From: Desulfuromonas sp. CSMB_57
GTDB lineage: Bacteria; Desulfobacterota; Desulfuromonadia; Desulfuromonadales; Syntrophotaleaceae
Direction: 5' to 3'
Assembly (NCBI RefSeq): GCF_020194955.2
Contig: NZ_JAFCIY020000022.1
Span: 124,001 to 188,000 of the forward strand
DNA: 64,000 bases
How positions within the stretch are numbered: the stretch's first letter is position 1; every line of letters starts with the position of its first letter. Below, piece after piece: positions 1 to 64,000 of this stretch. A program made the translations under genes and the position numbers. The notes beneath the pieces are model-generated. The model was not told where the DNA came from. It saw only the letters and a program-made list of their open reading frames with translations, and made no database searches.

Positions 1-57
1 AAGACGCGTCGGGATATCGCACGGGCAATGACCATCTTGCGTGAGAAGCGCGGCTAA
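1..57 (+). CDS. rpmC: 50S ribosomal protein L29, 3' end only
   Basis: The first 18 codons in frame end in a stop at 55-57 and read [18 protein letters not shown], the typical C-terminal tail of L29 (arginine-rich helix, [10 protein letters not shown]). Position directly before rpsQ is the conserved spc order. The gene begins outside the window, so only the tail can be judged. Confidence 0.85.
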
Positions 58-77
58 AGGGGCGTGGGAGGAATTCA

Positions 78-344
78 ATGAAACAGGTTCGTGGTAATCG
101 TAAGACCCGCGTCGGGATCGTCGTCAGCGACAAGATGGACAAGACCGTAGTGGTGAAAGTCGACCAGTTGGTCCTGCATCCGGTCTATAAAAAATATATC
201 AAGCGTCGGGTGACCTTCAAAGCCCATGATGAAGAGAATCGCTGTAATGTCGGCGATAAGGTGGCGGTGGTCGAAACGCGGCCGCTCTCTCGCGATAAAC
301 GGTGGCGGGTCAGGGAAATCCTTGAAAAGAACGTTATTCTGTAG
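78..344 (+). CDS. rpsQ: 30S ribosomal protein S17
   Basis: 88 residues, full length for S17, a primary 16S rRNA-binding protein with an OB fold. The N-terminal half shows the family pattern [21 protein letters not shown], and the C-terminal half ends with [17 protein letters not shown], where the ETRPLS signature is diagnostic. A GGAGG ribosome-binding site sits at 67-71, seven bases before ATG. It lies between rpmC and rplN in the spc order and is presumably cotranscribed with them. Confidence 0.97.
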
Positions 345-356
345 GAGAAACTAGTC

Positions 357-725
357 ATGATACAGATGCAGACGATGCTTGATGTCGCAGACAATTCCGG
401 AGCCCGGAAGCTTTGCTGCATCAAGGTGCTTGGTGGCTCCAAGCGGAAATATGCCGGGCTTGGAGATATCATCATCTGCTCCGTCAAGGAGGCCCTGCCT
501 AATTCCCGTGTCAAAAAAGGGGATGTGGTGCGAGCGGTTATCGTCCGGACTGCCAAGGAGGTTCCTCGGGCTGACGGGTCGGCGATCCGTTTCGACAAGA
601 ACTCTGCCGTAGTGGTCAATCCTGCCGGTGAGCCTGTCGGGACTCGTATTTTCGGTCCGGTTGCCAGAGAACTTCGTGCCAAGCGGTTCATGAAGATCGT
701 ATCGCTGGCCCCTGAAGTGCTCTAA
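357..725 (+). CDS. rplN: 50S ribosomal protein L14
   Basis: 122 residues, exactly the usual L14 length. It starts [18 protein letters not shown], with the L14 signature DNSGA, and continues through [15 protein letters not shown] and [20 protein letters not shown], all hallmark segments of this 23S rRNA-binding beta-barrel protein at the subunit interface. It follows rpsQ by 12 bp with an AGGAG-type site just upstream. Nothing unusual is seen. Confidence 0.98.
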
Positions 726-748
726 GAAACCGGTAGTGGGAGATAACA

Positions 749-1078
749 ATGGCAGCGAAAAAGTTACACGTTAAAAAAGGCGACCTGGTCAGAATCACCG
801 CCGGCAAGGAAAAAGGCAAGTCCGGCCAGGTGATCCGGGTCTTCACGGATAAGGGTCGGGTTGTTGTCGAAAACCTGAATATGGTAAAACGGCATACGCG
901 ACCCGGACGAAGCAATGCCCAGGGTGGCATTGTTGAAAAGGAAGCTCCGTTGGATGTCTCGAACGTTGCTCTGGTGTGCGGTGCCTGCAATCAGCCGACC
1001 CGTACCGGCATGCGCTTCCTGGAAGACGGCAGCAAGGTGCGCTATTGCAAAAAGTGCAACGAGATCGTGGATAAATAA
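749..1078 (+). CDS. rplX: 50S ribosomal protein L24
   Basis: 109 residues. The N-terminal KOW motif (residues about 4-30, KGDLVRITAGKEKGKSGQV) identifies L24, an assembly-initiator protein of the large subunit. The C-terminal part has two CxxC pairs (CGAC and CKKC), as in many L24 proteins that can bind zinc. It is preceded by a GGGAG site and followed 12 bp later by rplE. Confidence 0.97.
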   Translation: MAAKKLHVKKGDLVRITAGKEKGKSGQVIRVFTDKGRVVVENLNMVKRHTRPGRSNAQGGIVEKEAPLDVSNVALVCGACNQPTRTGMRFLEDGSKVRYCKKCNEIVDK

Positions 1079-1090
1079 CGGAGGATTTCC

Positions 1091-1645
1091 ATGGGTGCAA
1101 GACTGAAAGAAAAATACCAGACTGAAATCGCGCCGCGGTTGGCCGTCGATCTCCAGCTGAAAAACGTGATGGAAGTACCCCGGATCGAAAAGGTGGTCGT
1201 CAATATGGGCCTCGGTGAAGCGATTCAGAATATCAAAATTCTGGAATCGGCCGTCGAGGAACTGGGGCGTATCACCGGGCAGAAACCGGTGGTAACCAAG
1301 GCAAAGAAATCCATCGCGCAGTTCAAGCTGCGTGAGGGCATGCCTATCGGCTGCATGGTCACATTGCGCAGGGACCGGGCCTATGAATTCCTGGATCGTC
1401 TCATCAATGTAGCTTTGCCGCGGGTGCGCGATTTTAAAGGGGTTTCCCGTAAAGGATTCGACGGTCGCGGAAATTACACCCTTGGCGTGCGTGAGCAGTT
1501 GATTTTTCCCGAAATCGACTTGGAAAAAATTGATAAGCTCAAAGGGCTCAACGTGACCATTGTGACCACGGCCAAAAATGACGAAGAAGGCCGTGCTCTG
1601 CTGGCCGCCATCGGCATGCCCTTTACCAAAAAAGCTCAGAGCTAG
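1091..1645 (+). CDS. rplE: 50S ribosomal protein L5
   Basis: 184 residues, slightly longer than the common 179. L5 contacts 5S rRNA and the P-site tRNA. Family blocks visible are [57 protein letters not shown] and FPEID near the C-terminus. A GGAGG site lies at 1080-1084 before the ATG. Order rplX-rplE-rpsZ is standard. Confidence 0.97.
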
Positions 1646-1656
1646 GGGAGGACGTC

Positions 1657-1842
1657 GTGGCCAAAAAATCGATGATGATCAAAGCGGGCCGGAAGCAGAA
1701 ATTTCAGGTTCGTCAATATAATCGCTGCCCCCTTTGCGGGCGGCCGAGAGCTTATTACCGCAAATTTGATATGTGCCGTATTTGCCTGCGCAAGCTTGCG
1801 CTTGAAGGCAAACTTCCCGGCGTAATCAAATCCAGTTGGTAA
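1657..1842 (+). CDS. rpsZ: 30S ribosomal protein S14, zinc-binding type
   Basis: 61 residues, the short zinc form of S14 (not the ~100-residue zinc-free form). The motif C-x2-C-x12-C-x2-C is intact ([20 protein letters not shown]). GTG is chosen as start because AAAAAATCG codons follow to give the family start MAKKSM and GGGAGG lies at 1646-1651. It sits between rplE and rpsH as usual. Confidence 0.95.
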
Positions 1843-1861
1843 TCAGTAAGGAGTTGCATCC

Positions 1862-2260
1862 ATGGCAATGACAGATCCCGTCGCCGATATGCTGACCCGG
1901 ATTCGTAATGCGGGCCTGGCTAAGCACCAGAAGTGTGATATCCCCAGTTCCACTCTCAAAGAGGCGCTGGCGGTGGTGCTGAAGGATCTCGGCTATATTC
2001 GAAACTTCAAGGTGATCAGCGACGACAAGCAGGGCGTGCTGCGGGTCTACCTGAAGTATGCCAACGATAACACCCATGTAATTCACGCCATTGAGCGCGT
2101 TTCTACGCCGGGCCGTCGCGTCTATGTTGGAAAAGACGAAATTCCGGTGGTGAAGAACGGCCTCGGGAACGCCATCCTGTCCACCTCCAAAGGGGTGTTG
2201 CATGATGCCGCGGCCCGTGAAGCTCAGGTTGGCGGTGAAGTTTTGTGCGCCGTCTGGTAA
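1862..2260 (+). CDS. rpsH: 30S ribosomal protein S8
   Basis: 132 residues, standard for S8, which binds helix 21 of 16S rRNA and in many bacteria represses translation of the spc operon. The start [18 protein letters not shown] and the C-terminal [20 protein letters not shown] are diagnostic. AAGGAG lies at 1848-1853 before ATG. Confidence 0.98.
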
Positions 2261-2285
2261 GCAGTAACGGCTAAGGAGCCAGAAG

Positions 2286-2825
2286 ATGTCGAGAATTGGG
2301 AAAAAACCCATCGTACTCCCGAAGGGTGTACAGGTGTCTGTCTCCGGGGGTGCTGTCTCGGTCAAGGGTCCCAAAGGGGAGCTTCGGCGGCAGATTGTGG
2401 ATGGTATCAGCCTGGAAACCGTTGATAATCAGGTGTTGGTCAGTTGTGCCAAAGACGGCAAGCAGGACCGGGCCTTCCAGGGTTTGACCAGGGCTTTGGT
2501 GGCCAATATGGTTGAAGGTGTGGCCAACGGTTTCCAGCGGGCCCTTGAAATCAACGGTGTCGGTTATCGCGCCGAGGTGAAAGGCGATACCCTGAATTTG
2601 GCCTTGGGCTATTCGCACCCTATCGAATATCCCCTGCCGCAGGGCATTTCAGTCGAGGTGGAAAAACAGACCAAGGTCTTTGTGCGCGGCATTGACAAAG
2701 AACTGGTCGGCGCTACGGCGGCCAAGATTCGCTCTTTCCGTGGGCCTGAGCCTTACAAGGGCAAGGGAATCAAGTACGCCGAAGAGCGGATTGTCCGCAA
2801 GGCCGGTAAGGCCGGCAAAAAATAA
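2286..2825 (+). CDS. rplF: 50S ribosomal protein L6
   Basis: 179 residues, normal length. MSRIGKKPI at the start, the VKGPKGEL block in the first domain and [17 protein letters not shown] in the second domain are L6 signatures. The protein lies near the sarcin-ricin loop of the large subunit. AAGGAG lies ten bases upstream of ATG. Confidence 0.98.
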
Positions 2826-2851
2826 AGCTCATTAGGGCAAGGAGACTAGCT

Positions 2852-3220
2852 GTGAACGCCGCTACAAAAAGACGTCAGGCGCGGTTGAAGCGAAAGGTTC
2901 GGGTGCGCCGCAAGGTTCGTGGCACTGTCGGCAAGCCGAGATTGTGCGTATACCGCAGCGCCAAGCATATCTACGCACAAATCATTGAAGATACTACAGG
3001 CAAAACCCTTGCTGCGGCATCCACGGTGAATGCCGAGGTGGCCGATGGCCTGGGTTATACCGGCAACGTTCAGGCCGCCAAAGCGGTTGGCGAAGCCATT
3101 GCTCGCATGGCCTTGGCCCGGGAGATCAAGGAAGTGGTCTTTGATCGCAACGGTTTCCTGTACCATGGGCGTGTTAAAAGTCTTGCTGAAGCGGCCCGGG
3201 AAGCCGGCCTGTCTTTTTAG
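2852..3220 (+). CDS. rplR: 50S ribosomal protein L18
   Basis: 122 residues, a 5S rRNA-binding protein. The basic N-terminus ([19 protein letters not shown]) is followed by the core [20 protein letters not shown] and the C-terminal block [26 protein letters not shown]. Start is GTG, with AAGGAG at 2839-2844. It follows rplF by 26 bp. Confidence 0.97.
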
Positions 3221-3236
3221 GTAAAGGAGGATGTCT

Positions 3237-3728
3237 TTGCTTCGCATTGATGCCAACGATATGGAACTGACCGACCGTGTGGTGCACATCAACCGGTGTG
3301 CCAAGGTGGTCAAAGGTGGGCGGCGTTTCAGCTTTTCTGCGCTGGTGGTGGTAGGTGACGGGCACGGTGTGGTGGGCTATGGCCACGGGAAGGCCAAGGA
3401 AGTACCTGAGGCCATTCGCAAAGGCGTTGAACAGGCCAAGAAAAACCTGATTCGAGTGCCTCTGCAGCAAAGGACCATTCCTTTTGACGTGACCGGGAAA
3501 TTCGGTGCTGGGAAGGTCTTGCTCAAACCGGCTTCGGCGGGTACCGGAGTCATTGCCGGGGGTGCCGTACGCGCTGTTCTGGAGGTTGCTGGTATCGGTG
3601 ACATTTTGTCCAAGTGTATCGGTTCCAATAACCCCCACAATGTGGTGCGGGCTACTGTCAATGCTCTGAGCCAGTTGAAGAGTGCCGAGGAGCTGATTGC
3701 TCTTCGGGGAGCTAACGCAGAGGAATAG
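3237..3728 (+). CDS. rpsE: 30S ribosomal protein S5, TTG start preferred
   Basis: S5 shapes the mRNA entry site. The core [27 protein letters not shown] is the family signature, followed by [16 protein letters not shown]. An ATG exists at 3231, but the AAAGGAGG box at 3223-3230 abuts it directly. The in-frame TTG at 3237 has a normal 6-base spacing and gives [13 protein letters not shown], matching the usual N-terminal length of related S5 proteins. I therefore prefer the TTG (163 residues); the ATG form would have 165. Confidence 0.9.
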
Positions 3729-3749
3729 AGTGCAGAGCAGGAGGTTCGG

Positions 3750-3929
3750 ATGGCCGCACAAATCAGGGTAACTCTCAAAAAAAGCGGTATCGGCCGCAAG
3801 GCATATTTCACCAAGGTTCTTAAAGGCCTCGGGCTGACCAAACTCAACAAAACCGTTTTGCTGCCGGATACCCCGGAAATTCGCGGAATGGTCAGGAAAG
3901 TTGAGCACATGGTCGCCGTTGAGGAATGA
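3750..3929 (+). CDS. rpmD: 50S ribosomal protein L30
   Basis: A short 59-residue gene read directly from the sequence: [17 protein letters not shown] at the start, then a [21 protein letters not shown]-type block and VEHMVAVEE at the end. This is a complete bacterial L30 (ferredoxin-like fold, large subunit). AGGAGG lies at 3739-3744 before ATG. It fills the expected slot between rpsE and rplO. Confidence 0.95.
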
Positions 3930-3948
3930 CAGGACAAGGATAATGACG

Positions 3949-4392
3949 ATGGATCTGAGTAATCTGCGGCCGGCAATCGGCTCTAAACGTAATCGGAAAC
4001 GCATTGGCCGTGGTCCGGGCTCCGGCACCGGGAAAACCGCCGGCAAGGGTCATAAGGGCCAAAAGGCCCGCTCCGGCGGCAGCATCAAGGCCGGTTTTGA
4101 GGGCGGTCAGATGCCCTTGCAGCGGCGCTTGCCGAAGCGGGGTTTCAAATCCCTGGACAAGAAAGTCTACGCTCTGGTCAATCTTCGGGAATTGCAGGCT
4201 CTGTTCGAAGCCGGTAGCGTCGTTGATCTGGAAGCCATGGGTCAGGCTGGCCTGTTCAATAAGATTCATGACGGCATCAAGGTGCTTGGCGATGGCGAAC
4301 TGGATAAAGCCTTGACTGTTCGGGCGCATAAATTCAGCCAATCCGCCCTGGATAAAATCGCTGCCGCCGGCGGCAAAGCCGAGGTCATCTGA
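3949..4392 (+). CDS. rplO: 50S ribosomal protein L15
   Basis: L15 is a late-assembly large-subunit protein. The glycine-rich basic N-terminus ([20 protein letters not shown]) and the block [18 protein letters not shown] are diagnostic. Two in-frame ATGs, at 3943 and 3949, follow the AAGGA at 3936-3940. The second has the better 8-base spacing and yields the family start MDLSNLRPA, giving 147 residues. The stop is two bases before the secY start. Confidence 0.95.
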
Positions 4393-4394
4393 CA

Positions 4395-5705
4395 TTGATC
4401 AAAAGTATCCAGCACATCTTTGCCATACCTGAACTGCGTCGGCGTGTCCTATTTACCATCGGCATGCTGGCGGTCTATCGGATCGGTTGTCATGTGCCAA
4501 CACCCGGGGTGAACGCCCAGGTGCTGGCGCGTTTCTTTGCAGGCACGGAAGGAACGCTGCTGGGTATGGTCAGTGCTTTTACCGGCGGTGCTCTTGAGCG
4601 AATGACCGTGTTTGCTCTAGGGATCATGCCATATATCAGTGCCTCGATCATTCTGCAGTTGCTGTCCGTGGTCTTCGAACCTGTGGAGCGACTCAGTAAA
4701 GAGGGGGAGCAGGGTCGGAAGACCATCACCAAATGGACGCGGTATGGGACCATCGTCCTTTCCATCGTTCAGGGGACAGGTATCGCCGTCGGGCTGCAGA
4801 CCATGCGTGGGCCGGCCGGTGAACCGGTGGTGGCCGCCCCCGGGCTTGGTTTTATTCTGTTGACCGTCATTACCCTCACCGCGGGTACGGCTTTTATCAT
4901 GTGGGTCGGCGAGCAGATCACCGAGCGAGGGATTGGGAACGGCATTTCGCTGATTATCTTCACCGGTATCGTGGCCAACCTGCCTGGTGCCCTGGTGAAT
5001 ACGGTTCGCCTGATGCAGTCTGGAACCATCAGTCTCTTTGCTCTGCTGGTGATTGGATTGATCATGGTGGCCGCCATTTGGGCCATCGTCTTCATGGAGT
5101 TGGGGCAGCGACGGCTTCCCATTCATTACGCCAAGCGTGTGGTCGGGATGCGAAACTACGGTGGGCAGAAAAGTCACCTGCCGTTGAAAATCAATATGAG
5201 TGGAGTGATTCCGCCCATATTTGCCAGTTCCATCATCATGTTTCCCGCGACGGTGGCCAACCTGGTGGACGTGGGCTGGGTCAAGAGCATTGCCGGCATG
5301 ATGACTCCTGCTCACTGGGTCTACAACCTCTTTTATGTTGCATTTATCATCTTCTTCTGTTACTTCTACACGGCTGTGACTTTCAATCCGGTTGATGTGG
5401 CGGAAAACGTGAAGAAGCAGGGTGGATACATACCGGGAATCCGGCCCGGCAAAGCAACCTCGGATTATATCGATACCGTGCTTGGCCGCCTGACTTTTGC
5501 CGGAGCACTTTATATTTCCGCCGTTTGTGTTTTGCCGACCCTTCTTATCGGGCGCTTCAACGTACCCTTTTTTTTCGGTGGTACATCTCTGTTGATTGTC
5601 ATTGGTGTCGGGATGGATACCGCGGCTCAGATTGAGGCGCACCTGATTTCCCGCTCCTATGAAGGTTTTATGAAGGGTGTCAGCCTTCGGGGCCGGCGCG
5701 GGTAG
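4395..5705 (+). CDS. secY: Protein translocase channel subunit SecY
   Basis: 436 residues with ten expected membrane segments. SecY forms the inner-membrane translocation pore with SecE and SecG. Signatures: [16 protein letters not shown] at the first segment, [30 protein letters not shown] and the C-terminal [21 protein letters not shown] is the only plausible start near the rplO stop, giving [17 protein letters not shown]. The gene is probably translationally coupled to rplO and followed by adk, the usual order. Confidence 0.97.
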
Positions 5706-5719
5706 AAAGGGTTATGTAA

Positions 5720-6364
5720 ATGAATCTCATTTTGCTGGGACCTCCCGGTTCGGGGAAGGGTACTCAGGCTAAAATGATTGCACAACACCTGGGTATTCCA
5801 CAGGTCTCCACGGGGGATATGCTGCGGGCGGCCGTCAAGGAGGGTACACCCATGGGCCTCAAGGCGAAGGCCATGATGGATGCCGGTGCGCTGGTGCCCG
5901 ATGAGGTCGTGGTGGGAATCGTTCGTGAGCGACTGCAGAAGGATGATTGTGTAAACGGGTTCATTCTTGACGGATTCCCCAGGACGGTCGCTCAGGCCGA
6001 CGCCCTGCAAAGCAATCTCGCAGACCTGGGCAAAAGCATCAACATGGTGATTTCCCTCGAGGTGGATAACGAGGCGGTTGTCGAGCGCATCAGCGGTCGC
6101 CGAACTTGTCCCGACTGCGGGCGGATGTACCACGTGCAATTTGATCCGCCTGAGTCTGCCGATACCTGCGGTGAATGCGGCAGTGCCTTGATACAGCGCG
6201 ATGATGACCGTGAGGCGACCGTACGCAAGCGCCTGGACGTTTACGCGCAACAGACGGCCCCTCTGGTTGAGTATTATAATAATGCCGGGCTGCTCAAATC
6301 CATAGACGGAATGCAGGCTATCCAGACGGTGCAGGCCGAGATACTCCAAGCACTTGGCTGTTAA
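5720..6364 (+). CDS. adk: Adenylate kinase, zinc-LID type
   Basis: 214 residues. Catalyses ATP + AMP to 2 ADP. P-loop GPPGSGKGTQA is at residues about 7-17, the AMP site STGDMLR at about 30, and DGFPRT at about 85. The LID domain has two CxxC pairs (CPDCG and CGECG), so a structural zinc is expected rather than the zinc-free LID of enterobacteria. It sits in the usual secY-adk-map order. Confidence 0.97.
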   Translation: MNLILLGPPGSGKGTQAKMIAQHLGIPQVSTGDMLRAAVKEGTPMGLKAKAMMDAGALVPDEVVVGIVRERLQKDDCVNGFILDGFPRTVAQADALQSNLADLGKSINMVISLEVDNEAVVERISGRRTCPDCGRMYHVQFDPPESADTCGECGSALIQRDDDREATVRKRLDVYAQQTAPLVEYYNNAGLLKSIDGMQAIQTVQAEILQALGC

Positions 6365-6366
6365 CC

Positions 6367-7113
6367 GTGATTGTGTTAAAAAATGCCCATGAACTGGGGC
6401 GTATGCGGGAAGCCGGGCGGATGGTGGCGGAAATCCTGCAGTTACTTCAGGAAAATATCAAGCCCGGGGTAACGACTTTGGAGCTTGATGAGTTGGCGGA
6501 GCGTGAATGCCGGAAACGGGGGGCGCGGCCTGCCTTCAAGGGGTACGGCGGGTTTCCCTTCAGTATCTGCTCCTCTCCTGATGAAAAGGTGGTTCACGGG
6601 TTTCCCGATGCCTGCCCGCTTCGGGACGGGCAGATACTTAGTATCGATTTTGGGGTAATCTGGCACGGATTTTACGGTGATGCTGCCATTACCGTACCGG
6701 TTGGGCCGGTCAGCCAGGAAAAGGCACACCTTGTCGAAGTGACCAGGCGTTCCCTTGAGTTGGCCATTGCTCAGGCCAAGCCTGGGCATCGTCTCTCCGA
6801 TATTTCCCACGCGGTGCAATCCTATGTGGAAAGCGAAGGGTTGGCTGTCGTCAGGGAGTTTGTCGGACATGGGATCGGGAAGTCTCTGCACGAGGATCCC
6901 CAGATTCCCAACTTCGGGGCGGCCGGGCAGGGACCCTTGTTGCGTCCCGGGATGACGCTGGCGATTGAGCCGATGATCAATGCCGGGGATATGGGGGTTA
7001 AAATATTGGCGGATGGCTGGACGGCCGTGACAGTCGATGGGCGGCCCTCGGCACATTTTGAACACACGGTGGCCATTACCGATAAAGGGCCGGCAATACT
7101 TACGGCGGTTTAA
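6367..7113 (+). CDS. map: Methionine aminopeptidase, type I
   Basis: 248 residues, removing N-terminal methionine from nascent proteins. The five metal ligands are recognisable: two Asp in IDFGVIWHGFYGDAA, His in GHGIGKSLHEDP, Glu in LAIEPM and Glu in FEHTVAI. GTG start lies two bases after the adk stop, suggesting coupling. No N-terminal zinc-finger extension is present. Confidence 0.96.
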   Translation: MIVLKNAHELGRMREAGRMVAEILQLLQENIKPGVTTLELDELAERECRKRGARPAFKGYGGFPFSICSSPDEKVVHGFPDACPLRDGQILSIDFGVIWHGFYGDAAITVPVGPVSQEKAHLVEVTRRSLELAIAQAKPGHRLSDISHAVQSYVESEGLAVVREFVGHGIGKSLHEDPQIPNFGAAGQGPLLRPGMTLAIEPMINAGDMGVKILADGWTAVTVDGRPSAHFEHTVAITDKGPAILTAV

Positions 7114-7194
7114 ATTATTTCACGGGCAGCTAGCGGGGGAGTCCAGCCGTTTTCCCGGGTTGACGCTGCACAGGCAAGAAAAAGGGACGAACCA

Positions 7195-7308
7195 ATGAAA
7201 GTTCGAGCTTCGGTCAAGCCGATTTGCACCAAATGCAAAGTCGTCAAGCGTAAGGGAATTGTCAGGATCATCTGCGAAAATCCCAAGCATAAGCAGAAAC
7301 AGGGCTAA
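7195..7308 (+). CDS. rpmJ: 50S ribosomal protein L36, zinc form
   Basis: 37 residues: [21 protein letters not shown], then [16 protein letters not shown]. Ligands Cys11, Cys14, Cys27 and His32 form the single zinc site of the C+ form of L36. It lies 81 bp after map; infA, which often sits in this gap, is not there. Confidence 0.95.
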
Positions 7309-7329
7309 CGGGATCAGGAGGATACGAAA

Positions 7330-7698
7330 TTGGCACGCATCGCTGGTATCGATTTACCAAGAAACAAACGGATTGAGGTGGCCCTCACCTATATCTACGG
7401 CATCGGCCGCTCCCTGTCCCTGGAAATCCTGGGTAAAGCCGGGGTAGACCCGAATACCCGGTCCGATGATCTGACCGAGGTGGAAGCGGGCAAGATCAGG
7501 GAAGTCATTGAAGCCGGCTACCCGGTTGAAGGGGATTTGCGGCGCGAGGTCACCGGCAACATCAAGCGCCTGATGGATTTGGGTTGCTATCGGGGTCTGC
7601 GTCATCGCAAGGGTCTGCCCGTGCGTGGGCAGAAAACCAAGACCAACGCCAGGACTCGTAAGGGGCCCCGGAAAACTGTCGCCGGTAAAAGGAAATAA
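7330..7698 (+). CDS. rpsM: 30S ribosomal protein S13
   Basis: 122 residues. TTG start gives [26 protein letters not shown], the standard S13 N-terminus, and CAGGAGGA is at 7315-7322. The C-terminal [25 protein letters not shown] is diagnostic; the tail contacts P-site tRNA. First gene of the alpha-operon part (rpsM-rpsK-rpsD-rpoA-rplQ). Confidence 0.97.
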
Positions 7699-7709
7699 GG
7701 GGAGGCACC

Positions 7710-8105
7710 ATGGCTAAGGCCGGAAAAAAAGTAGTTAGAAAAAAAGTAGAGAAAAAAAACGTAGCCAATGGTATCGCTCATATTCAGGCGACCTTCAACA
7801 ATACCATCGTTACCATTACCGATGTGAGCGGCAACGTCATTTCGTGGTCGACCTGCGGAGCCATGAGTTTCAAAGGGTCTCGCAAAAGCACGCCCTTTGC
7901 CGCCCAGGTGGCTGCCGAGGACGCAGCTAAAAAAGCCATGGAACACGGACTTCGCGCCGTTGAGGTACGGGTCAACGGGCCTGGCTCCGGACGCGAGTCG
8001 GCACTCCGGGCCCTGTCGGCATCGGGGCTTAATATCAGCATCATCAAGGACGTGACCCCGATTCCGCATAATGGATGCCGTCCGCCCAAGCGTAGAAGAG
8101 TTTAA
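7710..8105 (+). CDS. rpsK: 30S ribosomal protein S11
   Basis: 131 residues. The basic lysine-rich N-terminus is followed by [18 protein letters not shown] and by [13 protein letters not shown] and [14 protein letters not shown], all S11 signatures. It lines the mRNA exit region of the 30S platform with S7 and S18. GGGGAGG is at 7699-7705. Confidence 0.98.
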
Positions 8106-8125
8106 ACTTACAAGGAGGATGAGCG

Positions 8126-8755
8126 TTGGCTAGATATACTGGGCCTGTCTGCCGCCTGTGCAGAAGGGAAAACATGAAACTGTTCCTCAAGGGGGACAGG
8201 TGCTATACGGACAAATGTGCGGTCGAGCGACGCAATTATGCTCCCGGTCAACATGGTCAGGGTCGCGTCAAGGTGTCGGATTATGGGACACAGTTGCGCG
8301 AAAAACAGCGTGTCAAGCGTACCTACGGCCTGCTTGAAAAACAATTTCGCGCCTACTTTGACAAGGCGGACCGCATGAAGGGTGTCACGGGCGAAAACTT
8401 GCTGGTGCTGCTGGAGCGGCGCCTCGATAGCGTCCTCTATCGGCTTGGTTTCGCCAACTCCCGGTCCGAGGCACGCATGATGCTGCGGCAGGGGCATTTC
8501 CATGTCAACGGCCGCAAAGTCAACATCCCGTCCTTTCTGGTGCGACCGGGCGACGTTATCGAGTTGCGTGAAAAGAGCAGGAAGATGGCGCGCATCAACG
8601 AATCTCTTGACAGTGTGATGCGTCGCGGGCTGCCTTCCTGGGTGGAACTGGATCGCGAAGCCTTCAAAGGTGTTCTTAAAACGCTGCCGGTACGTGAGGA
8701 AATGACCACCCCGGTTTTCCAGGAGCAGCTCATTGTCGAGTTGTACTCCAAGTAA
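8126..8755 (+). CDS. rpsD: 30S ribosomal protein S4, cysteine-containing form
   Basis: 209 residues, initiating 30S assembly on the 16S 5' domain. TTG start gives [20 protein letters not shown]. The N-terminal cysteines (CRLC, then C and C in [12 protein letters not shown]) form the zinc-binding type of S4. The S4 RNA-binding domain follows ([21 protein letters not shown]). AAGGAGG lies at 8112-8118. Confidence 0.97.
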
Positions 8756-8797
8756 CGGGTTAGGCTGATTCCGGTCGTCTCATTACGGAGGAAACGA

Positions 8798-9814
8798 ATG
8801 TATAAAAACTGGAGAGACCTGATCAAGCCCAAACGCCTGCAGGTCGATTCGGATACCCTGACGGACACCTTCGGCAAGTTTGTTGCCGAGCCTTTCGAGC
8901 GCGGCTTCGGTACCACGCTCGGCAATTCGCTGCGCCGAGTGCTGCTGTCCTCCCTGCAAGGGGCGGCCATCACCTCGGTGCGCATCAAAGGGGTACTGCA
9001 TGAGTTCTCTCATGTGCCCGGTGTGACCGAGGATGTCACGGACATTATTCTCAACCTCAAAGGCGTGCTGTTGAAGTTGCACGGCCAGGACAGCCGCAAC
9101 ATCCGCATCGTCAAAAAAGGTGCCGGAATTGTCACGGCTGGTGATATCATTACGGATTCCCACGTCGAAATCCTGAATCCGGATCATCATGTCCTGACCT
9201 GCGGCAAGGATGCAGATGTTGAAATGGAAATGGTTGTCGCCAGCGGCAAGGGCTATGTTCCCGCCGATCGCAACCGGGATGAAAAATCGCCGGTAGGCAC
9301 CATTCCCATCGATGCTCTGTTTTCCCCTGTAAAAAAGGTGAACTTTACCGTAACCAACGCCCGTGTCGGTCAAATCACTGACTATGACAAGTTGATTCTG
9401 GAGGTGAATTCGGACGGCAGTATCAGGCCGGATGACGCGGTCGCTTATGCAGCCAAGATCCTCAAGGAGCAGCTTCAGATTTTCATCAATTTCGATGAAA
9501 ACCTGGAAGTCGGCGATGAACTCGAGGGTGATGAAAGCCGCAAAATCAACGAAAATCTGTATCGTTCCGTTGACGAGCTCGAACTTTCCGTGCGTAGCGC
9601 CAACTGCCTGAAAAACGCCAATATTCACCTTATCGGAGATTTGGTGCAGCGCAGTGAGGCCGAAATGCTGAAAACCCAGAATTTCGGGCGCAAGTCATTG
9701 AACGAGATTAAGGATATCCTGGCTGATATGGGCCTGTCCCTCGGGATGGTGCTGGAAAACTTCCCTGACCCGGAGTATCTGAAAATGATCCAGGAAGGGA
9801 AGGAGGATGTCTGA
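8798..9814 (+). CDS. rpoA: DNA-directed RNA polymerase subunit alpha
   Basis: 338 residues. N-terminal dimerisation domain with [25 protein letters not shown], flexible linker at about 235-250, and C-terminal helix-hairpin-helix domain ([17 protein letters not shown], then [21 protein letters not shown]) that contacts UP elements and activators. ACGGAGG precedes ATG. It follows rpsD by 42 bp in the standard order. Confidence 0.98.
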
Positions 9815-9856
9815 CCGCCTTCGGCGTCCAACTTAAGATGAAAGGACCGTTGTAAC

Positions 9857-10315
9857 ATGCGTCATAATAATACCGGGAGAAGGCTGGGAAGAAATTCCAG
9901 TCACCGCGCGGCCATGATGCGCAACATGGTGACTTCTCTGCTCGAACACGAGAAGATTACCACTACCGATGCGCGGGCCAAGGAACTTCGTAAACTGGCT
10001 GAAAAAATGATCACCCTCGGCAAGCGCGGCGATCTTCATGCACGCCGGCAGGCTGCCCAGGTCCTGCGCGATCGCAAGGTCGTCGGAAAGCTGTTCGATA
10101 TGATCGGTCCGCGTTTTCAGGACCGGCCGGGTGGCTACACCCGCATTCTGCGTCTTGGCCAGCGTCTGGGTGATAACGCTGCCTTGGTCCGTATCGAGCT
10201 GGTGGAAGAGGAGTTCACTCCCAAGGCCAAACCCGTTGCAGCGGCAGAGCCGGCTGTAGCTGTGGCTCCGGTCGAGGCGCCGGTCGAGAATGCCGGCACC
10301 GAAGGGGATGAATAA
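9857..10315 (+). CDS. rplQ: 50S ribosomal protein L17
   Basis: 152 residues. The first ~118 residues are canonical L17 ([45 protein letters not shown]). The last ~30 residues are an Ala/Pro/Val/Glu-rich tail not needed for the fold; such tails vary among related species. Last gene of the ribosomal cluster, followed by an intrinsic terminator. Confidence 0.97.
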
Positions 10316-10343
10316 GCTGTCAGTCCCATTGACATAAGCATGG

Positions 10344-10383
10344 ACAGAGGCAGGGGGGGAACTCCTTGCCTCTTTCTGTTTTT
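10344..10383 (+). terminator. Intrinsic terminator after rplQ
   Basis: GAGGCA (10347-10352) pairs with TGCCTC (10367-10372), extended by ACA/TGT across a bulge, and the stem is followed by five T residues (10379-10383). It sits 28 bp after the rplQ stop and closes the ribosomal gene cluster. Confidence 0.75.
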
Positions 10384-10410
10384 GGGGTGGCAGTGAGGTG
10401 ACCGCGGCAG

Positions 10411-10440
10411 TTGACCATCAGGGTGACTCCATGGTAATTT
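10411..10440 (+). promoter_or_regulatory. Possible promoter of the trp cluster
   Basis: TTGACC (10411-10416) and TAATTT (10435-10440) are separated by 18 bp, between the rplQ terminator and trpE. The -10 is weak. No tryptophan-rich leader peptide or attenuator was seen between it and trpE. Confidence 0.35.
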
Positions 10441-10466
10441 CCACTTCTTAACAATCAGGAGTGGGC

Positions 10467-11948
10467 ATGTATCAACCGTCATTTGAGGAATTCCGCACCC
10501 TGGCTGCCACCTCGGCGGTGGTCCCCGTTTACCGGGAAATTCTGGCTGATCTCGAGACACCGGTATCGGCCTTTCTTAAAATCGACGATGGCGAAACTTC
10601 CTTTCTGCTGGAAAGTATCGCCGGCGCCGAAAAATGGGCCCGCTATTCTTTTTTGGGCAGCGGTCCCGGAAAGCTGTTTCGTTGCCGCGGTCCGCATTGG
10701 GAAATCGTGGTTGGCGGCCAGATCCTGGAAAGTGGCCGTGCCGATGATCCCATGGTGGTTCTGAGGCAGTTCCTGGGACGCTACCAGGCTCTGCCGGTGC
10801 CGGAGCTTCCCCGGTTTTTCGGCGGCATGGTCGGCTATTGCGGCTATGACATGGTGCGCTTTTTCGAGCATCTGCCTGATTCCGGGGCTCAGGAAATAGG
10901 GGCTTACGATGCCTGTTTTCTGTTGACGGAAAAACTGCTTATTTTCGACAACCTGCGTCAGACCATCAAAGTGGTCTGCAATGTACACCCTGATGGGGAG
11001 GATTTGGCCGTCGCCTATCGGCGCGGGATCCAGGCCATCGAGGATCTGGTCGGGCAACTTCGCGAACCCCTGCGGGTGGCGCGCGGTCCCGGCGGCGAGG
11101 CTCGGGGCGTCGATTTTGAATCCAATTTCAGCCATGCCGGCTTTTGCAACGCGGTGGAACGTTGTAAGGAGTATGTGCGGGCCGGTGACGTGATTCAGGT
11201 GGTTTTGTCGCAGCGGTTTTCGGGGGCGTTGGGTAACACCGAACCCTTGGACATCTATCGGGCTCTCCGGACATTGAACCCCTCCCCCTACATGTTTTTT
11301 TTGCGCTTCGGTGCGACCTTGGTCATCGGTGCTTCTCCGGAAGTGCTGGTGCGCAAGGAGGGCGAGCGGGTTGAGTTGAGGCCCATCGCCGGCACCCGGC
11401 GGCGCGGCGCCGACAGCGAAGAAGATTTGCGATTGGAAGCGGAGTTGCTAGCCGATCCCAAAGAACGCGCCGAGCATATCATGTTGGTCGATCTGGGCCG
11501 CAACGATCTGGGGCGGGTCTGCCGCACCGGGTCGGTGGAAGTCAGCGAGTTGATGGTCATCGAGCGCTATTCCCACGTCATGCATATCGTTTCGAACGTA
11601 CGCGGCGAGCTTTCCGCCGGCCAAGATGCCTTTGATGTTCTGCGGGCGACCTTTCCGGCCGGCACCCTGAGCGGCGCGCCAAAAATTCGTGCGATGCAGA
11701 TAATCGATGAACTCGAACCCTGTCGGCGTGAGATTTATGGCGGCGCGGTCGGGTACTTTTCTTTTACCGGCAACATGGATATGGCCATTGCCATCCGTAC
11801 CCTGGTGGTTCAGAACGAGCACATCTATCTCCAGGCCGGCGCCGGCATCGTCGCCGATTCGGATCCTGAGGCAGAATACCAGGAAACGCTGAGCAAAGCC
11901 CGGGGCGCCATGAAGGCCGTCGCCATGGCACGCGGGGGGTTGGACTGA
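10467..11948 (+). CDS. trpE: Anthranilate synthase component I
   Basis: 493 residues. Converts chorismate with glutamine-derived ammonia to anthranilate, the first step of tryptophan synthesis. The N-terminal part carries LLES (residues 47-50), the motif of the tryptophan feedback site. The chorismate-binding domain shows [32 protein letters not shown] and [16 protein letters not shown] 10467 is chosen over the in-frame GTG 10461 because AGGAG ends at 10461. It is followed at once by trpG. Confidence 0.96.
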
Positions 11949-11949
11949 C

Positions 11950-12516
11950 ATGCTGCTGATGATCGACAACTACGACTCCTTCACCTATAACCTCGTGCAG
12001 TATTTGGCCGAATTGGGGGAAGAGGTCGAGGTCCATCGCAACGATCGCATAACAGTGGCTGAGATTGAAGCCCGCCAACCTCGCCGGCTGGTCGTCTCAC
12101 CCGGGCCCTGTACACCGGCCGAGGCCGGTATTTCCGTCGCGGCGATTCAGGCTCTCGCAGGACGTATCCCCATTCTCGGTGTGTGCCTCGGCCATCAGGC
12201 TATTGGGTATGCCTATGGGGGTCGCATCATTCGGGCGGCGTCTCTGATGCACGGCAAGACCAGTCCGATTTTTCATGACGGTCGGGAGTTGTACGCTGGC
12301 ATGCCCTGTCCTTTTGATGCCATCCGCTACCATTCCCTGGTCATCGAAAGGGCCTCCATGCCGGACTGTCTTGAAATCACGGCCTGGACCGAGGACGGAG
12401 AAATCATGGGGCTCCGCCACCGCCAATTGCCCCTTTGGGGCGTCCAGTTTCATCCCGAGTCGATTTTGACCGTGGGCGGCAAGAATCTTCTGAAAAACTT
12501 TCTGGACATCAGCTGA
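11950..12516 (+). CDS. trpG: Anthranilate synthase component II, glutamine amidotransferase
   Basis: 188 residues, class-I glutamine amidotransferase supplying ammonia to TrpE. It begins [19 protein letters not shown]; the catalytic Cys lies in [12 protein letters not shown], and the His/Glu pair in VQFHPESI. The start is one base after the trpE stop. In many bacteria this subunit is shared with PabB for folate synthesis; no pabB is seen here. Confidence 0.95.
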
Positions 12517-12535
12517 CGCGGAGGCGGTCAACGGC

Positions 12536-13594
12536 ATGATCAAGCAGGCCATTGCACAGGTGGTGGAAGGCCAAGACCTTTCCGAATCCCAGATGATCTC
12601 GGTCATGGATCAGATCATGGGCGGCGAAGCGACGCCGGCGCAGATCGCCGCCTTGATTGTTGCCCTGCGAATGAAGGGCGAAACGGTTGATGAAATCACC
12701 GGTGCGGCCCGCGTGATGCGGGATCGGGTGACGCCGGTCCGGGTCGGCCGGGTGCTGGATCTGGACCGCGAGGACATCAACCTGGATCTGGAAACCATGA
12801 CGACGGTGCTCGATACCTGTGGCACCGGGGGCAGTGGCACCAAAAGTTTCAACATTTCCACCACGGTGGCCTTCGTCGTCGCGGCCTGTGGGGTACGGGT
12901 CGCCAAACACGGCAATCGCAGCGTTTCCTCCCTGTGCGGCAGCGCCGACGTCCTGGAAGCCTTGGGCCTCAATCTGGATGTCCCGGTGGAGACGGTGGAG
13001 CGTTGCATCGACGAGTTGGGCATCGGCTTTCTGTTCGCGCCGGCGTTGCATGGGGCCATGCGCCATGCCATCGGCCCGCGCAAGGAAATCGGCATCCGTA
13101 CCATTTTCAATCTGCTCGGTCCCCTGACCAATCCCGCCGGCGCCGATCGGCAGGTGCTCGGGGTCTATCGGGAAGAACTGGTGGCCACCCTGGCGGATGT
13201 TCTCTGCCGGTTGGGCTGCAAGCGCGGCTTTGTCGTCCACGGATTGGACGGCATGGACGAGATCACTCTGACCAACTCCACCCGGGTGGCGGAAATCCGC
13301 GACGGCCAATATCGGGTCTATGGCGTGTCTCCGGAGGATTTTGGTTTTGAGATCTGCTCCCTGGATGCCTTAAAGGGTGGCGATGCGCGTTGCAACGCCG
13401 ATTTGGTTCGGGGGGTTCTAGAAGGCGTTGCGGGGCCGCGCCGCGATATCGTCCTGCTCAACAGCGCTTTTGCCCTGGTGGCCGCCGGCCGCGCCGATAC
13501 CATTGCCGACGGGGTGTCACAGGCTGCCGAGGCCCTTTCGTCCGGGCGGGCGCTGGCAAAACTCGAGGCTCTCATCAGGATGACCAATCAGTGA
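12536..13594 (+). CDS. trpD: Anthranilate phosphoribosyltransferase
   Basis: 352 residues. Transfers phosphoribose from PRPP to anthranilate. Family motifs are [17 protein letters not shown] (PRPP loop), [23 protein letters not shown] and [19 protein letters not shown]-type shadows aside, the ATG 12536 start is supported by CGGAGG at 12518-12523. The end overlaps the trpC start by four bases. Confidence 0.96.
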
Positions 13595-14373
13595 TACTCG
13601 ACGACATATTGCAGCACAAGCAGGCGGAAGTAGCCAGGGCCAGTCAGCAGCGTTCTCTGAACCGCCTGTGCGAACAGATCCGGGTGCAGCCACCGGTGAA
13701 GGGGTTCGCCGCGGCGCTGCGCCGACGCAGTGAGACCGGCACCGCCATCATTGCCGAAGTCAAGAAGGGCTCGCCATCCAAGGGCATCATCCGGTCCGAT
13801 TTCGACCCGATAGCCATCGCCCGGGTCTATCAGGAAGCCGGCGCCGCCTGTCTTTCGGTACTTACGGACGAACGATTTTTCTTCGGTCACCTCGATTATC
13901 TGGCGTCGATTCGTGCGGCGGTGGACCTGCCTCTGCTGCGCAAGGACTTTATCGTCGATGCCTATCAGATTTATGAGGCGCGGGCTTTTGGCGCCGACGC
14001 GGTACTGCTCATTGCCGCCGCTCTGGATCTCTCCCGCTTGCAGGAGTTCTCCCGGCTGGCGGGGGAACTGGAGCTCGATGTGCTGCTCGAAGTGCATGAT
14101 GAAGCCGAACTGGAGCGGGCGCTGCAAGTTCCGGCCGCCATGCTTGGCATCAATAATCGTAACTTGCAGACCTTTCATACCGATTTGGCGACCACCGAGC
14201 GTTTGCTGCCCCTGATTCCCGCAGGGCGTCTGGTCGTTGCGGAAAGTGGCCTCCGCCATCGTGCCGACATCCGCCGGTTGCAGCAGGCCGGTGCCCAGGC
14301 GTTTCTCATCGGCGAAAGCCTGATGCGGGAGGCGGATGTCGCGGCCAAACTGACGTCGCTGCTGAAGGATTGA
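13591..14373 (+). CDS. trpC: Indole-3-glycerol phosphate synthase
   Basis: 260 residues, monofunctional (trpF is separate). TIM barrel closing the indole ring. Start GTG 13591 overlaps the trpD stop (GTGA), giving [17 protein letters not shown]. Motifs: [13 protein letters not shown] with catalytic Lys, [46 protein letters not shown] and VAESGL. The open frame extends upstream inside trpD, but this start gives the usual length. Confidence 0.95.
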
Positions 14374-14435
14374 CGTCTTCTTCCGGGTTGAACGGCGCTG
14401 GCGCCGGCCGCCTTTTTCCAGGCAGGTAGCAAACG

Positions 14436-15068
14436 ATGGCCTCGCTCCGGATTAAAATCTGCGGCATTACCTGCCTTGAGGATGCTCTGCACGCGGCAGA
14501 CTGTGGCGCCGATGCACTGGGCTTCGTCTTTCATCCGGCCAGCCCCCGTTGTGTGACGCCGGCGCAGGCCGCGGACATTATTGCCGCGTTGCCGCCGCTG
14601 GTCACGACCGTAGGTCTGTTTGTCAATCGACCGGTGTTGGAGATTCGAACCGTGGCCCAGGACTGCGGACTGGATGTGATACAGTTGCACGGCGATGAAA
14701 GTCCGGCCGATTGTGGTGCCCTGATCGCAACACATCGAAGGGTGGTCAAGGCGGTGCGTTTGCGCGATGCCGGCAGCGTACAGGCGCTGGCTGCCTATCC
14801 GGCAACGACCATCCTGCTGGATGCCTGGGTGGCGGGTACCTACGGTGGCACCGGACAGCGCTGTGACTGGCAGGTGGCGGCCGCAATAGCCCGTCGCCGA
14901 CGGGTCATTCTGGCGGGAGGTCTCGAGCCGGACAACGTCCGTCAGGCCGTGCAGCAGGTTGCGCCTTACGGAGTGGATGTCTCCAGCGGTGTGGAGCGCG
15001 CTCCCGGCCGCAAGGATCCCCGGCGGGTGGCGGCCTTTATCCACAATGCCCGAACTCTTATGGAGTAA
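14436..15068 (+). CDS. trpF: Phosphoribosylanthranilate isomerase
   Basis: 210 residues, TIM-barrel isomerase between TrpD and TrpC. RIKICGITCLEDAL at the start carries the catalytic Cys; LGFVFHPASPR, VQLHGDE-like IQLHGDES, and ILAGGLEPDNV plus GVDVSSGVE at the C-terminus are typical. It follows trpC after 62 bp and ends four bases before trpB. Confidence 0.95.
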   Translation: MASLRIKICGITCLEDALHAADCGADALGFVFHPASPRCVTPAQAADIIAALPPLVTTVGLFVNRPVLEIRTVAQDCGLDVIQLHGDESPADCGALIATHRRVVKAVRLRDAGSVQALAAYPATTILLDAWVAGTYGGTGQRCDWQVAAAIARRRRVILAGGLEPDNVRQAVQQVAPYGVDVSSGVERAPGRKDPRRVAAFIHNARTLME

Positions 15069-15072
15069 ATAA

Positions 15073-16266
15073 ATGTACCGTTTTCCCGATTCCGATGGTC
15101 ATTTCGGTCAGTTCGGCGGCCGATATGTGGCCGAAACCCTGATGCCGGCTCTGTTCGAACTGGAATCCGCCTACCAGGCGGCGGCGGCCGATCCGGCCTT
15201 TCAGCAGGAACTGGACGGCTACTTGCGCGACTATGTCGGTCGTCCCAGTCCCTTGTATCTGGCCCGCCGATTGACCGAGCACCTGGGCGGCGCGAAAGTA
15301 TACCTCAAGCGGGAGGATCTCAACCATACCGGCGCCCACAAGGTCAACAATACCGTCGGACAGGCTCTTTTAGCCCGGCGCATGGGCAAGCAGCGGGTGA
15401 TCGCCGAAACCGGCGCCGGCCAACATGGGGTTGCGACCGCCACCGTTGCAGCTCTGTTCGGCATGGAGTGCGAGGTGTTCATGGGCACGGAGGATATTCG
15501 CCGCCAGGCCTTGAATGTCTTTCGCATGAAACTGCTGGGGGCCAAGGTGCATGGCGTTACCAGCGGCGCGGCAACCTTGAAGGATGCCATGAATGAGGCG
15601 CTGCGTCATTGGGTGACCCGGGTGCGCGACACCTTTTACGTCATCGGCACCGTCGCCGGACCCCATCCCTATCCGGCCATGGTCCGGGATTTTCAGGCGG
15701 TCATCGGCCGTGAGGCGCGGGCCCAGATTCTGGCCGCCGAAGGCCGTCTGCCGGACGCCGCCGTGGCGTGTGTCGGCGGCGGTTCCAATGCCATGGGCCT
15801 GTTCCATCCCTTTGTCGAGGACCGGCAGGTGCGCCTGTTCGGCGTCGAAGCGGCCGGTCTGGGCGTGGCAACGGGCAAGCATGCCGCAAGTATCGGCGCC
15901 GGTTCCGTCGGCGTGTTGCACGGCAACAAGACCTATTTACTGCAAGACGAGGAAGGGCAGATCAGTCATGCCCATTCCGTATCCGCCGGCCTCGACTATC
16001 CCGGGGTCGGTCCGGAACACTCGTATCTGCACAGCATCGGCCGCGCGGAATATGTGTCCATCACCGATGACGAGGCCCTGGCGGCCTTCCGCCTGCTGAC
16101 CGAGTTGGAAGGCATTCTGCCGGCGCTGGAAAGTTCCCATGCCATCGCCCAAGTTGTCAAAATGGCACCAACCATGCCGCGCGATGCAATCATCGTCGTC
16201 TGCCTTTCCGGGCGGGGCGACAAGGACATCCACACCGTGGCCGAGGTCATGGGCGTGGAACTTTAG
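15073..16266 (+). CDS. trpB: Tryptophan synthase beta chain
   Basis: 397 residues. PLP enzyme joining indole and serine. The start region [17 protein letters not shown], the PLP lysine in [10 protein letters not shown], the [10 protein letters not shown] block, the phosphate-binding GGGSNAMG and the C-terminal CLSGRGDKD are all present. It is the classical TrpB1 type that partners TrpA, although trpA lies two genes downstream here. Confidence 0.97.
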
Positions 16267-16278
16267 ACAGGACAAAAC

Positions 16279-17610
16279 ATGAAATTTTCCGAACTGAATC
16301 TGCCTGAAGCGGTGCAACAAGGCATCGCGGCGGTTGGATTCACGGATTTGACTCCGGTTCAGGAGCAATCCATCCCCCTGGCCCTGGCCGGCAAGGATGT
16401 CGCCGCCCAGGCCCAGACCGGCACCGGTAAAACGGCCGCTTTTCTCATCTCCCTGTTTGCCCGGCTGCTGCGCGGCGGGCCGCGCGCCAGCCAGGGACCC
16501 AGGGCCCTGATCATGGCGCCGACCCGGGAACTGGTGGTGCAGATTGCGGAGGACGCCAAGGGCCTCGGGGCCTTTTGCGATTTCAAAATTCAGGCCATTT
16601 TCGGTGGCGTCGATTACGACAAGCAGCGCCAGGCCCTCAAGGATGGCGTGGATATCATCATTGCCACCCCGGGGCGCCTTATCGACTATGCCAAACAGCG
16701 GGTGTTCAATTTTGATCGCATCGAGGCGGTGGTCATCGATGAAGCGGATCGCATGTTCGATATGGGCTTCATCAAGGATTTGCGTTATATTCTGCGCAAG
16801 CTGCCGCCTTTCGAGCGACGCCAGACCATGCTGTTTTCCGCCACCCTGTCGCGGCGGGTGATGGAATTGGCCTGGGAATTCATGGACTTGGCTGAAAAGG
16901 TCAAGATCGCGCCCGAAAAGGTCACCGCCGAGCAGGTCGAAGAGATCCTTTATCACGTCTCGCGGCGGGAGAAATTCGGGTTGCTGTTGGGGCTGCTGCA
17001 GCGCGAGGCGGATGCCAGCCGGGTGCTGCTGTTCGTCAATACCAAGCGCGAGGCCGAGCACCTGGCCGGCCGCCTGCAGGCCAACGGGCAGCAGGCAGCG
17101 ATCATTTCCGGCGACATCCTGCAAAAGAAGCGGATGAGCATTCTGACCGATTTCAAAGAGGGCAAGCTCCGGTTCCTGGTGGCTACGGATGTGGCGTCCC
17201 GCGGCATTCATGTCGACGGCGTGACCCACGTCGTCAACTATGACCTGCCCCAGGATCCCGAGGACTACGTGCATCGCATCGGGCGCACCGCCCGGGCCGG
17301 AGCCAGCGGCAAGGCCATCAGTTTCGCCGACGAGGATCTGGTCTTTTACCTGGCCGACATCGAGGCGTATATCGGTCACCCCATCCCTGCCGTATTCCCC
17401 GTCGATGAAGATTTCGTCACCAATTACCAGCCCTATGCCCCGTCCCGCAAGGCGGCCAAGGGGCGCAAACCAGGGCCGACCAAGCCCGGCATGGGCAAGC
17501 CGGCCAAGGTCAGGGAAGAGGGCGCAGCAACCCCGCGCAAGCGGGCCCGGCGGCGGCGGGGCGGAGCCAAAAAAACCTCGACCGAGGCCCCGGAAAGCAG
17601 CGGTTCGTGA
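16279..17610 (+). CDS. rhlB: DEAD-box ATP-dependent RNA helicase, RhlB-like
   Basis: 443 residues. Q motif TPVQEQSIPLAL, motif I AQTGTGKT, Ia PTRELVVQ, II DEADRM, III FSATLS, V ATDVASRGIH and VI HRIGRTARAG are all intact. The segment after motif VI (DIEAYIGHPIPAVFP) resembles RhlB more than RhlE or SrmB. The Lys/Arg-rich C-terminal tail from about residue 390 is a likely RNA-binding extension. It lies inside the trp gene run, 12 bp after trpB, and its stop overlaps the next start by 4 bp. The exact subfamily name is inferred. Confidence 0.85.
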   Translation: MKFSELNLPEAVQQGIAAVGFTDLTPVQEQSIPLALAGKDVAAQAQTGTGKTAAFLISLFARLLRGGPRASQGPRALIMAPTRELVVQIAEDAKGLGAFCDFKIQAIFGGVDYDKQRQALKDGVDIIIATPGRLIDYAKQRVFNFDRIEAVVIDEADRMFDMGFIKDLRYILRKLPPFERRQTMLFSATLSRRVMELAWEFMDLAEKVKIAPEKVTAEQVEEILYHVSRREKFGLLLGLLQREADASRVLLFVNTKREAEHLAGRLQANGQQAAIISGDILQKKRMSILTDFKEGKLRFLVATDVASRGIHVDGVTHVVNYDLPQDPEDYVHRIGRTARAGASGKAISFADEDLVFYLADIEAYIGHPIPAVFPVDEDFVTNYQPYAPSRKAAKGRKPGPTKPGMGKPAKVREEGAATPRKRARRRRGGAKKTSTEAPESSGS

Positions 17611-18314
17611 GCGTCGCCGCGCTTGAAGAATTAGCCGCCTGCCGGCGTTGCGCGCGTCTGGCGGCCTACCTGGACCAGCTGCCCCCGGCACGTGGCCGCG
17701 GACGGGCGGAGTACTGGAATCGGCCGGTGGCCGGTTTCGGCGACCGCCAGGCGCGCATCTGGATCCTCGGTCTGGCGCCCGGTGCCCATGGCGCGAACCG
17801 CACCGGGCGGCCGTTCACCGGTGATGGCGCCGGGGACTTCATGTATCCCCTGCTGTATCAGACCGGTCTCGCCAGCCAACCATCGGCGACCGCCTTGGGG
17901 GACGGTTTGGCTCTGCGCGATCTCTATATCAGCAACGCGGTCAAGTGCGCGCCGCCGGGAAACAAGCCGGCGCCGGCGGAGTTTGCCTGCTGTCGCCCCT
18001 TTTTGGCCATGGAGCAGGCCAAGCTGAACCGCTTGCAGGTGGTGGTGGCCCTGGGCCGCGGTGCCTATGACAGCTATCTGCGACTGTGCCGCGAACAGGG
18101 TATTATCCAACGGGTCGCGGACTACCCTTTTGCCCATGGGGCGCGTTACCGATTGTCGAACGGGCTCTGGCTGGTGGCCTGTTACCATACCAGCCGCTAC
18201 AACGTGCAGACCGGCCGTATGACGGCGGTCATGTTTCTGGAATTGCTGGAGGCCGTCCAGGCGCTGGCGGCAGGGGCTGCCGTGGATGAGCATTCCGTTG
18301 AACAACCTTTTTAA
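17607..18314 (+). CDS. Uracil-DNA glycosylase, family 5 (UdgB-like)
   Basis: 235 residues. The motif GLAPGAHGANRTGRPFTGDGAG is the family-5 uracil/hypoxanthine-DNA glycosylase signature, and HTSRYNVQTGRMT matches its second motif (HPSxxNVQTGRLT in most members). Cysteines near the N-terminus (CRRC) and in CAPPGNKPAPAEFACC could bind the 4Fe-4S cluster of this superfamily. GTG start overlaps the helicase stop and the stop overlaps an upstream in-frame ATG of trpA, so the gene is tightly embedded. It acts in base-excision repair of deaminated DNA. Confidence 0.88.
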   Translation: MSVAALEELAACRRCARLAAYLDQLPPARGRGRAEYWNRPVAGFGDRQARIWILGLAPGAHGANRTGRPFTGDGAGDFMYPLLYQTGLASQPSATALGDGLALRDLYISNAVKCAPPGNKPAPAEFACCRPFLAMEQAKLNRLQVVVALGRGAYDSYLRLCREQGIIQRVADYPFAHGARYRLSNGLWLVACYHTSRYNVQTGRMTAVMFLELLEAVQALAAGAAVDEHSVEQPF

Positions 18315-18337
18315 TGGCGAGCCAACAGGAAGGAACC

Positions 18338-19147
18338 ATGGGACGCATCGAAGCGACCTTTGAACAATTGCAGCGGAGCGGCGCCCGGGCGTTGATCCCC
18401 TTCATCACCGCCGGTGATCCCGCAATGGGTATCACCGAACAACTGATTCATGCGCTGGTGGAAAGCGGTGCCGATCTCATCGAGCTGGGGGTGCCCTTCT
18501 CCGACCCCATGGCGGATGGTCCGACCATTCAGGCTGCCTCGGAGCGGGCGCTGGCGGCCGGAGCCACCTTGGCCGGGATTCTGGAGATGGTGCGGCAGGT
18601 ACGGAAACATACCAATGTCCCCATTGTCCTGATGGGTTATTTCAATCCCGTTTTTCGCTTTGGTGTAGAGCGGTTTGCGATGGAGGCGGCCGAGGCCGGC
18701 GTGGATGGCGTCTTGTTGGTGGATCTGCCGCCCGAAGAAGCGGGAGAAGTGCATACTGCCTTTCGACAGGCCGGTCTACGGCTTATCACCCTGCTGGCGC
18801 CGACCACCCCGCCCGAGCGTATGGCGCGGTTGCGGGCAGTGGGGGAGGGCTACCTCTATTTCGTGTCCATGACCGGTGTTACCGGGGTCCAGCAGGTTGA
18901 TGTCCGAGCCATCGAAGAGCAGGTGCGTGCTCTTCGAAAGGGCAGCCCTGTGCCGGTCGCCGTTGGTTTTGGCATTACCACGCCGGAAGATGCCGGCGCG
19001 GTGGCCCAGTTTGCCGATGCCGTGGTGGTGGGCAGTGCCCTGGTCAAAATCATCGCCGAATGCGGTGACGCGCCGGAATTGCTGCCCCGGGTGAAAGCTT
19101 TTATCCGGTCCCTGCGTGAAGGCATGGACCGGGCCAAAGCCGGCTGA
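18338..19147 (+). CDS. trpA: Tryptophan synthase alpha chain
   Basis: 269 residues. TIM barrel releasing indole from indole-glycerol phosphate. GRIEATFEQLQ then ALIPFITAGDP starts the fold; catalytic Glu in LIELGVPFSDPMADGPTIQ; the loop VTGVQQVD and VGFGITTPEDA are typical. ATG 18338 is preferred over the in-frame ATG 18314 (which overlaps the upstream stop) because AGGAAGG at 18327-18333 precedes it and the N-terminus then matches the family. Confidence 0.95.
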   Translation: MGRIEATFEQLQRSGARALIPFITAGDPAMGITEQLIHALVESGADLIELGVPFSDPMADGPTIQAASERALAAGATLAGILEMVRQVRKHTNVPIVLMGYFNPVFRFGVERFAMEAAEAGVDGVLLVDLPPEEAGEVHTAFRQAGLRLITLLAPTTPPERMARLRAVGEGYLYFVSMTGVTGVQQVDVRAIEEQVRALRKGSPVPVAVGFGITTPEDAGAVAQFADAVVVGSALVKIIAECGDAPELLPRVKAFIRSLREGMDRAKAG

Positions 19148-19183
19148 CACCATTTTTCACGCTCTAGCCTTCGAGGGATAAAG

Positions 19184-20032
19184 ATGGCCTGGTTTCAGAA
19201 GTCCAAGGCGCCCATCGTGCCTGTTGCCAGCAAAAAAGTGAAGATGCCCGAGGGCGTCTGGCGTAAATGTCCCCACTGCAATGAAATTATTTATGCCAAG
19301 GAAATCGAGCGCAACCAGAACGTGTGCCCCAAATGCGACTACCATTTTCGCATTTCGGCCCGGGAACGGATCGCTCTGGTGCTGGATGAAGGTTCCTTTG
19401 TCGAACACGACGCCGACATGCAGTCCGTCGATTTCCTCGATTTCCGGGACACCAAACGGTACCGGGATCGCATCAAGCTGGCTATTCTGGCCAGCGGATT
19501 GAAGGATGCCGTGCTGTGGGGCGAAGGGACCATCGACGCTCTGCCGGTGGTGATGGCGGTGTTCGATTTTGGTTTCATGGGCGGCAGCATGGGCTCGGTG
19601 GTCGGTGAGAAGGTGACTCGGGCCATTGAACAGGCTCTGGCTAACCGTTGTCCCTGCCTGGTGTTTTCTTCCTCCGGGGGAGCGAGGATGCAGGAAAGCA
19701 TTCTGTCCCTGATGCAGATGGCCAAAAGCAGTGCCGCTCTGGCGCGCCTCAAGGCCGCCGGGCTGCCTTTCATTTCAGTCCTGACGGATCCGACCACCGG
19801 CGGGGTCACGGCCAGTTTCGCCATGCTGGGAGACATCAACATGGCCGAACCACGGGCCCTCATCGGCTTTGCCGGCCCCCGGGTCATCGAGCAGACCATC
19901 CGCCAGAAGCTACCCGAAGGATTTCAGCGTTCCGAATATCTGTTGGAGCATGGCATGGTCGATATGATTGTCCGGCGGCCGGAGATGAAAGCCCGGCTGG
20001 CGCAGGTTCTCAATATTTTCATGAAGAACTGA
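19184..20032 (+). CDS. accD: Acetyl-CoA carboxylase carboxyltransferase subunit beta
   Basis: 282 residues. Transfers carboxyl from biotin to acetyl-CoA with AccA in fatty-acid synthesis. The N-terminal zinc ribbon has CPHC and CPKC, and the crotonase-like core shows [18 protein letters not shown] and [16 protein letters not shown]. Adjacency trpA-accD-folC is common in bacteria. Confidence 0.96.
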
Positions 20033-20035
20033 GTC

Positions 20036-21313
20036 ATGGACTTTCGGCAGAGCCTGGATTACCTGTATGGTCTGCAGCGCTTCGGCATCAAGCTCGGCCT
20101 GGACAATATCCGGAGCTTGCTGGACCGCCTTGGACAGCCTGCAGCCGGTCTGCCGATTCTCCATGTCGCCGGCACCAACGGCAAAGGGTCCACCGCCGCT
20201 GCGGCTGCATCCATTCTGCAGCGCAGCGGGCGTTCCACCGGACTGTATACCTCCCCCCATCTGCACTCTTTCACGGAACGCATCCAAATCAATCGCCAAC
20301 CCATCCCGGAGACTCGGGTCGCCACCCTGACGGCGGAGCTTCGGGAAGCCGGCACCGGCCTGCCCCTGACTTTTTTCGAGTTCACCACCGCCCTGGCTCT
20401 GCTATATTTTCAGCGTCAGGCAGTGGATGCGGTGGTGCTGGAAGTGGGGATGGGCGGCCGCCTGGATGCAACCAATGTCGTCACCCCGGCGGTGTCGGTG
20501 ATTACGCCCATCTGCCTCGATCATGCCGAGCATCTTGGTTCCAGCCTGGCGGCCATTGCCGCGGAAAAGGCCGGTATCGTCAAGCCTGGTACGCCGGTGG
20601 TGATCGGTGCCCAGCCGCCCGAAGCCCTGGAGGTACTGCTGGCCCGCTGTGGACAGAGCGGCGCTCCGGCCGTCCTCTGGCAGCGGGACTTCCAATGCAC
20701 CAGTCATGCGGAGGGATTCGATTTTCAGGGCTTGGGCCTGCAACTGCCGAATCTGCAACCCGGTCTTCCCGGACGCCATCAGCACCACAACCTGGCCGTA
20801 GCCATCGCCGCCTGCAGCCTGTTCTGTGCCGGCAACCGACCCCTGCAGGAACAGGCCATACGGGAGGGGGTTCAGGCAGTGCGCTGGCCCGGGCGCCTGG
20901 AATGGTGGGGCGGCCGGCAGCGCATTCTGCTCGACGGGGCCCACAACGAGGGCGGGGCGCGGGTTCTGGCCGATTATCTCATGGACCTCCGTCCCGGCGC
21001 CGTTCGCTGGGTCGTAGGCATGAAGGGCCCGCGTCGGGCGGCGGACCTTTTGGCTCCGTTGCTGCCGCTGGTGACGCATCTGTACTGCACCGCACCGCGG
21101 GTGCCGGAGGCGGTGGCGCCCATCGAATTGGCTGAACTGGCGCGCGCGGCGGGAAAACCGGCCGAGGTTTTGGTCTCCCCGGCGGCGGCCCTGAGCGCGG
21201 CTCTGGCGGACAGCGATGCTGGGGACCTGGTGCTGGTGGCCGGGTCCCTGTTCCTGGTGGCTGAGGCCCGTGAATATCTTATGACGCAGGAGACGTACCG
21301 TGCTGAACACTAA
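20036..21313 (+). CDS. folC: Folylpolyglutamate synthase / dihydrofolate synthase
   Basis: 425 residues. Mur-ligase-like ATP enzyme. The P-loop is HVAGTNGKGSTAAA, the folate-binding loop YTSPHLHSFTERIQI, and the later motifs LEVGMGGRLDATNV, CLDHAEHLG and LDGAHNEGGA. Start lies four bases after accD; the end overlaps lptD by 14 bp, suggesting translational coupling. Confidence 0.95.
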   Translation: MDFRQSLDYLYGLQRFGIKLGLDNIRSLLDRLGQPAAGLPILHVAGTNGKGSTAAAAASILQRSGRSTGLYTSPHLHSFTERIQINRQPIPETRVATLTAELREAGTGLPLTFFEFTTALALLYFQRQAVDAVVLEVGMGGRLDATNVVTPAVSVITPICLDHAEHLGSSLAAIAAEKAGIVKPGTPVVIGAQPPEALEVLLARCGQSGAPAVLWQRDFQCTSHAEGFDFQGLGLQLPNLQPGLPGRHQHHNLAVAIAACSLFCAGNRPLQEQAIREGVQAVRWPGRLEWWGGRQRILLDGAHNEGGARVLADYLMDLRPGAVRWVVGMKGPRRAADLLAPLLPLVTHLYCTAPRVPEAVAPIELAELARAAGKPAEVLVSPAAALSAALADSDAGDLVLVAGSLFLVAEAREYLMTQETYRAEH

Positions 21314-23399
21314 AGGTTGGGGGCGGCTTGCCCTGGTGGGGGTTTTTTGCCTGCTGCCGTTTGGCGGTGCCTGGGGGCAAACCCCGGAGTCTGGGAGTAG
21401 CCGGGAACCGGTTGAACTGCAGGCTGAAGAGGTCCGTTTCGATCCGCAGCGCGGCATGTATGAAGCCTTGGGTGACGTGCATCTCAGTAAAGGGGAGCAG
21501 ACGCTGATTGCCGATCGGGTTGAATATCATACCGAAACCGGTGATGCCGCGGCTTTCGGTGCCGTTCGGCTGGAAAGTCCGGAGGGGGTGGTCACCGGTG
21601 AGGCGCTGCAACTCAACCTGGAAAATGAAACCGGCCGCATCAGTAACGGCCGCATTTTCGTGACCCAACCCAATTTTCACGTTGCCGGCGCCGAACTCGA
21701 GCGGTTGGGAAAATACCGTTACCGGGTTCAGGACGGCACCTTTACCACCTGCGACGGCGAACGGCCGTCCTGGAAATTCAGCGCCCGGCGGCTGGATGTG
21801 ACGGTCGGCGAATATGCCTGGGCCCGCCACGTGCTGTTTCATATCCATGATGTTCCGGTTTTTTACCTGCCCATTATCGGCTATCCGGTCAAACTCGAAC
21901 GGGAATCCGGACTCCTCATGCCCCGCTTCGGTCATTCGGACAAACGGGGCCTGGAACTGTCCCTGGCCTATTACCAGGTGCTCGATCGACATCTGGATGC
22001 GACCTTTTACGTCGATTATCTATCCAAGCTGGGAGTCGGCAAGGGGCTGGAGTTCCGATACTTTCTGGGCCACGACAATGAAGGCGAAGCCAAAGCCTAC
22101 CATGTCAGCGGGTTGCGCGGCGAAAGCGATCAACTGGCCTTCGAGTGGCAGCACAGTGGCACGCTGCCCGGCCAGGTGTGGCTGACGGCGGATGTGGAAT
22201 ACGTCAGCAGCCGCGATTTTTTCGATAATTTCGGCGAGGCGGCCGGTGATTACAACCGCGATACGGCCGAATCGGTGGTGGCCGCCAGCCGCAACTGGGG
22301 CAAGAACAATCTGGCCGGGCAGGTGCGCTATGTCCGCCAGCTCAAGGATGACAACGACCTGACCCTGCAGCGGTTGCCGGAGGTTCAGTTTGCCATGATC
22401 CGGCGGCGCCTCGGCTATACCCCTTTCTACTATCGCCTTGATGCCGACGGGGCCTATCTGTGGCAGGAAGAAGGGCTCAAGGGGGGGCGTATCGGTGTCC
22501 GACCGGCCTTCTCCGCCGAATTCAACCCCTGGGGCTGGCTTGAGGCCGGCGCCGAAATCGGCTATCGGGAGCGTTTCTACAGCGAATCCGACAGCCGGGA
22601 GCACCAGGGGGTGCCCGACCTGTCCCTGCGCCTGGGAACCCGTCTGTCGCGGGTCTATGATTGGAACCGCTGGGGCGTGGATAAAATCCAGCATGTCATG
22701 CAGCCGGAAGTCGGTTATGTCTACATTCCGAAAGTCGATCAGGGCAGCCTGCCGCAATTCGAAAGCGCCGATTTTATCGGCCGTCGCAATACGGTCAGTC
22801 TCGGCATCGTCAACCGCCTCACCGCCCGTTCGGAAAGTACCTCGGGAGAGGTCGATTATCGCGAGATCCTCTATTTTCGCCTGGCCCAGAATTACGATCT
22901 GAAGCCTTCCTGGCATGGGCTGCTGGAACCGGAAGGGCAGGAGTCCCGCTGGTCCGACCTGCGGGCGGAGCTGATTGTGCGGCCCACCCGCCAGAGTTAC
23001 GTGGATATCGATACCCGCTATGATCTGGTCGGCGACCGAGGCTTACTGGTGCTCAACGCCGAAGGCGGGATTGACGACCAGCGGGGAAATCTCCTGGCCC
23101 TGCGATACCGCTATGCTCGGGACGTCAACGAGTATCTGGCCGCCCGGGCTGAAACCTCCTGGCTGAAACCGGTGTATGTCAGCTACGAGCAGCGCTACGC
23201 CCTGGACGGCAGCGTCACCCTGGAGAACCTCGTCAACCTGGAATATCGGGCGCAGTGCTGGAGTCTGTTCCTGACCTGGCGCGATCGCCGGGACGATCAG
23301 CAGATTCTGTTCGGTCTGGCGCTGACCGGACTTGGCCGGGTGGCCAATTACGGCAGTCGTCTGGGACGGCGCACGGACGAGGGTGTGACGGAACTGTAG
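21300..23399 (+). CDS. lptD: LPS-assembly outer-membrane protein LptD
   Basis: 699 residues with GTG start inside the folC end. Signal peptide at about 1-27 (LALVGVFCLLPFGGAWG). The OstA-type beta-jellyroll follows at about 40-160 (VELQAEEVRFDPQRGMYEALGDVHLSKGEQTLIADRVEY), then the large C-terminal beta-barrel. The blocks VPVFYLPIIGYPVK and ESGLLMPRFGHSDKRG are LptD hallmarks. It inserts LPS into the outer leaflet with LptE. Some upstream overlap with folC may reflect a later start, but no better start was seen. Confidence 0.93.
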   Translation: MLNTKGWGRLALVGVFCLLPFGGAWGQTPESGSSREPVELQAEEVRFDPQRGMYEALGDVHLSKGEQTLIADRVEYHTETGDAAAFGAVRLESPEGVVTGEALQLNLENETGRISNGRIFVTQPNFHVAGAELERLGKYRYRVQDGTFTTCDGERPSWKFSARRLDVTVGEYAWARHVLFHIHDVPVFYLPIIGYPVKLERESGLLMPRFGHSDKRGLELSLAYYQVLDRHLDATFYVDYLSKLGVGKGLEFRYFLGHDNEGEAKAYHVSGLRGESDQLAFEWQHSGTLPGQVWLTADVEYVSSRDFFDNFGEAAGDYNRDTAESVVAASRNWGKNNLAGQVRYVRQLKDDNDLTLQRLPEVQFAMIRRRLGYTPFYYRLDADGAYLWQEEGLKGGRIGVRPAFSAEFNPWGWLEAGAEIGYRERFYSESDSREHQGVPDLSLRLGTRLSRVYDWNRWGVDKIQHVMQPEVGYVYIPKVDQGSLPQFESADFIGRRNTVSLGIVNRLTARSESTSGEVDYREILYFRLAQNYDLKPSWHGLLEPEGQESRWSDLRAELIVRPTRQSYVDIDTRYDLVGDRGLLVLNAEGGIDDQRGNLLALRYRYARDVNEYLAARAETSWLKPVYVSYEQRYALDGSVTLENLVNLEYRAQCWSLFLTWRDRRDDQQILFGLALTGLGRVANYGSRLGRRTDEGVTEL

Positions 23400-23577
23400 C
23401 CGGCCAAGGGACCGCCGCTTGCGCAGAAGTCTGCTAGGCAAGCCATGGCGCTGGACGAGGAAAATTTATAAAATTTCATTGATCTATTTCATGGGATCGT
23501 GTTAACTGGGTGTCGACGGGTTTTCAGCCACCGGGATATGATGCAGCCCCAGTTATCCAATCTGAAAAGGAGGTTCC

Positions 23578-23877
23578 ATGAGAAAGTTATGTGTAGTCAT
23601 GTTGATGGTTTTGGGAACGTTTGCCGTGTCACCCATGACCGTCTGGTCGGCCGACCCGGCTCCCGCCACCAAGGCGGTTGCCAAAACCGTTTCACTCAAC
23701 CGCTCCAGCGCCAAGCAACTGCAGTCCCTGGCGGGAATCGGGCCGGTTACCGCCCAGCGCATCGTGGAATACCGGGAGGCCAATGGTCCGTTTAAGAAGA
23801 TCGAGGATCTGCTCAAGGTCAAGGGCGTCGGTCGCGCCACCTTTGATAAAATCCGCGATAAGCTTGTTCTGAACTGA
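23578..23877 (+). CDS. ComEA-like helix-hairpin-helix protein
   Basis: 99 residues: signal peptide at about 1-24 (cleavage near VWSADPA), a short linker, then two helix-hairpin-helix motifs (SLNRSSAKQLQSLAGIGPVTAQRIVEYR and FKKIEDLLKVKGVGRATFDKIRDKL). This is the ComEA C-terminal DNA-binding unit without a membrane anchor, so a periplasmic DNA-binding role, possibly in uptake, is inferred. AAAAGGAGG gives a strong ribosome-binding site. The preceding 178 bp after lptD contain no gene and only weak promoter-like boxes. Confidence 0.85.
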   Translation: MRKLCVVMLMVLGTFAVSPMTVWSADPAPATKAVAKTVSLNRSSAKQLQSLAGIGPVTAQRIVEYREANGPFKKIEDLLKVKGVGRATFDKIRDKLVLN

Positions 23878-24012
23878 CCTGCCTGCGGTTGACGGACGCT
23901 ACCGGCGGGCATGGGAAACGGCAATCGGGAAGGGATCTTTTCGACGTACGAATTGGCGAAAGACTCGGGATGGGCTCATTCAGCAATCAGGTGTGACCGG
24001 TGGAGGAAAATC

Positions 24013-24363
24013 ATGTCGAATAGCAAGCCCCAGGAAAAAAAGCGGTTCCCTACATCCCGAATGCCCCTGGTGCCCATTGTCATCATTGTTTTGATACTGG
24101 CTGTGGCTTTGTTTGGCGAAAAAGGCGTGCTGCGCATGTTGCAGGCCAGGCGGCAGCGCGCCGATTTGGAGCAGCAGGTAGCGCGCCAGGAAGATACCAA
24201 CCGCCGTTTGCAGGCGGAGGCACAGCGTTTGCAATCGGACCGGCGATATATAGAAAATATCGCCCGTCAGGAACTGGGGATGGTAAAAGAGGATGAAATC
24301 GTTTACCAGTTTCCCGACGATTCCGGGAAATCGGATCAGGCTCCGGCGCCTCCCAAACCCTGA
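24013..24363 (+). CDS. ftsB: Septum formation initiator, FtsB/DivIC family
   Basis: 116 residues. Cytoplasmic N-terminus of about 17 residues, one membrane helix at about 18-36 (LVPIVIIVLILAVALFG), then a periplasmic coiled coil at about 45-90 ending in the family block YIENIARQELGMVKEDEIVYQF. Such proteins bridge FtsL and FtsQ in the divisome. The reading frame stays open upstream, but ATG 24013 has GGAGG at 24002-24006 and gives the usual length. Confidence 0.9.
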   Translation: MSNSKPQEKKRFPTSRMPLVPIVIIVLILAVALFGEKGVLRMLQARRQRADLEQQVARQEDTNRRLQAEAQRLQSDRRYIENIARQELGMVKEDEIVYQFPDDSGKSDQAPAPPKP

Positions 24364-24412
24364 TTGGAACACTATGGCGGCGGATGGGCGTCATCATCGC
24401 CTCCCTGTTTTT

Positions 24413-24438
24413 AAACCCGGCACCAGCCGGGTTTTTTT
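24413..24438 (+). terminator. Intrinsic terminator after ftsB
   Basis: AAACCCGGC (24413-24421) pairs perfectly with GCCGGGTTT (24426-24434) around an ACCA loop and runs into a T tract to 24438. It ends the comEA/ftsB transcript. Confidence 0.9.
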
Positions 24439-24452
24439 CTGTGGCACGCTGC

Positions 24453-24482
24453 TTGACAGGGAGCTTGCCGGAACGCTAACAT
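24453..24482 (+). promoter_or_regulatory. Promoter of argS
   Basis: TTGACA (24453-24458), 18-bp spacer, TAACAT (24477-24482). It lies between the ftsB terminator and argS, leaving a leader of about 95 bases. Confidence 0.55.
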
Positions 24483-24582
24483 ACCCTATTTTCAGCTGCC
24501 AGGCTGGAAGGCCCGGTTTCGGCAGGCTCCGACCGTTTCGCGGTTCCGCACCAAACCATAAATTCAACAGAAAGAATCATCC

Positions 24583-26247
24583 ATGAAAGAACGTTTGCAG
24601 CAGCATATCAGACGGGCGCTACAGAGCTGTTTCAGCCAGGGGCAGCTGCACTCGGGACATTGCCCCGATTTCACCGTCGAAGTTCCGGCCCATGTCGAGC
24701 ATGGCGATTTTTCCACCAATGTGGCCATGCTGTTGGCCAGGGAGGAGAAACAGGCGCCTCGCAAAGTGGCCGAAGCGCTGGTGGCCGCTCTGGGGCAGGG
24801 CGACGGCCTTTGGAATCGGGTCGAGATTGCGGGCCCGGGATTCATCAATTTCTTTCTGACCCCGCGGTGCTGGTTCGGCGTGCTGGATGAGGTGGTGCGT
24901 CAGGGGCGCAGCTACGGCTGCGGTCAACAGGGCGCAGGACGCAAGGTGCAGGTCGAGTTCGTCAGTGCCAACCCGACCGGTCCCCTGCATATCGGCCATG
25001 GTCGGGGCGCCGCCACGGGAGATGCCGTGGCTTCGGTGCTGCAGGCTGCGGGATACCAGGTGCAACGAGAATACTATATCAATGATGCCGGCAACCAGAT
25101 GGATACCCTGGGACGTTCTCTGTATCTGCGGTACCGCGAGCTTTTGGGAGAAGACATTGCATTCCCCCAGGACTGCTATCAGGGGGTCTACATCAAGGAT
25201 TTGGCCCGCGAGGTGTTGGAGCGGGACGGGGAACGATTGCTGGAATTGCCGGAAAAACAGGCCATCCGCCATTTTGCCGAATATGGCGGCGGTCGGATCC
25301 GGAACGGCATCGAAGAGGATTTGCAGGCTTTCGGGGTAGGCTTCGACAACTGGTACAGCGAGCAGGGTCTGTATGATCGGGGCGAAGTCGAAGCAGGCAT
25401 CGCCCTGCTCAAGGAGCGCGGTCTGACCTACGAACAGGAAGGTGCGCTGTGGTTGCGCACCAGCGATTATGGCGACGACAAGGACCGGGTGCTGGTGCGT
25501 TCCAACGGAGCCACCACCTATTTTGCCTCCGATGTGGCCTATCACAAGGAAAAATTCGAGCGTGGTTTCGACCTGGTAGTGGATGTCTGGGGTGCCGACC
25601 ACCATGGCTATGTGCCTCGCATGAAGGCCATGTTGGCCGGGCTGGGACGCAACCCCGAGGATCTGCAGATTATCCTGGTGCAACTGGTTAACCTGTTGCG
25701 CGACGGCCAGCAGGTAGCCATGAGCACCCGATCCGGCGAGTTTGTGACCCTGCGCGAAGTCATCGACGAGGTCGGCCGAGACGCCTGCCGGTTCTTTTTC
25801 CTCATGCGCCGTTCCGACAGCCAACTGGATTTCGACCTGGAATTGGCAAAAAAACAAAGCAATGAAAATCCGGTATATTATGTCCAATATGCCCATGCCC
25901 GGATCTGCAGCATCAATCGTAACGCCCGGGATCAGGGCCTGCAGCCGCCGGAACTGGGCCAGGTGGATGTCGATCGGCTGACTCTCGATGAGGAACTGGC
26001 CCTCGCCAAGGCGCTGGACCGCTATCCGGAAACGGTAGCCGGGGCGGCGCGGCATTTTGAGCCGCACCGCATCGTGTTTTATCTGCAGGATCTGGCGGCC
26101 AGGTTCCACAGCTACTACAACAAGGAGCGGGTCCTGAGTGAGGATCCGGAAACCAGCCGAGCGCGGCTCTATCTGGTAAACTGTGTTCGAACCGTGCTGC
26201 AGAATGCTCTGCTGTTGTTGGGAGTGTCAGCGCCAGAAACCATGTAG
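24583..26247 (+). CDS. argS: Arginyl-tRNA synthetase
   Basis: 554 residues, class-I synthetase. N-terminal Add-1 domain, then the HIGH motif in NPTGPLHIGHGRGAATGD, the KMSKS-equivalent region MSTRSGEFVTL, and an anticodon-binding C-terminal domain ending LLLLGVSAPETM. The motif EYYINDAGNQM following HIGH is typical for ArgRS. It is transcribed from its own promoter and followed 11 bp later by a SPOR-domain gene. Confidence 0.97.
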   Translation: MKERLQQHIRRALQSCFSQGQLHSGHCPDFTVEVPAHVEHGDFSTNVAMLLAREEKQAPRKVAEALVAALGQGDGLWNRVEIAGPGFINFFLTPRCWFGVLDEVVRQGRSYGCGQQGAGRKVQVEFVSANPTGPLHIGHGRGAATGDAVASVLQAAGYQVQREYYINDAGNQMDTLGRSLYLRYRELLGEDIAFPQDCYQGVYIKDLAREVLERDGERLLELPEKQAIRHFAEYGGGRIRNGIEEDLQAFGVGFDNWYSEQGLYDRGEVEAGIALLKERGLTYEQEGALWLRTSDYGDDKDRVLVRSNGATTYFASDVAYHKEKFERGFDLVVDVWGADHHGYVPRMKAMLAGLGRNPEDLQIILVQLVNLLRDGQQVAMSTRSGEFVTLREVIDEVGRDACRFFFLMRRSDSQLDFDLELAKKQSNENPVYYVQYAHARICSINRNARDQGLQPPELGQVDVDRLTLDEELALAKALDRYPETVAGAARHFEPHRIVFYLQDLAARFHSYYNKERVLSEDPETSRARLYLVNCVRTVLQNALLLLGVSAPETM

Positions 26248-26258
26248 GGGGAGTTGCC

Positions 26259-27056
26259 ATGAATCGTCAGGTTGGATTGCGCACCCAGAGGCGGATGGAA
26301 AAGCGCCAGAGCTTGCTGTTGCTGATATTGGCCCTGGTTGTGGCCCTGGTCAGTTTTTCCTTGGGGGTGATGGTAGGTCGGGGCGGACGCGGAGAGGCCC
26401 CGGTGGCCGCGGTGACGACGGCTGAACCGCAGCGGATTGCCATTCCCGCCCCGCCGGAGCCGGTGACCGAGGAGCCCGGCGACGGTATCACCGAAACCGT
26501 TGTGACGGACGATTCCAGTGCATCGCAACTGACCTTTTATGACAGCCTGCCCCAGGGCAAGCAGCCGCCTCTCGGCAGCGGCATCAACCTGCCGCCCGGT
26601 TCCGGGAGCGAGCCGTCCAAGGCATCCGCGTCTGCAACATCCACTCCCCGGCCCGCGGCGGCTTCCGCCCCGACGGCTGCCACGGCAACAGCTCCCCGGC
26701 CGGTAACGGCCAGTGTTCCGGCCCCCAAGGCCGTAACACCCAAACCCGCGCCGGCCGTAGCGCCCACCCCCGCGCCGCCGGCCGAGAAAAAAACGGCCCC
26801 CGCCAAGTCCGACAGCGGTGCCCTGTATGTGGTGCAAGTGGCTTCCCTGAAGGAAAAAAGTGCTGCCGACGGCTTGCGGGATCGCCTGGCCCAGAAGGGC
26901 TTCCCCGCCTATGTGGAAGGCGTCAACCTGGGGGAAAAAGGCTACTGGTACCGTATTTATGCCGGACCCTTCACCAGTCGCGAGGCTGCCAACAGCAGTG
27001 CCGCCGCCATCAAGGCGGACCGACTGGCCACGTCCACCATCGTCCGGGCGCGCTGA
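26259..27056 (+). CDS. SPOR-domain inner-membrane protein
   Basis: 265 residues. Short cytoplasmic N-terminus, one membrane helix at about 23-42 (LLLLILALVVALVSFSLGVM), a long periplasmic linker rich in Ala, Pro and Thr (about 45-185), and a C-terminal SPOR domain (about 187-263, YVVQVASLKEKSAADGLRDRL, then YWYRIYAGPF). SPOR domains bind denuded septal peptidoglycan, so a cell-division or cell-wall role is inferred. No FtsN-specific helix was identified. Confidence 0.88.
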   Translation: MNRQVGLRTQRRMEKRQSLLLLILALVVALVSFSLGVMVGRGGRGEAPVAAVTTAEPQRIAIPAPPEPVTEEPGDGITETVVTDDSSASQLTFYDSLPQGKQPPLGSGINLPPGSGSEPSKASASATSTPRPAAASAPTAATATAPRPVTASVPAPKAVTPKPAPAVAPTPAPPAEKKTAPAKSDSGALYVVQVASLKEKSAADGLRDRLAQKGFPAYVEGVNLGEKGYWYRIYAGPFTSREAANSSAAAIKADRLATSTIVRAR

Positions 27057-27095
27057 GCCTTCCAGGGTACTGGAAAAAGATTGCTGAAAAAAGAT

Positions 27096-27124
27096 TTGAC
27101 ATGGCTTGGCGATTGACGTACTAT
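27096..27124 (+). promoter_or_regulatory. Strong sigma-70-type promoter of the tRNA gene
   Basis: TTGACA (27096-27101), exactly 17 bp, TACTAT (27119-27124). The mature tRNA begins 12 bases after the -10 box, so the 5' leader is only about six bases. Confidence 0.9.
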
Positions 27125-27136
27125 CCCAACTCTTGA

Positions 27137-27213
<77 letters not shown>

Positions 27214-27224
27214 AAACCAAAATT

Positions 27225-27259
27225 ACGGGAACTTGCAGTGATGCGGGTTCCCGTTTTTT
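27225..27259 (+). terminator. Intrinsic terminator of the tRNA transcript
   Basis: ACGGGAAC (27225-27232) pairs with GTTCCCGT (27247-27254) followed by a run of T to 27259, 12 bp after the tRNA. Confidence 0.9.
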
Positions 27260-27288
27260 ATTGCTGTTCTGCGAATTTGTGCAAAATA

Positions 27289-27321
27289 CTAGGCCCGTGC
27301 AACTCCGTTGCACGGGCCTAG
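27289..27321 (-). terminator. Perfect 15-bp hairpin, probable terminator of nfnAB
   Basis: CTAGGCCCGTGCAAC at 27289-27303 is perfectly complementary to 27307-27321 with a 3-base loop. On the minus strand it is followed by TATTTTG, and it lies 36 bp beyond the nfnB stop, so it probably ends the minus-strand transcript. The T tract is weak. Confidence 0.6.
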
Positions 27322-27356
27322 TTAAGTTTGGAAAGATTTGGGGGTGAATCTGCTGC

Positions 27357-28787
27357 CTATTGTTTGGCAGTGTGGTCGCCCTTCTTCTGAAGATATTCAT
27401 CGATGGAGCGGGCCGCCGTTTTGCCGTCGCCCATGGCCAGGATGACCGTGGCGCCGCCGCGGACGATGTCGCCGCCGGCGAAGACGCCGGGCAGGTTGGT
27501 GGCACCGTTTTCGTCCGTTTCGATGTTGCCCCACTTGTTGAGCTTCAGGTCCGGTGCGGTGGCGGTCAGCAGCGGATTGGCACGCGTGCCGATGGCATTG
27601 ACCACCACGTCTACTTCCAGTTCGAAGGTGTCGCCGGGAATGGGGACCGGGCGGCGGCGGCCGGAAGCATCCGGTTCGCCCAGTTCCATGCGCTGACAGA
27701 GCAAGCCCCTGACCCAGCCCTGCTCGTTGCCGAGGATCTCCAGGGGCGCCGCCAGCAGGATGAATTCGATGCCCTCTTCCTTGGCGTGGTGGATTTCCTC
27801 GATGCGGGCCGGCATCTCCGCCTCCGTGCGGCGATAGAGGATGATGGAGCGCTCGGCGCCCAGGCGCCGCGAGGTCCGCACCGCATCCATGGCGGTATTG
27901 CCGCCGCCGATGACGACCACCCTCTTGCCGTGGATGATGGGCGTGGGGCGGTCGCTGCGCCAGGCCGCCATCAGGTTGACGCGGGTCAGGTATTCATTGG
28001 CGGAATAGACCCCCTTGAGGTTCTCGCCGGGGATGTCGAGCATGACTGGCAGGCCCGCCCCGTTGCCGATGAATACGGCATCGAAGTCCCGCCGCAGTTC
28101 GTCCAGGGTGAGGGTCTTGCCGACCACGACATTGCACTCGATTTCCACGCCGAGGGCTGTCAGGCGCGCGACCTCCAGGTCGACGATGCGCTTCGGCAGC
28201 CGGAATTCCGGAATGCCGTAACGCAACACGCCGCCGGTTTCGTGCAGAGCTTCGAAAACCGTCACCGCGTGTCCCATGCGGGCCAGTTCTCCGGCCATGG
28301 TCAGACCGGCCGGACCGGAACCGACGATGGCGACCTTCTTTCCGGTCGGCGCCGGCAGCGGTTCATGGGGCAGTTGGTCGGGGTGGGCCATGGCCCAATC
28401 GGCCACATACCGCTCCAGGTAGCCGACGGCCACCGGAGCGCCTTTGGCGCCCCGCACGCAAACCGCTTCGCACTGGGTTTCCTGAGGACAGACCCGGCCG
28501 CAGACCGCCGGCAGGGTATTGTCGGCTAGCAGGATGCGCGCCGCTTCGGGAAGATTGCCTTCCGCCAGGGCGGCAATGAATTCGGGAATCCGAACCCGTA
28601 CCGGGCAACCGGCCACACAGGGCCGGTTCTTGCACAGCAGGCAGCGTTGCGCTTCGCGGATGGCCTGTTCTTCGGTCAGACCGAGGTTGACTTCCGCGAA
28701 ATTGGTGTTGCGCTGTTGCGGGTCCTGCTCGGGCATGCGCACCCGCTCGATAGCCATCCGTTCTTTGGGGGAGAGAGTCTTTTTCAT
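27357..28787 (-). CDS. nfnB: NfnB, large subunit of NADH-dependent ferredoxin:NADP+ oxidoreductase (copy 1)
   Basis: 476 residues, GltD-like. N-terminal 4Fe-4S region with CLLCKNRPCVAGCPV and CGRVCPQETQCEAVC, FAD site VAIVGSGPAGLTMAGELARMG, NAD(P) site VVIGGGNTAMDAVRTSRRLG and C-terminal FAD block GVFAGGDIVRGGATVILAMGDG. With the adjacent nfnA it fits the electron-bifurcating transhydrogenase coupling ferredoxin, NADH and NADP+. A glutamate synthase small subunit is the classical alternative, but no gltB large subunit is near. It starts 6 bp after nfnA on the minus strand. Confidence 0.88.
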   Translation of the reverse strand: MKKTLSPKERMAIERVRMPEQDPQQRNTNFAEVNLGLTEEQAIREAQRCLLCKNRPCVAGCPVRVRIPEFIAALAEGNLPEAARILLADNTLPAVCGRVCPQETQCEAVCVRGAKGAPVAVGYLERYVADWAMAHPDQLPHEPLPAPTGKKVAIVGSGPAGLTMAGELARMGHAVTVFEALHETGGVLRYGIPEFRLPKRIVDLEVARLTALGVEIECNVVVGKTLTLDELRRDFDAVFIGNGAGLPVMLDIPGENLKGVYSANEYLTRVNLMAAWRSDRPTPIIHGKRVVVIGGGNTAMDAVRTSRRLGAERSIILYRRTEAEMPARIEEIHHAKEEGIEFILLAAPLEILGNEQGWVRGLLCQRMELGEPDASGRRRPVPIPGDTFELEVDVVVNAIGTRANPLLTATAPDLKLNKWGNIETDENGATNLPGVFAGGDIVRGGATVILAMGDGKTAARSIDEYLQKKGDHTAKQ

Positions 28788-28793
28788 GGTATG

Positions 28794-29648
28794 TTATCGC
28801 TTGACCTTGATGATTTTGTCACGCAGTTCCTGGGGCAATTCCTCCAGCAGAACAGCTTCCTGTTCCCGGTACATGGTCAGCCGGTCCATCAGCAGCTTGA
28901 AGTCGACCTGATGGCCGTCGAATTCCGGACCATCGACGCAGGCGAATTTGGTTTCTTCGCCGACCTTGACGCGACAGCCGCCGCACATGCCGGTGCCATC
29001 GATCATGATGGGGTTGAGGCTGACGATGGTCTTGATGCCATAGGGCCGGGTCAACTCCGCAACGGCCCGCATCATGGGCACCGGGCCGATGGCAAAGACC
29101 GCGGCCGGGCGCCGCTCCGGGTCGTCGATGAGATCCTGCAGGACGTTGGTCACAAAGCCCTGCTGTCCGGCGCTGCCGTCCTCGGTGGCGATAAGCACTT
29201 GGGAAAAAACCGCCAGCTCGTCGGCCAGGATGATGTAGGGCTCCGAACGACCGCCGATGATGGTGGTCACTTCGTTGCCGCCGGCCGCCAAAGCCTTGGC
29301 CAGGGGGTACAGGACCGCCGTACCGAGGCCGCCGCCGACGCACACGACCCGGCCCCAATGTTCGATATCCGTGGCCTTGCCAAGGGGGCCGGCGATGTCC
29401 CGCAGGCTTTCGCCCACCGGAGTACTGGTGATTTTCAGGGTTGTGGCTCCCACGGCCTGGATGAACAGGGTAATGGTTCCGGCCACCGGGTCGGCATCGC
29501 CGATGGTCAAGGGTACACGTTCTCCACCGGCCTCCGGATGGACAATGACGAACTGGCCCGGTTGACGGGCCTTGGCTATGCGCGGTGCCCTGATGACCAT
29601 ACGGTGGACATTGGGCGCCAGCGTGTCGTTTTGCAGAACTTCGAACAT
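28794..29648 (-). CDS. nfnA: NfnA, small subunit of NADH-dependent ferredoxin:NADP+ oxidoreductase (copy 1)
   Basis: 284 residues, ferredoxin-NADP reductase-like. FAD-binding domain (RQPGQFVIVHPEAGGERVPLTI), NAD-binding VCVGGGLGTAVLYPLAKAL, and C-terminal 2Fe-2S ligands in DGTGMCGGCRVKVGEETKFACVDGPEFDG. The same architecture is found in dihydroorotate dehydrogenase electron-transfer subunits, but the neighbouring nfnB decides for Nfn. First gene of the minus-strand pair. Confidence 0.88.
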   Translation of the reverse strand: MFEVLQNDTLAPNVHRMVIRAPRIAKARQPGQFVIVHPEAGGERVPLTIGDADPVAGTITLFIQAVGATTLKITSTPVGESLRDIAGPLGKATDIEHWGRVVCVGGGLGTAVLYPLAKALAAGGNEVTTIIGGRSEPYIILADELAVFSQVLIATEDGSAGQQGFVTNVLQDLIDDPERRPAAVFAIGPVPMMRAVAELTRPYGIKTIVSLNPIMIDGTGMCGGCRVKVGEETKFACVDGPEFDGHQVDFKLLMDRLTMYREQEAVLLEELPQELRDKIIKVKR

Positions 29649-29787
29649 GAATTACTCCAATGGAACGGAATTATGCCTTGTCGGGCCGATTGCAGCCGCC
29701 GGCAGCCATGATGATGAAGGATTGAGCACGTTCACCGGGCACGTCTCGGGAGCGGTTCGCAGGGAACGAACATGACTTAACCGCTCC

Positions 29788-29816
29788 ATGCTAACAGCCT
29801 TGCCGGGAAAATTCAA
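29788..29816 (-). promoter_or_regulatory. Promoter of nfnAB copy 1
   Basis: Reading the minus strand: TTGAAT (29816-29811), 17-bp spacer, TAGCAT (29793-29788) with a TG one base upstream of the -10 (extended -10). The leader to the nfnA ATG is about 130 bases. Confidence 0.5.
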
Positions 29817-30267
29817 TCAATTACCGGGTAGATCAGCAACTTTCCGGCTGCTTGCCCCTTTCTTTGGGAGTTCCGTAACGGGTTGGAAATTTGGATGAAA
29901 TGGCCCTGACGTGGAGCCGTATACGCTTTTGACGGCCTGCCGATGGCAATTGACGGCCTTTTCTGTTGTCGGTCGTAGCGGTTGTCCCGCGGTTGCCCGG
30001 ACGATGGTGGCGGGGTGTTCGGTGATGGCTGGGATGTCTAAAATATAGTCAGCGGTGCTCCAGGTTTGGTTTAAGTGTATAAAAATTAGACGTCATGGGC
30101 ATGGAACGGGCCGCAAAATGGTTTTTTCAAAAGGGATCGCGTGGTATGCTTGGCGGGCAATTCAGGTCCCGGAACACCTTCCTCAGGGTGCCCCGCCGGT
30201 CTTCTTCAGGCCCCCGGCAAGGTTTTCCCGAGAGGGCATAACCTATTGAATTTTCCGCTTAATAAAC
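29817..30267. other. Non-coding stretch between divergent nfnA and receiver gene
   Basis: About 450 bp between the two promoters with no convincing gene. Short open frames here lack ribosome-binding sites and family resemblance. TTGACGGCC occurs twice in direct orientation near 29929-29958. I see nothing else I can name. Confidence 0.5.
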
Positions 30268-30296
30268 TTGACAGGTCAGGATCCCTGTGTTAGCGT
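30268..30296 (+). promoter_or_regulatory. Promoter of the receiver-domain gene
   Basis: TTGACA (30268-30273), 17-bp spacer, TAGCGT (30291-30296) with an extended TGT before it. It leaves a leader of about 250 bases before the ATG at 30553, in which I recognise no known regulatory RNA. Confidence 0.5.
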
Positions 30297-30552
30297 TGAA
30301 CCGTTTTTTTATCCATTGCGATGCGTGCCCATGAGGGGCTTTTGTCAGGCAGATCCATTGTCTTCCGTTGTCGGGCCACTTGGGGCCGGATGATTTGGTC
30401 AGGCAGAACCGGTCGTGCCTGTCTGCGGGCTGTAAAGCCGGCTGGGTTGCTCCTTGTGAATCGGGGGCGGCAGTCGTTGCAGCCGGAGGCAGGATGCCGG
30501 GAACCGTTTCAAATACAGCCGTCTTCTTTATCATGGGGCGCAGGAGGCTTGA

Positions 30553-32088
30553 ATGAATAAAAAGCTGTTGCTGGCCGATGACAGTGTGACCATCCAGAAG
30601 GTTGTCGGGATCATTTGCACCGGTGAGAACCTCGACCTGACCACCGTGAGCAACGGTGATGCCGCCCTCCAGGAAGCCCGTTTGCGGCGGCCCGATCTGA
30701 TTCTTGCCGACGTCGTCATGCCCGGGAAAAACGGCTATGAACTGTGCGCCGCGGTCAAGCAGGAGCCGGAGTTGCGGAATGTTCCGGTTTTGCTGCTGAC
30801 GGGGGCCTTCGAGCCCTTTGACGAGGCGCGTGCCCGCATGGTCGGGGCCGATGGCTGGATTGCCAAGCCCTTCGAATCCCAGTCCCTGCTCGACAAAATC
30901 GAGGACCTTCTGGTCCAGGCCATGGCGCGTCCGGTGCCTTCCGTTGCAGAACCGGCGGCGCCCGCCGCGCCGGCCGCGGCCGACATGTGGGAGGAGCTTC
31001 CCGGTTTTCAGGAGCCGGAACCCTTTGTTGCCACGCCTGCCCCCGGCCCGGAGTTGGCCGACGCCGTGCCGGCGGCGATGGGGTGGGACGATCAGGAACT
31101 GGCCGCAGTGGTTGCAGCTCGAGACGCGGAGGCGTTGGGTGACGGCGAGCCCCATGCCGCCGCTTTCGGGGACTGGTCTGCGGAGATTCAGGAGCCGCCG
31201 GCAACGTCCGCTGGGCCGGCTGGGAACATGTTGTCGGACGCCGAGGCGTGGCCGGAGGACGACGACGATGAAATTCTCTTTCTTGATGAAAGCGACATCA
31301 TGGAAGAGTACTTTGAGCCCGAGCCTGATCTGTCCGGTCTCGATGCACCCGCACCGACCGCGCCGGATGTCGGCCCGGGCACCGACGAGGTGCCCTCCCT
31401 CGATGAGTTGATGGCCGAGGAGGACATGGCGGCACCGGCATTTCCGCCGACGATGGATGAGCCGCAGGGTACTCCGCAATGGTTGTCCTACCAAGAGCCG
31501 CAAGAGGTCGAAGACCAGATTGACGAGCCGGGGGTTGATGAATTGGCCGATGCAACCTGGCCCCCCTTCGGCGAGCAAGAAACCGCGCATGGGGGAGAGG
31601 CTTCCGGCGCTGCGGCGGCAGACGCGGAGGTTCGGAGCACCAACGGCCTGGCGTTCTTTCAGGATAGCGGCCTGATTTCCCGGTTGGCGCAACCGGCCGC
31701 CGAATTGCCCGAGGAGGTCGATACCGTCGATTTCGGGTTCGAGGATAACTTTGCCGAGGCGCCGGCGACCATCGAGGCGACCGATTTCCACGTTGGCGGG
31801 TTGGATGCCTGGCAGGAAACTCCGGCTATTGGCGCTGATGAAATTTCGGTCGTCGCACCAGGCTTGGCCGAGCCGATCGCGGCAGCGGGTCCCGTTCCGA
31901 GCGCCGAAGAACGCCTCCAGGCTCTGAGCGAAGAGGATTTGACCCGTATCGTCGAGCGCGTTGCCGGGCAGGTTCTGGAACGTTTGGCCGGCAGTATCGT
32001 GGAGCGGGTGGTTTGGGAAGTGGTGCCGGACCTCGCGGAATCCATGATCAAGGATGAAATCGCCCGGATTCGGGCTGAAGCACAGTAG
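30553..32088 (+). CDS. Receiver-domain protein with long acidic linker and C-terminal helices
   Basis: 511 residues. Residues 1-122 are a complete CheY-like receiver: Asp9/Asp10, phospho-acceptor Asp53 in ILADVVMPGKNG, Thr83 and Lys105 in WIAKPFE. Residues about 125-440 are low-complexity, very rich in Ala, Pro, Glu and Asp. The last ~60 residues (LTRIVERVAGQVLERLAG, then VVWEVVPDLAESMIKDEI) form predicted amphipathic helices seen in other deltaproteobacterial receiver proteins. No DNA-binding or enzymatic output domain is visible. Output is unknown, perhaps protein-protein. It is upstream of valS but separated by a repeat and a terminator. Confidence 0.8.
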   Translation: MNKKLLLADDSVTIQKVVGIICTGENLDLTTVSNGDAALQEARLRRPDLILADVVMPGKNGYELCAAVKQEPELRNVPVLLLTGAFEPFDEARARMVGADGWIAKPFESQSLLDKIEDLLVQAMARPVPSVAEPAAPAAPAAADMWEELPGFQEPEPFVATPAPGPELADAVPAAMGWDDQELAAVVAARDAEALGDGEPHAAAFGDWSAEIQEPPATSAGPAGNMLSDAEAWPEDDDDEILFLDESDIMEEYFEPEPDLSGLDAPAPTAPDVGPGTDEVPSLDELMAEEDMAAPAFPPTMDEPQGTPQWLSYQEPQEVEDQIDEPGVDELADATWPPFGEQETAHGGEASGAAAADAEVRSTNGLAFFQDSGLISRLAQPAAELPEEVDTVDFGFEDNFAEAPATIEATDFHVGGLDAWQETPAIGADEISVVAPGLAEPIAAAGPVPSAEERLQALSEEDLTRIVERVAGQVLERLAGSIVERVVWEVVPDLAESMIKDEIARIRAEAQ

Positions 32089-32131
32089 CCGGCCTGCCGG
32101 GCGGTGCGTTTCGTAAGTCGCCTTGTAACTA

Positions 32132-32260
32132 TTCAGCATGGTGGAACAGTGCCTCGCGCCGCCCACCCCGAGGTTCGCATGAACCCATCCCTGGGGCTTG
32201 ACTGGCGCCATCCGGGTGCCAGACACCCTCGGGGAGGACGTCCCGAACCCCTGTGCTGAA
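32132..32260. repeat. Structured ~130-bp intergenic repeat, copy A
   Basis: Bounded by the inverted ends TTCAGCA (32132-32138) and TGCTGAA (32254-32260), flanked further by GTAAC/GTTAC. Inside, CCCCGAGG pairs with CCTCGGGG, and TGGCGCC with GGTGCCA. A second copy lies at 47212-47341 with a near-identical centre. Minus-strand reading gives the shadow peptide RMAPVKPQGWVHANLG, which I regard as non-coding. Confidence 0.85.
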
Positions 32261-32317
32261 CGGTTACGTTGCCTTGCAGCAGGTCAAAGCTTGCGACCAT
32301 ACGGCCGTTGACGGCTG

Positions 32318-32350
32318 AAACGGGGATTGTTAAATCCCCGTTTATTTTTG
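32318..32350 (+). terminator. Intrinsic terminator upstream of valS
   Basis: AAACGGGGATT (32318-32328) and AATCCCCGTTT (32333-32343) form a perfect 11-bp stem with loop GTTA, followed by ATTTTTG. It ends transcripts coming from the receiver gene, so valS needs its own promoter or anti-termination; no T-box signature was seen. Confidence 0.8.
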
Positions 32351-32410
32351 TTTAAGGGGTGCCATCCTCCGGGGGATGGTGAAACCCATTGCCTAAAGGA
32401 TGGACGGTCC

Positions 32411-35068
32411 ATGGAGTCGAAACTCGAAAAAGGATACGAACCGCACCAGGTTGAAGCCAAATGGTACGGATTCTGGGAGCAGAACGGGTATTTTCACGCG
32501 GACGAGCACTCCTCCAAACCGCCTTTCTCCATCGTCATACCTCCGCCCAACGTCACGGGCGTGCTGCATATGGGCCATGCCCTCAACAATACCCTGCAGG
32601 ATATCCTGACGCGCTGGAAGCGCATGAGCGGTTTCGAAGCCCTTTGGCAGCCGGGCACCGACCATGCCGGCATCGCCACTCAGAACGTGGTGGAAAAGCA
32701 GCTGGCAGCGGCCGGCAGCGATCGCCATGAGCTGGGCCGGGAGGGTTTCGTCGAGCGGGTCTGGCAATGGCGGGAGGAATCGGGCGGCCAGATCATCAAC
32801 CAGCTCAAACGACTGGGGGCCTCCTGTGACTGGCCGCGGGAACGCTTCACCATGGATGAGGGCCTGTCCCGGGCGGTGCGGGAGGTGTTCGTCACCCTCT
32901 ACGAGGAAGGCCTCATCTACCGCGACAACCGGCTTATCAACTGGTGTCCGCGTTGCCATACCGCCCTCTCGGATCTGGAAGTCGAACATCAGGATCAGCA
33001 GGGTCAGCTTTGGCATCTGCGCTATCCGGTCAAGGACAGCGACCGTTTTCTGACCGTCGCCACCACCCGACCTGAAACCATGCTCGGCGACAGCGCCGTG
33101 GCGGTGCATCCGGAGGATCCCCGTTACGCCGATCTCATCGGCCAGTCGGTGGTTCTGCCCCTGCTGCAGCGCGAAATTCCCATCATCGCCGATGAGTATG
33201 TCGAGAAGGAGTTCGGCAGCGGCGCGGTGAAAATTACCCCGGCCCACGATTTCAACGACTTCGAGATCGGCAAGCGCCACAACCTGGAATTCATCAACAT
33301 CTTCGATCCTTCCGGGGTGGTCAACGAAAACGGCGGTCCCTATCGGGGCTTGGACCGGACCGAGGCCCGCAAGCGGGTGCTGGCCGATCTGGACGCTGCC
33401 GGACTTTTGGAAAAGACCGACAGCCACCTCAATGCCGTCGGTGAGTGCTATCGCTGCAAGACCGTTATCGAGCCCTACATGAGCCTGCAGTGGTACGTCA
33501 AGGTCGCGCCCCTGGCGGCCCCGGCCATCGCCGCCGTGCAGGAAGGGCGGACCCGCATCGTTCCCCAACAGTGGGAGAAGACCTATTTCGAGTGGATGAA
33601 CAACATCCGTGACTGGTGCATCAGCCGCCAGATCTGGTGGGGTCATCGTATCCCCGCCTGGTATTGCGAAAGCTGTGGCGAAGTGACCGTCGCCCGCCAG
33701 GACCCCGATGCCTGCAGCCATTGCGGCGCGGCCCGACTGCGTCAGGAAACGGACGTCCTCGACACCTGGTTCAGCTCCGCCCTGTGGCCTTTTTCCACCA
33801 TGGGCTGGCCGGAAAAAACCGTCGCATTGGACAAGTTCTACCCGACCTCCTGCCTGGTGACGGCCTTCGACATCCTGTTCTTCTGGGTCGCCCGGATGAT
33901 GATGATGGGCCTCAAGTTCATGGGCGAGGTGCCGTTCCGCGAAGTCTACATCCATGCCCTGGTGCGGGATGCGGAAGGCCAGAAGATGAGCAAGAGCAAG
34001 GGTAACGTCATCGATCCCCTGACGGTCATCGACGAGTACGGCACCGACGCCTTCCGCTTCACCCTGGCCGCCTTCGCCGCCCAGGGCCGGGACATCAAGC
34101 TGTCCGTGGAACGCATCGCCGGCTACCGCAATTTCGTGAACAAGCTTTGGAACGCCAGCCGCTTCGCGCTGATGAACCTGGAGGACTTCGAACCCGCCGG
34201 CATGAACTTGTCCGGGGCCCGGCTGTCCCTGGCCGACCAGTGGATTTTCGCGCGGCTGGCCGAGGTTCGGCAGGAGGTGGAACAGGCCCTGGCGGAATAC
34301 CGTTTCAACGAGGCGGCCGGCGCCCTTTATGCCTTCACCTGGCACAGCTTCTGCGACTGGTATATCGAGTTGAGCAAGGATGCCCTGTACGGTGATGATG
34401 CAACCTGCCGGCAGACCACTCAGGCCGTGTTGTTTACCGTTTTGGAACAACTGCTGCGCCTGCTGCATCCCTTCATGCCCTTTGTCACCGAGGAAATCTG
34501 GCAGGCTTTGCCCGGCACCCGCCCGGTGCCGTCCATCATGCTGGCGGCCTATGTCGACGGCGATGGGGCCGCCGTGGATGGCGCGGCAGCGGCGCGCATG
34601 GAGCAGATCATGGAAGTCATCAAGGGCATCCGCAACATCCGCGGCGAGATGAACGTGCCGCCCGGCAAGCGCATCGATGCCGTACTTGATTGCAAAACTC
34701 CGGCGGCGGTCGCCGTCATGGCCGAGGGCGAAAACTATCTGCGCACTCTGGCCCGACTCGCGTCCCTGGACTGCGGCGTCGGTGTCGCCCGGCCGCCCCA
34801 GGCTGCCACCCAGGTGGCCGGCGAGGTGGAAATCCTGCTGCCCCTGGCCGGACTCATCGATCTGGACGAAGAGCGCAAACGTCTGCAGAAGGAAATCGGC
34901 AAGGTGGAAAAGGACGTGGCCCTGTTCAGCAAAAAGCTCTCCAACGAGGACTTTGTGGCCAAGGCCCCGCCCGCGGTGCTGGAAAAGGATCGCGCCAAAC
35001 TCGTCGAGGCCCAGGAAAAGCTGGCCATTCTCCAGGAAAGCCTGAACAAGGTCCTGGCCTGGCAGTAA
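32411..35068 (+). CDS. valS: Valyl-tRNA synthetase
   Basis: 885 residues, class-I synthetase with editing domain. HIGH-equivalent HMGH in PPPNVTGVLHMGHALNNTLQD, GTDHAGIATQ, editing block TTRPETMLGDSAVAVHP, zinc-like CESCGEV and CSHCG cysteines, KMSKSKGNVIDP, and a C-terminal coiled coil (DEERKRLQKEIGKVEKDVALF). ATG 32411 gives the family start MESKLEKGYEPHQVEAKWY; AAAGGA lies at 32395-32400. The open frame continues upstream without further similarity. Confidence 0.96.
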   Translation: MESKLEKGYEPHQVEAKWYGFWEQNGYFHADEHSSKPPFSIVIPPPNVTGVLHMGHALNNTLQDILTRWKRMSGFEALWQPGTDHAGIATQNVVEKQLAAAGSDRHELGREGFVERVWQWREESGGQIINQLKRLGASCDWPRERFTMDEGLSRAVREVFVTLYEEGLIYRDNRLINWCPRCHTALSDLEVEHQDQQGQLWHLRYPVKDSDRFLTVATTRPETMLGDSAVAVHPEDPRYADLIGQSVVLPLLQREIPIIADEYVEKEFGSGAVKITPAHDFNDFEIGKRHNLEFINIFDPSGVVNENGGPYRGLDRTEARKRVLADLDAAGLLEKTDSHLNAVGECYRCKTVIEPYMSLQWYVKVAPLAAPAIAAVQEGRTRIVPQQWEKTYFEWMNNIRDWCISRQIWWGHRIPAWYCESCGEVTVARQDPDACSHCGAARLRQETDVLDTWFSSALWPFSTMGWPEKTVALDKFYPTSCLVTAFDILFFWVARMMMMGLKFMGEVPFREVYIHALVRDAEGQKMSKSKGNVIDPLTVIDEYGTDAFRFTLAAFAAQGRDIKLSVERIAGYRNFVNKLWNASRFALMNLEDFEPAGMNLSGARLSLADQWIFARLAEVRQEVEQALAEYRFNEAAGALYAFTWHSFCDWYIELSKDALYGDDATCRQTTQAVLFTVLEQLLRLLHPFMPFVTEEIWQALPGTRPVPSIMLAAYVDGDGAAVDGAAAARMEQIMEVIKGIRNIRGEMNVPPGKRIDAVLDCKTPAAVAVMAEGENYLRTLARLASLDCGVGVARPPQAATQVAGEVEILLPLAGLIDLDEERKRLQKEIGKVEKDVALFSKKLSNEDFVAKAPPAVLEKDRAKLVEAQEKLAILQESLNKVLAWQ

Positions 35069-35146
35069 CGCCGGACCGGGTGGCGGCAACCCGCCGCCGG
35101 ACCCGGTAAAGGGCGCTCAAAGCTCGACTTCTCCTCGCTCCAATTG

Positions 35147-35185
35147 CCTGGGTGCCGGTCCGCAATAACCGGCCCGGCACCCAGG
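35147..35185. repeat. Perfect 12-bp inverted repeat between valS and the GGDEF/EAL gene
   Basis: CCTGGGTGCCGG (35147-35158) is repeated inverted at 35174-35185 around a 15-base loop. No T tract follows on either side, so it is not a standard terminator. A second GC-rich stem, ACCGGGT (35075-35081)/ACCCGGT (35101-35107), lies just after the valS stop. Confidence 0.6.
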
Positions 35186-35248
35186 CGTCAAGGTTCCCTT
35201 CCGAAAAAATCCCCGTTTTGGAAATTAATCGTTTTTGCAAGATTGACT

Positions 35249-35278
35249 TTGACAAACCTAATCCTAGGATTGTATTAA
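35249..35278 (+). promoter_or_regulatory. Promoter of the GGDEF/EAL gene
   Basis: TTGACA (35249-35254), 18-bp spacer, TATTAA (35273-35278). The spacer contains the short palindrome CCTAGG. Confidence 0.5.
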
Positions 35279-35358
35279 TTGGCCTTGTCCATACTGCAGC
35301 ACCTTGTCGGGTGGGCAGTGTCGCCGGATGTTTTTGACCACCATCGCGGGAACCGGAT

Positions 35359-37998
35359 ATGACCATTCGCTGGAAATTGCTCATCGGCGTTGCCTCACTG
35401 CTGGCGGGGTTGGATCTGCTGCTGCTGGCTCTGGGGCAGTGGTACTTTCTCCCGACCTATGTCGATCTGGAACAGCAACTGGCCCGTGAAAACCTGGAAC
35501 GGGGAGTCTCGGTCTATGGAGAAAACCTGGCCGGTATCTTTCGGCCCGTGCGGGATTGGGCCATTTGGGACGATGCCTACCGGTACATGCAGGAGGGCGA
35601 CTCGCGTTTCATCACCTCCAACCTGATTGACAATTCCTTCGAAGCACTGCGTCTGAATGTCATCCTCTTTCTGGATGAACAGGGCCGGCCCGTGGCGGGC
35701 CGGGGGTTTGATCTTGAGAAAGGGGAGTTACGTCCGATCCCCGCCGGGCTGTTGGCGGAAATCGGCCGGGACAATACCTTCTGGAGTTTTCGGGATGCTT
35801 CGCAGTCTCTGCAAGGGCTGTTGGTGCTGCCGGAAGGTCCTTTGCTGTTGGCGGCCCACGCCATTCTGCCGGGAGACGGTTCGGGCCCGGCGCGGGGCGC
35901 GCTGCTCATGGGACGGTTTCTGAATCGGGAAGAACTGGCACGCTTGGCCGAGCGATGCGGCCTGCAATTGGATTTTGCAGCGGCCGAACCCGCCGCTTTC
36001 CGGCCGGAGCAGGAGGGGTGGATTTCCGGTTCCGTCGAGGTGCGCCTGTGGCCTTTGGATGGGGCTCGGTTGCAAGGTCTTTTTCTGCTGCGGGATGTAT
36101 ATGGCGGCCCGGCCCTCGGGTTGACGGCCCTGCTGCCGCGATCGGTCTACAATAAGGGCCGACAGACCATCGTCTATTTCAACGTCTGGCTGCTGGGGGT
36201 CAGCCTGCTGGCCGGGGTGGTGCTGTACCTGGTCTGGGATCGACTGCTGGCATCACGGGAACGTCAACGGGAGAGCGAACAGCTGTTTCGGCATATCTTC
36301 CAGGAATCGACGGACGGCTTTTTCCTGTGTGACGAACAGGGCCGGGTCATGGACGTCAACCGCCGGGCCTGGACGCGCCTGGGCTATCGGCCGGAGGAAT
36401 TGCTGCAGTTATCCTGGGAGGATATCGGTACCACCCTGCCGCTATCCAAGCTGCTGACGGCCATGGAGAGCGGCAGCGGCCAGGTGGAACTCATGGTGCG
36501 CTGCCGGGATGGTTCCAGTTTCCCGGCCCACATCGGCATCAGCCGGGTCAAATCCAACGGCCGCTGCTATTTTTTCATCCTCATGCGGGATCTGTCCGAA
36601 CAACGGGAAGCGGAGCGCATGCTCCGGGAAAACCAGACGCGGCTGGATTTTTTGGCCTATCATGATGTCCTGACCGGTTTGCCCAACCGGGTGCAGGCCT
36701 TCGAGCGTTTGGCCCAATCCTTGGACCGCGCTCGCCGGCAGGGCACCATGGTTGCCCTGCTGTTGCTCGATCTCGACCTGTTCAAAAACATCAACGATGC
36801 CCTGGGTCACGATACGGGGGATGAAATCCTGGTGGAGGTCGGCCGTCGTCTGGAAAAAATCGTTCGCGAGAGCGATTTCGTCGCCCGCTTCGGCGGCGAC
36901 GAGTTTCTGGTCGTGGTGGAAGGCATCACCGATCTTCCTGCCGCCCGGGCGGTGGCCCATAAGGTTTTGGTCAGCATCGCCGAGCCTTTCAGCGTTGGCG
37001 AACAGCATTTCTATTTGACCGGCAGCCTGGGCATCAGTCTTTATCCCCGCCATGCCCCCGACGCCCAATCCTTGTTGAAATGCGTGGATACCGCCATGTA
37101 CCAGGCCAAGGAGCAGGGCCGCAACAGTTTCCAGTTCTATACGCCGTTGATGCACGCCGACCTGAATTCCCGGCTGGCTCTGGAAAACGACCTGCGCCAG
37201 GCCCTGGAGGCAGGGCAGTTGTCCGTCCACTATCAGCCCCAGTACGACCTGCAGACCGGGCAGCTCATCGGGCTGGAGTCCCTCGTGCGTTGGCAACACC
37301 CGGAACGTGGCCTGCTGATGCCTCGGCAGTTCATTCAGGTGGCGGAGGAGTCCGGCCTGATTGTTCGCCTCGGTGAGGAGATTCTGCGTCAGGCCTGTCG
37401 ACAATCCATGCAATGGCAGGCACAGGGGTTGCCGCCCCTGCCGGTGGCGGTCAATATTTCCGCCCGGCAGTTCAGTCAGCCCGTGTTTGTCGATACGGTG
37501 GTCAAGATCCTGGAAGAAACTGCGCTGCCGCCCCATCTGCTCGAACTGGAACTGACCGAAAGCATGCTGATGCAGAGCGTAACCAGTACCGTGGAACTGC
37601 TCGGCGCCTTACGGCGGATCGGCGTCCGTCTGGCCATCGATGATTTCGGTGCCGGCTACAGTTCCCTCAACTACTTGAAGCGTTTTCCCTTCTCCCGCCT
37701 TAAGATCGACCAGAGTTTCGTCAGCAATCTGGTGAGTGATGCCAACGATGCCGCCATCGTTGCGGCCATCATCGCCCTGGGGCGCAGCCTGCGGATGGAA
37801 GTCCTGGCTGAAGGCATCGAAACCGTCGAGCAACTGGAGATTGTGCGTCGGCTCGGATGTCGTCAGGGACAGGGCTATCTGTTCGCCCGGCCCCTCGATG
37901 CAGCGGCGACCGAGGCTCTGCTGCTCCAGGTGCGGGCCGGCCGGGGACTGGTCATGGCTCTGCTGACGGACACCGAACCCTCCTCCCGGAATCCCTGA
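35359..37998 (+). CDS. Membrane-bound CHASE4-PAS-GGDEF-EAL cyclic-di-GMP protein
   Basis: 879 residues. N-terminal membrane helix (about 7-28), a periplasmic sensor with the CHASE4-like pattern RPVRDWAIWDDAYRYMQ (about 55-75), second membrane helix near 275-293, PAS domain at about 305-420, GGDEF domain with intact GGDEF at residues 512-516, and an EAL domain. The EAL motif reads E640-S641-L642 in GLESLVRW; the other catalytic blocks (NISARQF, ELTESMLM, IDDFGAGYSSLNYL, KIDQSFV, AEGIETVEQ, QGYLF) are present. Both synthesis and hydrolysis of c-di-GMP are possible. Confidence 0.9.
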   Translation: MTIRWKLLIGVASLLAGLDLLLLALGQWYFLPTYVDLEQQLARENLERGVSVYGENLAGIFRPVRDWAIWDDAYRYMQEGDSRFITSNLIDNSFEALRLNVILFLDEQGRPVAGRGFDLEKGELRPIPAGLLAEIGRDNTFWSFRDASQSLQGLLVLPEGPLLLAAHAILPGDGSGPARGALLMGRFLNREELARLAERCGLQLDFAAAEPAAFRPEQEGWISGSVEVRLWPLDGARLQGLFLLRDVYGGPALGLTALLPRSVYNKGRQTIVYFNVWLLGVSLLAGVVLYLVWDRLLASRERQRESEQLFRHIFQESTDGFFLCDEQGRVMDVNRRAWTRLGYRPEELLQLSWEDIGTTLPLSKLLTAMESGSGQVELMVRCRDGSSFPAHIGISRVKSNGRCYFFILMRDLSEQREAERMLRENQTRLDFLAYHDVLTGLPNRVQAFERLAQSLDRARRQGTMVALLLLDLDLFKNINDALGHDTGDEILVEVGRRLEKIVRESDFVARFGGDEFLVVVEGITDLPAARAVAHKVLVSIAEPFSVGEQHFYLTGSLGISLYPRHAPDAQSLLKCVDTAMYQAKEQGRNSFQFYTPLMHADLNSRLALENDLRQALEAGQLSVHYQPQYDLQTGQLIGLESLVRWQHPERGLLMPRQFIQVAEESGLIVRLGEEILRQACRQSMQWQAQGLPPLPVAVNISARQFSQPVFVDTVVKILEETALPPHLLELELTESMLMQSVTSTVELLGALRRIGVRLAIDDFGAGYSSLNYLKRFPFSRLKIDQSFVSNLVSDANDAAIVAAIIALGRSLRMEVLAEGIETVEQLEIVRRLGCRQGQGYLFARPLDAAATEALLLQVRAGRGLVMALLTDTEPSSRNP

Positions 37999-38039
37999 AC
38001 CGGAGTCCGGCGGTCCGTTGCCGGCCATGGACGGTCTCC

Positions 38040-40391
38040 TCAGGAATCCGGATCGGCGTCCGGGAGGCTGTCGAGTACGGTTTGCAATTCGGTGCGAATC
38101 TGCCGGCTGTCGCTCAGCTGCAGCACCCGCCGCGCCGTCTGCCGGGCAATCTGGCTGGAAAGGCGTCTCAAGAGAGCCTTGGTACGAGGAATAAAGGGTG
38201 CTGCCATGGAAAATTCCCGTAATCCCAGCCCGAGCAAAAAAATGAAATTCAGCGGATCGCTGGCCATTTCCCCGCACAGGCAGAGTCCTTTGCCCTGTTC
38301 TACGGCGACCCGGGTGACCTGGGCCAGAGCCTGCAACACCGCCGGGTGCAGCGGATCATAATAGCGACTGACCAGCGGATTGTTGCGATCGGCGGCCAGC
38401 AGGTACTGGATCAGGTCGTTGGTGCCGAGGGCAAAGAAATCCACCTCCCGGGCCAATTGCGCGGCCAGCTGCACGGCCGCCGGCACTTCCACCATGATGC
38501 CCAAGGGCAGTTCGGCGGCGCAGGCGATGCCTTCCTGTTCCAGTTGCCGCCGCGCCTCCCGCACCACCGTCTTGCAGGCCTGGACTTCCTCCGAACCCGA
38601 AATCATGGGGAACAGCAGTTTCACCGGGCCGTGCACGGCCGCCATGAGGATGGCCTCGATCTGGGTGCGGAAGATGTCCCGGTTGTCCAGGGAGACGCGT
38701 ACCGAGCGCCAGCCCATGAACGGATTGTCTTCACGGGGGGGCGTAAAATAGGGCAAACCCTTGTCGCCGCCGATATCCAGAGTGCGAATGGTCACCGGTT
38801 GCCCCTGGAAGCCCTGCACCACCCGCGCATAGAGCTGGTACTGCTCTTCGCGGCTGGGAAAATCCGAGCGAATCATGTAGGGAAACTCCGTGCGATACAG
38901 GCCGACTCCGGCGGCGCCGTTGCGCAGGGCGACCGCTACGTCGCTGAGCAGGCCGATGTTGGCACGCAATTCCACCGATACCCCGTCGGCCGTCACCGCC
39001 GGCAGATCGCGAAACTCCTCCAAGCGGTGCAGTTCGCGGCCGGCATCCTCCTCCAGTCGCCGGTACTCCTCCAGCACCCGGGCCGGAGGGTTGATGTGCA
39101 CCAGTCCGGAATTGCCGTCCAGCACCAGGTGATCGTCCGGGGCGATGTGCTGCAGGGCGCCCTTGACCGCGACCAGAGCCGGAATGCCCAAGGATTTGGC
39201 CATGATGGCCGCGTGGGAATTGCGTTCGCCGGCTTCCGTCAGCAGACCGCGAATCATCTGGTGGTCCAGCATTGCCATGTCCGAGGGCAGAATCTCGCGG
39301 GCCACCAGGATCCCGGACGCCTTTAGCTGCAACGGCAGAGGATCGTCCCCGGCCAGATTGGCCGCCAGCCGGCGGCCGATATCCTTGAGATCCGCCGCCC
39401 GTTCCCGCAGATAGGGGTCCTCCATCTTTTCGAAGGCCTCGATATATTGGCCGACCACCTTTTTGAGGGCGAAACGGGCGCTGTGGCGCTGGTCGATCTG
39501 GTCACGCAGGCGCTCCTGAAAGGTGCGGTCCTCGAGGATCATCAGATGGGTATGAAAAATGGCGGCATCCTCCTGGGACAGCCGCTCCGCCACCCGCTTT
39601 TCCAGGAACAGGGTCTGGATCAGGGTTTTTTCCAGGGCCGCTTCCAGCTTACGGTGCTCACCTGCCGGGTCCACCAGATGTTCGTCGAGAATGTCGGCCA
39701 AGCCGTCCTGGCTCATGAGCACCTGGGCCGGGCCGGAGACCAGACCCGGATAGGCGACGACGCCGCGCAGTACGGTCGTGGCGGCTTCACCGGTCGGTTC
39801 CGCCGTTTCGCTGCGGGCTTCGCCGGCCAGGCGCAGAGCTTCGGCATAGCGGCGTGCCTCGGCCTCCTTGCGGTGAATGGAATCCAGCAGCCGGGCATTG
39901 ACGACGATGGAGGAGACCTGGAAGGCGATGGTCGACAGCAGGCTGATTTCCTCGCCGCTGAAGCGGCGCGGCTGCCGGGTCTGCACCACCAGCACGCCGA
40001 TGGGTGCGGCGCGGTCCAGCAGCGGGATGCCGAGAAAGGAGTGAAAGCGTTCTTCGCCGGTTTCCCGGAAATAGCGGAAGCGGGGATGGTCCTGGGCTTC
40101 TTCGATGGCCACGGCGCGCCGCTCCTCGGCTGCCAGGCCGGTCAGACCCTCGCCGATTTTCATGGTTACCTGACCTACGGCCCGCCGCGACAGTCCCTTG
40201 CTGGCGCGCAACCGCAAGGTCTGTTGATCCTCCTCCAGCAGGTAGATGGAGCAAACCTCCGAACCCATGCGCCGGGCCACCATGGCGACAATGTTGTTCA
40301 TGGTTTCAGTCAGATCGTGGGAGCGCAGGATCAGAGCGCTGATATCTTCCAGGGTGTGCAGATCAAGACGGGGAGTGGTTTTTCGGTTCAT
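38040..40391 (-). CDS. ptsP: PtsP, GAF-domain phosphoenolpyruvate-protein phosphotransferase (nitrogen PTS enzyme I)
   Basis: 783 residues from the ATG at 40391 (MNRKTTPRLDLHTLEDI). An N-terminal GAF domain (about 10-165, with ARRMGSEVCSIYLLEEDQQ) precedes a PtsI-type core: active-site His in the block AGERNSHAAIMAKSLGIPALV, PEP-binding GVGLYRTEFPYM, and DFFALGTNDLIQYLLAADR near the C-terminus. It phosphorylates an NPr-type HPr in a regulatory PTS. The open frame extends upstream to 40799 only as overlap with the previous gene. ATG 40397 is an alternative start, but GGGAA spacing favours 40391. Confidence 0.9.
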   Translation of the reverse strand: MNRKTTPRLDLHTLEDISALILRSHDLTETMNNIVAMVARRMGSEVCSIYLLEEDQQTLRLRASKGLSRRAVGQVTMKIGEGLTGLAAEERRAVAIEEAQDHPRFRYFRETGEERFHSFLGIPLLDRAAPIGVLVVQTRQPRRFSGEEISLLSTIAFQVSSIVVNARLLDSIHRKEAEARRYAEALRLAGEARSETAEPTGEAATTVLRGVVAYPGLVSGPAQVLMSQDGLADILDEHLVDPAGEHRKLEAALEKTLIQTLFLEKRVAERLSQEDAAIFHTHLMILEDRTFQERLRDQIDQRHSARFALKKVVGQYIEAFEKMEDPYLRERAADLKDIGRRLAANLAGDDPLPLQLKASGILVAREILPSDMAMLDHQMIRGLLTEAGERNSHAAIMAKSLGIPALVAVKGALQHIAPDDHLVLDGNSGLVHINPPARVLEEYRRLEEDAGRELHRLEEFRDLPAVTADGVSVELRANIGLLSDVAVALRNGAAGVGLYRTEFPYMIRSDFPSREEQYQLYARVVQGFQGQPVTIRTLDIGGDKGLPYFTPPREDNPFMGWRSVRVSLDNRDIFRTQIEAILMAAVHGPVKLLFPMISGSEEVQACKTVVREARRQLEQEGIACAAELPLGIMVEVPAAVQLAAQLAREVDFFALGTNDLIQYLLAADRNNPLVSRYYDPLHPAVLQALAQVTRVAVEQGKGLCLCGEMASDPLNFIFLLGLGLREFSMAAPFIPRTKALLRRLSSQIARQTARRVLQLSDSRQIRTELQTVLDSLPDADPDS

Positions 40392-40452
40392 GAGCATTTC
40401 CCGGGCATGAAATGATAATGGCAACAAGGGCCTGACCGCCAAAGCGACGGAC

Positions 40453-42732
40453 TCAGTCGTTCCCTTTACGGGGCGCGCCCCTCGGACTCTCCCGCCGCTG
40501 CAGGCCATGCCGTTCCAGCAGGCGGTAAAAGGTGCGTCGCGGCAGATTGGCGCTGCGGGCCGCGGCGCTGACGTTGCCGTTGTTTTCGTGCAGAAACCGT
40601 TCCAGAAGACTGTGCTCGATGCCCTGCAATTGTCGATCGCGGCTGGCACGAAAGTCCCGGTGGCGCTCCGCCGAGTCCGCTGCCGGACCGGCGGTTGGCA
40701 AGAGGGGCAGGTGCTCCGCCCGGATGGGGGCGCCGTCGGCCAACTGTGCCGCCCGCTCCAGAACGTTGGCCAGTTCGTAGAGGTTGCCCGGCCAGTCATG
40801 GCCCTGCAGAATCTTTAGCACCGCCGGTTCCATATCGGACACCTGGAGGTGCAACCGTTGCGCGGCTCGTCGCAGCAGGGTCCGGACCAGTTCCGGCAGG
40901 GAGTCCCCCCGGGCTCGCAGGGGCGGCAGGTTCAGGCTGCAGAGGCTGAAATGCACATACAGGTCGCGGTTGAACCAGCCCTCCTGCAGGCCCGCCTCCA
41001 GGTTGCGCGAGCTGGTGGCCATCAGCCGCACGTTCAGAGGCTGCTCGATTTTGCCGCCCGGCAGGGAAAAATGGCTGCGGTCCAGGACCTCGGCCAGAAA
41101 AGATTGGATTTCCGCCGGGGCATCGCCGATTTCCTCCAGCACCAGGGTGCTGCCGGAGGCCATCAGCAACAGCCCGCCGGGCGGTTCGGAACCTTCGATG
41201 CCAGGTGCGTCCGGTCCGCGCAGCATGCGCAGCAACTGCTCGGCAGTCCGGCCGCTGCAATTGACCATCGCCATGGGCAAAGCCGCCCGCGGGCTGCTGT
41301 CATGGATCAAGCGTGCCAAGGTCTTCTTGCCCGTGCCGGGCTCGCCCCGCAGCAGCAAGGGGCTCTCCGTCGCCGCCAGTTCCCGGCCAATCTGAAGCAG
41401 TTTTCGGGTTGGCGCGTCCCGGGCCACCAGGTCGCCCACCTGTTCCCGGCCGGAGAGGACCAGCCGGGCCAGCTGGTAGCGCTGCTCCATCTGCCGGCTC
41501 TGGGCGCTCAGCCGCTTGATGAACCAGGGCCGGCACATGTCCTCGCGGGCCAGCCCCCGGCAGACCGCCGCGGCATGCTCGCGGCAGGTCGGATAACCGC
41601 AGGCGCCGCAGTTCAGCTCATCCCCTATGGCATACTTGTCGGTGGCCTGCAGGATGCGGCGGATATGTTCGCCATCGGGCAGATCCCGCGCCGGATGGCG
41701 GTGGGTAAAGCGGCGCTGCAGGTCGGACCGGGGGAGTACATCATCGACGCCGATTTCCCCGGCAGGTTTGGCCGTGGCGGCATAGTGCCGGATCAAAGGC
41801 GCCCGGGCAAAAGCGCTCAGCCGGCTGCCGCCATCGCTGCCCGCCAGGCAGCCGCCCCGACACCAGCGCAAATCCACCAAACGCGGGTGGATACGGCCTG
41901 CCGCCAGGTCGCGCAGGATTTCCAGGACGTTGTCCGCGCCTTCGGCGCTCAGCACCTCGGGGTCACTGGCGGTCCCGAGTCCCAGTACGGACAGGGCCGC
42001 GGCCGGCAACGGGAAACGCCGTCCCAGGCCGCCGGCCGGCCCGGAAAAGTCTTCCTCCCCAAGGCGCTGCGGGGTATGGCCGGCATCGCTCAGCAGCAGA
42101 TTGAGCTCGGCAAAGGTCAGGGCGGCATCGACGGAATCCGCAATCTGGTCGTCGGCCATTTCTCCTTTGGTGGCGAAACAGGAACTGATGAGGACGATGC
42201 GCGGGGTCTGATCCAATGGCTTGCGGATCAACCGGGCCGCCGCCACCAAGGGGGTAACCACGGGCAGCAGATGGCGCAGCAGTTGCGGAAAATGGCGTTC
42301 CACCAACGCCACGACCGCCGGGCAATGGCTGAGAATGCAGGGCGGTTGGCCCTGGGCGCTCAGCAGGCCCGGCACCACCCGGGCCAGCAGGTCGGCCCCG
42401 ACGGCGCCCTCATGAACCCCCTGAAAGCCCAGTTGGCGGATGGCTGCCACCAGGCGACCAGGCTGCCAGTCGCCGTAGAAAGCCGGAAACGCCGGACCAA
42501 GCACGGCCACCGTCGGTTCGCGCCGGTCCAGCAGGCGACGCACGCGCTGCAAGGCGCCACCGGCGGTACGCGCCTGGGGACTGCAGGCCTGCAGGCAGCG
42601 GCCGCAGGCAATACAGCGTGCCGGGTCGGTGGCGGCACTGTCGGCCGACACCCGGATTGCCTTGACGGGGCAATGGCGCACGCAGGCGTGGCAGGCGCGG
42701 CAGCGGTGCGGATCGGTCTGGATCAAACCCAT
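40453..42732 (-). CDS. Iron-hydrogenase-like sensor fused to a divergent AAA+ regulator
   Basis: 759 residues. Order: two 4Fe-4S clusters (Cys11/14/17/21 and Cys40/43/46/50), an iron-only-hydrogenase large-subunit-like domain (about 60-360), another Fe-S motif (NCGACGYPTCREHAAAVC), an AAA+ domain (GEPGTGKKT Walker A, VLEEIGD Walker B) and a Fis-type helix-turn-helix (ENNGNVSAAARSANLPRRTFYRLL). H-cluster positions are altered: L1 reads LSHCP, L2 SSCFATKGE, L3 DLRWCRGGCLAG. The GAFTGA loop needed to contact sigma-54 is missing. I infer a redox or H2-sensing transcription regulator, not a hydrogenase. Start ATG 42732 lacks a good ribosome-binding site. Confidence 0.75.
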   Translation of the reverse strand: MGLIQTDPHRCRACHACVRHCPVKAIRVSADSAATDPARCIACGRCLQACSPQARTAGGALQRVRRLLDRREPTVAVLGPAFPAFYGDWQPGRLVAAIRQLGFQGVHEGAVGADLLARVVPGLLSAQGQPPCILSHCPAVVALVERHFPQLLRHLLPVVTPLVAAARLIRKPLDQTPRIVLISSCFATKGEMADDQIADSVDAALTFAELNLLLSDAGHTPQRLGEEDFSGPAGGLGRRFPLPAAALSVLGLGTASDPEVLSAEGADNVLEILRDLAAGRIHPRLVDLRWCRGGCLAGSDGGSRLSAFARAPLIRHYAATAKPAGEIGVDDVLPRSDLQRRFTHRHPARDLPDGEHIRRILQATDKYAIGDELNCGACGYPTCREHAAAVCRGLAREDMCRPWFIKRLSAQSRQMEQRYQLARLVLSGREQVGDLVARDAPTRKLLQIGRELAATESPLLLRGEPGTGKKTLARLIHDSSPRAALPMAMVNCSGRTAEQLLRMLRGPDAPGIEGSEPPGGLLLMASGSTLVLEEIGDAPAEIQSFLAEVLDRSHFSLPGGKIEQPLNVRLMATSSRNLEAGLQEGWFNRDLYVHFSLCSLNLPPLRARGDSLPELVRTLLRRAAQRLHLQVSDMEPAVLKILQGHDWPGNLYELANVLERAAQLADGAPIRAEHLPLLPTAGPAADSAERHRDFRASRDRQLQGIEHSLLERFLHENNGNVSAAARSANLPRRTFYRLLERHGLQRRESPRGAPRKGND

Positions 42733-42800
42733 GGGAAGCAGCTTTCTGGCAGGTTGTAGCCGCTGATAGTCCACGCCCGGCAGGGAGTTGCCACGGCCGT

Positions 42801-43787
42801 TCAAATTCGGAAGCGGCCGACTTCCGAGCTGAAATGGCAGGCCGCCAGATGGCCGCCGCCCTGGTCGGCCAGGGGCGGTCGCTGTTCCCGGCAGAGGTCC
42901 CGGGCATAGGGGCAGCGCGGATGGAAGTGGCAACCCGGCGGCGGCGTGATGGGCGAGGGGGGCTCGCCGAGCAGACGGGGAGCCTGGCGCCGCAGCTTGG
43001 GGTCGGGTACCGGCACGGCGTTGAGCAGGGCTTCGCTGTAGGGATGGCGCGGCGCGCGGTAGAGGTCCGTGGCCGGCGCCAATTCCACCAACCTGCCCAG
43101 GTACATCACCGCCACCCGGTCGCTGATATGCTCGATGACCGAAAGGTCGTGGGCGATGAACAGGTAGCTGAGTTCGAACTGCTGTTGCACGTCCTGCAGC
43201 AGGTTGATGATCTGGGCCTGGATGGAGAGATCCAGTGCCGAGACCGGTTCGTCGGCGACGATCAGGTCGGGACTGACGGCCAGGGCGCGGGCGATGCCGA
43301 TGCGCTGGCGCTGACCGCCGGAAAATTCATGGGGGTAGCGATCCAGATGCTCCGGCCCCAGGCCCACGGTTCGCAGCAGTCGCAGCACCTCCCGCTGCAG
43401 TTCGGCGCCCTTGGCCAGGCCGTGAATCCGCAGCGGTTCGCCGATGATGGCGGCCACCGACTGGCGCGGGTTGAGGGACGAATAGGGGTCCTGGAAGATC
43501 ATCTGCATGCGACGGCGCTCTTCGCGCAACGACCGGGCCGAGAATTGCAGCAGGTCGCGCCCGGCGAACAGCACCTGGCCGGAATCCGGTTCGACCAGTC
43601 GCAGGATGGCTTTGCCCGTGGTCGATTTACCACAGCCCGATTCCCCTACCAGGCCCAGGGTTTCGCCGCGCCGCAAGGTGAAGGATACCCCGTCCACCGC
43701 CGTCAGGCGCAGCCTTTTGCCGGCCAGGGGTGTGCCACCGACGTTGAAGCTTTTGTGCAGGTCACGAACCTCGAGCAAGGTCTCCAT
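42801..43787 (-). CDS. Oligopeptide/dipeptide ABC transporter ATPase, OppF/DppF type
   Basis: 328 residues. Walker [19 protein letters not shown]-loop [16 protein letters not shown], signature [15 protein letters not shown], Walker [13 protein letters not shown], switch His in [13 protein letters not shown], and the C-terminal oligopeptide/nickel-family cysteine block ([18 protein letters not shown]), which can bind Fe-S. It directly follows the OppD-type gene (start and stop adjoin). No permease or binding protein is in the window, so the substrate is unknown. Confidence 0.88.
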
Positions 43788-44732
43788 TCACAGGCTCCAG
43801 CAGCGGACCAGGTGGCCCGGTTCGACCTCCTGCAGCGGCGGCAGTTTGCCCTCCTGCAGGCCGAAGGGCGGCGGGCAGAGATCCAGAAAAGTGGCGGCGT
43901 CATGGCTCTCGACGCGCATGGGCGTCTCCAGGCGCCGGCGTTTTTCCCCCAGACGCGGCAGGCAGGCCAGCAGGCTGCGGGTGTAGGGATGGCGGGCCTG
44001 TTCGAACAGGGTGAGGGTGGGCGCGTATTCCATGATCAGGCCGCTGTGCATGATGGCCACCTGGTCGGCGCTTTGGGCGACCACCCCCAGATCGTGGGTG
44101 ATGAGCAGGGTGGTCATGCGGTACTGTTCCTTGAGTTCATTGAGCAGGGCCATGATCTGGGCCTGGATGGTGACGTCCAGAGCCGTGGTCGGTTCGTCGG
44201 CGATGAGCAGGCGCGGATTGCAGGCCAGAGCCATGGCGATGACCACCCGTTGCCGCATGCCGCCGGAGAGTTGATGGGGATACTCGTCGCGCCGCCGGCG
44301 CGGTTCGGGAATGCCGACCTTGCTCAGCAGTTCTTCGGCGCGCTCCAGGGCTTCGCGGCGTTTCAGGCCGCGATGCACCCGCAGCACCTCGGCGATCTGT
44401 TCTCCGATCCGCAGCACCGGGTTGAGGGAGGTCATGGGCTCCTGGAATACCATGGCGATGTGATCGCCCCGCACCCGCTGCATCTCGTGGGGCGGTAGCA
44501 GTCGCAGGTCCTCACCGCCGAACAGGATCTGGCCTTCCACCACCCGGCCCGGCGGGGGCACCAGGCGCAGCAGAGACAGGGCGGTGACCGATTTGCCGCA
44601 GCCCGACTCTCCGACCAGGGCCAGGGTCTGCCCCTCTTCAATGGCGAAATCCACCCCGCGCACTGCCTTGACCAGGCCGCCGCCGGTAAAAAAATAGGTG
44701 CGCAGATTGCGGACGTCGAGCAGTGGCGCCAT
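43788..44732 (-). CDS. Oligopeptide/dipeptide ABC transporter ATPase, OppD/DppD type
   Basis: 314 residues. Walker [19 protein letters not shown]-loop [17 protein letters not shown], signature [15 protein letters not shown], Walker [13 protein letters not shown], and [22 protein letters not shown]. The usual partner of OppF. The C-terminal cysteine block is short. It is divergent from tex; the 178 bp between them contain a short palindrome at 44800-44819. It may form one transcript with the three minus-strand genes that follow. Confidence 0.88.
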
Positions 44733-44799
44733 GGAAACTCCCCGGAAAGGTGTCGGAGCTCAATCTACCCGGAAGCGGGCGAGCGGTCAAGTGATCCCG

Positions 44800-44819
44800 C
44801 CGTGGAACACTTTCCACGG
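44800..44819. repeat. 8-bp inverted repeat between oppD and tex
   Basis: CCGTGGAA (44800-44807) and TTCCACGG (44812-44819) flank a 4-base centre in the divergent promoter region. It could be an operator; no protein is known for it here. Confidence 0.5.
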
Positions 44820-44910
44820 ATGGCGAATAGTTACACCCAACCTTCCCCTGTCCGGCCCGGCGTGGTACAATCGGCCCCTTCAATCCACCACAGCAAGGAG
44901 TTCCCATCCC

Positions 44911-47187
<2,277 letters not shown>

Positions 47188-47211
47188 CCGATATTTATTC
47201 AGGGGTCTCTA

Positions 47212-47341
47212 TTCAGCAGCCGCAGAAAAGGGACTCGGGGCGCCCACGCCGAGGGACGCATGAACCCATCCCTGGGGCTTGGCCGGCGCCATCCGGGCGC
47301 CAGACACCCTCGGCATGGACACCCCGAGACCCTGTGCTGAA
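47212..47341. repeat. Structured ~130-bp intergenic repeat, copy B
   Basis: Ends TTCAGCA (47212-47218) and TGCTGAA (47335-47341). Inner stems: CTCGGGG/CCCCGAG, GCCGAGGG/CCCTCGGC, a CCCA/TGGG hairpin and a perfect GGCGCC/GGCGCC hairpin. It lies between tex and the PHP gene and shares the 25-base centre with copy A at 32132-32260. Confidence 0.85.
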
Positions 47342-47366
47342 CATTTACCTTTCAGGGAGTTTTGCC

Positions 47367-48236
47367 ATGCCACGCTGGGTCGATCTGCACCTGCACAGCA
47401 CCTGTTCCGATGGCCGTTTTCCACCGGCGGAAGTCATCCGTCAAGCCGCCGTCGCCGGCCTTTCCGCCGTGGCCCTGACCGATCACGACAATGTCGACGG
47501 CATCGACCAGGCCCTGGCCGCCGGCGCCGTCCTGGGGGTGGAGGTGCTGCCGGCGGTGGAATTGTCCGTGCAGTGGGAAACCTGGGAGGATATTCACATC
47601 CTCGGCTACGGCATCGATCATCACCAGCCGGCCCTGACCGCTGCTCTGGCCGAGTTTCGGGCCTTCCGCGGCGGACGTAACGAGCGCATCGTCGCCAATA
47701 TCAATGCCCGCCTGCAGGAGGAAGGGCGGGCGCCCATCGACTTCGCCGAAGTCCGGGCGCGGGCCGCCGGCACCCCCGGACGCCCCCATATCGCCCAGGT
47801 GCTCATGGAGCGGGGTTACGTCGCCGGCCAGGAACAGGCCTTCCATCAGTATCTGATCCCCTGCAACGAGCCCAAGCGGTTTTTCCCCCTGCAGGATGCC
47901 ATCGACCTGCTGCACGGCGCCGGCGGCGTGGCGGTGCTGGCCCATCCCTCCTACATCAGCGATCAGCGCGCCGAGCTGCTGCAGCTGTTCGATGCCTTTG
48001 CCGTCCTGGGGCTGGACGGCATCGAGGCCTACAACAACCGCGCCACCAATGACGACATCGACTGGCTCATCAGCCAGGCCCGCCGTCGGCGACTCATCGT
48101 CACCGGCGGTTCCGACTATCACGGCATCCCCGGCACCGAAATCGTCATCGGCGGCGGGCGCGGCAACCTGCGCATTCCCTACAGCTGTGTCGAGGAGATC
48201 CGATCCGCCCTGAAGCAAGGCTGCCGTCCTAACTGA
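47367..48236 (+). CDS. PHP-domain metal-dependent phosphoesterase (TrpH/RNase AM-like)
   Basis: 289 residues. Metal-binding motifs of the PHP fold: DLHLHSTCSDG at the start, LTDHDNVDGI, VEVLPAVELS, VLAHPSYI and the C-terminal GSDYHG. Members of this group (E. coli YciV/RNase AM) are 5'-3' exonucleases or nucleotide 3',5'-bisphosphate phosphatases; which activity applies here is not decided by sequence. Start ATG 47367 has AGGGAG at 47354-47359. Confidence 0.88.
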   Translation: MPRWVDLHLHSTCSDGRFPPAEVIRQAAVAGLSAVALTDHDNVDGIDQALAAGAVLGVEVLPAVELSVQWETWEDIHILGYGIDHHQPALTAALAEFRAFRGGRNERIVANINARLQEEGRAPIDFAEVRARAAGTPGRPHIAQVLMERGYVAGQEQAFHQYLIPCNEPKRFFPLQDAIDLLHGAGGVAVLAHPSYISDQRAELLQLFDAFAVLGLDGIEAYNNRATNDDIDWLISQARRRRLIVTGGSDYHGIPGTEIVIGGGRGNLRIPYSCVEEIRSALKQGCRPN

Positions 48237-48310
48237 TAAACAGCTGAATCTTTTTTTCATCATCCCCTTCTGATTGGAATAAAAATCCATTCCAGTCACT
48301 GTCTCGTAAA

Positions 48311-48395
48311 AAATAGCCAAATATTATAAAAAAGACTTGAATTATTTTTCTCGCAGAAGTAAAACAATAACCAAATAAATAGCCAAACATTTGGC
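48311..48395 (+). promoter_or_regulatory. aor promoter with two palindromic operator sites
   Basis: TTGAAT (48337-48342), 17 bp, TAAAAC (48360-48365). One operator, AAATAGCCAAATATTA, is at 48311-48326, its left edge 26 bp upstream of the -35. A second, AAATAGCCAAACATTTGGC, is at 48377-48395 just after the expected start site; it contains the perfect palindrome GCCAAACATTTGGC. The same motif recurs at four other promoters in this region. Confidence 0.75.
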
Positions 48396-48454
48396 TTGCC
48401 GAGGGGTGGCGACTCGTCACGCCTCAGGAATGCATTGACCCACACCCGGAAGAT

Positions 48455-48580
48455 TTGCTGAGCATCTCCGAGCCCGATTGCCTAACAGGGTGTTCCTTAT
48501 GGCAATCGGGCCGACAGGGTGGCACTGGAAACGGTGCGGCCTCCCAGGGGGAAAGGAGAAATTGGCTAACGCACTCACGA
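48455..48580 (+). ncRNA. Molybdenum/tungsten cofactor (Moco/Tuco-type) riboswitch in the aor leader
   Basis: The 3' half closely resembles the Moco RNA of moaA leaders: GCC-N2-CAGGG (48510-48519), a short hairpin GCAC/GTGC, GCCTCCC (48539-48545), GGAAAGG (48550-48556) and ATTGGCT (48561-48567), which can pair with AGCC at 48471-48474 as stem P1. A 10-bp hairpin CCCGATTGCC/GGCAATCGGG (48473-48510) occupies the 5' part, and the separate P3 arm of the E. coli RNA is absent, as described for the tungsten variant. The aor ribosome-binding site (AAGGGAG, 48580-48586) follows immediately, suggesting translational control. The 5' boundary is approximate. Confidence 0.7.
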
Positions 48581-48594
48581 AGGGAGACTGAGCA

Positions 48595-50481
48595 ATGTTG
48601 GGAGGTTACTGGCAAAAAATCGCGGTTGTGGATCTGACATCCGGCAAGGTAGACATGCTGCGGCCCAGTGAAGAAGACCTGCAAAAGTACATCGGCGGCA
48701 GCGGCCTGGGCGCCAAGTTGCTGTACGAGAATGTGCCGGCCGGCGTTGATCCGCTTGGTCCGGAGAACGTTTTGTTGCTCATGACCGGGCCTTACGTTGG
48801 CACAAAAGTTTTTAATTCCGGTCGCTTCGAGGTTGTGACCAAGAGCCCGCTGACCGGCATTTACCTGGAATCGGATTGTGGCGGCAAATGGGGCCCGGCC
48901 CTCAAGGCTTGCGGCCTGGACGGCATCATGGTCAAGGGCAAGGCTGAGAAACCGGTTTACATTCTTATCGAGGACGATGAGATCCGTATCAAGTCGGCCG
49001 CCAGCCTTTGGGGCAAGGGCTCTTTTGATACGGATCATCTGGTACGTGAGGAATTGGGTCGTGGATCGGAATGCGTTTGTATCGGCCAGGCCGGGGAACG
49101 TCTCAATAAAATGGCCGGCATCATGACGGCCGGTCGCGAAGGGCGTACCGCCGGGCGGGGCGGTTCGGGGGCGGTCATGGGCTCCAAAAACCTGAAGGCC
49201 ATCGGCGTCAAGGGCAGCAAAAAGGTGCCCATTGCCGACCAGCAGGCTTTTGATGCCCTTTGGCAGGAAATCAAGCCTCAGATGATGGAAGTCCACGATG
49301 GCCCCCTAGGTACCTATGGTACCTCTTGTGCCGTGCAGATATTCAACGACGTGGGTGACCTGCCGATTAAAAACTGGCTATGGGGCACTTGGGACAAGGC
49401 TTCCAAGGTTTCCGGACAGCATATGGCGGAAACCATCCTCAAGAAGCGCTACCACTGCGGCGGCTGCCTCATCGGTTGCGGCAGGACTGTGGAGATCCCT
49501 GCGGGGAAATACAAGATGGATATCGGCGGCGGACCGGAATATGAAACCCTGGGCATGATCGGTTCCGGTTGCCTTGTCGATGACGTCGAGGCCATCGCCA
49601 AGGCCGGCGAATATTGCAACGACTACGGCATGGACACCATTTCCGTCGGCTCTGCATTGGGGTTCCTCATGGAAGCCTGGGAACATGGCATGATCGATGC
49701 GAAAGATACCGGCGGCCTGCAAATGACCTGGGGCAACGGTGAAGCCATGGTGGAGATGGTGCGCAAAATCGGCGAGCGCGAAGATATCGGCGACACCATG
49801 GCGGAAGGAATTCTGGCCGCTGTGGATCGGGTCGGCCCCCTGAGCGCGGAATTCGCCATTCACACCAAGGGGATGGATTTCCCGGCACACGATCCTCGCG
49901 GCCGCGGCGGTCTGGCGGTGGCTTATGCCACCTCGAACCGAGGAGCCTGTCATATGCAGGCCTACAACCAGGACTTTGAGGGTGAAGGTTGCCTGCATAT
50001 TTCCGACCTTGGCTACGACGCGCCACTGCCGCCTTACACCAACGAGGGCAAGGGCAAGTTCGTTGCCGACCAGCAAAACTTCATGAGCATGTGCGATTCC
50101 CTCAAGTTGTGCAAGTTCGTGGTGTTCGGCGGCATGACCGTAGGTCCCATGACCCGCTTCCTGAACGCGGTCACCGGCTGGAATTTCACCAATGAGCAGT
50201 GGCTGGAATGCGGTGAGCGGATTTTTAACATCAAACGGCTGTTCAACAACCGGGAAGGCATCACCCGCAAGGACGACACCCTTCCGGCCCGCATTCTGAC
50301 CAGCCCGCGTCAGGGAGGGGCTGGCGACTATGTCCCTGATCTCGGCTATCAGTTGCGGGATTACTACCGTGCCCGGGGTTGGGACGAGTGGGGGATCCCC
50401 ACCCCGGAGACCTTGCAGCGCTTAGGTCTGGATGGCTACGACTATCGCCAGGGGTCTCGTACCACGGAGAACCAGCGTTGA
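48595..50481 (+). CDS. aor: Tungsten-containing aldehyde:ferredoxin oxidoreductase
   Basis: 628 residues. Oxidises aldehydes (here probably acetaldehyde) to carboxylic acids with ferredoxin as acceptor, using a tungsto-bispterin cofactor and one 4Fe-4S cluster. Cluster ligands Cys288, Cys291 and Cys295 lie in HCGGCLIGCGR, the fourth probably Cys506 in DSLKLC. The N-terminus MLGGYWQKIAVVDLTSGKV and EGRTAGRGGSGAVMGSKNLKAI (pterin domain) are AOR signatures. It is led by a cofactor-type riboswitch and followed by ThiS- and ThiF-like genes, consistent with cofactor maturation. Confidence 0.93.
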   Translation: MLGGYWQKIAVVDLTSGKVDMLRPSEEDLQKYIGGSGLGAKLLYENVPAGVDPLGPENVLLLMTGPYVGTKVFNSGRFEVVTKSPLTGIYLESDCGGKWGPALKACGLDGIMVKGKAEKPVYILIEDDEIRIKSAASLWGKGSFDTDHLVREELGRGSECVCIGQAGERLNKMAGIMTAGREGRTAGRGGSGAVMGSKNLKAIGVKGSKKVPIADQQAFDALWQEIKPQMMEVHDGPLGTYGTSCAVQIFNDVGDLPIKNWLWGTWDKASKVSGQHMAETILKKRYHCGGCLIGCGRTVEIPAGKYKMDIGGGPEYETLGMIGSGCLVDDVEAIAKAGEYCNDYGMDTISVGSALGFLMEAWEHGMIDAKDTGGLQMTWGNGEAMVEMVRKIGEREDIGDTMAEGILAAVDRVGPLSAEFAIHTKGMDFPAHDPRGRGGLAVAYATSNRGACHMQAYNQDFEGEGCLHISDLGYDAPLPPYTNEGKGKFVADQQNFMSMCDSLKLCKFVVFGGMTVGPMTRFLNAVTGWNFTNEQWLECGERIFNIKRLFNNREGITRKDDTLPARILTSPRQGGAGDYVPDLGYQLRDYYRARGWDEWGIPTPETLQRLGLDGYDYRQGSRTTENQR

Positions 50482-50512
50482 TTCCGGCGACTCTCTAATT
50501 CCGGTTGCTTCC

Positions 50513-50541
50513 GTCCCCATCTGCGCGTTGCGGATGGGGAC
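50513..50541. repeat. 9-bp hairpin between aor and the ThiS-like gene
   Basis: GTCCCCATC (50513-50521) pairs with GATGGGGAC (50533-50541). No T tract follows, so it may be an mRNA-stabilising or processing stem rather than a terminator. Confidence 0.6.
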
Positions 50542-50649
50542 AACCCCGTCCAGAGGCCGGCTTGCGTTGCCCCGGGGATTATCGGGTCGGTTACCGAAAT
50601 GACGCCTTGGAATGACAAGCAAGAAGCAAAGTATTCAAGGAGACCGATC

Positions 50650-50853
50650 ATGTCGGTGGTTATTGTTGATACTGAAGGCATTCCGGAAAAAGCCAGTAAA
50701 ACAGTGGCGCAGTTGCTCGAAGAGCAGGGTCTGGAAGCGGCCTTTGTCATGGTCCGAGTGAACGGCGAGGTGGTTCGCAGAGAGGAATATTCTACCTGCA
50801 AGGTATGCCGGGGGGCGCTGGTCAAGGCCTATCCCTTTGTGGGCGGCGGCTGA
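50650..50853 (+). CDS. ThiS/MoaD-like sulfur-carrier protein
   Basis: 67 residues, ubiquitin-like. It ends VGGG, and the C-terminal Gly-Gly is the site that is adenylated and thiocarboxylated in this family. Central FVMVRVNGEVVRREEY matches the beta-strand region of MoaD/ThiS. ATG 50650 is preceded by AAGGAGA. Placed between aor and an E1-like gene, it is probably the sulfur donor for the tungsten pterin cofactor of AOR rather than for thiamine; that is inference. It has an unusual Cys pair (CKVC). Confidence 0.75.
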   Translation: MSVVIVDTEGIPEKASKTVAQLLEEQGLEAAFVMVRVNGEVVRREEYSTCKVCRGALVKAYPFVGGG

Positions 50854-50898
50854 ACAGGAGTCTGATGGCCGGCGTTCACGGTGCAAGGAGTTTTGAAC

Positions 50899-51516
50899 GT
50901 GCAGCAAGAGGAATTTTTCGCACGCCACGATCCAGAGTTGTTGCCCCGATTGCGGCAGGCCCGCATCGGCATTGCCGGCGCCGGCGGCTTGGGCTCCAAT
51001 GTCGCCTGTTGTCTGGCGCGGGCCGGCGTAGGGCAGCTGATATTCGCCGATTTCGATGTCGTTGAGCCTTCCAACCTCAACCGGCAGCAATACTTTTTAG
51101 ATCAAATCGGACAAGCCAAGGTCGACGCACTTCAGGAAAATTTGCGGCGCATCAATCCTTTCAGCATTTATGAAGCGCACCGCGTGCGCCTTGATGCGGA
51201 AAATATCCCGCAGCTGTTCGAGGAGGTCGACATCATGGTGGAGGCCTTCGACAGCGCCGCCATGAAGGCGGTGCTGGTCGATGCCTGGGTAGCACGCTGG
51301 CCGCAACGCCCGATCATTGTCGGCAGCGGCATGGGCGGATTCGGGGGCAACAACGACATTCGTTGCCATAGGTTGTTCGGGCAGGTTTATCTGTGCGGTG
51401 ATGGTCGCACTGACTGTGACGACCGACTGCCAATGGCGCCCCGGGTAACAATTGTGGCGGCCATGCAGGCCAACCTGGTGCTTGAGTTGCTGGCCGGGAA
51501 ATCTTCCATAAGTTGA
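50899..51516 (+). CDS. ThiF/MoeB-like adenylyltransferase, short family
   Basis: 205 residues, about the length of the small ThiF family 2, shorter than MoeB. Nucleotide-binding GIAGAGGLGSNVACCLARAGVG, then DFDVVEPSNLNRQQYF with the conserved Asp/Asn/Arg, and EAFDSAAMK. The CxxC zinc pairs of MoeB are absent. GTG 50899 is chosen because AAGGAG at 50885-50890 has correct spacing; an in-frame GTG 50881 would add six residues. It should activate the preceding sulfur carrier. An intrinsic terminator follows. Confidence 0.8.
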   Translation: MQQEEFFARHDPELLPRLRQARIGIAGAGGLGSNVACCLARAGVGQLIFADFDVVEPSNLNRQQYFLDQIGQAKVDALQENLRRINPFSIYEAHRVRLDAENIPQLFEEVDIMVEAFDSAAMKAVLVDAWVARWPQRPIIVGSGMGGFGGNNDIRCHRLFGQVYLCGDGRTDCDDRLPMAPRVTIVAAMQANLVLELLAGKSSIS

Positions 51517-51574
51517 GTAGCGCATCTTTCACCGCCACGGTGGAGGGTCTGTGAGATTGCCGCCCTGCGGCCCT

Positions 51575-51617
51575 GGGCAAAATCCTTCTTCCGGGTGGAG
51601 GGTTTTGCCCGTTTTTT
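51575..51617 (+). terminator. Intrinsic terminator of the aor operon
   Basis: GGGCAAAA (51575-51582) pairs with TTTTGCCC (51603-51610), extended by TCC/GGA, then a T run to 51617. Closes the aor-thiS-thiF-like unit. Confidence 0.85.
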
Positions 51618-51661
51618 CGCTTGCCGATGGGATACGTGAATGGGCGAAGAAGGCCAAAAAT

Positions 51662-51717
51662 AAATAGCCAAATATTACAAATATTATCTTGACACGTGGA
51701 GCCTCCCATTTTATGCT
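51662..51717 (+). promoter_or_regulatory. Promoter and operator of aldehyde dehydrogenase 1
   Basis: TTGACA (51689-51694), 17 bp, TATGCT (51712-51717). Operator AAATAGCCAAATATTA at 51662-51677 begins 27 bp upstream of the -35, the same offset as in the alcohol dehydrogenase 2 promoter; AAATATTA repeats at about 51680. Confidence 0.8.
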
Positions 51718-51757
51718 GTAATCGACAACGGGGTGATACGCGACACCCTGCCTGCTA

Positions 51758-51799
51758 CCCCCATCACGGTACCTCCTAGGCTGTGATGGGGGTTTTTTT
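51758..51799 (+). terminator. Intrinsic terminator inside the aldehyde dehydrogenase 1 leader
   Basis: CCCCCATCAC (51758-51767) and GTGATGGGGG (51783-51792) form a perfect 10-bp stem followed by seven T residues. It lies about 35 bases after the predicted start site and 170 bases before the gene, so it may be an attenuator. An upstream GGGTG/CACCC hairpin (about 51731-51748) precedes it. No known riboswitch class was recognised. Confidence 0.8.
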
Positions 51800-51972
51800 A
51801 GGGACCACACAGCGATTTTTTTTGGGAATCCAAACAACTTAAAATTCAATTATTTGTACCTCATAGCCGGGCTTAACACGGCCATGCATGAATCATCCCT
51901 GGTTGTGTTGCCGCAGCTATCTTGCATAGCGCGGGAAGCAAACAACCAATACCTGGTGAAAGGAGATTGAAA

Positions 51973-53469
51973 ATGGCGAACACACTGTATCATTTTATCA
52001 ACGGGCTCCGAGTTGAAGGGCGTAGTGAGCGCTTTGGGGAGGTTGTTGATCCGGCAACCGGACAGAGCATCGCTCGGGTTCCTCTTGCTTCGGCGAAGGA
52101 AACCGCCAGTGCGGTCGAGGCCGCCGCCGCGGCCTTCCCTTCCTGGCGGGATACGCCGCCCATGCGGCGGGCCCGGGTGCTTTTTCGATTTATTGAACTG
52201 CTGAATGAAAATATGAACGAGTTGGCCCAATTGATTACGGCCGAGCATGGAAAGGTTTTGAATGACGCAATCGGTGATGTCACGCGCGGCATGGAAATCG
52301 TCGAATTTGCCTGTGGCGCACCCCATTTGCTCAAAGGACATTTTTCGGAAAATGTGGGAACCGATGTCGATAGCCATTCCATCAGACAACCGCTAGGCGT
52401 GTGCGTGGGCATCACTCCATTTAACTTTCCCGCCATGGTGCCCATGTGGATGTTCCCCTTGGCGATAGTTTGCGGCAATACTTTTATCCTAAAACCGTCC
52501 GAAAAAGTACCATCCACGGCCTTGCGCTTGGCGGAACTGATGCACCAGGCCGGTTTACCGGCGGGGGTTCTGAATGTTGTGAATGGCGATCAGGAAGCGG
52601 TGTGTACGCTTCTTGAGAACCCGGGAGTGGCGGCGGTCAGTTTTGTCGGCTCCACTCCGGTCGCGGAGCGAATCTACCGTACAGCGACCAGCAAAAACAA
52701 GCGGGCGCAAGCCCTAGGTGGAGCCAAAAACCACATGGTGATCATGCCGGACGCGGATCTCGACGGTGCCGTTAATGCGCTCATGGGGGCGGCCTACGGG
52801 GCTGCGGGAGAACGCTGCATGGCGATTTCCGTAGCCGTTGCCGTGGGCGATAAAACCGCGGATGCATTGATCGAGCGTTTGATGCCCAGAGTCAGAGCTA
52901 TCAAGGTCGGCCCTGGTACCGATTCCGAGGTGGAAATGGGGCCGTTGATCACTGGCGAACATCTGGCCAGGGTCAAGGATTATGTTGCTTGTGGCGTGGA
53001 AGAGGGAGCGAAATTGTTGGTGGACGGTCGTGATGTGAAACCTGCGGAGTCGGCAGGAGGGTTTTTCTTGGGAGGTTCCCTGTTCGATCGCGTTGCGCCG
53101 ACCATGCGGATCTATCGGGAAGAAATTTTCGGGCCGGTACTTTGCGTGGTGCGGGCCCCCAATTTCGCTTCCGCCCTGGAGTTGATCAATGCCCATGAGT
53201 TTGGCAATGGATCGTCGATTTTTACCCGGGACGGCGACACGGCCCGTGCCTTCAGCTCTCAGGTGCAGGCCGGCATGGTCGGCATCAACGTGCCGATTCC
53301 CGTGCCCATGTCCTACCATAGCTTTGGCGGGTGGAAACGCTCATTGTTCGGGGATGTGCACATGCATGGGCCGGAGGGAATCAGGTTCTATACCAAACTG
53401 AAAACCATAACTTCCCGCTGGCCAACCGGCCTTCGAAATGGGGCCGACTTCCATATGCCGACTCTCTAG
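51973..53469 (+). CDS. Aldehyde dehydrogenase 1, MmsA-type (CoA-acylating)
   Basis: 498 residues. Closest in pattern to methylmalonate-semialdehyde dehydrogenase: GVCVGITPFNFPAMVPMWMFP, FILKPSEKVPSTA, SFVGSTPVAERIY, GAKNHMVIMPDAD and catalytic Cys in AAYGAAGERCMAIS. This family releases acyl-CoA, so acetaldehyde + CoA + NAD+ to acetyl-CoA is a sensible role given the alcohol dehydrogenases nearby; the natural substrate is inferred. GAAAGGAGA precedes ATG 51973. Expression appears controlled by the shared operator and a leader terminator. Confidence 0.88.
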   Translation: MANTLYHFINGLRVEGRSERFGEVVDPATGQSIARVPLASAKETASAVEAAAAAFPSWRDTPPMRRARVLFRFIELLNENMNELAQLITAEHGKVLNDAIGDVTRGMEIVEFACGAPHLLKGHFSENVGTDVDSHSIRQPLGVCVGITPFNFPAMVPMWMFPLAIVCGNTFILKPSEKVPSTALRLAELMHQAGLPAGVLNVVNGDQEAVCTLLENPGVAAVSFVGSTPVAERIYRTATSKNKRAQALGGAKNHMVIMPDADLDGAVNALMGAAYGAAGERCMAISVAVAVGDKTADALIERLMPRVRAIKVGPGTDSEVEMGPLITGEHLARVKDYVACGVEEGAKLLVDGRDVKPAESAGGFFLGGSLFDRVAPTMRIYREEIFGPVLCVVRAPNFASALELINAHEFGNGSSIFTRDGDTARAFSSQVQAGMVGINVPIPVPMSYHSFGGWKRSLFGDVHMHGPEGIRFYTKLKTITSRWPTGLRNGADFHMPTL

Positions 53470-53581
53470 AACCGAGTGGTAAGCCAGGCTGGGAGATGCA
53501 AAGCCGGGCGAGTTGAAACAACAGGCTTTTCGTCCTCGATTTTGAAGGGCGCTGAGAAATCCTTGTTAATTGTTGGTCTAA

Positions 53582-53614
53582 AAACAGGCCCCCCAGTTAT
53601 TGGGGGGCCTGTTT
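53582..53614 (-). terminator. Terminator between aldehyde dehydrogenase 1 and the convergent porin
   Basis: AAACAGGCCCCCCA (53582-53595) is perfectly complementary to 53601-53614. On the minus strand it is followed by TTTTTAGACC, so it ends the porin transcript; on the plus strand only three T follow, so it may also act weakly for aldehyde dehydrogenase 1. Confidence 0.85.
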
Positions 53615-53635
53615 GGGGTGGAAAGTTTGGCAGTG

Positions 53636-54880
53636 TTACCAGGTGAAAAAGGTGCCCAGCGCGATCATGTGGGTGTTCTGTCCCCGCCCGTCAAACCACT
53701 GATTGTCGGTGTAAATGTACTCGGCAATCAGTTTCAGATGCGGATTGATGTCGTGGTAAATCCCTAATCCGGCCATTTTCTGTTCCTCGATCTGCACCTC
53801 CGTTCCGGCTAGACGATCCTGACGGTCGGCGCGGGTTTCATCCATGATGTTGGCCCCATAACTGACGCCGAACTTGGTGTGGCCCCAGGCATTGTCGAAT
53901 CCGTACATAAGCTGAGCGATAAAGCCTCGTCCATCGCGCTCCTTGCCGGCGGAATCGAGGGAATCCTGGTCCAGCATCAACAGAGAGCCGACCCCCTGGT
54001 TTTCGAAACCGGACAGGACCAGTTCAAAGCCCTTATGCAGGACCTGGACACCGCCGGCGACCCCGTAGGCTTCCACGTCGCCGGAAAAACCGCTGTCGCG
54101 CTTGAATTTGGCGGTTTGATACATGCCTGACAGCCAGGTTCTGTAGCTGCCCCCACTGTAGGTTCCGGCGTAGCTCAACTCCGTTTCCAAACGCGGGCTC
54201 TTGGTTTCTTCCGCTTCGGCGTTTGGTCCGACGATGACGCTGGGATCGTACAGCCCCAGTGCCAGCTTGAAGCCGTTTATTTCGGGGGTGGTATAGCGAA
54301 CCTGGGCGTTGAACTGCGGATAAACATAGCCGTAGCCGATGCGGCCGAGGGGGGTGCCGCCACCGTCGATGGCGCCGTTGGTGCCATAGCCCCAGATCAG
54401 CATATCGGTGGTGAGGTTAGTCCCCTGATAAAGACTCAGGGTCTTGCCCACCAGAATCTGTCCGAAATTGCCGTCAACGGTGAAGAAGACTTCCCGCAGG
54501 TCGATCTGATCGTTGAAAGAGTTTTTCGATTTGCCGATTTCCTTTGAATCGAAGGTCGGACAAAAGCTGATTCTGGCAGCCATGTCCAAACCACCCATGG
54601 TAGGAGCCTTGATGTTGAAGGCCAGCCAGTTGGGGACAAAGCCGACCCGCTGGCGATAGCCTTCCTGGCCATCGGGCAAAGTCCCGCCCCGGCGTATCCC
54701 GTCGCCAAAGATCGGTCTCTCATCCGCCGTCTCGTAAGCCATAAACATGTTGACATTGCCATCGGTGCTGAAAGTCCAGCCGTCCTCGCCCCCGACAACA
54801 AATGCGGCCAAGCCGGATGTTGTCCAGCCCGTGATCATAATTATGCTCACCAGTAGACACATAAGTATTGAATTTTTCAT
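53636..54880 (-). CDS. Outer-membrane porin
   Basis: 414 residues. Signal peptide at about 1-25 (ILMCLLVSIIMITGWTTSGLAA). The mature part has alternating short beta strands rich in Gly, Tyr and Phe (FAVQ-less GYVYPQFNAQVRYTTPEINGF) and ends in an aromatic residue (ALGTFFTW), the outer-membrane sorting signal. Resembles general Gram-negative porins. ATG 54880 with GGGGAGA upstream. It is divergent from alcohol dehydrogenase 1 and shares the operator, so it may pass alcohols, aldehydes or acids. Confidence 0.82.
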   Translation of the reverse strand: MKNSILMCLLVSIIMITGWTTSGLAAFVVGGEDGWTFSTDGNVNMFMAYETADERPIFGDGIRRGGTLPDGQEGYRQRVGFVPNWLAFNIKAPTMGGLDMAARISFCPTFDSKEIGKSKNSFNDQIDLREVFFTVDGNFGQILVGKTLSLYQGTNLTTDMLIWGYGTNGAIDGGGTPLGRIGYGYVYPQFNAQVRYTTPEINGFKLALGLYDPSVIVGPNAEAEETKSPRLETELSYAGTYSGGSYRTWLSGMYQTAKFKRDSGFSGDVEAYGVAGGVQVLHKGFELVLSGFENQGVGSLLMLDQDSLDSAGKERDGRGFIAQLMYGFDNAWGHTKFGVSYGANIMDETRADRQDRLAGTEVQIEEQKMAGLGIYHDINPHLKLIAEYIYTDNQWFDGRGQNTHMIALGTFFTW

Positions 54881-55056
54881 AGTATCTCTCCCCTTTGCCT
54901 CCAATGGAATGGTTTTTTTGTCAGTGTTCTGACCTAGCCTGACATGCTGACCCAGGTGCTGTGCTGGACTGGTCACGGAAGCGGTGCGCCTTCGTCCGCT
55001 ATTTCACCTCCTCTCCAAGGCGATGCTGAAAAAAAGAAACCGTGTTTGTTTGGAGC

Positions 55057-55126
55057 ACTATACGAAATGGCAGGTTGTTGTCAATAATAATTTATATATT
55101 TGACCATTTAAAATATTTGGCCAAAA
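55057..55126 (-). promoter_or_regulatory. Porin promoter with operator sites
   Basis: Minus strand: TTGACA (55084-55079), 16 bp, TATAGT (55062-55057). Upstream lies AAATGGTCAAATATAT (55109-55094), 25 bp from the -35, and a further half site TTTTGGCCAAATATTT (55126-55111). Both resemble the shared operator. Confidence 0.65.
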
Positions 55127-55264
55127 CGGCGATCCTTCTACAAGTCCCAGTAATTGTATGGGTTTTATTTTTTGAATGTTTCTTCCGGTTTGGTTGCTTG
55201 CCATGACTTTTTGCCAGTGGTAACAAGAAAAATATAAAAATTCAGTTAAATCAATATGTTATAA

Positions 55265-55321
55265 AAATAACCAAATATTTGAAAAAATAATGTTGAAATA
55301 TATGGCTACTTGTTGTAGAAG
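55265..55321 (+). promoter_or_regulatory. Promoter and operators of alcohol dehydrogenase 1
   Basis: TTGAAA (55293-55298), 17 bp, TAGAAG (55316-55321). Operator AAATAACCAAATATTTG at 55265-55281 begins 28 bp upstream of the -35. An inverted site, GTAGCCATATATTT on the minus strand, lies in the spacer (55296-55309). Confidence 0.65.
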
Positions 55322-55417
55322 TGAAGGCAGGTTGGCTAGAACGGTGTTTATCGCTGTTCATGCCAATCCTTTGGAACCGACCTCATTTCGTCTCTAGGGA
55401 AAAATTTTAATGAACTT

Positions 55418-55434
55418 AAATAGCCATATATTTA
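55418..55434 (+). promoter_or_regulatory. Additional operator site upstream of alcohol dehydrogenase 1
   Basis: AAATAGCCATATATTTA matches the consensus. A weak second promoter, TTGTAA (55448-55453) with TTTTAA 17 bp later, lies 30 bp downstream. Confidence 0.5.
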
Positions 55435-55543
55435 ATTAATTATTATATTGTAAGCGGAAAAGTTTTGAATTTTTAAGCCTTGAGGGAGGAGCAGTATTTG
55501 CCGAGGAAAGGAGGACTTAACCGGGTAAGACAAGGGTGGTAAA

Positions 55544-55586
55544 TGGCGTCAACGCCACCGGGTCTGGTTTGGGACCAGAAGCCCGG
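55544..55586 (+). promoter_or_regulatory. Two stacked hairpins in the alcohol dehydrogenase 1 leader
   Basis: TGGCG-TCAA-CGCCA (55544-55557) is followed directly by a longer stem, CCGGG+TCTGGT pairing with ACCAGA+CCCGG (55558-55586). They lie 33 bases before the ATG. No known RNA class was recognised. Confidence 0.55.
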
Positions 55587-55619
55587 ATTAAATCACAACC
55601 TGTGTATGAGGAGGAAACA

Positions 55620-56771
55620 ATGGCTGACTTTTTGTGTCCCGCAGTAAATTTCATCGGTAAGGGTACGGTCGCTGAAACAGGTCCCCGTGCTGCCATGTTC
55701 GGCACTAAAGCCTTGATTGTCTGTGACGGATTCCTGGCCAAACTCGAGGGTGGGCCGGTGGCCAAGGTCAAGGATTCCCTGCAGCAGGCAGGGGTCAAGT
55801 TTGCGGTGTATGACGGTGTCGAGCCGAACCCCAAAGACACGAATGTTGCGGACGGCCTTAAGGTCTATCAGAAGGAAGGCTGCGATCTCATCGTCACTGT
55901 CGGCGGCGGGAGTTCCCACGACTGCGGTAAGGGCATCGGCATCGCGGCGACCCATGATGGCGATCTGTATGAAGATTACGCAGGCATCGAAATGCTGACC
56001 AACGAACTGCCGCCAATCATCGCCGTCAACACCACCGCCGGCACGGCCAGTGAAGTGACCCGCCATTGCGTCATCACCAACACCAAGAAAAAAGTCAAGT
56101 TTGTTATCGTCAGCTGGCGGAACCTGCCCAAAGTATCCATTAACGACCCGGAGCTGATGGTTGCCAAACCGGCTGGCCTGACCGCAGCCACGGGCATGGA
56201 TGCCCTGACTCACGCCGTGGAGTGCTACGTAACCAAGGCGCCCAACCATGTCACCGACGCCGTGGCGATTCATGCCATCAAACTGATCGGCAAGTACCTC
56301 CGTCGTGCTGTTGCCAATGGCGAAGATATTGAGGCCCGCGAGGGCATGGCTTACGGTTCGTTGCTGGCCGGTATGGCTTTTAACAATGCCGGACTTGGCT
56401 ATGTGCATGCCATGGCCCACCAGTTGGGCGGCCTGCTGGATATGCCTCACGGTATCGCCAACGCCGTTCTGCTGCCGCACATCGAGCGTTTCAACCTGAT
56501 GGTCAACCCCGAGAAGTTCGCCGATATTGCGGTTGCCTTGGGCGAAAATATTGAAGGGCTCGGCAAAATGGAAGCTGCCGAAAAAGCTATCGACGCCATC
56601 GTACGCCTTTCCAAAGATGTTGGTATTCCTCAGCACCTGGCCGACTTGGGCGTAAAGGAATCGGATATCGAACCCATGGCGAAACTGGCCATGCAGGACG
56701 GCAACGCCGGCACCAACCCGCGTATTGGCAAGGTCGAAGATATTATTCAGTTGTTCAAGAGCGCCATGTAA
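55620..56771 (+). CDS. Iron-containing alcohol dehydrogenase 1
   Basis: 383 residues, group III (iron) dehydrogenase. NAD-binding VTVGGGSSHDCGKGIGI and AVNTTAGTASEVTRHCVITN; metal ligands in GMDALTHAVECY and HAMAHQLGGLLDMPHG. Similar enzymes oxidise ethanol or 1,3-propanediol. GAGGAGGAAACA precedes ATG 55620. It has its own promoter with operator sites and a strong terminator, so it is a single-gene unit. Substrate (probably ethanol/acetaldehyde) is inferred from context. Confidence 0.92.
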   Translation: MADFLCPAVNFIGKGTVAETGPRAAMFGTKALIVCDGFLAKLEGGPVAKVKDSLQQAGVKFAVYDGVEPNPKDTNVADGLKVYQKEGCDLIVTVGGGSSHDCGKGIGIAATHDGDLYEDYAGIEMLTNELPPIIAVNTTAGTASEVTRHCVITNTKKKVKFVIVSWRNLPKVSINDPELMVAKPAGLTAATGMDALTHAVECYVTKAPNHVTDAVAIHAIKLIGKYLRRAVANGEDIEAREGMAYGSLLAGMAFNNAGLGYVHAMAHQLGGLLDMPHGIANAVLLPHIERFNLMVNPEKFADIAVALGENIEGLGKMEAAEKAIDAIVRLSKDVGIPQHLADLGVKESDIEPMAKLAMQDGNAGTNPRIGKVEDIIQLFKSAM

Positions 56772-56779
56772 TCTGACGC

Positions 56780-56823
56780 AAGATATGGCATCCCTGCTTT
56801 CGTAGGGGTGCCATATCTTTTTC
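56780..56823 (+). terminator. Intrinsic terminator after alcohol dehydrogenase 1
   Basis: AAGATATGGCATCCC pairs with GGGGTGCCATATCTT around a 10-base loop and runs into TTTTTC. It lies nine bases after the stop. Confidence 0.92.
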
Positions 56824-56880
56824 TGGGGAGAGGCAGTTTTCGATTGGCATCAATGAAAAATTTATCAACGGAGTGAAATT

Positions 56881-57870
56881 ATGGATGCCTGGAGTTTCAA
56901 CGCTATGTTGCTGGCCTTTGGCGGCGGCATGTTCGGCGCATCGCTCGGCGCCCTTTGGGCTTTTTGTTTGTGCGGGCTGCTGACCATGCTGGGCTGTCTG
57001 GTGGTGCTGGGCGGCGGGTCCGATTTCCTCCTGCTGCAGGTAGGCCTGGGTCCCATTTTCGGGCCCCACACGGGAGGTTTCGTGGCAGCCGTGGTGGCTT
57101 CGACCTATGCGGCAGGATTCAGGAAAAATCATCCATCCGGCGCCGCCAAGGACATTCTTTCGCCACTGGTGGATTCTTCCTGGGACGTGCTGGTGGTGGG
57201 CGGCCTGTCGGCGGTGTTCGGATTGGTGCTGGTCCCGGTTTTAGCCAAAATTCCGATTGTCCGCGAATTTGATCTGTTGGCCCTGTCCATCCTTATCAAC
57301 ATCTGGCTGGCGCGTTACCTGTTTCAGAAGGAAATGCCCTGGGGCAACATGGAGTCCATTCGCAAGTATGGCTGGTTGAAAACCGACAATTATGCCATTT
57401 CCTGGGTCAGTTGGATGTCGCCACCTTCGCGCCTGGTCACTATCGGAGCCGGCATGGGGGTGCTGTCCGGCGGCGTGGCCATGGGGTTCCGCGAACATCT
57501 GCTGCCGCTGGCTGAACAAGGTTTGGTGAGTGAGGCAGCGGCGTTTGTCGCTCCCCTGATTTTCTGCTGGGGTTTTTCCGCAGTGATGCTGACCATGCTC
57601 AATTTCGGCCAGGCCTCCATTCAGAAGTCGCCGGTGACCCACTGTATGGCCATCATGGGAGCCTGGGGCTATCTTCAGACCGGTTCTTTGGTCATGGCTA
57701 TGATCTTTGGAATTGCGGCGGCTTTTATTGAAGAACTGACGGCACGCATGTTCTACAATCACGGCAGCAATCATCTCGATCCGCCTGCCGCCGGTATCGC
57801 CTTCGCTACCTTGATCATGAATCTGCTGTTCAAGCCGGAGTTTTTAAACCTGGGTCAGTTTTTTCAGTAA
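56881..57870 (+). CDS. Unrecognised polytopic inner-membrane protein
   Basis: 329 residues, very hydrophobic, with about eight or nine membrane segments by eye (near 8-25, 28-46, 98-122, 130-148, 180-200, 215-240, 250-285 and 297-315). A glycine-rich loop GPIFGPHTGGFVAAV follows the second segment, and SNHLDPPAAGIAFATLIMN the last. I cannot place it in a named transporter family. CGGAGTG precedes ATG 56881. It is followed 27 bp later by a DUF190 (PII-like) gene; such proteins often accompany transporters, so this may be a regulated permease or channel. It shares no obvious promoter with the preceding gene, which is terminated. Confidence 0.7.
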   Translation: MDAWSFNAMLLAFGGGMFGASLGALWAFCLCGLLTMLGCLVVLGGGSDFLLLQVGLGPIFGPHTGGFVAAVVASTYAAGFRKNHPSGAAKDILSPLVDSSWDVLVVGGLSAVFGLVLVPVLAKIPIVREFDLLALSILINIWLARYLFQKEMPWGNMESIRKYGWLKTDNYAISWVSWMSPPSRLVTIGAGMGVLSGGVAMGFREHLLPLAEQGLVSEAAAFVAPLIFCWGFSAVMLTMLNFGQASIQKSPVTHCMAIMGAWGYLQTGSLVMAMIFGIAAAFIEELTARMFYNHGSNHLDPPAAGIAFATLIMNLLFKPEFLNLGQFFQ

Positions 57871-57897
57871 TTCAGTTTGCCGTCGAGGAGGAGTGCC

Positions 57898-58236
57898 ATG
57901 GCGATGGATGGAAAAGGCAAAATACTGCGGATTTTCCTTAATGAAAACAGTAGGTACGAAGACCGGCCTTTGTATGAGACACTGGTTCAGAAAGCTTTTC
58001 AGCACGGCCTGGCCGGGTCGATGGTGTTTCGGGGGATTCAGGGCTTTGGCTTTTGCTGTAAATCCTGCAGGACCCATGGCCTGGGGATGACCATATCCAA
58101 ATGTCAACCCATGGCCGTTGAATTTATTGACCGTGAAGAAAAACTCCGAGAAATCATTCCGGTTTTCAAGGAAATGCTCCCAACCGGGGCCATGATTATG
58201 CAGGATGCGGAGATTATCTTCAACAGGGGCGAGTAA
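57898..58236 (+). CDS. DUF190 family PII-like protein
   Basis: 112 residues. The pattern LRIFLNENSRYEDRPLYETLVQKAFQHGLAGSMVFRGIQGFG, then EFIDREEKLREIIPVFKEM and AEIIF, is typical of DUF190, whose solved members have a PII-like trimer fold. The central segment is unusual: CCKSCRTHG replaces the more common serine-rich loop and could bind a metal or sense redox. GAGGAGGAG precedes ATG 57898. It is probably cotranscribed with the upstream membrane protein and ends at a terminator. Confidence 0.82.
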   Translation: MAMDGKGKILRIFLNENSRYEDRPLYETLVQKAFQHGLAGSMVFRGIQGFGFCCKSCRTHGLGMTISKCQPMAVEFIDREEKLREIIPVFKEMLPTGAMIMQDAEIIFNRGE

Positions 58237-58264
58237 TTGTCCTTGAATATTCAAAATATCCGAT

Positions 58265-58312
58265 AAAGCCGATCCATTGCGGCATCATGCCGAAGATGGT
58301 TCGGCTTTTTTT
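58265..58312 (+). terminator. Intrinsic terminator after the DUF190 gene
   Basis: AAAGCCGA and CCA pair with TGG and TCGGCTTT around an inner CGGCAT/ATGCCG hairpin, followed by a run of seven T. Confidence 0.9.
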
Positions 58313-58420
58313 GATCTAGAGCAGAGGGCTCCTGTGGCATTTAGTGAAAAAATTGAATAATTTCGAACTTTTGAACATTTAGATTCGAAAATACTCGCTA
58401 ACGAGAGTTGTTCCCGAATA

Positions 58421-58500
58421 AAATAGCCATATATTTGGAAAAAAATCTTGACGGCACCCGATTTCTGCAGTATAAGAATATCAAAAGGCCATATATTTGA
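58421..58500 (+). promoter_or_regulatory. Promoter and two operators of alcohol dehydrogenase 2
   Basis: TTGACG (58448-58453), 17 bp, TATAAG (58471-58476). Operator AAATAGCCATATATTTGG at 58421-58438 begins 27 bp upstream of the -35; a second, AAAGGCCATATATTTGA, lies at 58484-58500 at the expected start site. Same arrangement as at aor. Confidence 0.8.
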
Positions 58501-58567
58501 TTATAGAAAAGGTTCTTTTCAACGCGGCGCCCGACGGTTGACGCCCTAGCGAGCAAAGGAGGCCAAA

Positions 58568-59731
58568 GTGCAAAGCTCACGTCCATTTAGAGTCCCCCCC
58601 ACGATCCATTTCGGTGAGGGGGCGGCTGATCACACGGGCAGGGAAGCGAAACGGTTGGGAGCGCACCGTGCTTTGTTGATCACCGATCAGGTCCTGGCAT
58701 CTACGGGGACCATCAACCCGGTTTTGGCTTCTCTTGCTGATGCTGGTGTGGCGACACAGGTCTTTGACGGTGTCAACAAGGAACCGACTCTGGAGCATGT
58801 CGAAGCTGGAATCAAAATGCTGCGCGACAGCCAATGCGATGTGTTGGTCGCCTGCGGCGGCGGCAGTCCCATCGATGTGGCTAAAGCCATCAGTATCATG
58901 GCCACCCATCCGGGGACCATCGCCGATTACATGGGGCTGGATCGTTTTGAGCGTCCCGGTGTGCCGGTGTTGGCGGTGCCGACTACGGCGGGCACGGGCA
59001 GCGAGGCCACCATGGTCAGCATTATCACCGATACCGACAATGATGTAAAAATGCTCATCGGCAGCCCTTTCCTCATTCCCCAGGCGGCGATTGTCGATCC
59101 CCTGCTGACCCTCAACATGCCCCGGGGCCTGACGGCGGCAACCGGGCTCGATGCCCTGACTCACGCCATTGAAGCCTATGTGTCTCGCAAGGCCCAACCC
59201 ATGACCGATGTGCTGGCTCTGTCGGCGGTGCGGCTGATCGCCGAATACCTGCCGCGGGCTTGGGGACAGCCCCAGGATCGGGAGGCGAGGGGGTGGACCA
59301 TGCTGGGTGCCTTGCAGGCCGGGATAGCTTTTTCCAATGCATCCGTAGCCCTGGTGCATGGCATGTCGCGGCCCATTGGCGCCAACTTTCATGTCCCCCA
59401 CGGTGTTTCCAATGCCGCCTTGCTGGGCGTGGTCATGGAATATTCCCTGTCAGGCAATCCCGAGCGGTATGCAGATGTCGCCCGGGCCATGGGGATAGGC
59501 AACGGGAATCAGGATGCCATGGGCGTTGCCCGGGCCGGCGCGGAAAAGGTGAAACGGCTGATCCAGTTGTTGGAGATCCCCAGCCTGGGCAAATTGGGTG
59601 TGACGCGCGAGAAGCTTGATCCGATAGTGGAAAAAATGGCGGAGGATGCCCTGGCAAGCGGCAGTCCGGGCAACAATCCGCGCCAGGCAACCCGAAAAGA
59701 TATCGTCGAACTGTATTATGCCGCCCTCTGA
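58568..59731 (+). CDS. Iron-containing alcohol dehydrogenase 2
   Basis: 387 residues, GTG start after AAAGGAGG. Iron-dehydrogenase motifs: ACGGGSPIDVAKAI, VPTTAGTGSEATMVSIITD, GLDALTHAIEAYVS and HGMSRPIGANFHVPHG with the metal histidines. Only moderately similar to alcohol dehydrogenase 1, so it may differ in direction or substrate. Followed after 72 bp, without a terminator, by aldehyde dehydrogenase 2, so the two are probably cotranscribed with nfnAB copy 2. Confidence 0.9.
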   Translation: MQSSRPFRVPPTIHFGEGAADHTGREAKRLGAHRALLITDQVLASTGTINPVLASLADAGVATQVFDGVNKEPTLEHVEAGIKMLRDSQCDVLVACGGGSPIDVAKAISIMATHPGTIADYMGLDRFERPGVPVLAVPTTAGTGSEATMVSIITDTDNDVKMLIGSPFLIPQAAIVDPLLTLNMPRGLTAATGLDALTHAIEAYVSRKAQPMTDVLALSAVRLIAEYLPRAWGQPQDREARGWTMLGALQAGIAFSNASVALVHGMSRPIGANFHVPHGVSNAALLGVVMEYSLSGNPERYADVARAMGIGNGNQDAMGVARAGAEKVKRLIQLLEIPSLGKLGVTREKLDPIVEKMAEDALASGSPGNNPRQATRKDIVELYYAAL

Positions 59732-59803
59732 TGATAGTCGCATGGGCAATTCTGAACATAAGGGCAAACACTCCAGGAAGTCACCACAGAAAGGAACTGA
59801 AAG

Positions 59804-61327
59804 ATGATTGAAGTCAAGAGACTTAAATACTGCGTTAACAACCAATGGCTGGAATCGGACACAGACAAGTACATGGCTGTGATGAATCCCAGCACCGGCC
59901 AGCAGATTGCCGAAACACCTTGTTGTACCCGGGAAGAGGTCGAGGCCGCGGTTCAGGCCGCCAAGGCGGCTTTCCCCGACTGGTCGCAAAAGCCAGCGGC
60001 CATTCGCACCCAGGTCATCTTTACCTTCCGCGATCTGGTCAACCAGCATTTTGAGGAACTGTCCCTGATCCTGGCGACGGAGATGGGCAAGAATCTCAAT
60101 GAGGCCCGTGGCGATGTGCACAAGGTGGTCGAGGCCTGCGAAGTGGCGGTCGGCGCCCCTCTGGAAATGCAGGGCCATTCCACCATGGAGGTGACCCGTG
60201 GGCACGATACGGTACTCTACCGCGAGTCCGTCGGCGTTTTTCTGGGCATCGCTCCCTACAACTTCCCGGCCATGATTCCCTTCGGCTGGTTCATCCCCCT
60301 GTGCATCACGGCCGGCAATACCATTGTTCTCAAGGCGGCCAGCCTGGTGCCGCAGACATCCATGCGGTTACTGGAACTGCTGATTGAAGCCGGACTTCCG
60401 GAAGGTGTCGTCAATCTGATCACTTGCAGCCGCAACGAATTGACCGATCTGCTGTCCCATCCGGATATCCGTGGTATTTCCTTTGTCGGGTCCACCTCGG
60501 TCGGTCTGAAGATTTACCAGACCGGTGCGGCTGCCGGCAAGCGGGTTCAGGCCTTGACGGAAGCCAAAAACCATGCCCTGGTACTGCGCGATGCCCCCCT
60601 GGAATGGTCGGCGCGGCGCATCATCAACTCGGCCTTCGGTTGCGCCGGACAGCGCTGCATGGCGCTGCCGGTGGTGGTGGTGGAAGAGTGCATTGCCGAT
60701 CGTTTTGTCGCACTCCTCAAGCAGTTCGCCCAGGAACTTCGCATTGGCCCCGCCTACGAAGAAAGTACCGATCTGGGTCCCCTGGTCAGCGCCGGGCAGA
60801 AGCAGTTCGTTATCGACATGATCAACAAGGGCGTGGCAGAGGGCGCGCAACTGGTCCTTGATGGCCGGGAATGTGTGGTGCCGGGATATGAGGGGGGCTA
60901 TTTTGTCGGTCCCACCATCTTCGATCATGTCGAACCGGACATGGTGGTCGGCGACCAGGAAATTTTCGGTCCGGTGGTATCCATAAAACGGGTCAAGGAT
61001 TTCGAGGAAGGCCTGGCGATCATGAACGCCAACGAGTTCGCTAATGGTTCCTCCATTTTTACTCGTAGCGGATATTACTCTCGGGAGTTTGCCCGTCGCA
61101 CCCACGGCGGCATGGTGGGTATCAATGTGGGCATTCCGGTGCCGCTGGCCTTCTACCCCTTCTCGGGACACAAGAACTCTTTCTTCGGTGATTTGCATTG
61201 CCTGGGTCGGGACGGGGTCAGATTCTATACCCAAGTCAAGACGGTAACCACCAAGTGGGTGTCGCCGGAAGAGAGCGGCGAGGACCGGGTTTCAACCTGG
61301 GAAGGCACCATCAACCGTGAATTGTAA
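59804..61327 (+). CDS. Aldehyde dehydrogenase 2, MmsA-like
   Basis: 507 residues. GVFLGIAPYNFPAMIPFGWFIP, TIVLKAASLVPQTSM, SFVGSTSVGLKIY, TEAKNHALVLRDAP and catalytic Cys in SAFGCAGQRCMALPV. Same subfamily as aldehyde dehydrogenase 1 but clearly divergent, with a C-terminal extension (SPEESGEDRVSTWEGT). Probably converts acetaldehyde to acetyl-CoA or acetate. AAAGGAAC precedes ATG 59804. Confidence 0.88.
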   Translation: MIEVKRLKYCVNNQWLESDTDKYMAVMNPSTGQQIAETPCCTREEVEAAVQAAKAAFPDWSQKPAAIRTQVIFTFRDLVNQHFEELSLILATEMGKNLNEARGDVHKVVEACEVAVGAPLEMQGHSTMEVTRGHDTVLYRESVGVFLGIAPYNFPAMIPFGWFIPLCITAGNTIVLKAASLVPQTSMRLLELLIEAGLPEGVVNLITCSRNELTDLLSHPDIRGISFVGSTSVGLKIYQTGAAAGKRVQALTEAKNHALVLRDAPLEWSARRIINSAFGCAGQRCMALPVVVVEECIADRFVALLKQFAQELRIGPAYEESTDLGPLVSAGQKQFVIDMINKGVAEGAQLVLDGRECVVPGYEGGYFVGPTIFDHVEPDMVVGDQEIFGPVVSIKRVKDFEEGLAIMNANEFANGSSIFTRSGYYSREFARRTHGGMVGINVGIPVPLAFYPFSGHKNSFFGDLHCLGRDGVRFYTQVKTVTTKWVSPEESGEDRVSTWEGTINREL

Positions 61328-61390
61328 CAGCGTCGGCGGTCGGTCGCAGGATAGGGCCGGCCGCCGGCCTTACAGGAAATGAGAGGTCTT

Positions 61391-61660
61391 ATGGGGACCA
61401 TGCGGCTGCTGGATGCGGCGACCAAGGTAACAGTGGTGCTGGAAGGCCTGGCCGGGCGTCCGGTGGCGGAAATCTGCCGGGAATACGGGGTCTGCCGCGA
61501 TGATTTCTATCTTTGGCGCAGGCATCTGTTGGCCAACATATGCAGTCTGTTCGAGTTCGATAGCCGGTCGATCTGCTCGCCGGAGACCCTCGAACATGGC
61601 CCGCAGTCCTCCGCCGACCACCATCTGCACTTTATTCACGAGGAACGGCAACATGTTTGA
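61391..61660 (+). CDS. Small transposase-like HTH protein overlapping nfnA
   Basis: 89 residues. The first half (LLDAATKVTVVLEGLAGRPVAEICREYGVCRDDFYLWRRHLL) reads like the helix-turn-helix of IS3/IS911-type transposase OrfA; the second half is unlike transposases. GAGAGG lies before ATG 61391; an in-frame ATG at 61379 would add four residues. Its stop overlaps the nfnA start by eight bases, so translation is probably coupled. No inverted repeats, transposase orfB or target duplication are seen. It may be a domesticated DNA-binding protein or an Nfn accessory factor. Confidence 0.6.
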   Translation: MGTMRLLDAATKVTVVLEGLAGRPVAEICREYGVCRDDFYLWRRHLLANICSLFEFDSRSICSPETLEHGPQSSADHHLHFIHEERQHV

Positions 61661-62510
61661 AATTATCGAGAATACCATTCTAGCACCCAACGTCCATCGG
61701 CTGGTGGTGCGGGCGCCGCGCATTGCCAGAGTACGTCAGCCCGGGCAGTTCGTCATTGTTCGGGCCGATGTTCATGGGGAACGCATTCCCTTGACCATCG
61801 GTGATGCCGATATGGCCGCTGGCACCATCACCCTGTTCGTGCAAGCGGTGGGGACCTCTACCCTGCAGATCGTTCATACACCGGTCGGCGGAGCCTTGCA
61901 GGATGTTGCCGGGCCGCTGGGCAGTGCGACGGAAATCGAACAATGGGGACGCGTGGCCTGCGTTGGCGGCGGACTGGGCACCGCTGTCCTTTATCCTCTG
62001 GCCAAGGCCCTGGCCGAGGCGGGCAACGAAGTCACCACCATCATCGGTGGCCGCAGCGCCCCGTATATTTTGCTGGAGGACGAACTGCAGGCTTTTTCAA
62101 GGAAAGTGATTGTCACCACCGAGGATGGCAGTCATGGCCGGCAGGGATTCGTCACTGCGGCGTTGCAGGAACTTATGGAAGATCCACGCCGTTGCCCGGC
62201 GGTGGTCTTTGCCGTCGGCCCGGTGCCGATGATGAGGGCGGTTTGTGAACTGACGCGGCCGGAACGCATCCGGACCATCGTCAGCCTCAACCCGATCATG
62301 ATCGACGGGACCGGAATGTGCGGCGGCTGTCGCGTCAGGGTCGGCGAAGAAACCAAGTTCGCCTGCGTCGACGGTCCGGAGTTCGATGGCCACCTGGTCG
62401 ACTTCAAGCTGCTGACGGATCGCTTGTCCATGTACCGCGAGGAAGAGTGCCGCATGCTTTCGCAGCTGCCTGAAGAATTGCGCAATCAAATCGTTACCGT
62501 ACGAAGATAG
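61653..62510 (+). CDS. nfnA: NfnA, small subunit (copy 2)
   Basis: 285 residues, collinear with the copy at 28794-29648. FAD domain RQPGQFVIVRADVHGERIPLTI, NAD site ACVGGGLGTAVLYPLAKAL, 2Fe-2S ligands in DGTGMCGGCRVRVGEETKFACVDGPEFDG. The C-terminal ~20 residues and surface positions differ from copy 1. It lies in the alcohol/aldehyde operon, so it probably feeds on ferredoxin reduced by AOR and NADH from the dehydrogenases. Confidence 0.88.
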   Translation: MFEIIENTILAPNVHRLVVRAPRIARVRQPGQFVIVRADVHGERIPLTIGDADMAAGTITLFVQAVGTSTLQIVHTPVGGALQDVAGPLGSATEIEQWGRVACVGGGLGTAVLYPLAKALAEAGNEVTTIIGGRSAPYILLEDELQAFSRKVIVTTEDGSHGRQGFVTAALQELMEDPRRCPAVVFAVGPVPMMRAVCELTRPERIRTIVSLNPIMIDGTGMCGGCRVRVGEETKFACVDGPEFDGHLVDFKLLTDRLSMYREEECRMLSQLPEELRNQIVTVRR

Positions 62511-62518
62511 GCCGGAGC

Positions 62519-63946
62519 ATGAAAAATAATCTGCAAAGAGAGAATGGAAGATGGGGGCAGCGGGTTTTGATGCCAGAACAGGACCATCATCTGCGCTGCC
62601 GCAATTTCGATGAGGTCAACCTCGGATTGAGCGAGGAGGCGGCCATCGCCGAGGCCCGCCGCTGCCTGCAATGCAAAAGCGCGCCCTGCATCGCCGGTTG
62701 TCCGGTGGCGGTGGATATCCCGGCCTTTATCGCCGCTGTGGCGGGGACCCGGATGGCCGAGGCAGCCCGCATCCTGCTGGCCGACAACACCTTGCCGGCA
62801 ATCTGCGGTCGGGTCTGCCCACAGGAGGAACAATGCGAAGGGCTTTGCGTGCTGGACCGCAAGGGGCAGGCCATCGCCGTCGGCTATCTGGAACGGTTTG
62901 TGGCGGATTGGGCGCTGCGGCATCCTGAGCAGTTGGCACCGACGGTTATACCAAAGGCCAGCGGCAAAAAAGTGGCCGTGGTCGGATCTGGTCCTGCCGG
63001 ACTGACCGTCGCCGGTGAACTGGCCCGCATGGGACACGAAGTCATCATTTACGAGGCCCTGCACGATACCGGCGGCGTGTTGCGCTATGGCATTCCGGAA
63101 TTCCGCCTGCCCAAGGAAATCGTAGATATCGAGGTGGCGCGCCTGGCTCAACTGGGCGTGTGCATCGAATGCAACGTGGTGGTGGGCAAGACCATCACCC
63201 TGCCAAAAATGCGAAACGAGCACGATGCCGTGTTCATCGCCAATGGCGCCGGCCTGCCGACCATGCTGAATATTCCCGGTGAGAACCTCAAGGGGGTCTT
63301 TTCCGCCAACGAATATCTGACCCGGGTCAATCTCATGGGTGCCTGGCGGCAGGACCACGCCACACCGATTCCACGCAGTCGCCAAGTGGTGGTCATCGGC
63401 GGCGGCAATACCGCCATGGATGCGGTGCGCACCGCGCGACGCCTGGGTGCCGCGCGGGCGGTCATTCTCTACCGGCGCAGCGAGGCGGAGATGCCGGCGC
63501 GCATCGAGGAGATCAAGCATGCCAAGGAGGAAGGGGTGGAGTTCGTCATGCTGACCGCTCCGCTCGAAATTCTCGGCGACAACCAAGGTTGGGTCAACGG
63601 ACTGCGCTGTCAGGCCATGCGTTTGGGTGAGCCGGATACCTCAGGACGGCGACGACCGGTGCCCGTGGAGGGAAAGGTTTTTGAACTCGAAGCCCAGGTG
63701 GTGGTGAATGCCGTTGGTACCGGCGCCAATCCTCTGCTGACTGCGACCGCACCTGAACTGGGGCTGAATCGTTGGGGCAATATCGAAGTCGATACAACCG
63801 GCCAGACCAATCTTGCCGGGGTATTCGCCGGTGGGGATATTGTCCGTGGCGGCGCGACGGTAATATTGGCCATGGGGGATGGGAAGCGAGCGGCAGGGGC
63901 CATCGACACCTACCTGCAAAGATGTAAGGGTAGACCGCTGATGTGA
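62519..63946 (+). CDS. nfnB: NfnB, large subunit (copy 2)
   Basis: 475 residues, same architecture as copy 1: cysteine region CLQCKSAPCIAGCPV and CGRVCPQEEQCEGLC, FAD site VAVVGSGPAGLTVAGELARMG, NADP site VVIGGGNTAMDAVRTARRLG and GVFAGGDIVRGGATVILAMGDGK. The N-terminus is a few residues different (MKNNLQRENGRWGQRVLMPEQ). It starts eight bases after nfnA and is followed by the beginning of a terminator at the window end. Confidence 0.88.
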   Translation: MKNNLQRENGRWGQRVLMPEQDHHLRCRNFDEVNLGLSEEAAIAEARRCLQCKSAPCIAGCPVAVDIPAFIAAVAGTRMAEAARILLADNTLPAICGRVCPQEEQCEGLCVLDRKGQAIAVGYLERFVADWALRHPEQLAPTVIPKASGKKVAVVGSGPAGLTVAGELARMGHEVIIYEALHDTGGVLRYGIPEFRLPKEIVDIEVARLAQLGVCIECNVVVGKTITLPKMRNEHDAVFIANGAGLPTMLNIPGENLKGVFSANEYLTRVNLMGAWRQDHATPIPRSRQVVVIGGGNTAMDAVRTARRLGAARAVILYRRSEAEMPARIEEIKHAKEEGVEFVMLTAPLEILGDNQGWVNGLRCQAMRLGEPDTSGRRRPVPVEGKVFELEAQVVVNAVGTGANPLLTATAPELGLNRWGNIEVDTTGQTNLAGVFAGGDIVRGGATVILAMGDGKRAAGAIDTYLQRCKGRPLM

Positions 63947-63978
63947 AAGTTTTGCTGATTTTGAGAGAACATGAAAAA

Positions 63979-64000
63979 GGGCCGGCGAATATGCCGGCCC
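63979..64000 (+). terminator. Terminator after nfnAB copy 2, cut by the window end
   Basis: GGGCCGGC (63979-63986) pairs with GCCGGCCC (63993-64000) after an A tract. Any T run lies beyond the window. Confidence 0.7.

Follow-up and report, generated by a model that had tools for sequence, protein, structure and literature searches.

Does the leader of a gene for an aldehyde:ferredoxin oxidoreductase (AOR) in Desulfuromonas sp. CSMB_57 carry a cofactor-sensing RNA, and, if so, in which direction would that RNA switch the gene? The locus lies in the 64,000-nucleotide stretch of DNA analysed here, referred to as the window, and on balance we lean towards reading the aor leader as a P3-less (tungsten-type) riboswitch of the Moco family that acts as a translational ON switch.

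A cmscan search with Rfam places RF01055 (Moco RNA, the molybdenum/tungsten riboswitch aptamer) at 48454–48574 of the plus strand with 77.5 bits (gathering score 36 bits; E 7.7e-19 when 1 kb is searched and 4.9e-17 when the whole window is), and the alignment runs end to end, covering model positions 1–135 of 135; besides this, the single match above gathering score in the whole window is a tRNA. The initial annotation had proposed such a match and put the element at 48455–48580; the score clears the threshold by a wide margin, and the limits were correct to a few bases. In the model structure the P1 5' strand is AUCUCC (48464–48469), followed by the P2 hairpin (48472–48511), whose arms at 48472–48482 and 48501–48511 form a perfect 11-bp helix (inverted repeat, 100%) and which contains CCUAA...UAUGG, identified by eye as the usual tetraloop receptor and forming a receptor-like bulge. 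The cmscan alignment continues with a P4 hairpin (48517–48542) with a GAAA loop (48528–48531), the conserved CCUCCC (48540–48545), which forms the end of P4 and P5, and the conserved GGAAAGGAG (48550–48558), which forms the P5 3' strand and the P1 3' strand. This core is intact, and the Moco RNA blocks that had been recognized from the letters are present in the expected order and at the expected coordinates. The P3 columns are deleted in the alignment, and the P3 arm reported as missing is indeed replaced by a linker of only 5 nt (48512–48516) between the P2 3' arm and P4. The RNA at 48440–48620 is also more stably folded than its dinucleotide-shuffled versions (z -2.78; 1 in 200 did as well). 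With its score, its P1, P2 and P4 elements with GAAA loop and receptor, its core, and a molybdenum/tungsten-related gene downstream, the window RNA is a genuine member of the RF01055 family.

The gene that follows, aor (48595–50481, plus strand), encodes a probable tungsten enzyme of the AFOR family, as judged from its matches to PF02730 and PF01314 and from its best PDB sequence match, 1aor (430 bits), in keeping with the AOR annotated earlier; its closest named record in AOR sequence comparison is from a Desulfuromonadaceae metagenome genome (93%). The likely Shine-Dalgarno AAGGGAGA (48580–48587, plus strand) lies 8 nt before the start codon at 48595 and starts 6 nt past the last base of the RF01055 model, close to the position directly after the aptamer that it had been assigned. 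Further downstream on the plus strand are genes for a ThiS/MoaD-like sulfur carrier (50599–50853; PF02597, with TIGR01683 barely above cut-off) and a ThiF/MoeB-like adenylyltransferase (50881–51516; PF00899, with NF006395 and TIGR02354 above cut-off); the NCBIfam models passing their cut-offs for these two genes are ThiS and ThiF ones. A methylmalonate-semialdehyde-type aldehyde dehydrogenase (51967–53469; TIGR01722 above cut-off) and an iron-containing alcohol dehydrogenase (55536–56771) are encoded near the aor operon.

No terminator-like site was found on the plus strand in 48230–48600, nor with a second script in the leader, so that translational control, as initially proposed with no direction of switching given, is the natural reading. 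No sigma-70-type promoter was found in 48230–48600. Upstream of the riboswitch, the palindrome AGCCAAACATTTGGCT (48381–48396), previously put forward as an operator giving a substrate layer of control and retained here as a candidate, is the sole exact copy in the genome, where three other sites match it with two mismatches; a related half-site is present at 48315–48325. The bases of the palindrome also score as a minus-strand terminator-like site (1 found, against 0.6 expected by chance). At 48308–48391 an AT-rich motif built around (A)GCCAAA recurs in three related copies, and AGCCAAA elements also precede the orthologous leaders of five relatives out of six, the sixth being L075, whose upstream sequence falls outside the comparison.

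The genome holds three RF01055 matches, each preceding an AOR-type gene, and all three lack P3, as in the type designated Tuco/Wco. Tungsten-cofactor and tungstate-transport genes, the other mark of that type, are present as four AFOR_N genes, of which one lacks the RNA, and two TupA-like genes that are 57% identical to the TupA of a relative, a reference that itself scores 229.5 with an NCBIfam cut-off of 400; a third match is weaker. The RNA precedes the orthologous aor in six further genomes of the family, and 58 of 98 genomes across the order have a match over cut-off. The order-wide set comprises 126 matches over cut-off, three below the gathering score being excluded, and AOR genes are downstream of 63 (59 by phmmer and four, truncated by contig ends, by the AOR N-terminus). 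The ORFs of the other 63 loci fall into clusters that are TupA-like (tungstate-binding protein genes, following 25 of the 126 copies), MoeA (8), porin-like (7), TonB-dependent receptor (3), acetylating acetaldehyde dehydrogenase (3, with a fourth similar leader) and permease-like (3), together with smaller, single or mixed ones; one locus may have ORFs in more than one cluster, and the representatives are named by NCBIfam models, mostly below whole-protein cut-offs and some from truncated sequences.

Several of these loci have features of their own. The RNAs before TonB-dependent receptor genes (L032, L036 and L086) are P3-less Moco-family members whose P2 sequence is unusual and whose terminator-like hairpin is strong, and an outer-membrane uptake route under tungsten-cofactor control is possible there. 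Porin-like genes follow the RNA at L012, L026, L030, L049, L060, L066 and L098, one representative matching the model of the selenite/tellurite porin ExtI weakly and below cut-off, and genomes G025 and G070 have tandem pairs of the RNA before porin-like genes. The tupA-type leader L105 (G083:C22:10275-10560, minus strand) has an insertion of about 165 nt at the place of P3 in the aptamer.

Of 297 genomes searched across the phylum, 62 hold a match over cut-off, some of the order included. The set outside the order comprises 108 loci, leaving out three below the gathering score and G201:C114, which is over it. Scored against a set of reference proteins, the best downstream matches of these loci are MoaA (20), porin (17), TupA (15), MoeA (7), permease-like (6), AOR (3), aldehyde dehydrogenase (3) and TonB receptor (1), with none at 36. 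No P3 was seen on reading the 126 aptamer sequences of the order, and P3 is absent among the listed sequences of Desulfobacterota copies outside it. By script, the gap between P2 and P4 is at most 12 nt in 195 of the 207 measurable aptamers, from 234 in the two sets together; 27 were unmeasured, and 12 gave larger values that, for those whose sequences were read, looked like errors of measurement. The absence of P3 is invariant among the sequences read, so tungsten and lineage are inseparable as its cause in these data.

The leaders of AOR genes and those of other genes differ in what follows the aptamer. In the 150 nt that follow the aptamer, 37 of 62 non-AOR loci and none of 62 AOR loci have a hairpin followed by a U-run (p 6e-15), L097, which has no downstream DNA, and one AOR locus with less than 150 nt being excluded. 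In a looser test, 32 of 62 non-AOR and 0 of 62 AOR loci have a hairpin one arm of which, of CTTTCC type, can pair with GGAAAGGAG of the aptamer; such an antiterminator/terminator arrangement would turn the gene OFF when ligand binds. The AOR start codon is 19–40 nt past the end of the RF01055 model in all 63 AOR loci, and the median distance is 85 in the 41 other genes with a placed start.

The Shine-Dalgarno sequences differ as well. Of the 63 AOR loci with the RNA, 49 have GGGAG before the start, compared with three of 40 genes of other kinds behind the riboswitch (the count covers 41 of the 63 non-AOR loci, reduced to 40 by dropping L026, with its misplaced start) and with five of the 23 AOR genes that lack the RNA (p 6e-6; 4/18 when unclear starts are removed). 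Loci in one group share descent, so these large-set p-values do not represent independent events; among 21 representatives GGGAG is present in 13 (p 0.02 against the 4 of 18 unreduced AOR controls and p 1e-5 against the other riboswitch genes). In the AOR type of the window, GGGAG is kept in seven of seven genes with the RNA, and two orthologues of the window AOR, L245 (81%) and L246 (80%), have neither a cmscan RF01055 match nor GGGAG before the start and can serve as natural controls for the role of the Shine-Dalgarno. GGGAG is present at L250, a distant AOR (48%) without the RNA; one AOR group is mostly without it (e.g. L117, L112, L124 and L037), and it is found in one of three AOR-linked copies outside the order (L170, and not L156 or L196).

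GGGAG and the CUCCC in the conserved core are complementary, and the match often lengthens to CUCCCUUU:AAAGGGAG; of the 63 AOR loci, 44 can pair core and Shine-Dalgarno over 6 or more contiguous bp and 18 over 8 or more. When control Shine-Dalgarnos are combined with every one of these aptamers, 27% of the combinations reach 6 bp. At the window the CUCCC:GGGAG pairing is 5 contiguous bp only. Co-variation of the core loop with the Shine-Dalgarno gives p 0.0004 with 58 loci and less than 1 in 10,000 with 63, but p 0.15 with the 21 representatives, and is therefore not used as independent proof. The P1 5' strand was also considered as a general Shine-Dalgarno partner and was rejected, swapped pairs being equally good (p 0.85).

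Partition functions, computed with neither tertiary contacts nor ligand, bear on the direction of the switch. Over the 63 AOR loci the mean unpaired probability of the Shine-Dalgarno is 0.22 in the free fold and 0.38 with the aptamer forced; it is higher with the aptamer forced in 42 of 63, rising by more than 0.2 in 21 and falling by more than 0.2 in two. For the window the change is from 0.29 to 0.40, and in the free fold the main partner of the Shine-Dalgarno, from the pair probabilities, is UCUCC of the P1 5' strand (48465–48469). The aptamer model has the core bases engaged in P4 and P5 and the P1 5' strand engaged with GGAG; either could pair with the Shine-Dalgarno only at the expense of the bound fold.

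In the mechanism that we propose, the P1 5' strand (UCUCC), the CCUCCC or both would pair with the GGGAG of the Shine-Dalgarno when the cofactor is absent, and AOR would be little translated. Binding of the cofactor would keep these strands in P1, P4 and P5 and free the Shine-Dalgarno, and AOR would be made, perhaps together with the downstream sulfur-carrier and adenylyltransferase proteins. We infer both the ON direction and the pairing in the cell, and favour a translational ON switch for the AOR leaders as a class; the change at the window is small, so the same reading is held less firmly for the window locus, which would be an example from the weak end of this second platform. Some genomes (e.g. 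G005, G007 and G008) have AOR-linked and other copies together, and we give an even chance to the broader proposal that one P3-less aptamer is wired oppositely in the same bacteria, with terminators turning tungsten acquisition and cofactor synthesis OFF and the AOR leaders turning ON. The Shine-Dalgarno of AOR genes would then have evolved to pair with the aptamer core, and one cofactor level would shut supply and open use.

The leaders of acetylating acetaldehyde dehydrogenase-like genes (L043, L053, L069 and L081, with L069 assigned by its first codons) have a variant aptamer in which CUCUGA takes the place of CUCCGA. Their hairpin has a long T-run, and the P1 3' strand seems to form part of its 5' arm. 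These leaders suggested a swapping of isozymes, in which a tungsten-free aldehyde dehydrogenase is held OFF by the tungsten cofactor, but the apparent use of the P1 3' strand in the hairpin would mean ON, and these leaders might instead be ON by antitermination.

The AOR leaders could also work in the opposite direction, with the bound aptamer hiding the Shine-Dalgarno, for example in a pseudoknot between loop L5 and the Shine-Dalgarno. The sole experimentally tested member, that of E. coli moaA, is OFF in the available text of its description (PMC2408646), and the complementarity of CCUCCC and the loop to the Shine-Dalgarno noted above would allow such a pseudoknot, which is invisible to the folding used. 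However, the E. coli Shine-Dalgarno is within P1 and that of the window starts about 20 nt past the P1 core strand (48555–48558), and the complementary bases are already paired in P4/P5 in the model, where pairing with the Shine-Dalgarno would compete with the bound fold; we regard an OFF switch as unlikely here, if the strongest of the alternatives. We consider it considerably less credible still that the aptamer is a degenerate, non-regulatory relic and that aor is controlled by transcription alone, for example through the upstream palindrome. The orthologues L245 and L246, with no upstream cmscan match, and the fourth AFOR_N gene of the genome, with no RNA, would fit a relic, but the match is full-length, at 77.5 bits, with P2, P4 and the core intact, and six other genomes of the family have the RNA ahead of their orthologous gene, which argues against one.

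The identity of the ligand is a separate question. Gene associations, and the correlation described in 2008, point to the tungsten cofactor. Alternatively, the ligand may be the molybdenum form or both forms, with P3 loss marking a lineage and not a metal: P3 is lacking from all Desulfobacterota copies listed, whatever the type of gene, and MoaA and MoeA, which either cofactor requires, are common among the targets. The metal-preferring targets, AOR and the TupA-like proteins, nevertheless point to tungsten, as does the tracking of tungsten-cofactor genes by P3-less copies in 17 of 19 organisms (PMC2408646, as far as its text is available), and we find this alternative rather improbable.

If the ON reading is true, cofactor supply and cofactor use are controlled oppositely by one RNA fold, and this would account for how such bacteria keep from producing tungsten enzymes for which they have no cofactor. 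The many AOR-linked copies, with their short, terminator-free leaders, would provide a compact reporter system for tungsten-cofactor sensing.

The comparison with known systems rests on the accessible portions of the published accounts. Regulski et al. (2008) reported that 58 of 176 copies lack P3 and that 17 of 19 organisms with such copies carry genes indicative of the tungsten cofactor; deletion of P3 from the E. coli RNA abolished regulation, a direct cofactor binding test was described as impractical, and tungsten specificity was given as a correlation (PMC2408646). The window RNA is alike to this P3-lacking Tuco/Wco type in its full-length aptamer, its lack of P3 and its tungsten-related downstream gene, the aptamer being identical in kind. 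The E. coli moaA riboswitch belongs to the same aptamer family, and translational control was proposed for it in 2008 (PMC2408646), but it has P3, its ribosome-binding site is within P1 and it is OFF, whereas the window RNA has no P3 and its Shine-Dalgarno is beyond P1. Neither established platform fits the window: the E. coli type requires the Shine-Dalgarno in P1, and the P1 core 3' strand is at 48555–48558 with the Shine-Dalgarno at 48580–48587, and the terminator-type OFF platform requires an intrinsic terminator ahead of the gene, for which no plus-strand site was found in 48230–48600. The platforms given in the accessible part of PMC2408646 are a translation-type OFF switch and a terminator type, with no ON switch described there and 'aldehyde' occurring once, in a reference title. 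As far as their text is accessible, a 2025 paper reports that transcription terminates at the E. coli Moco riboswitch (PMC12121620) and a 2022 review lists tandem Wco riboswitches before other genes (PMC9481103), and no description of an AOR-linked or ON-type platform of the RF01055 class was found in the accessible portions of the open-access literature searched. With the terminator-type copies before tup, moe and porin genes of the same order, the AOR leaders share the P3-less aptamer but not the hairpin, and it is this wiring of the expression platform that is added here to the known RF01055 class.
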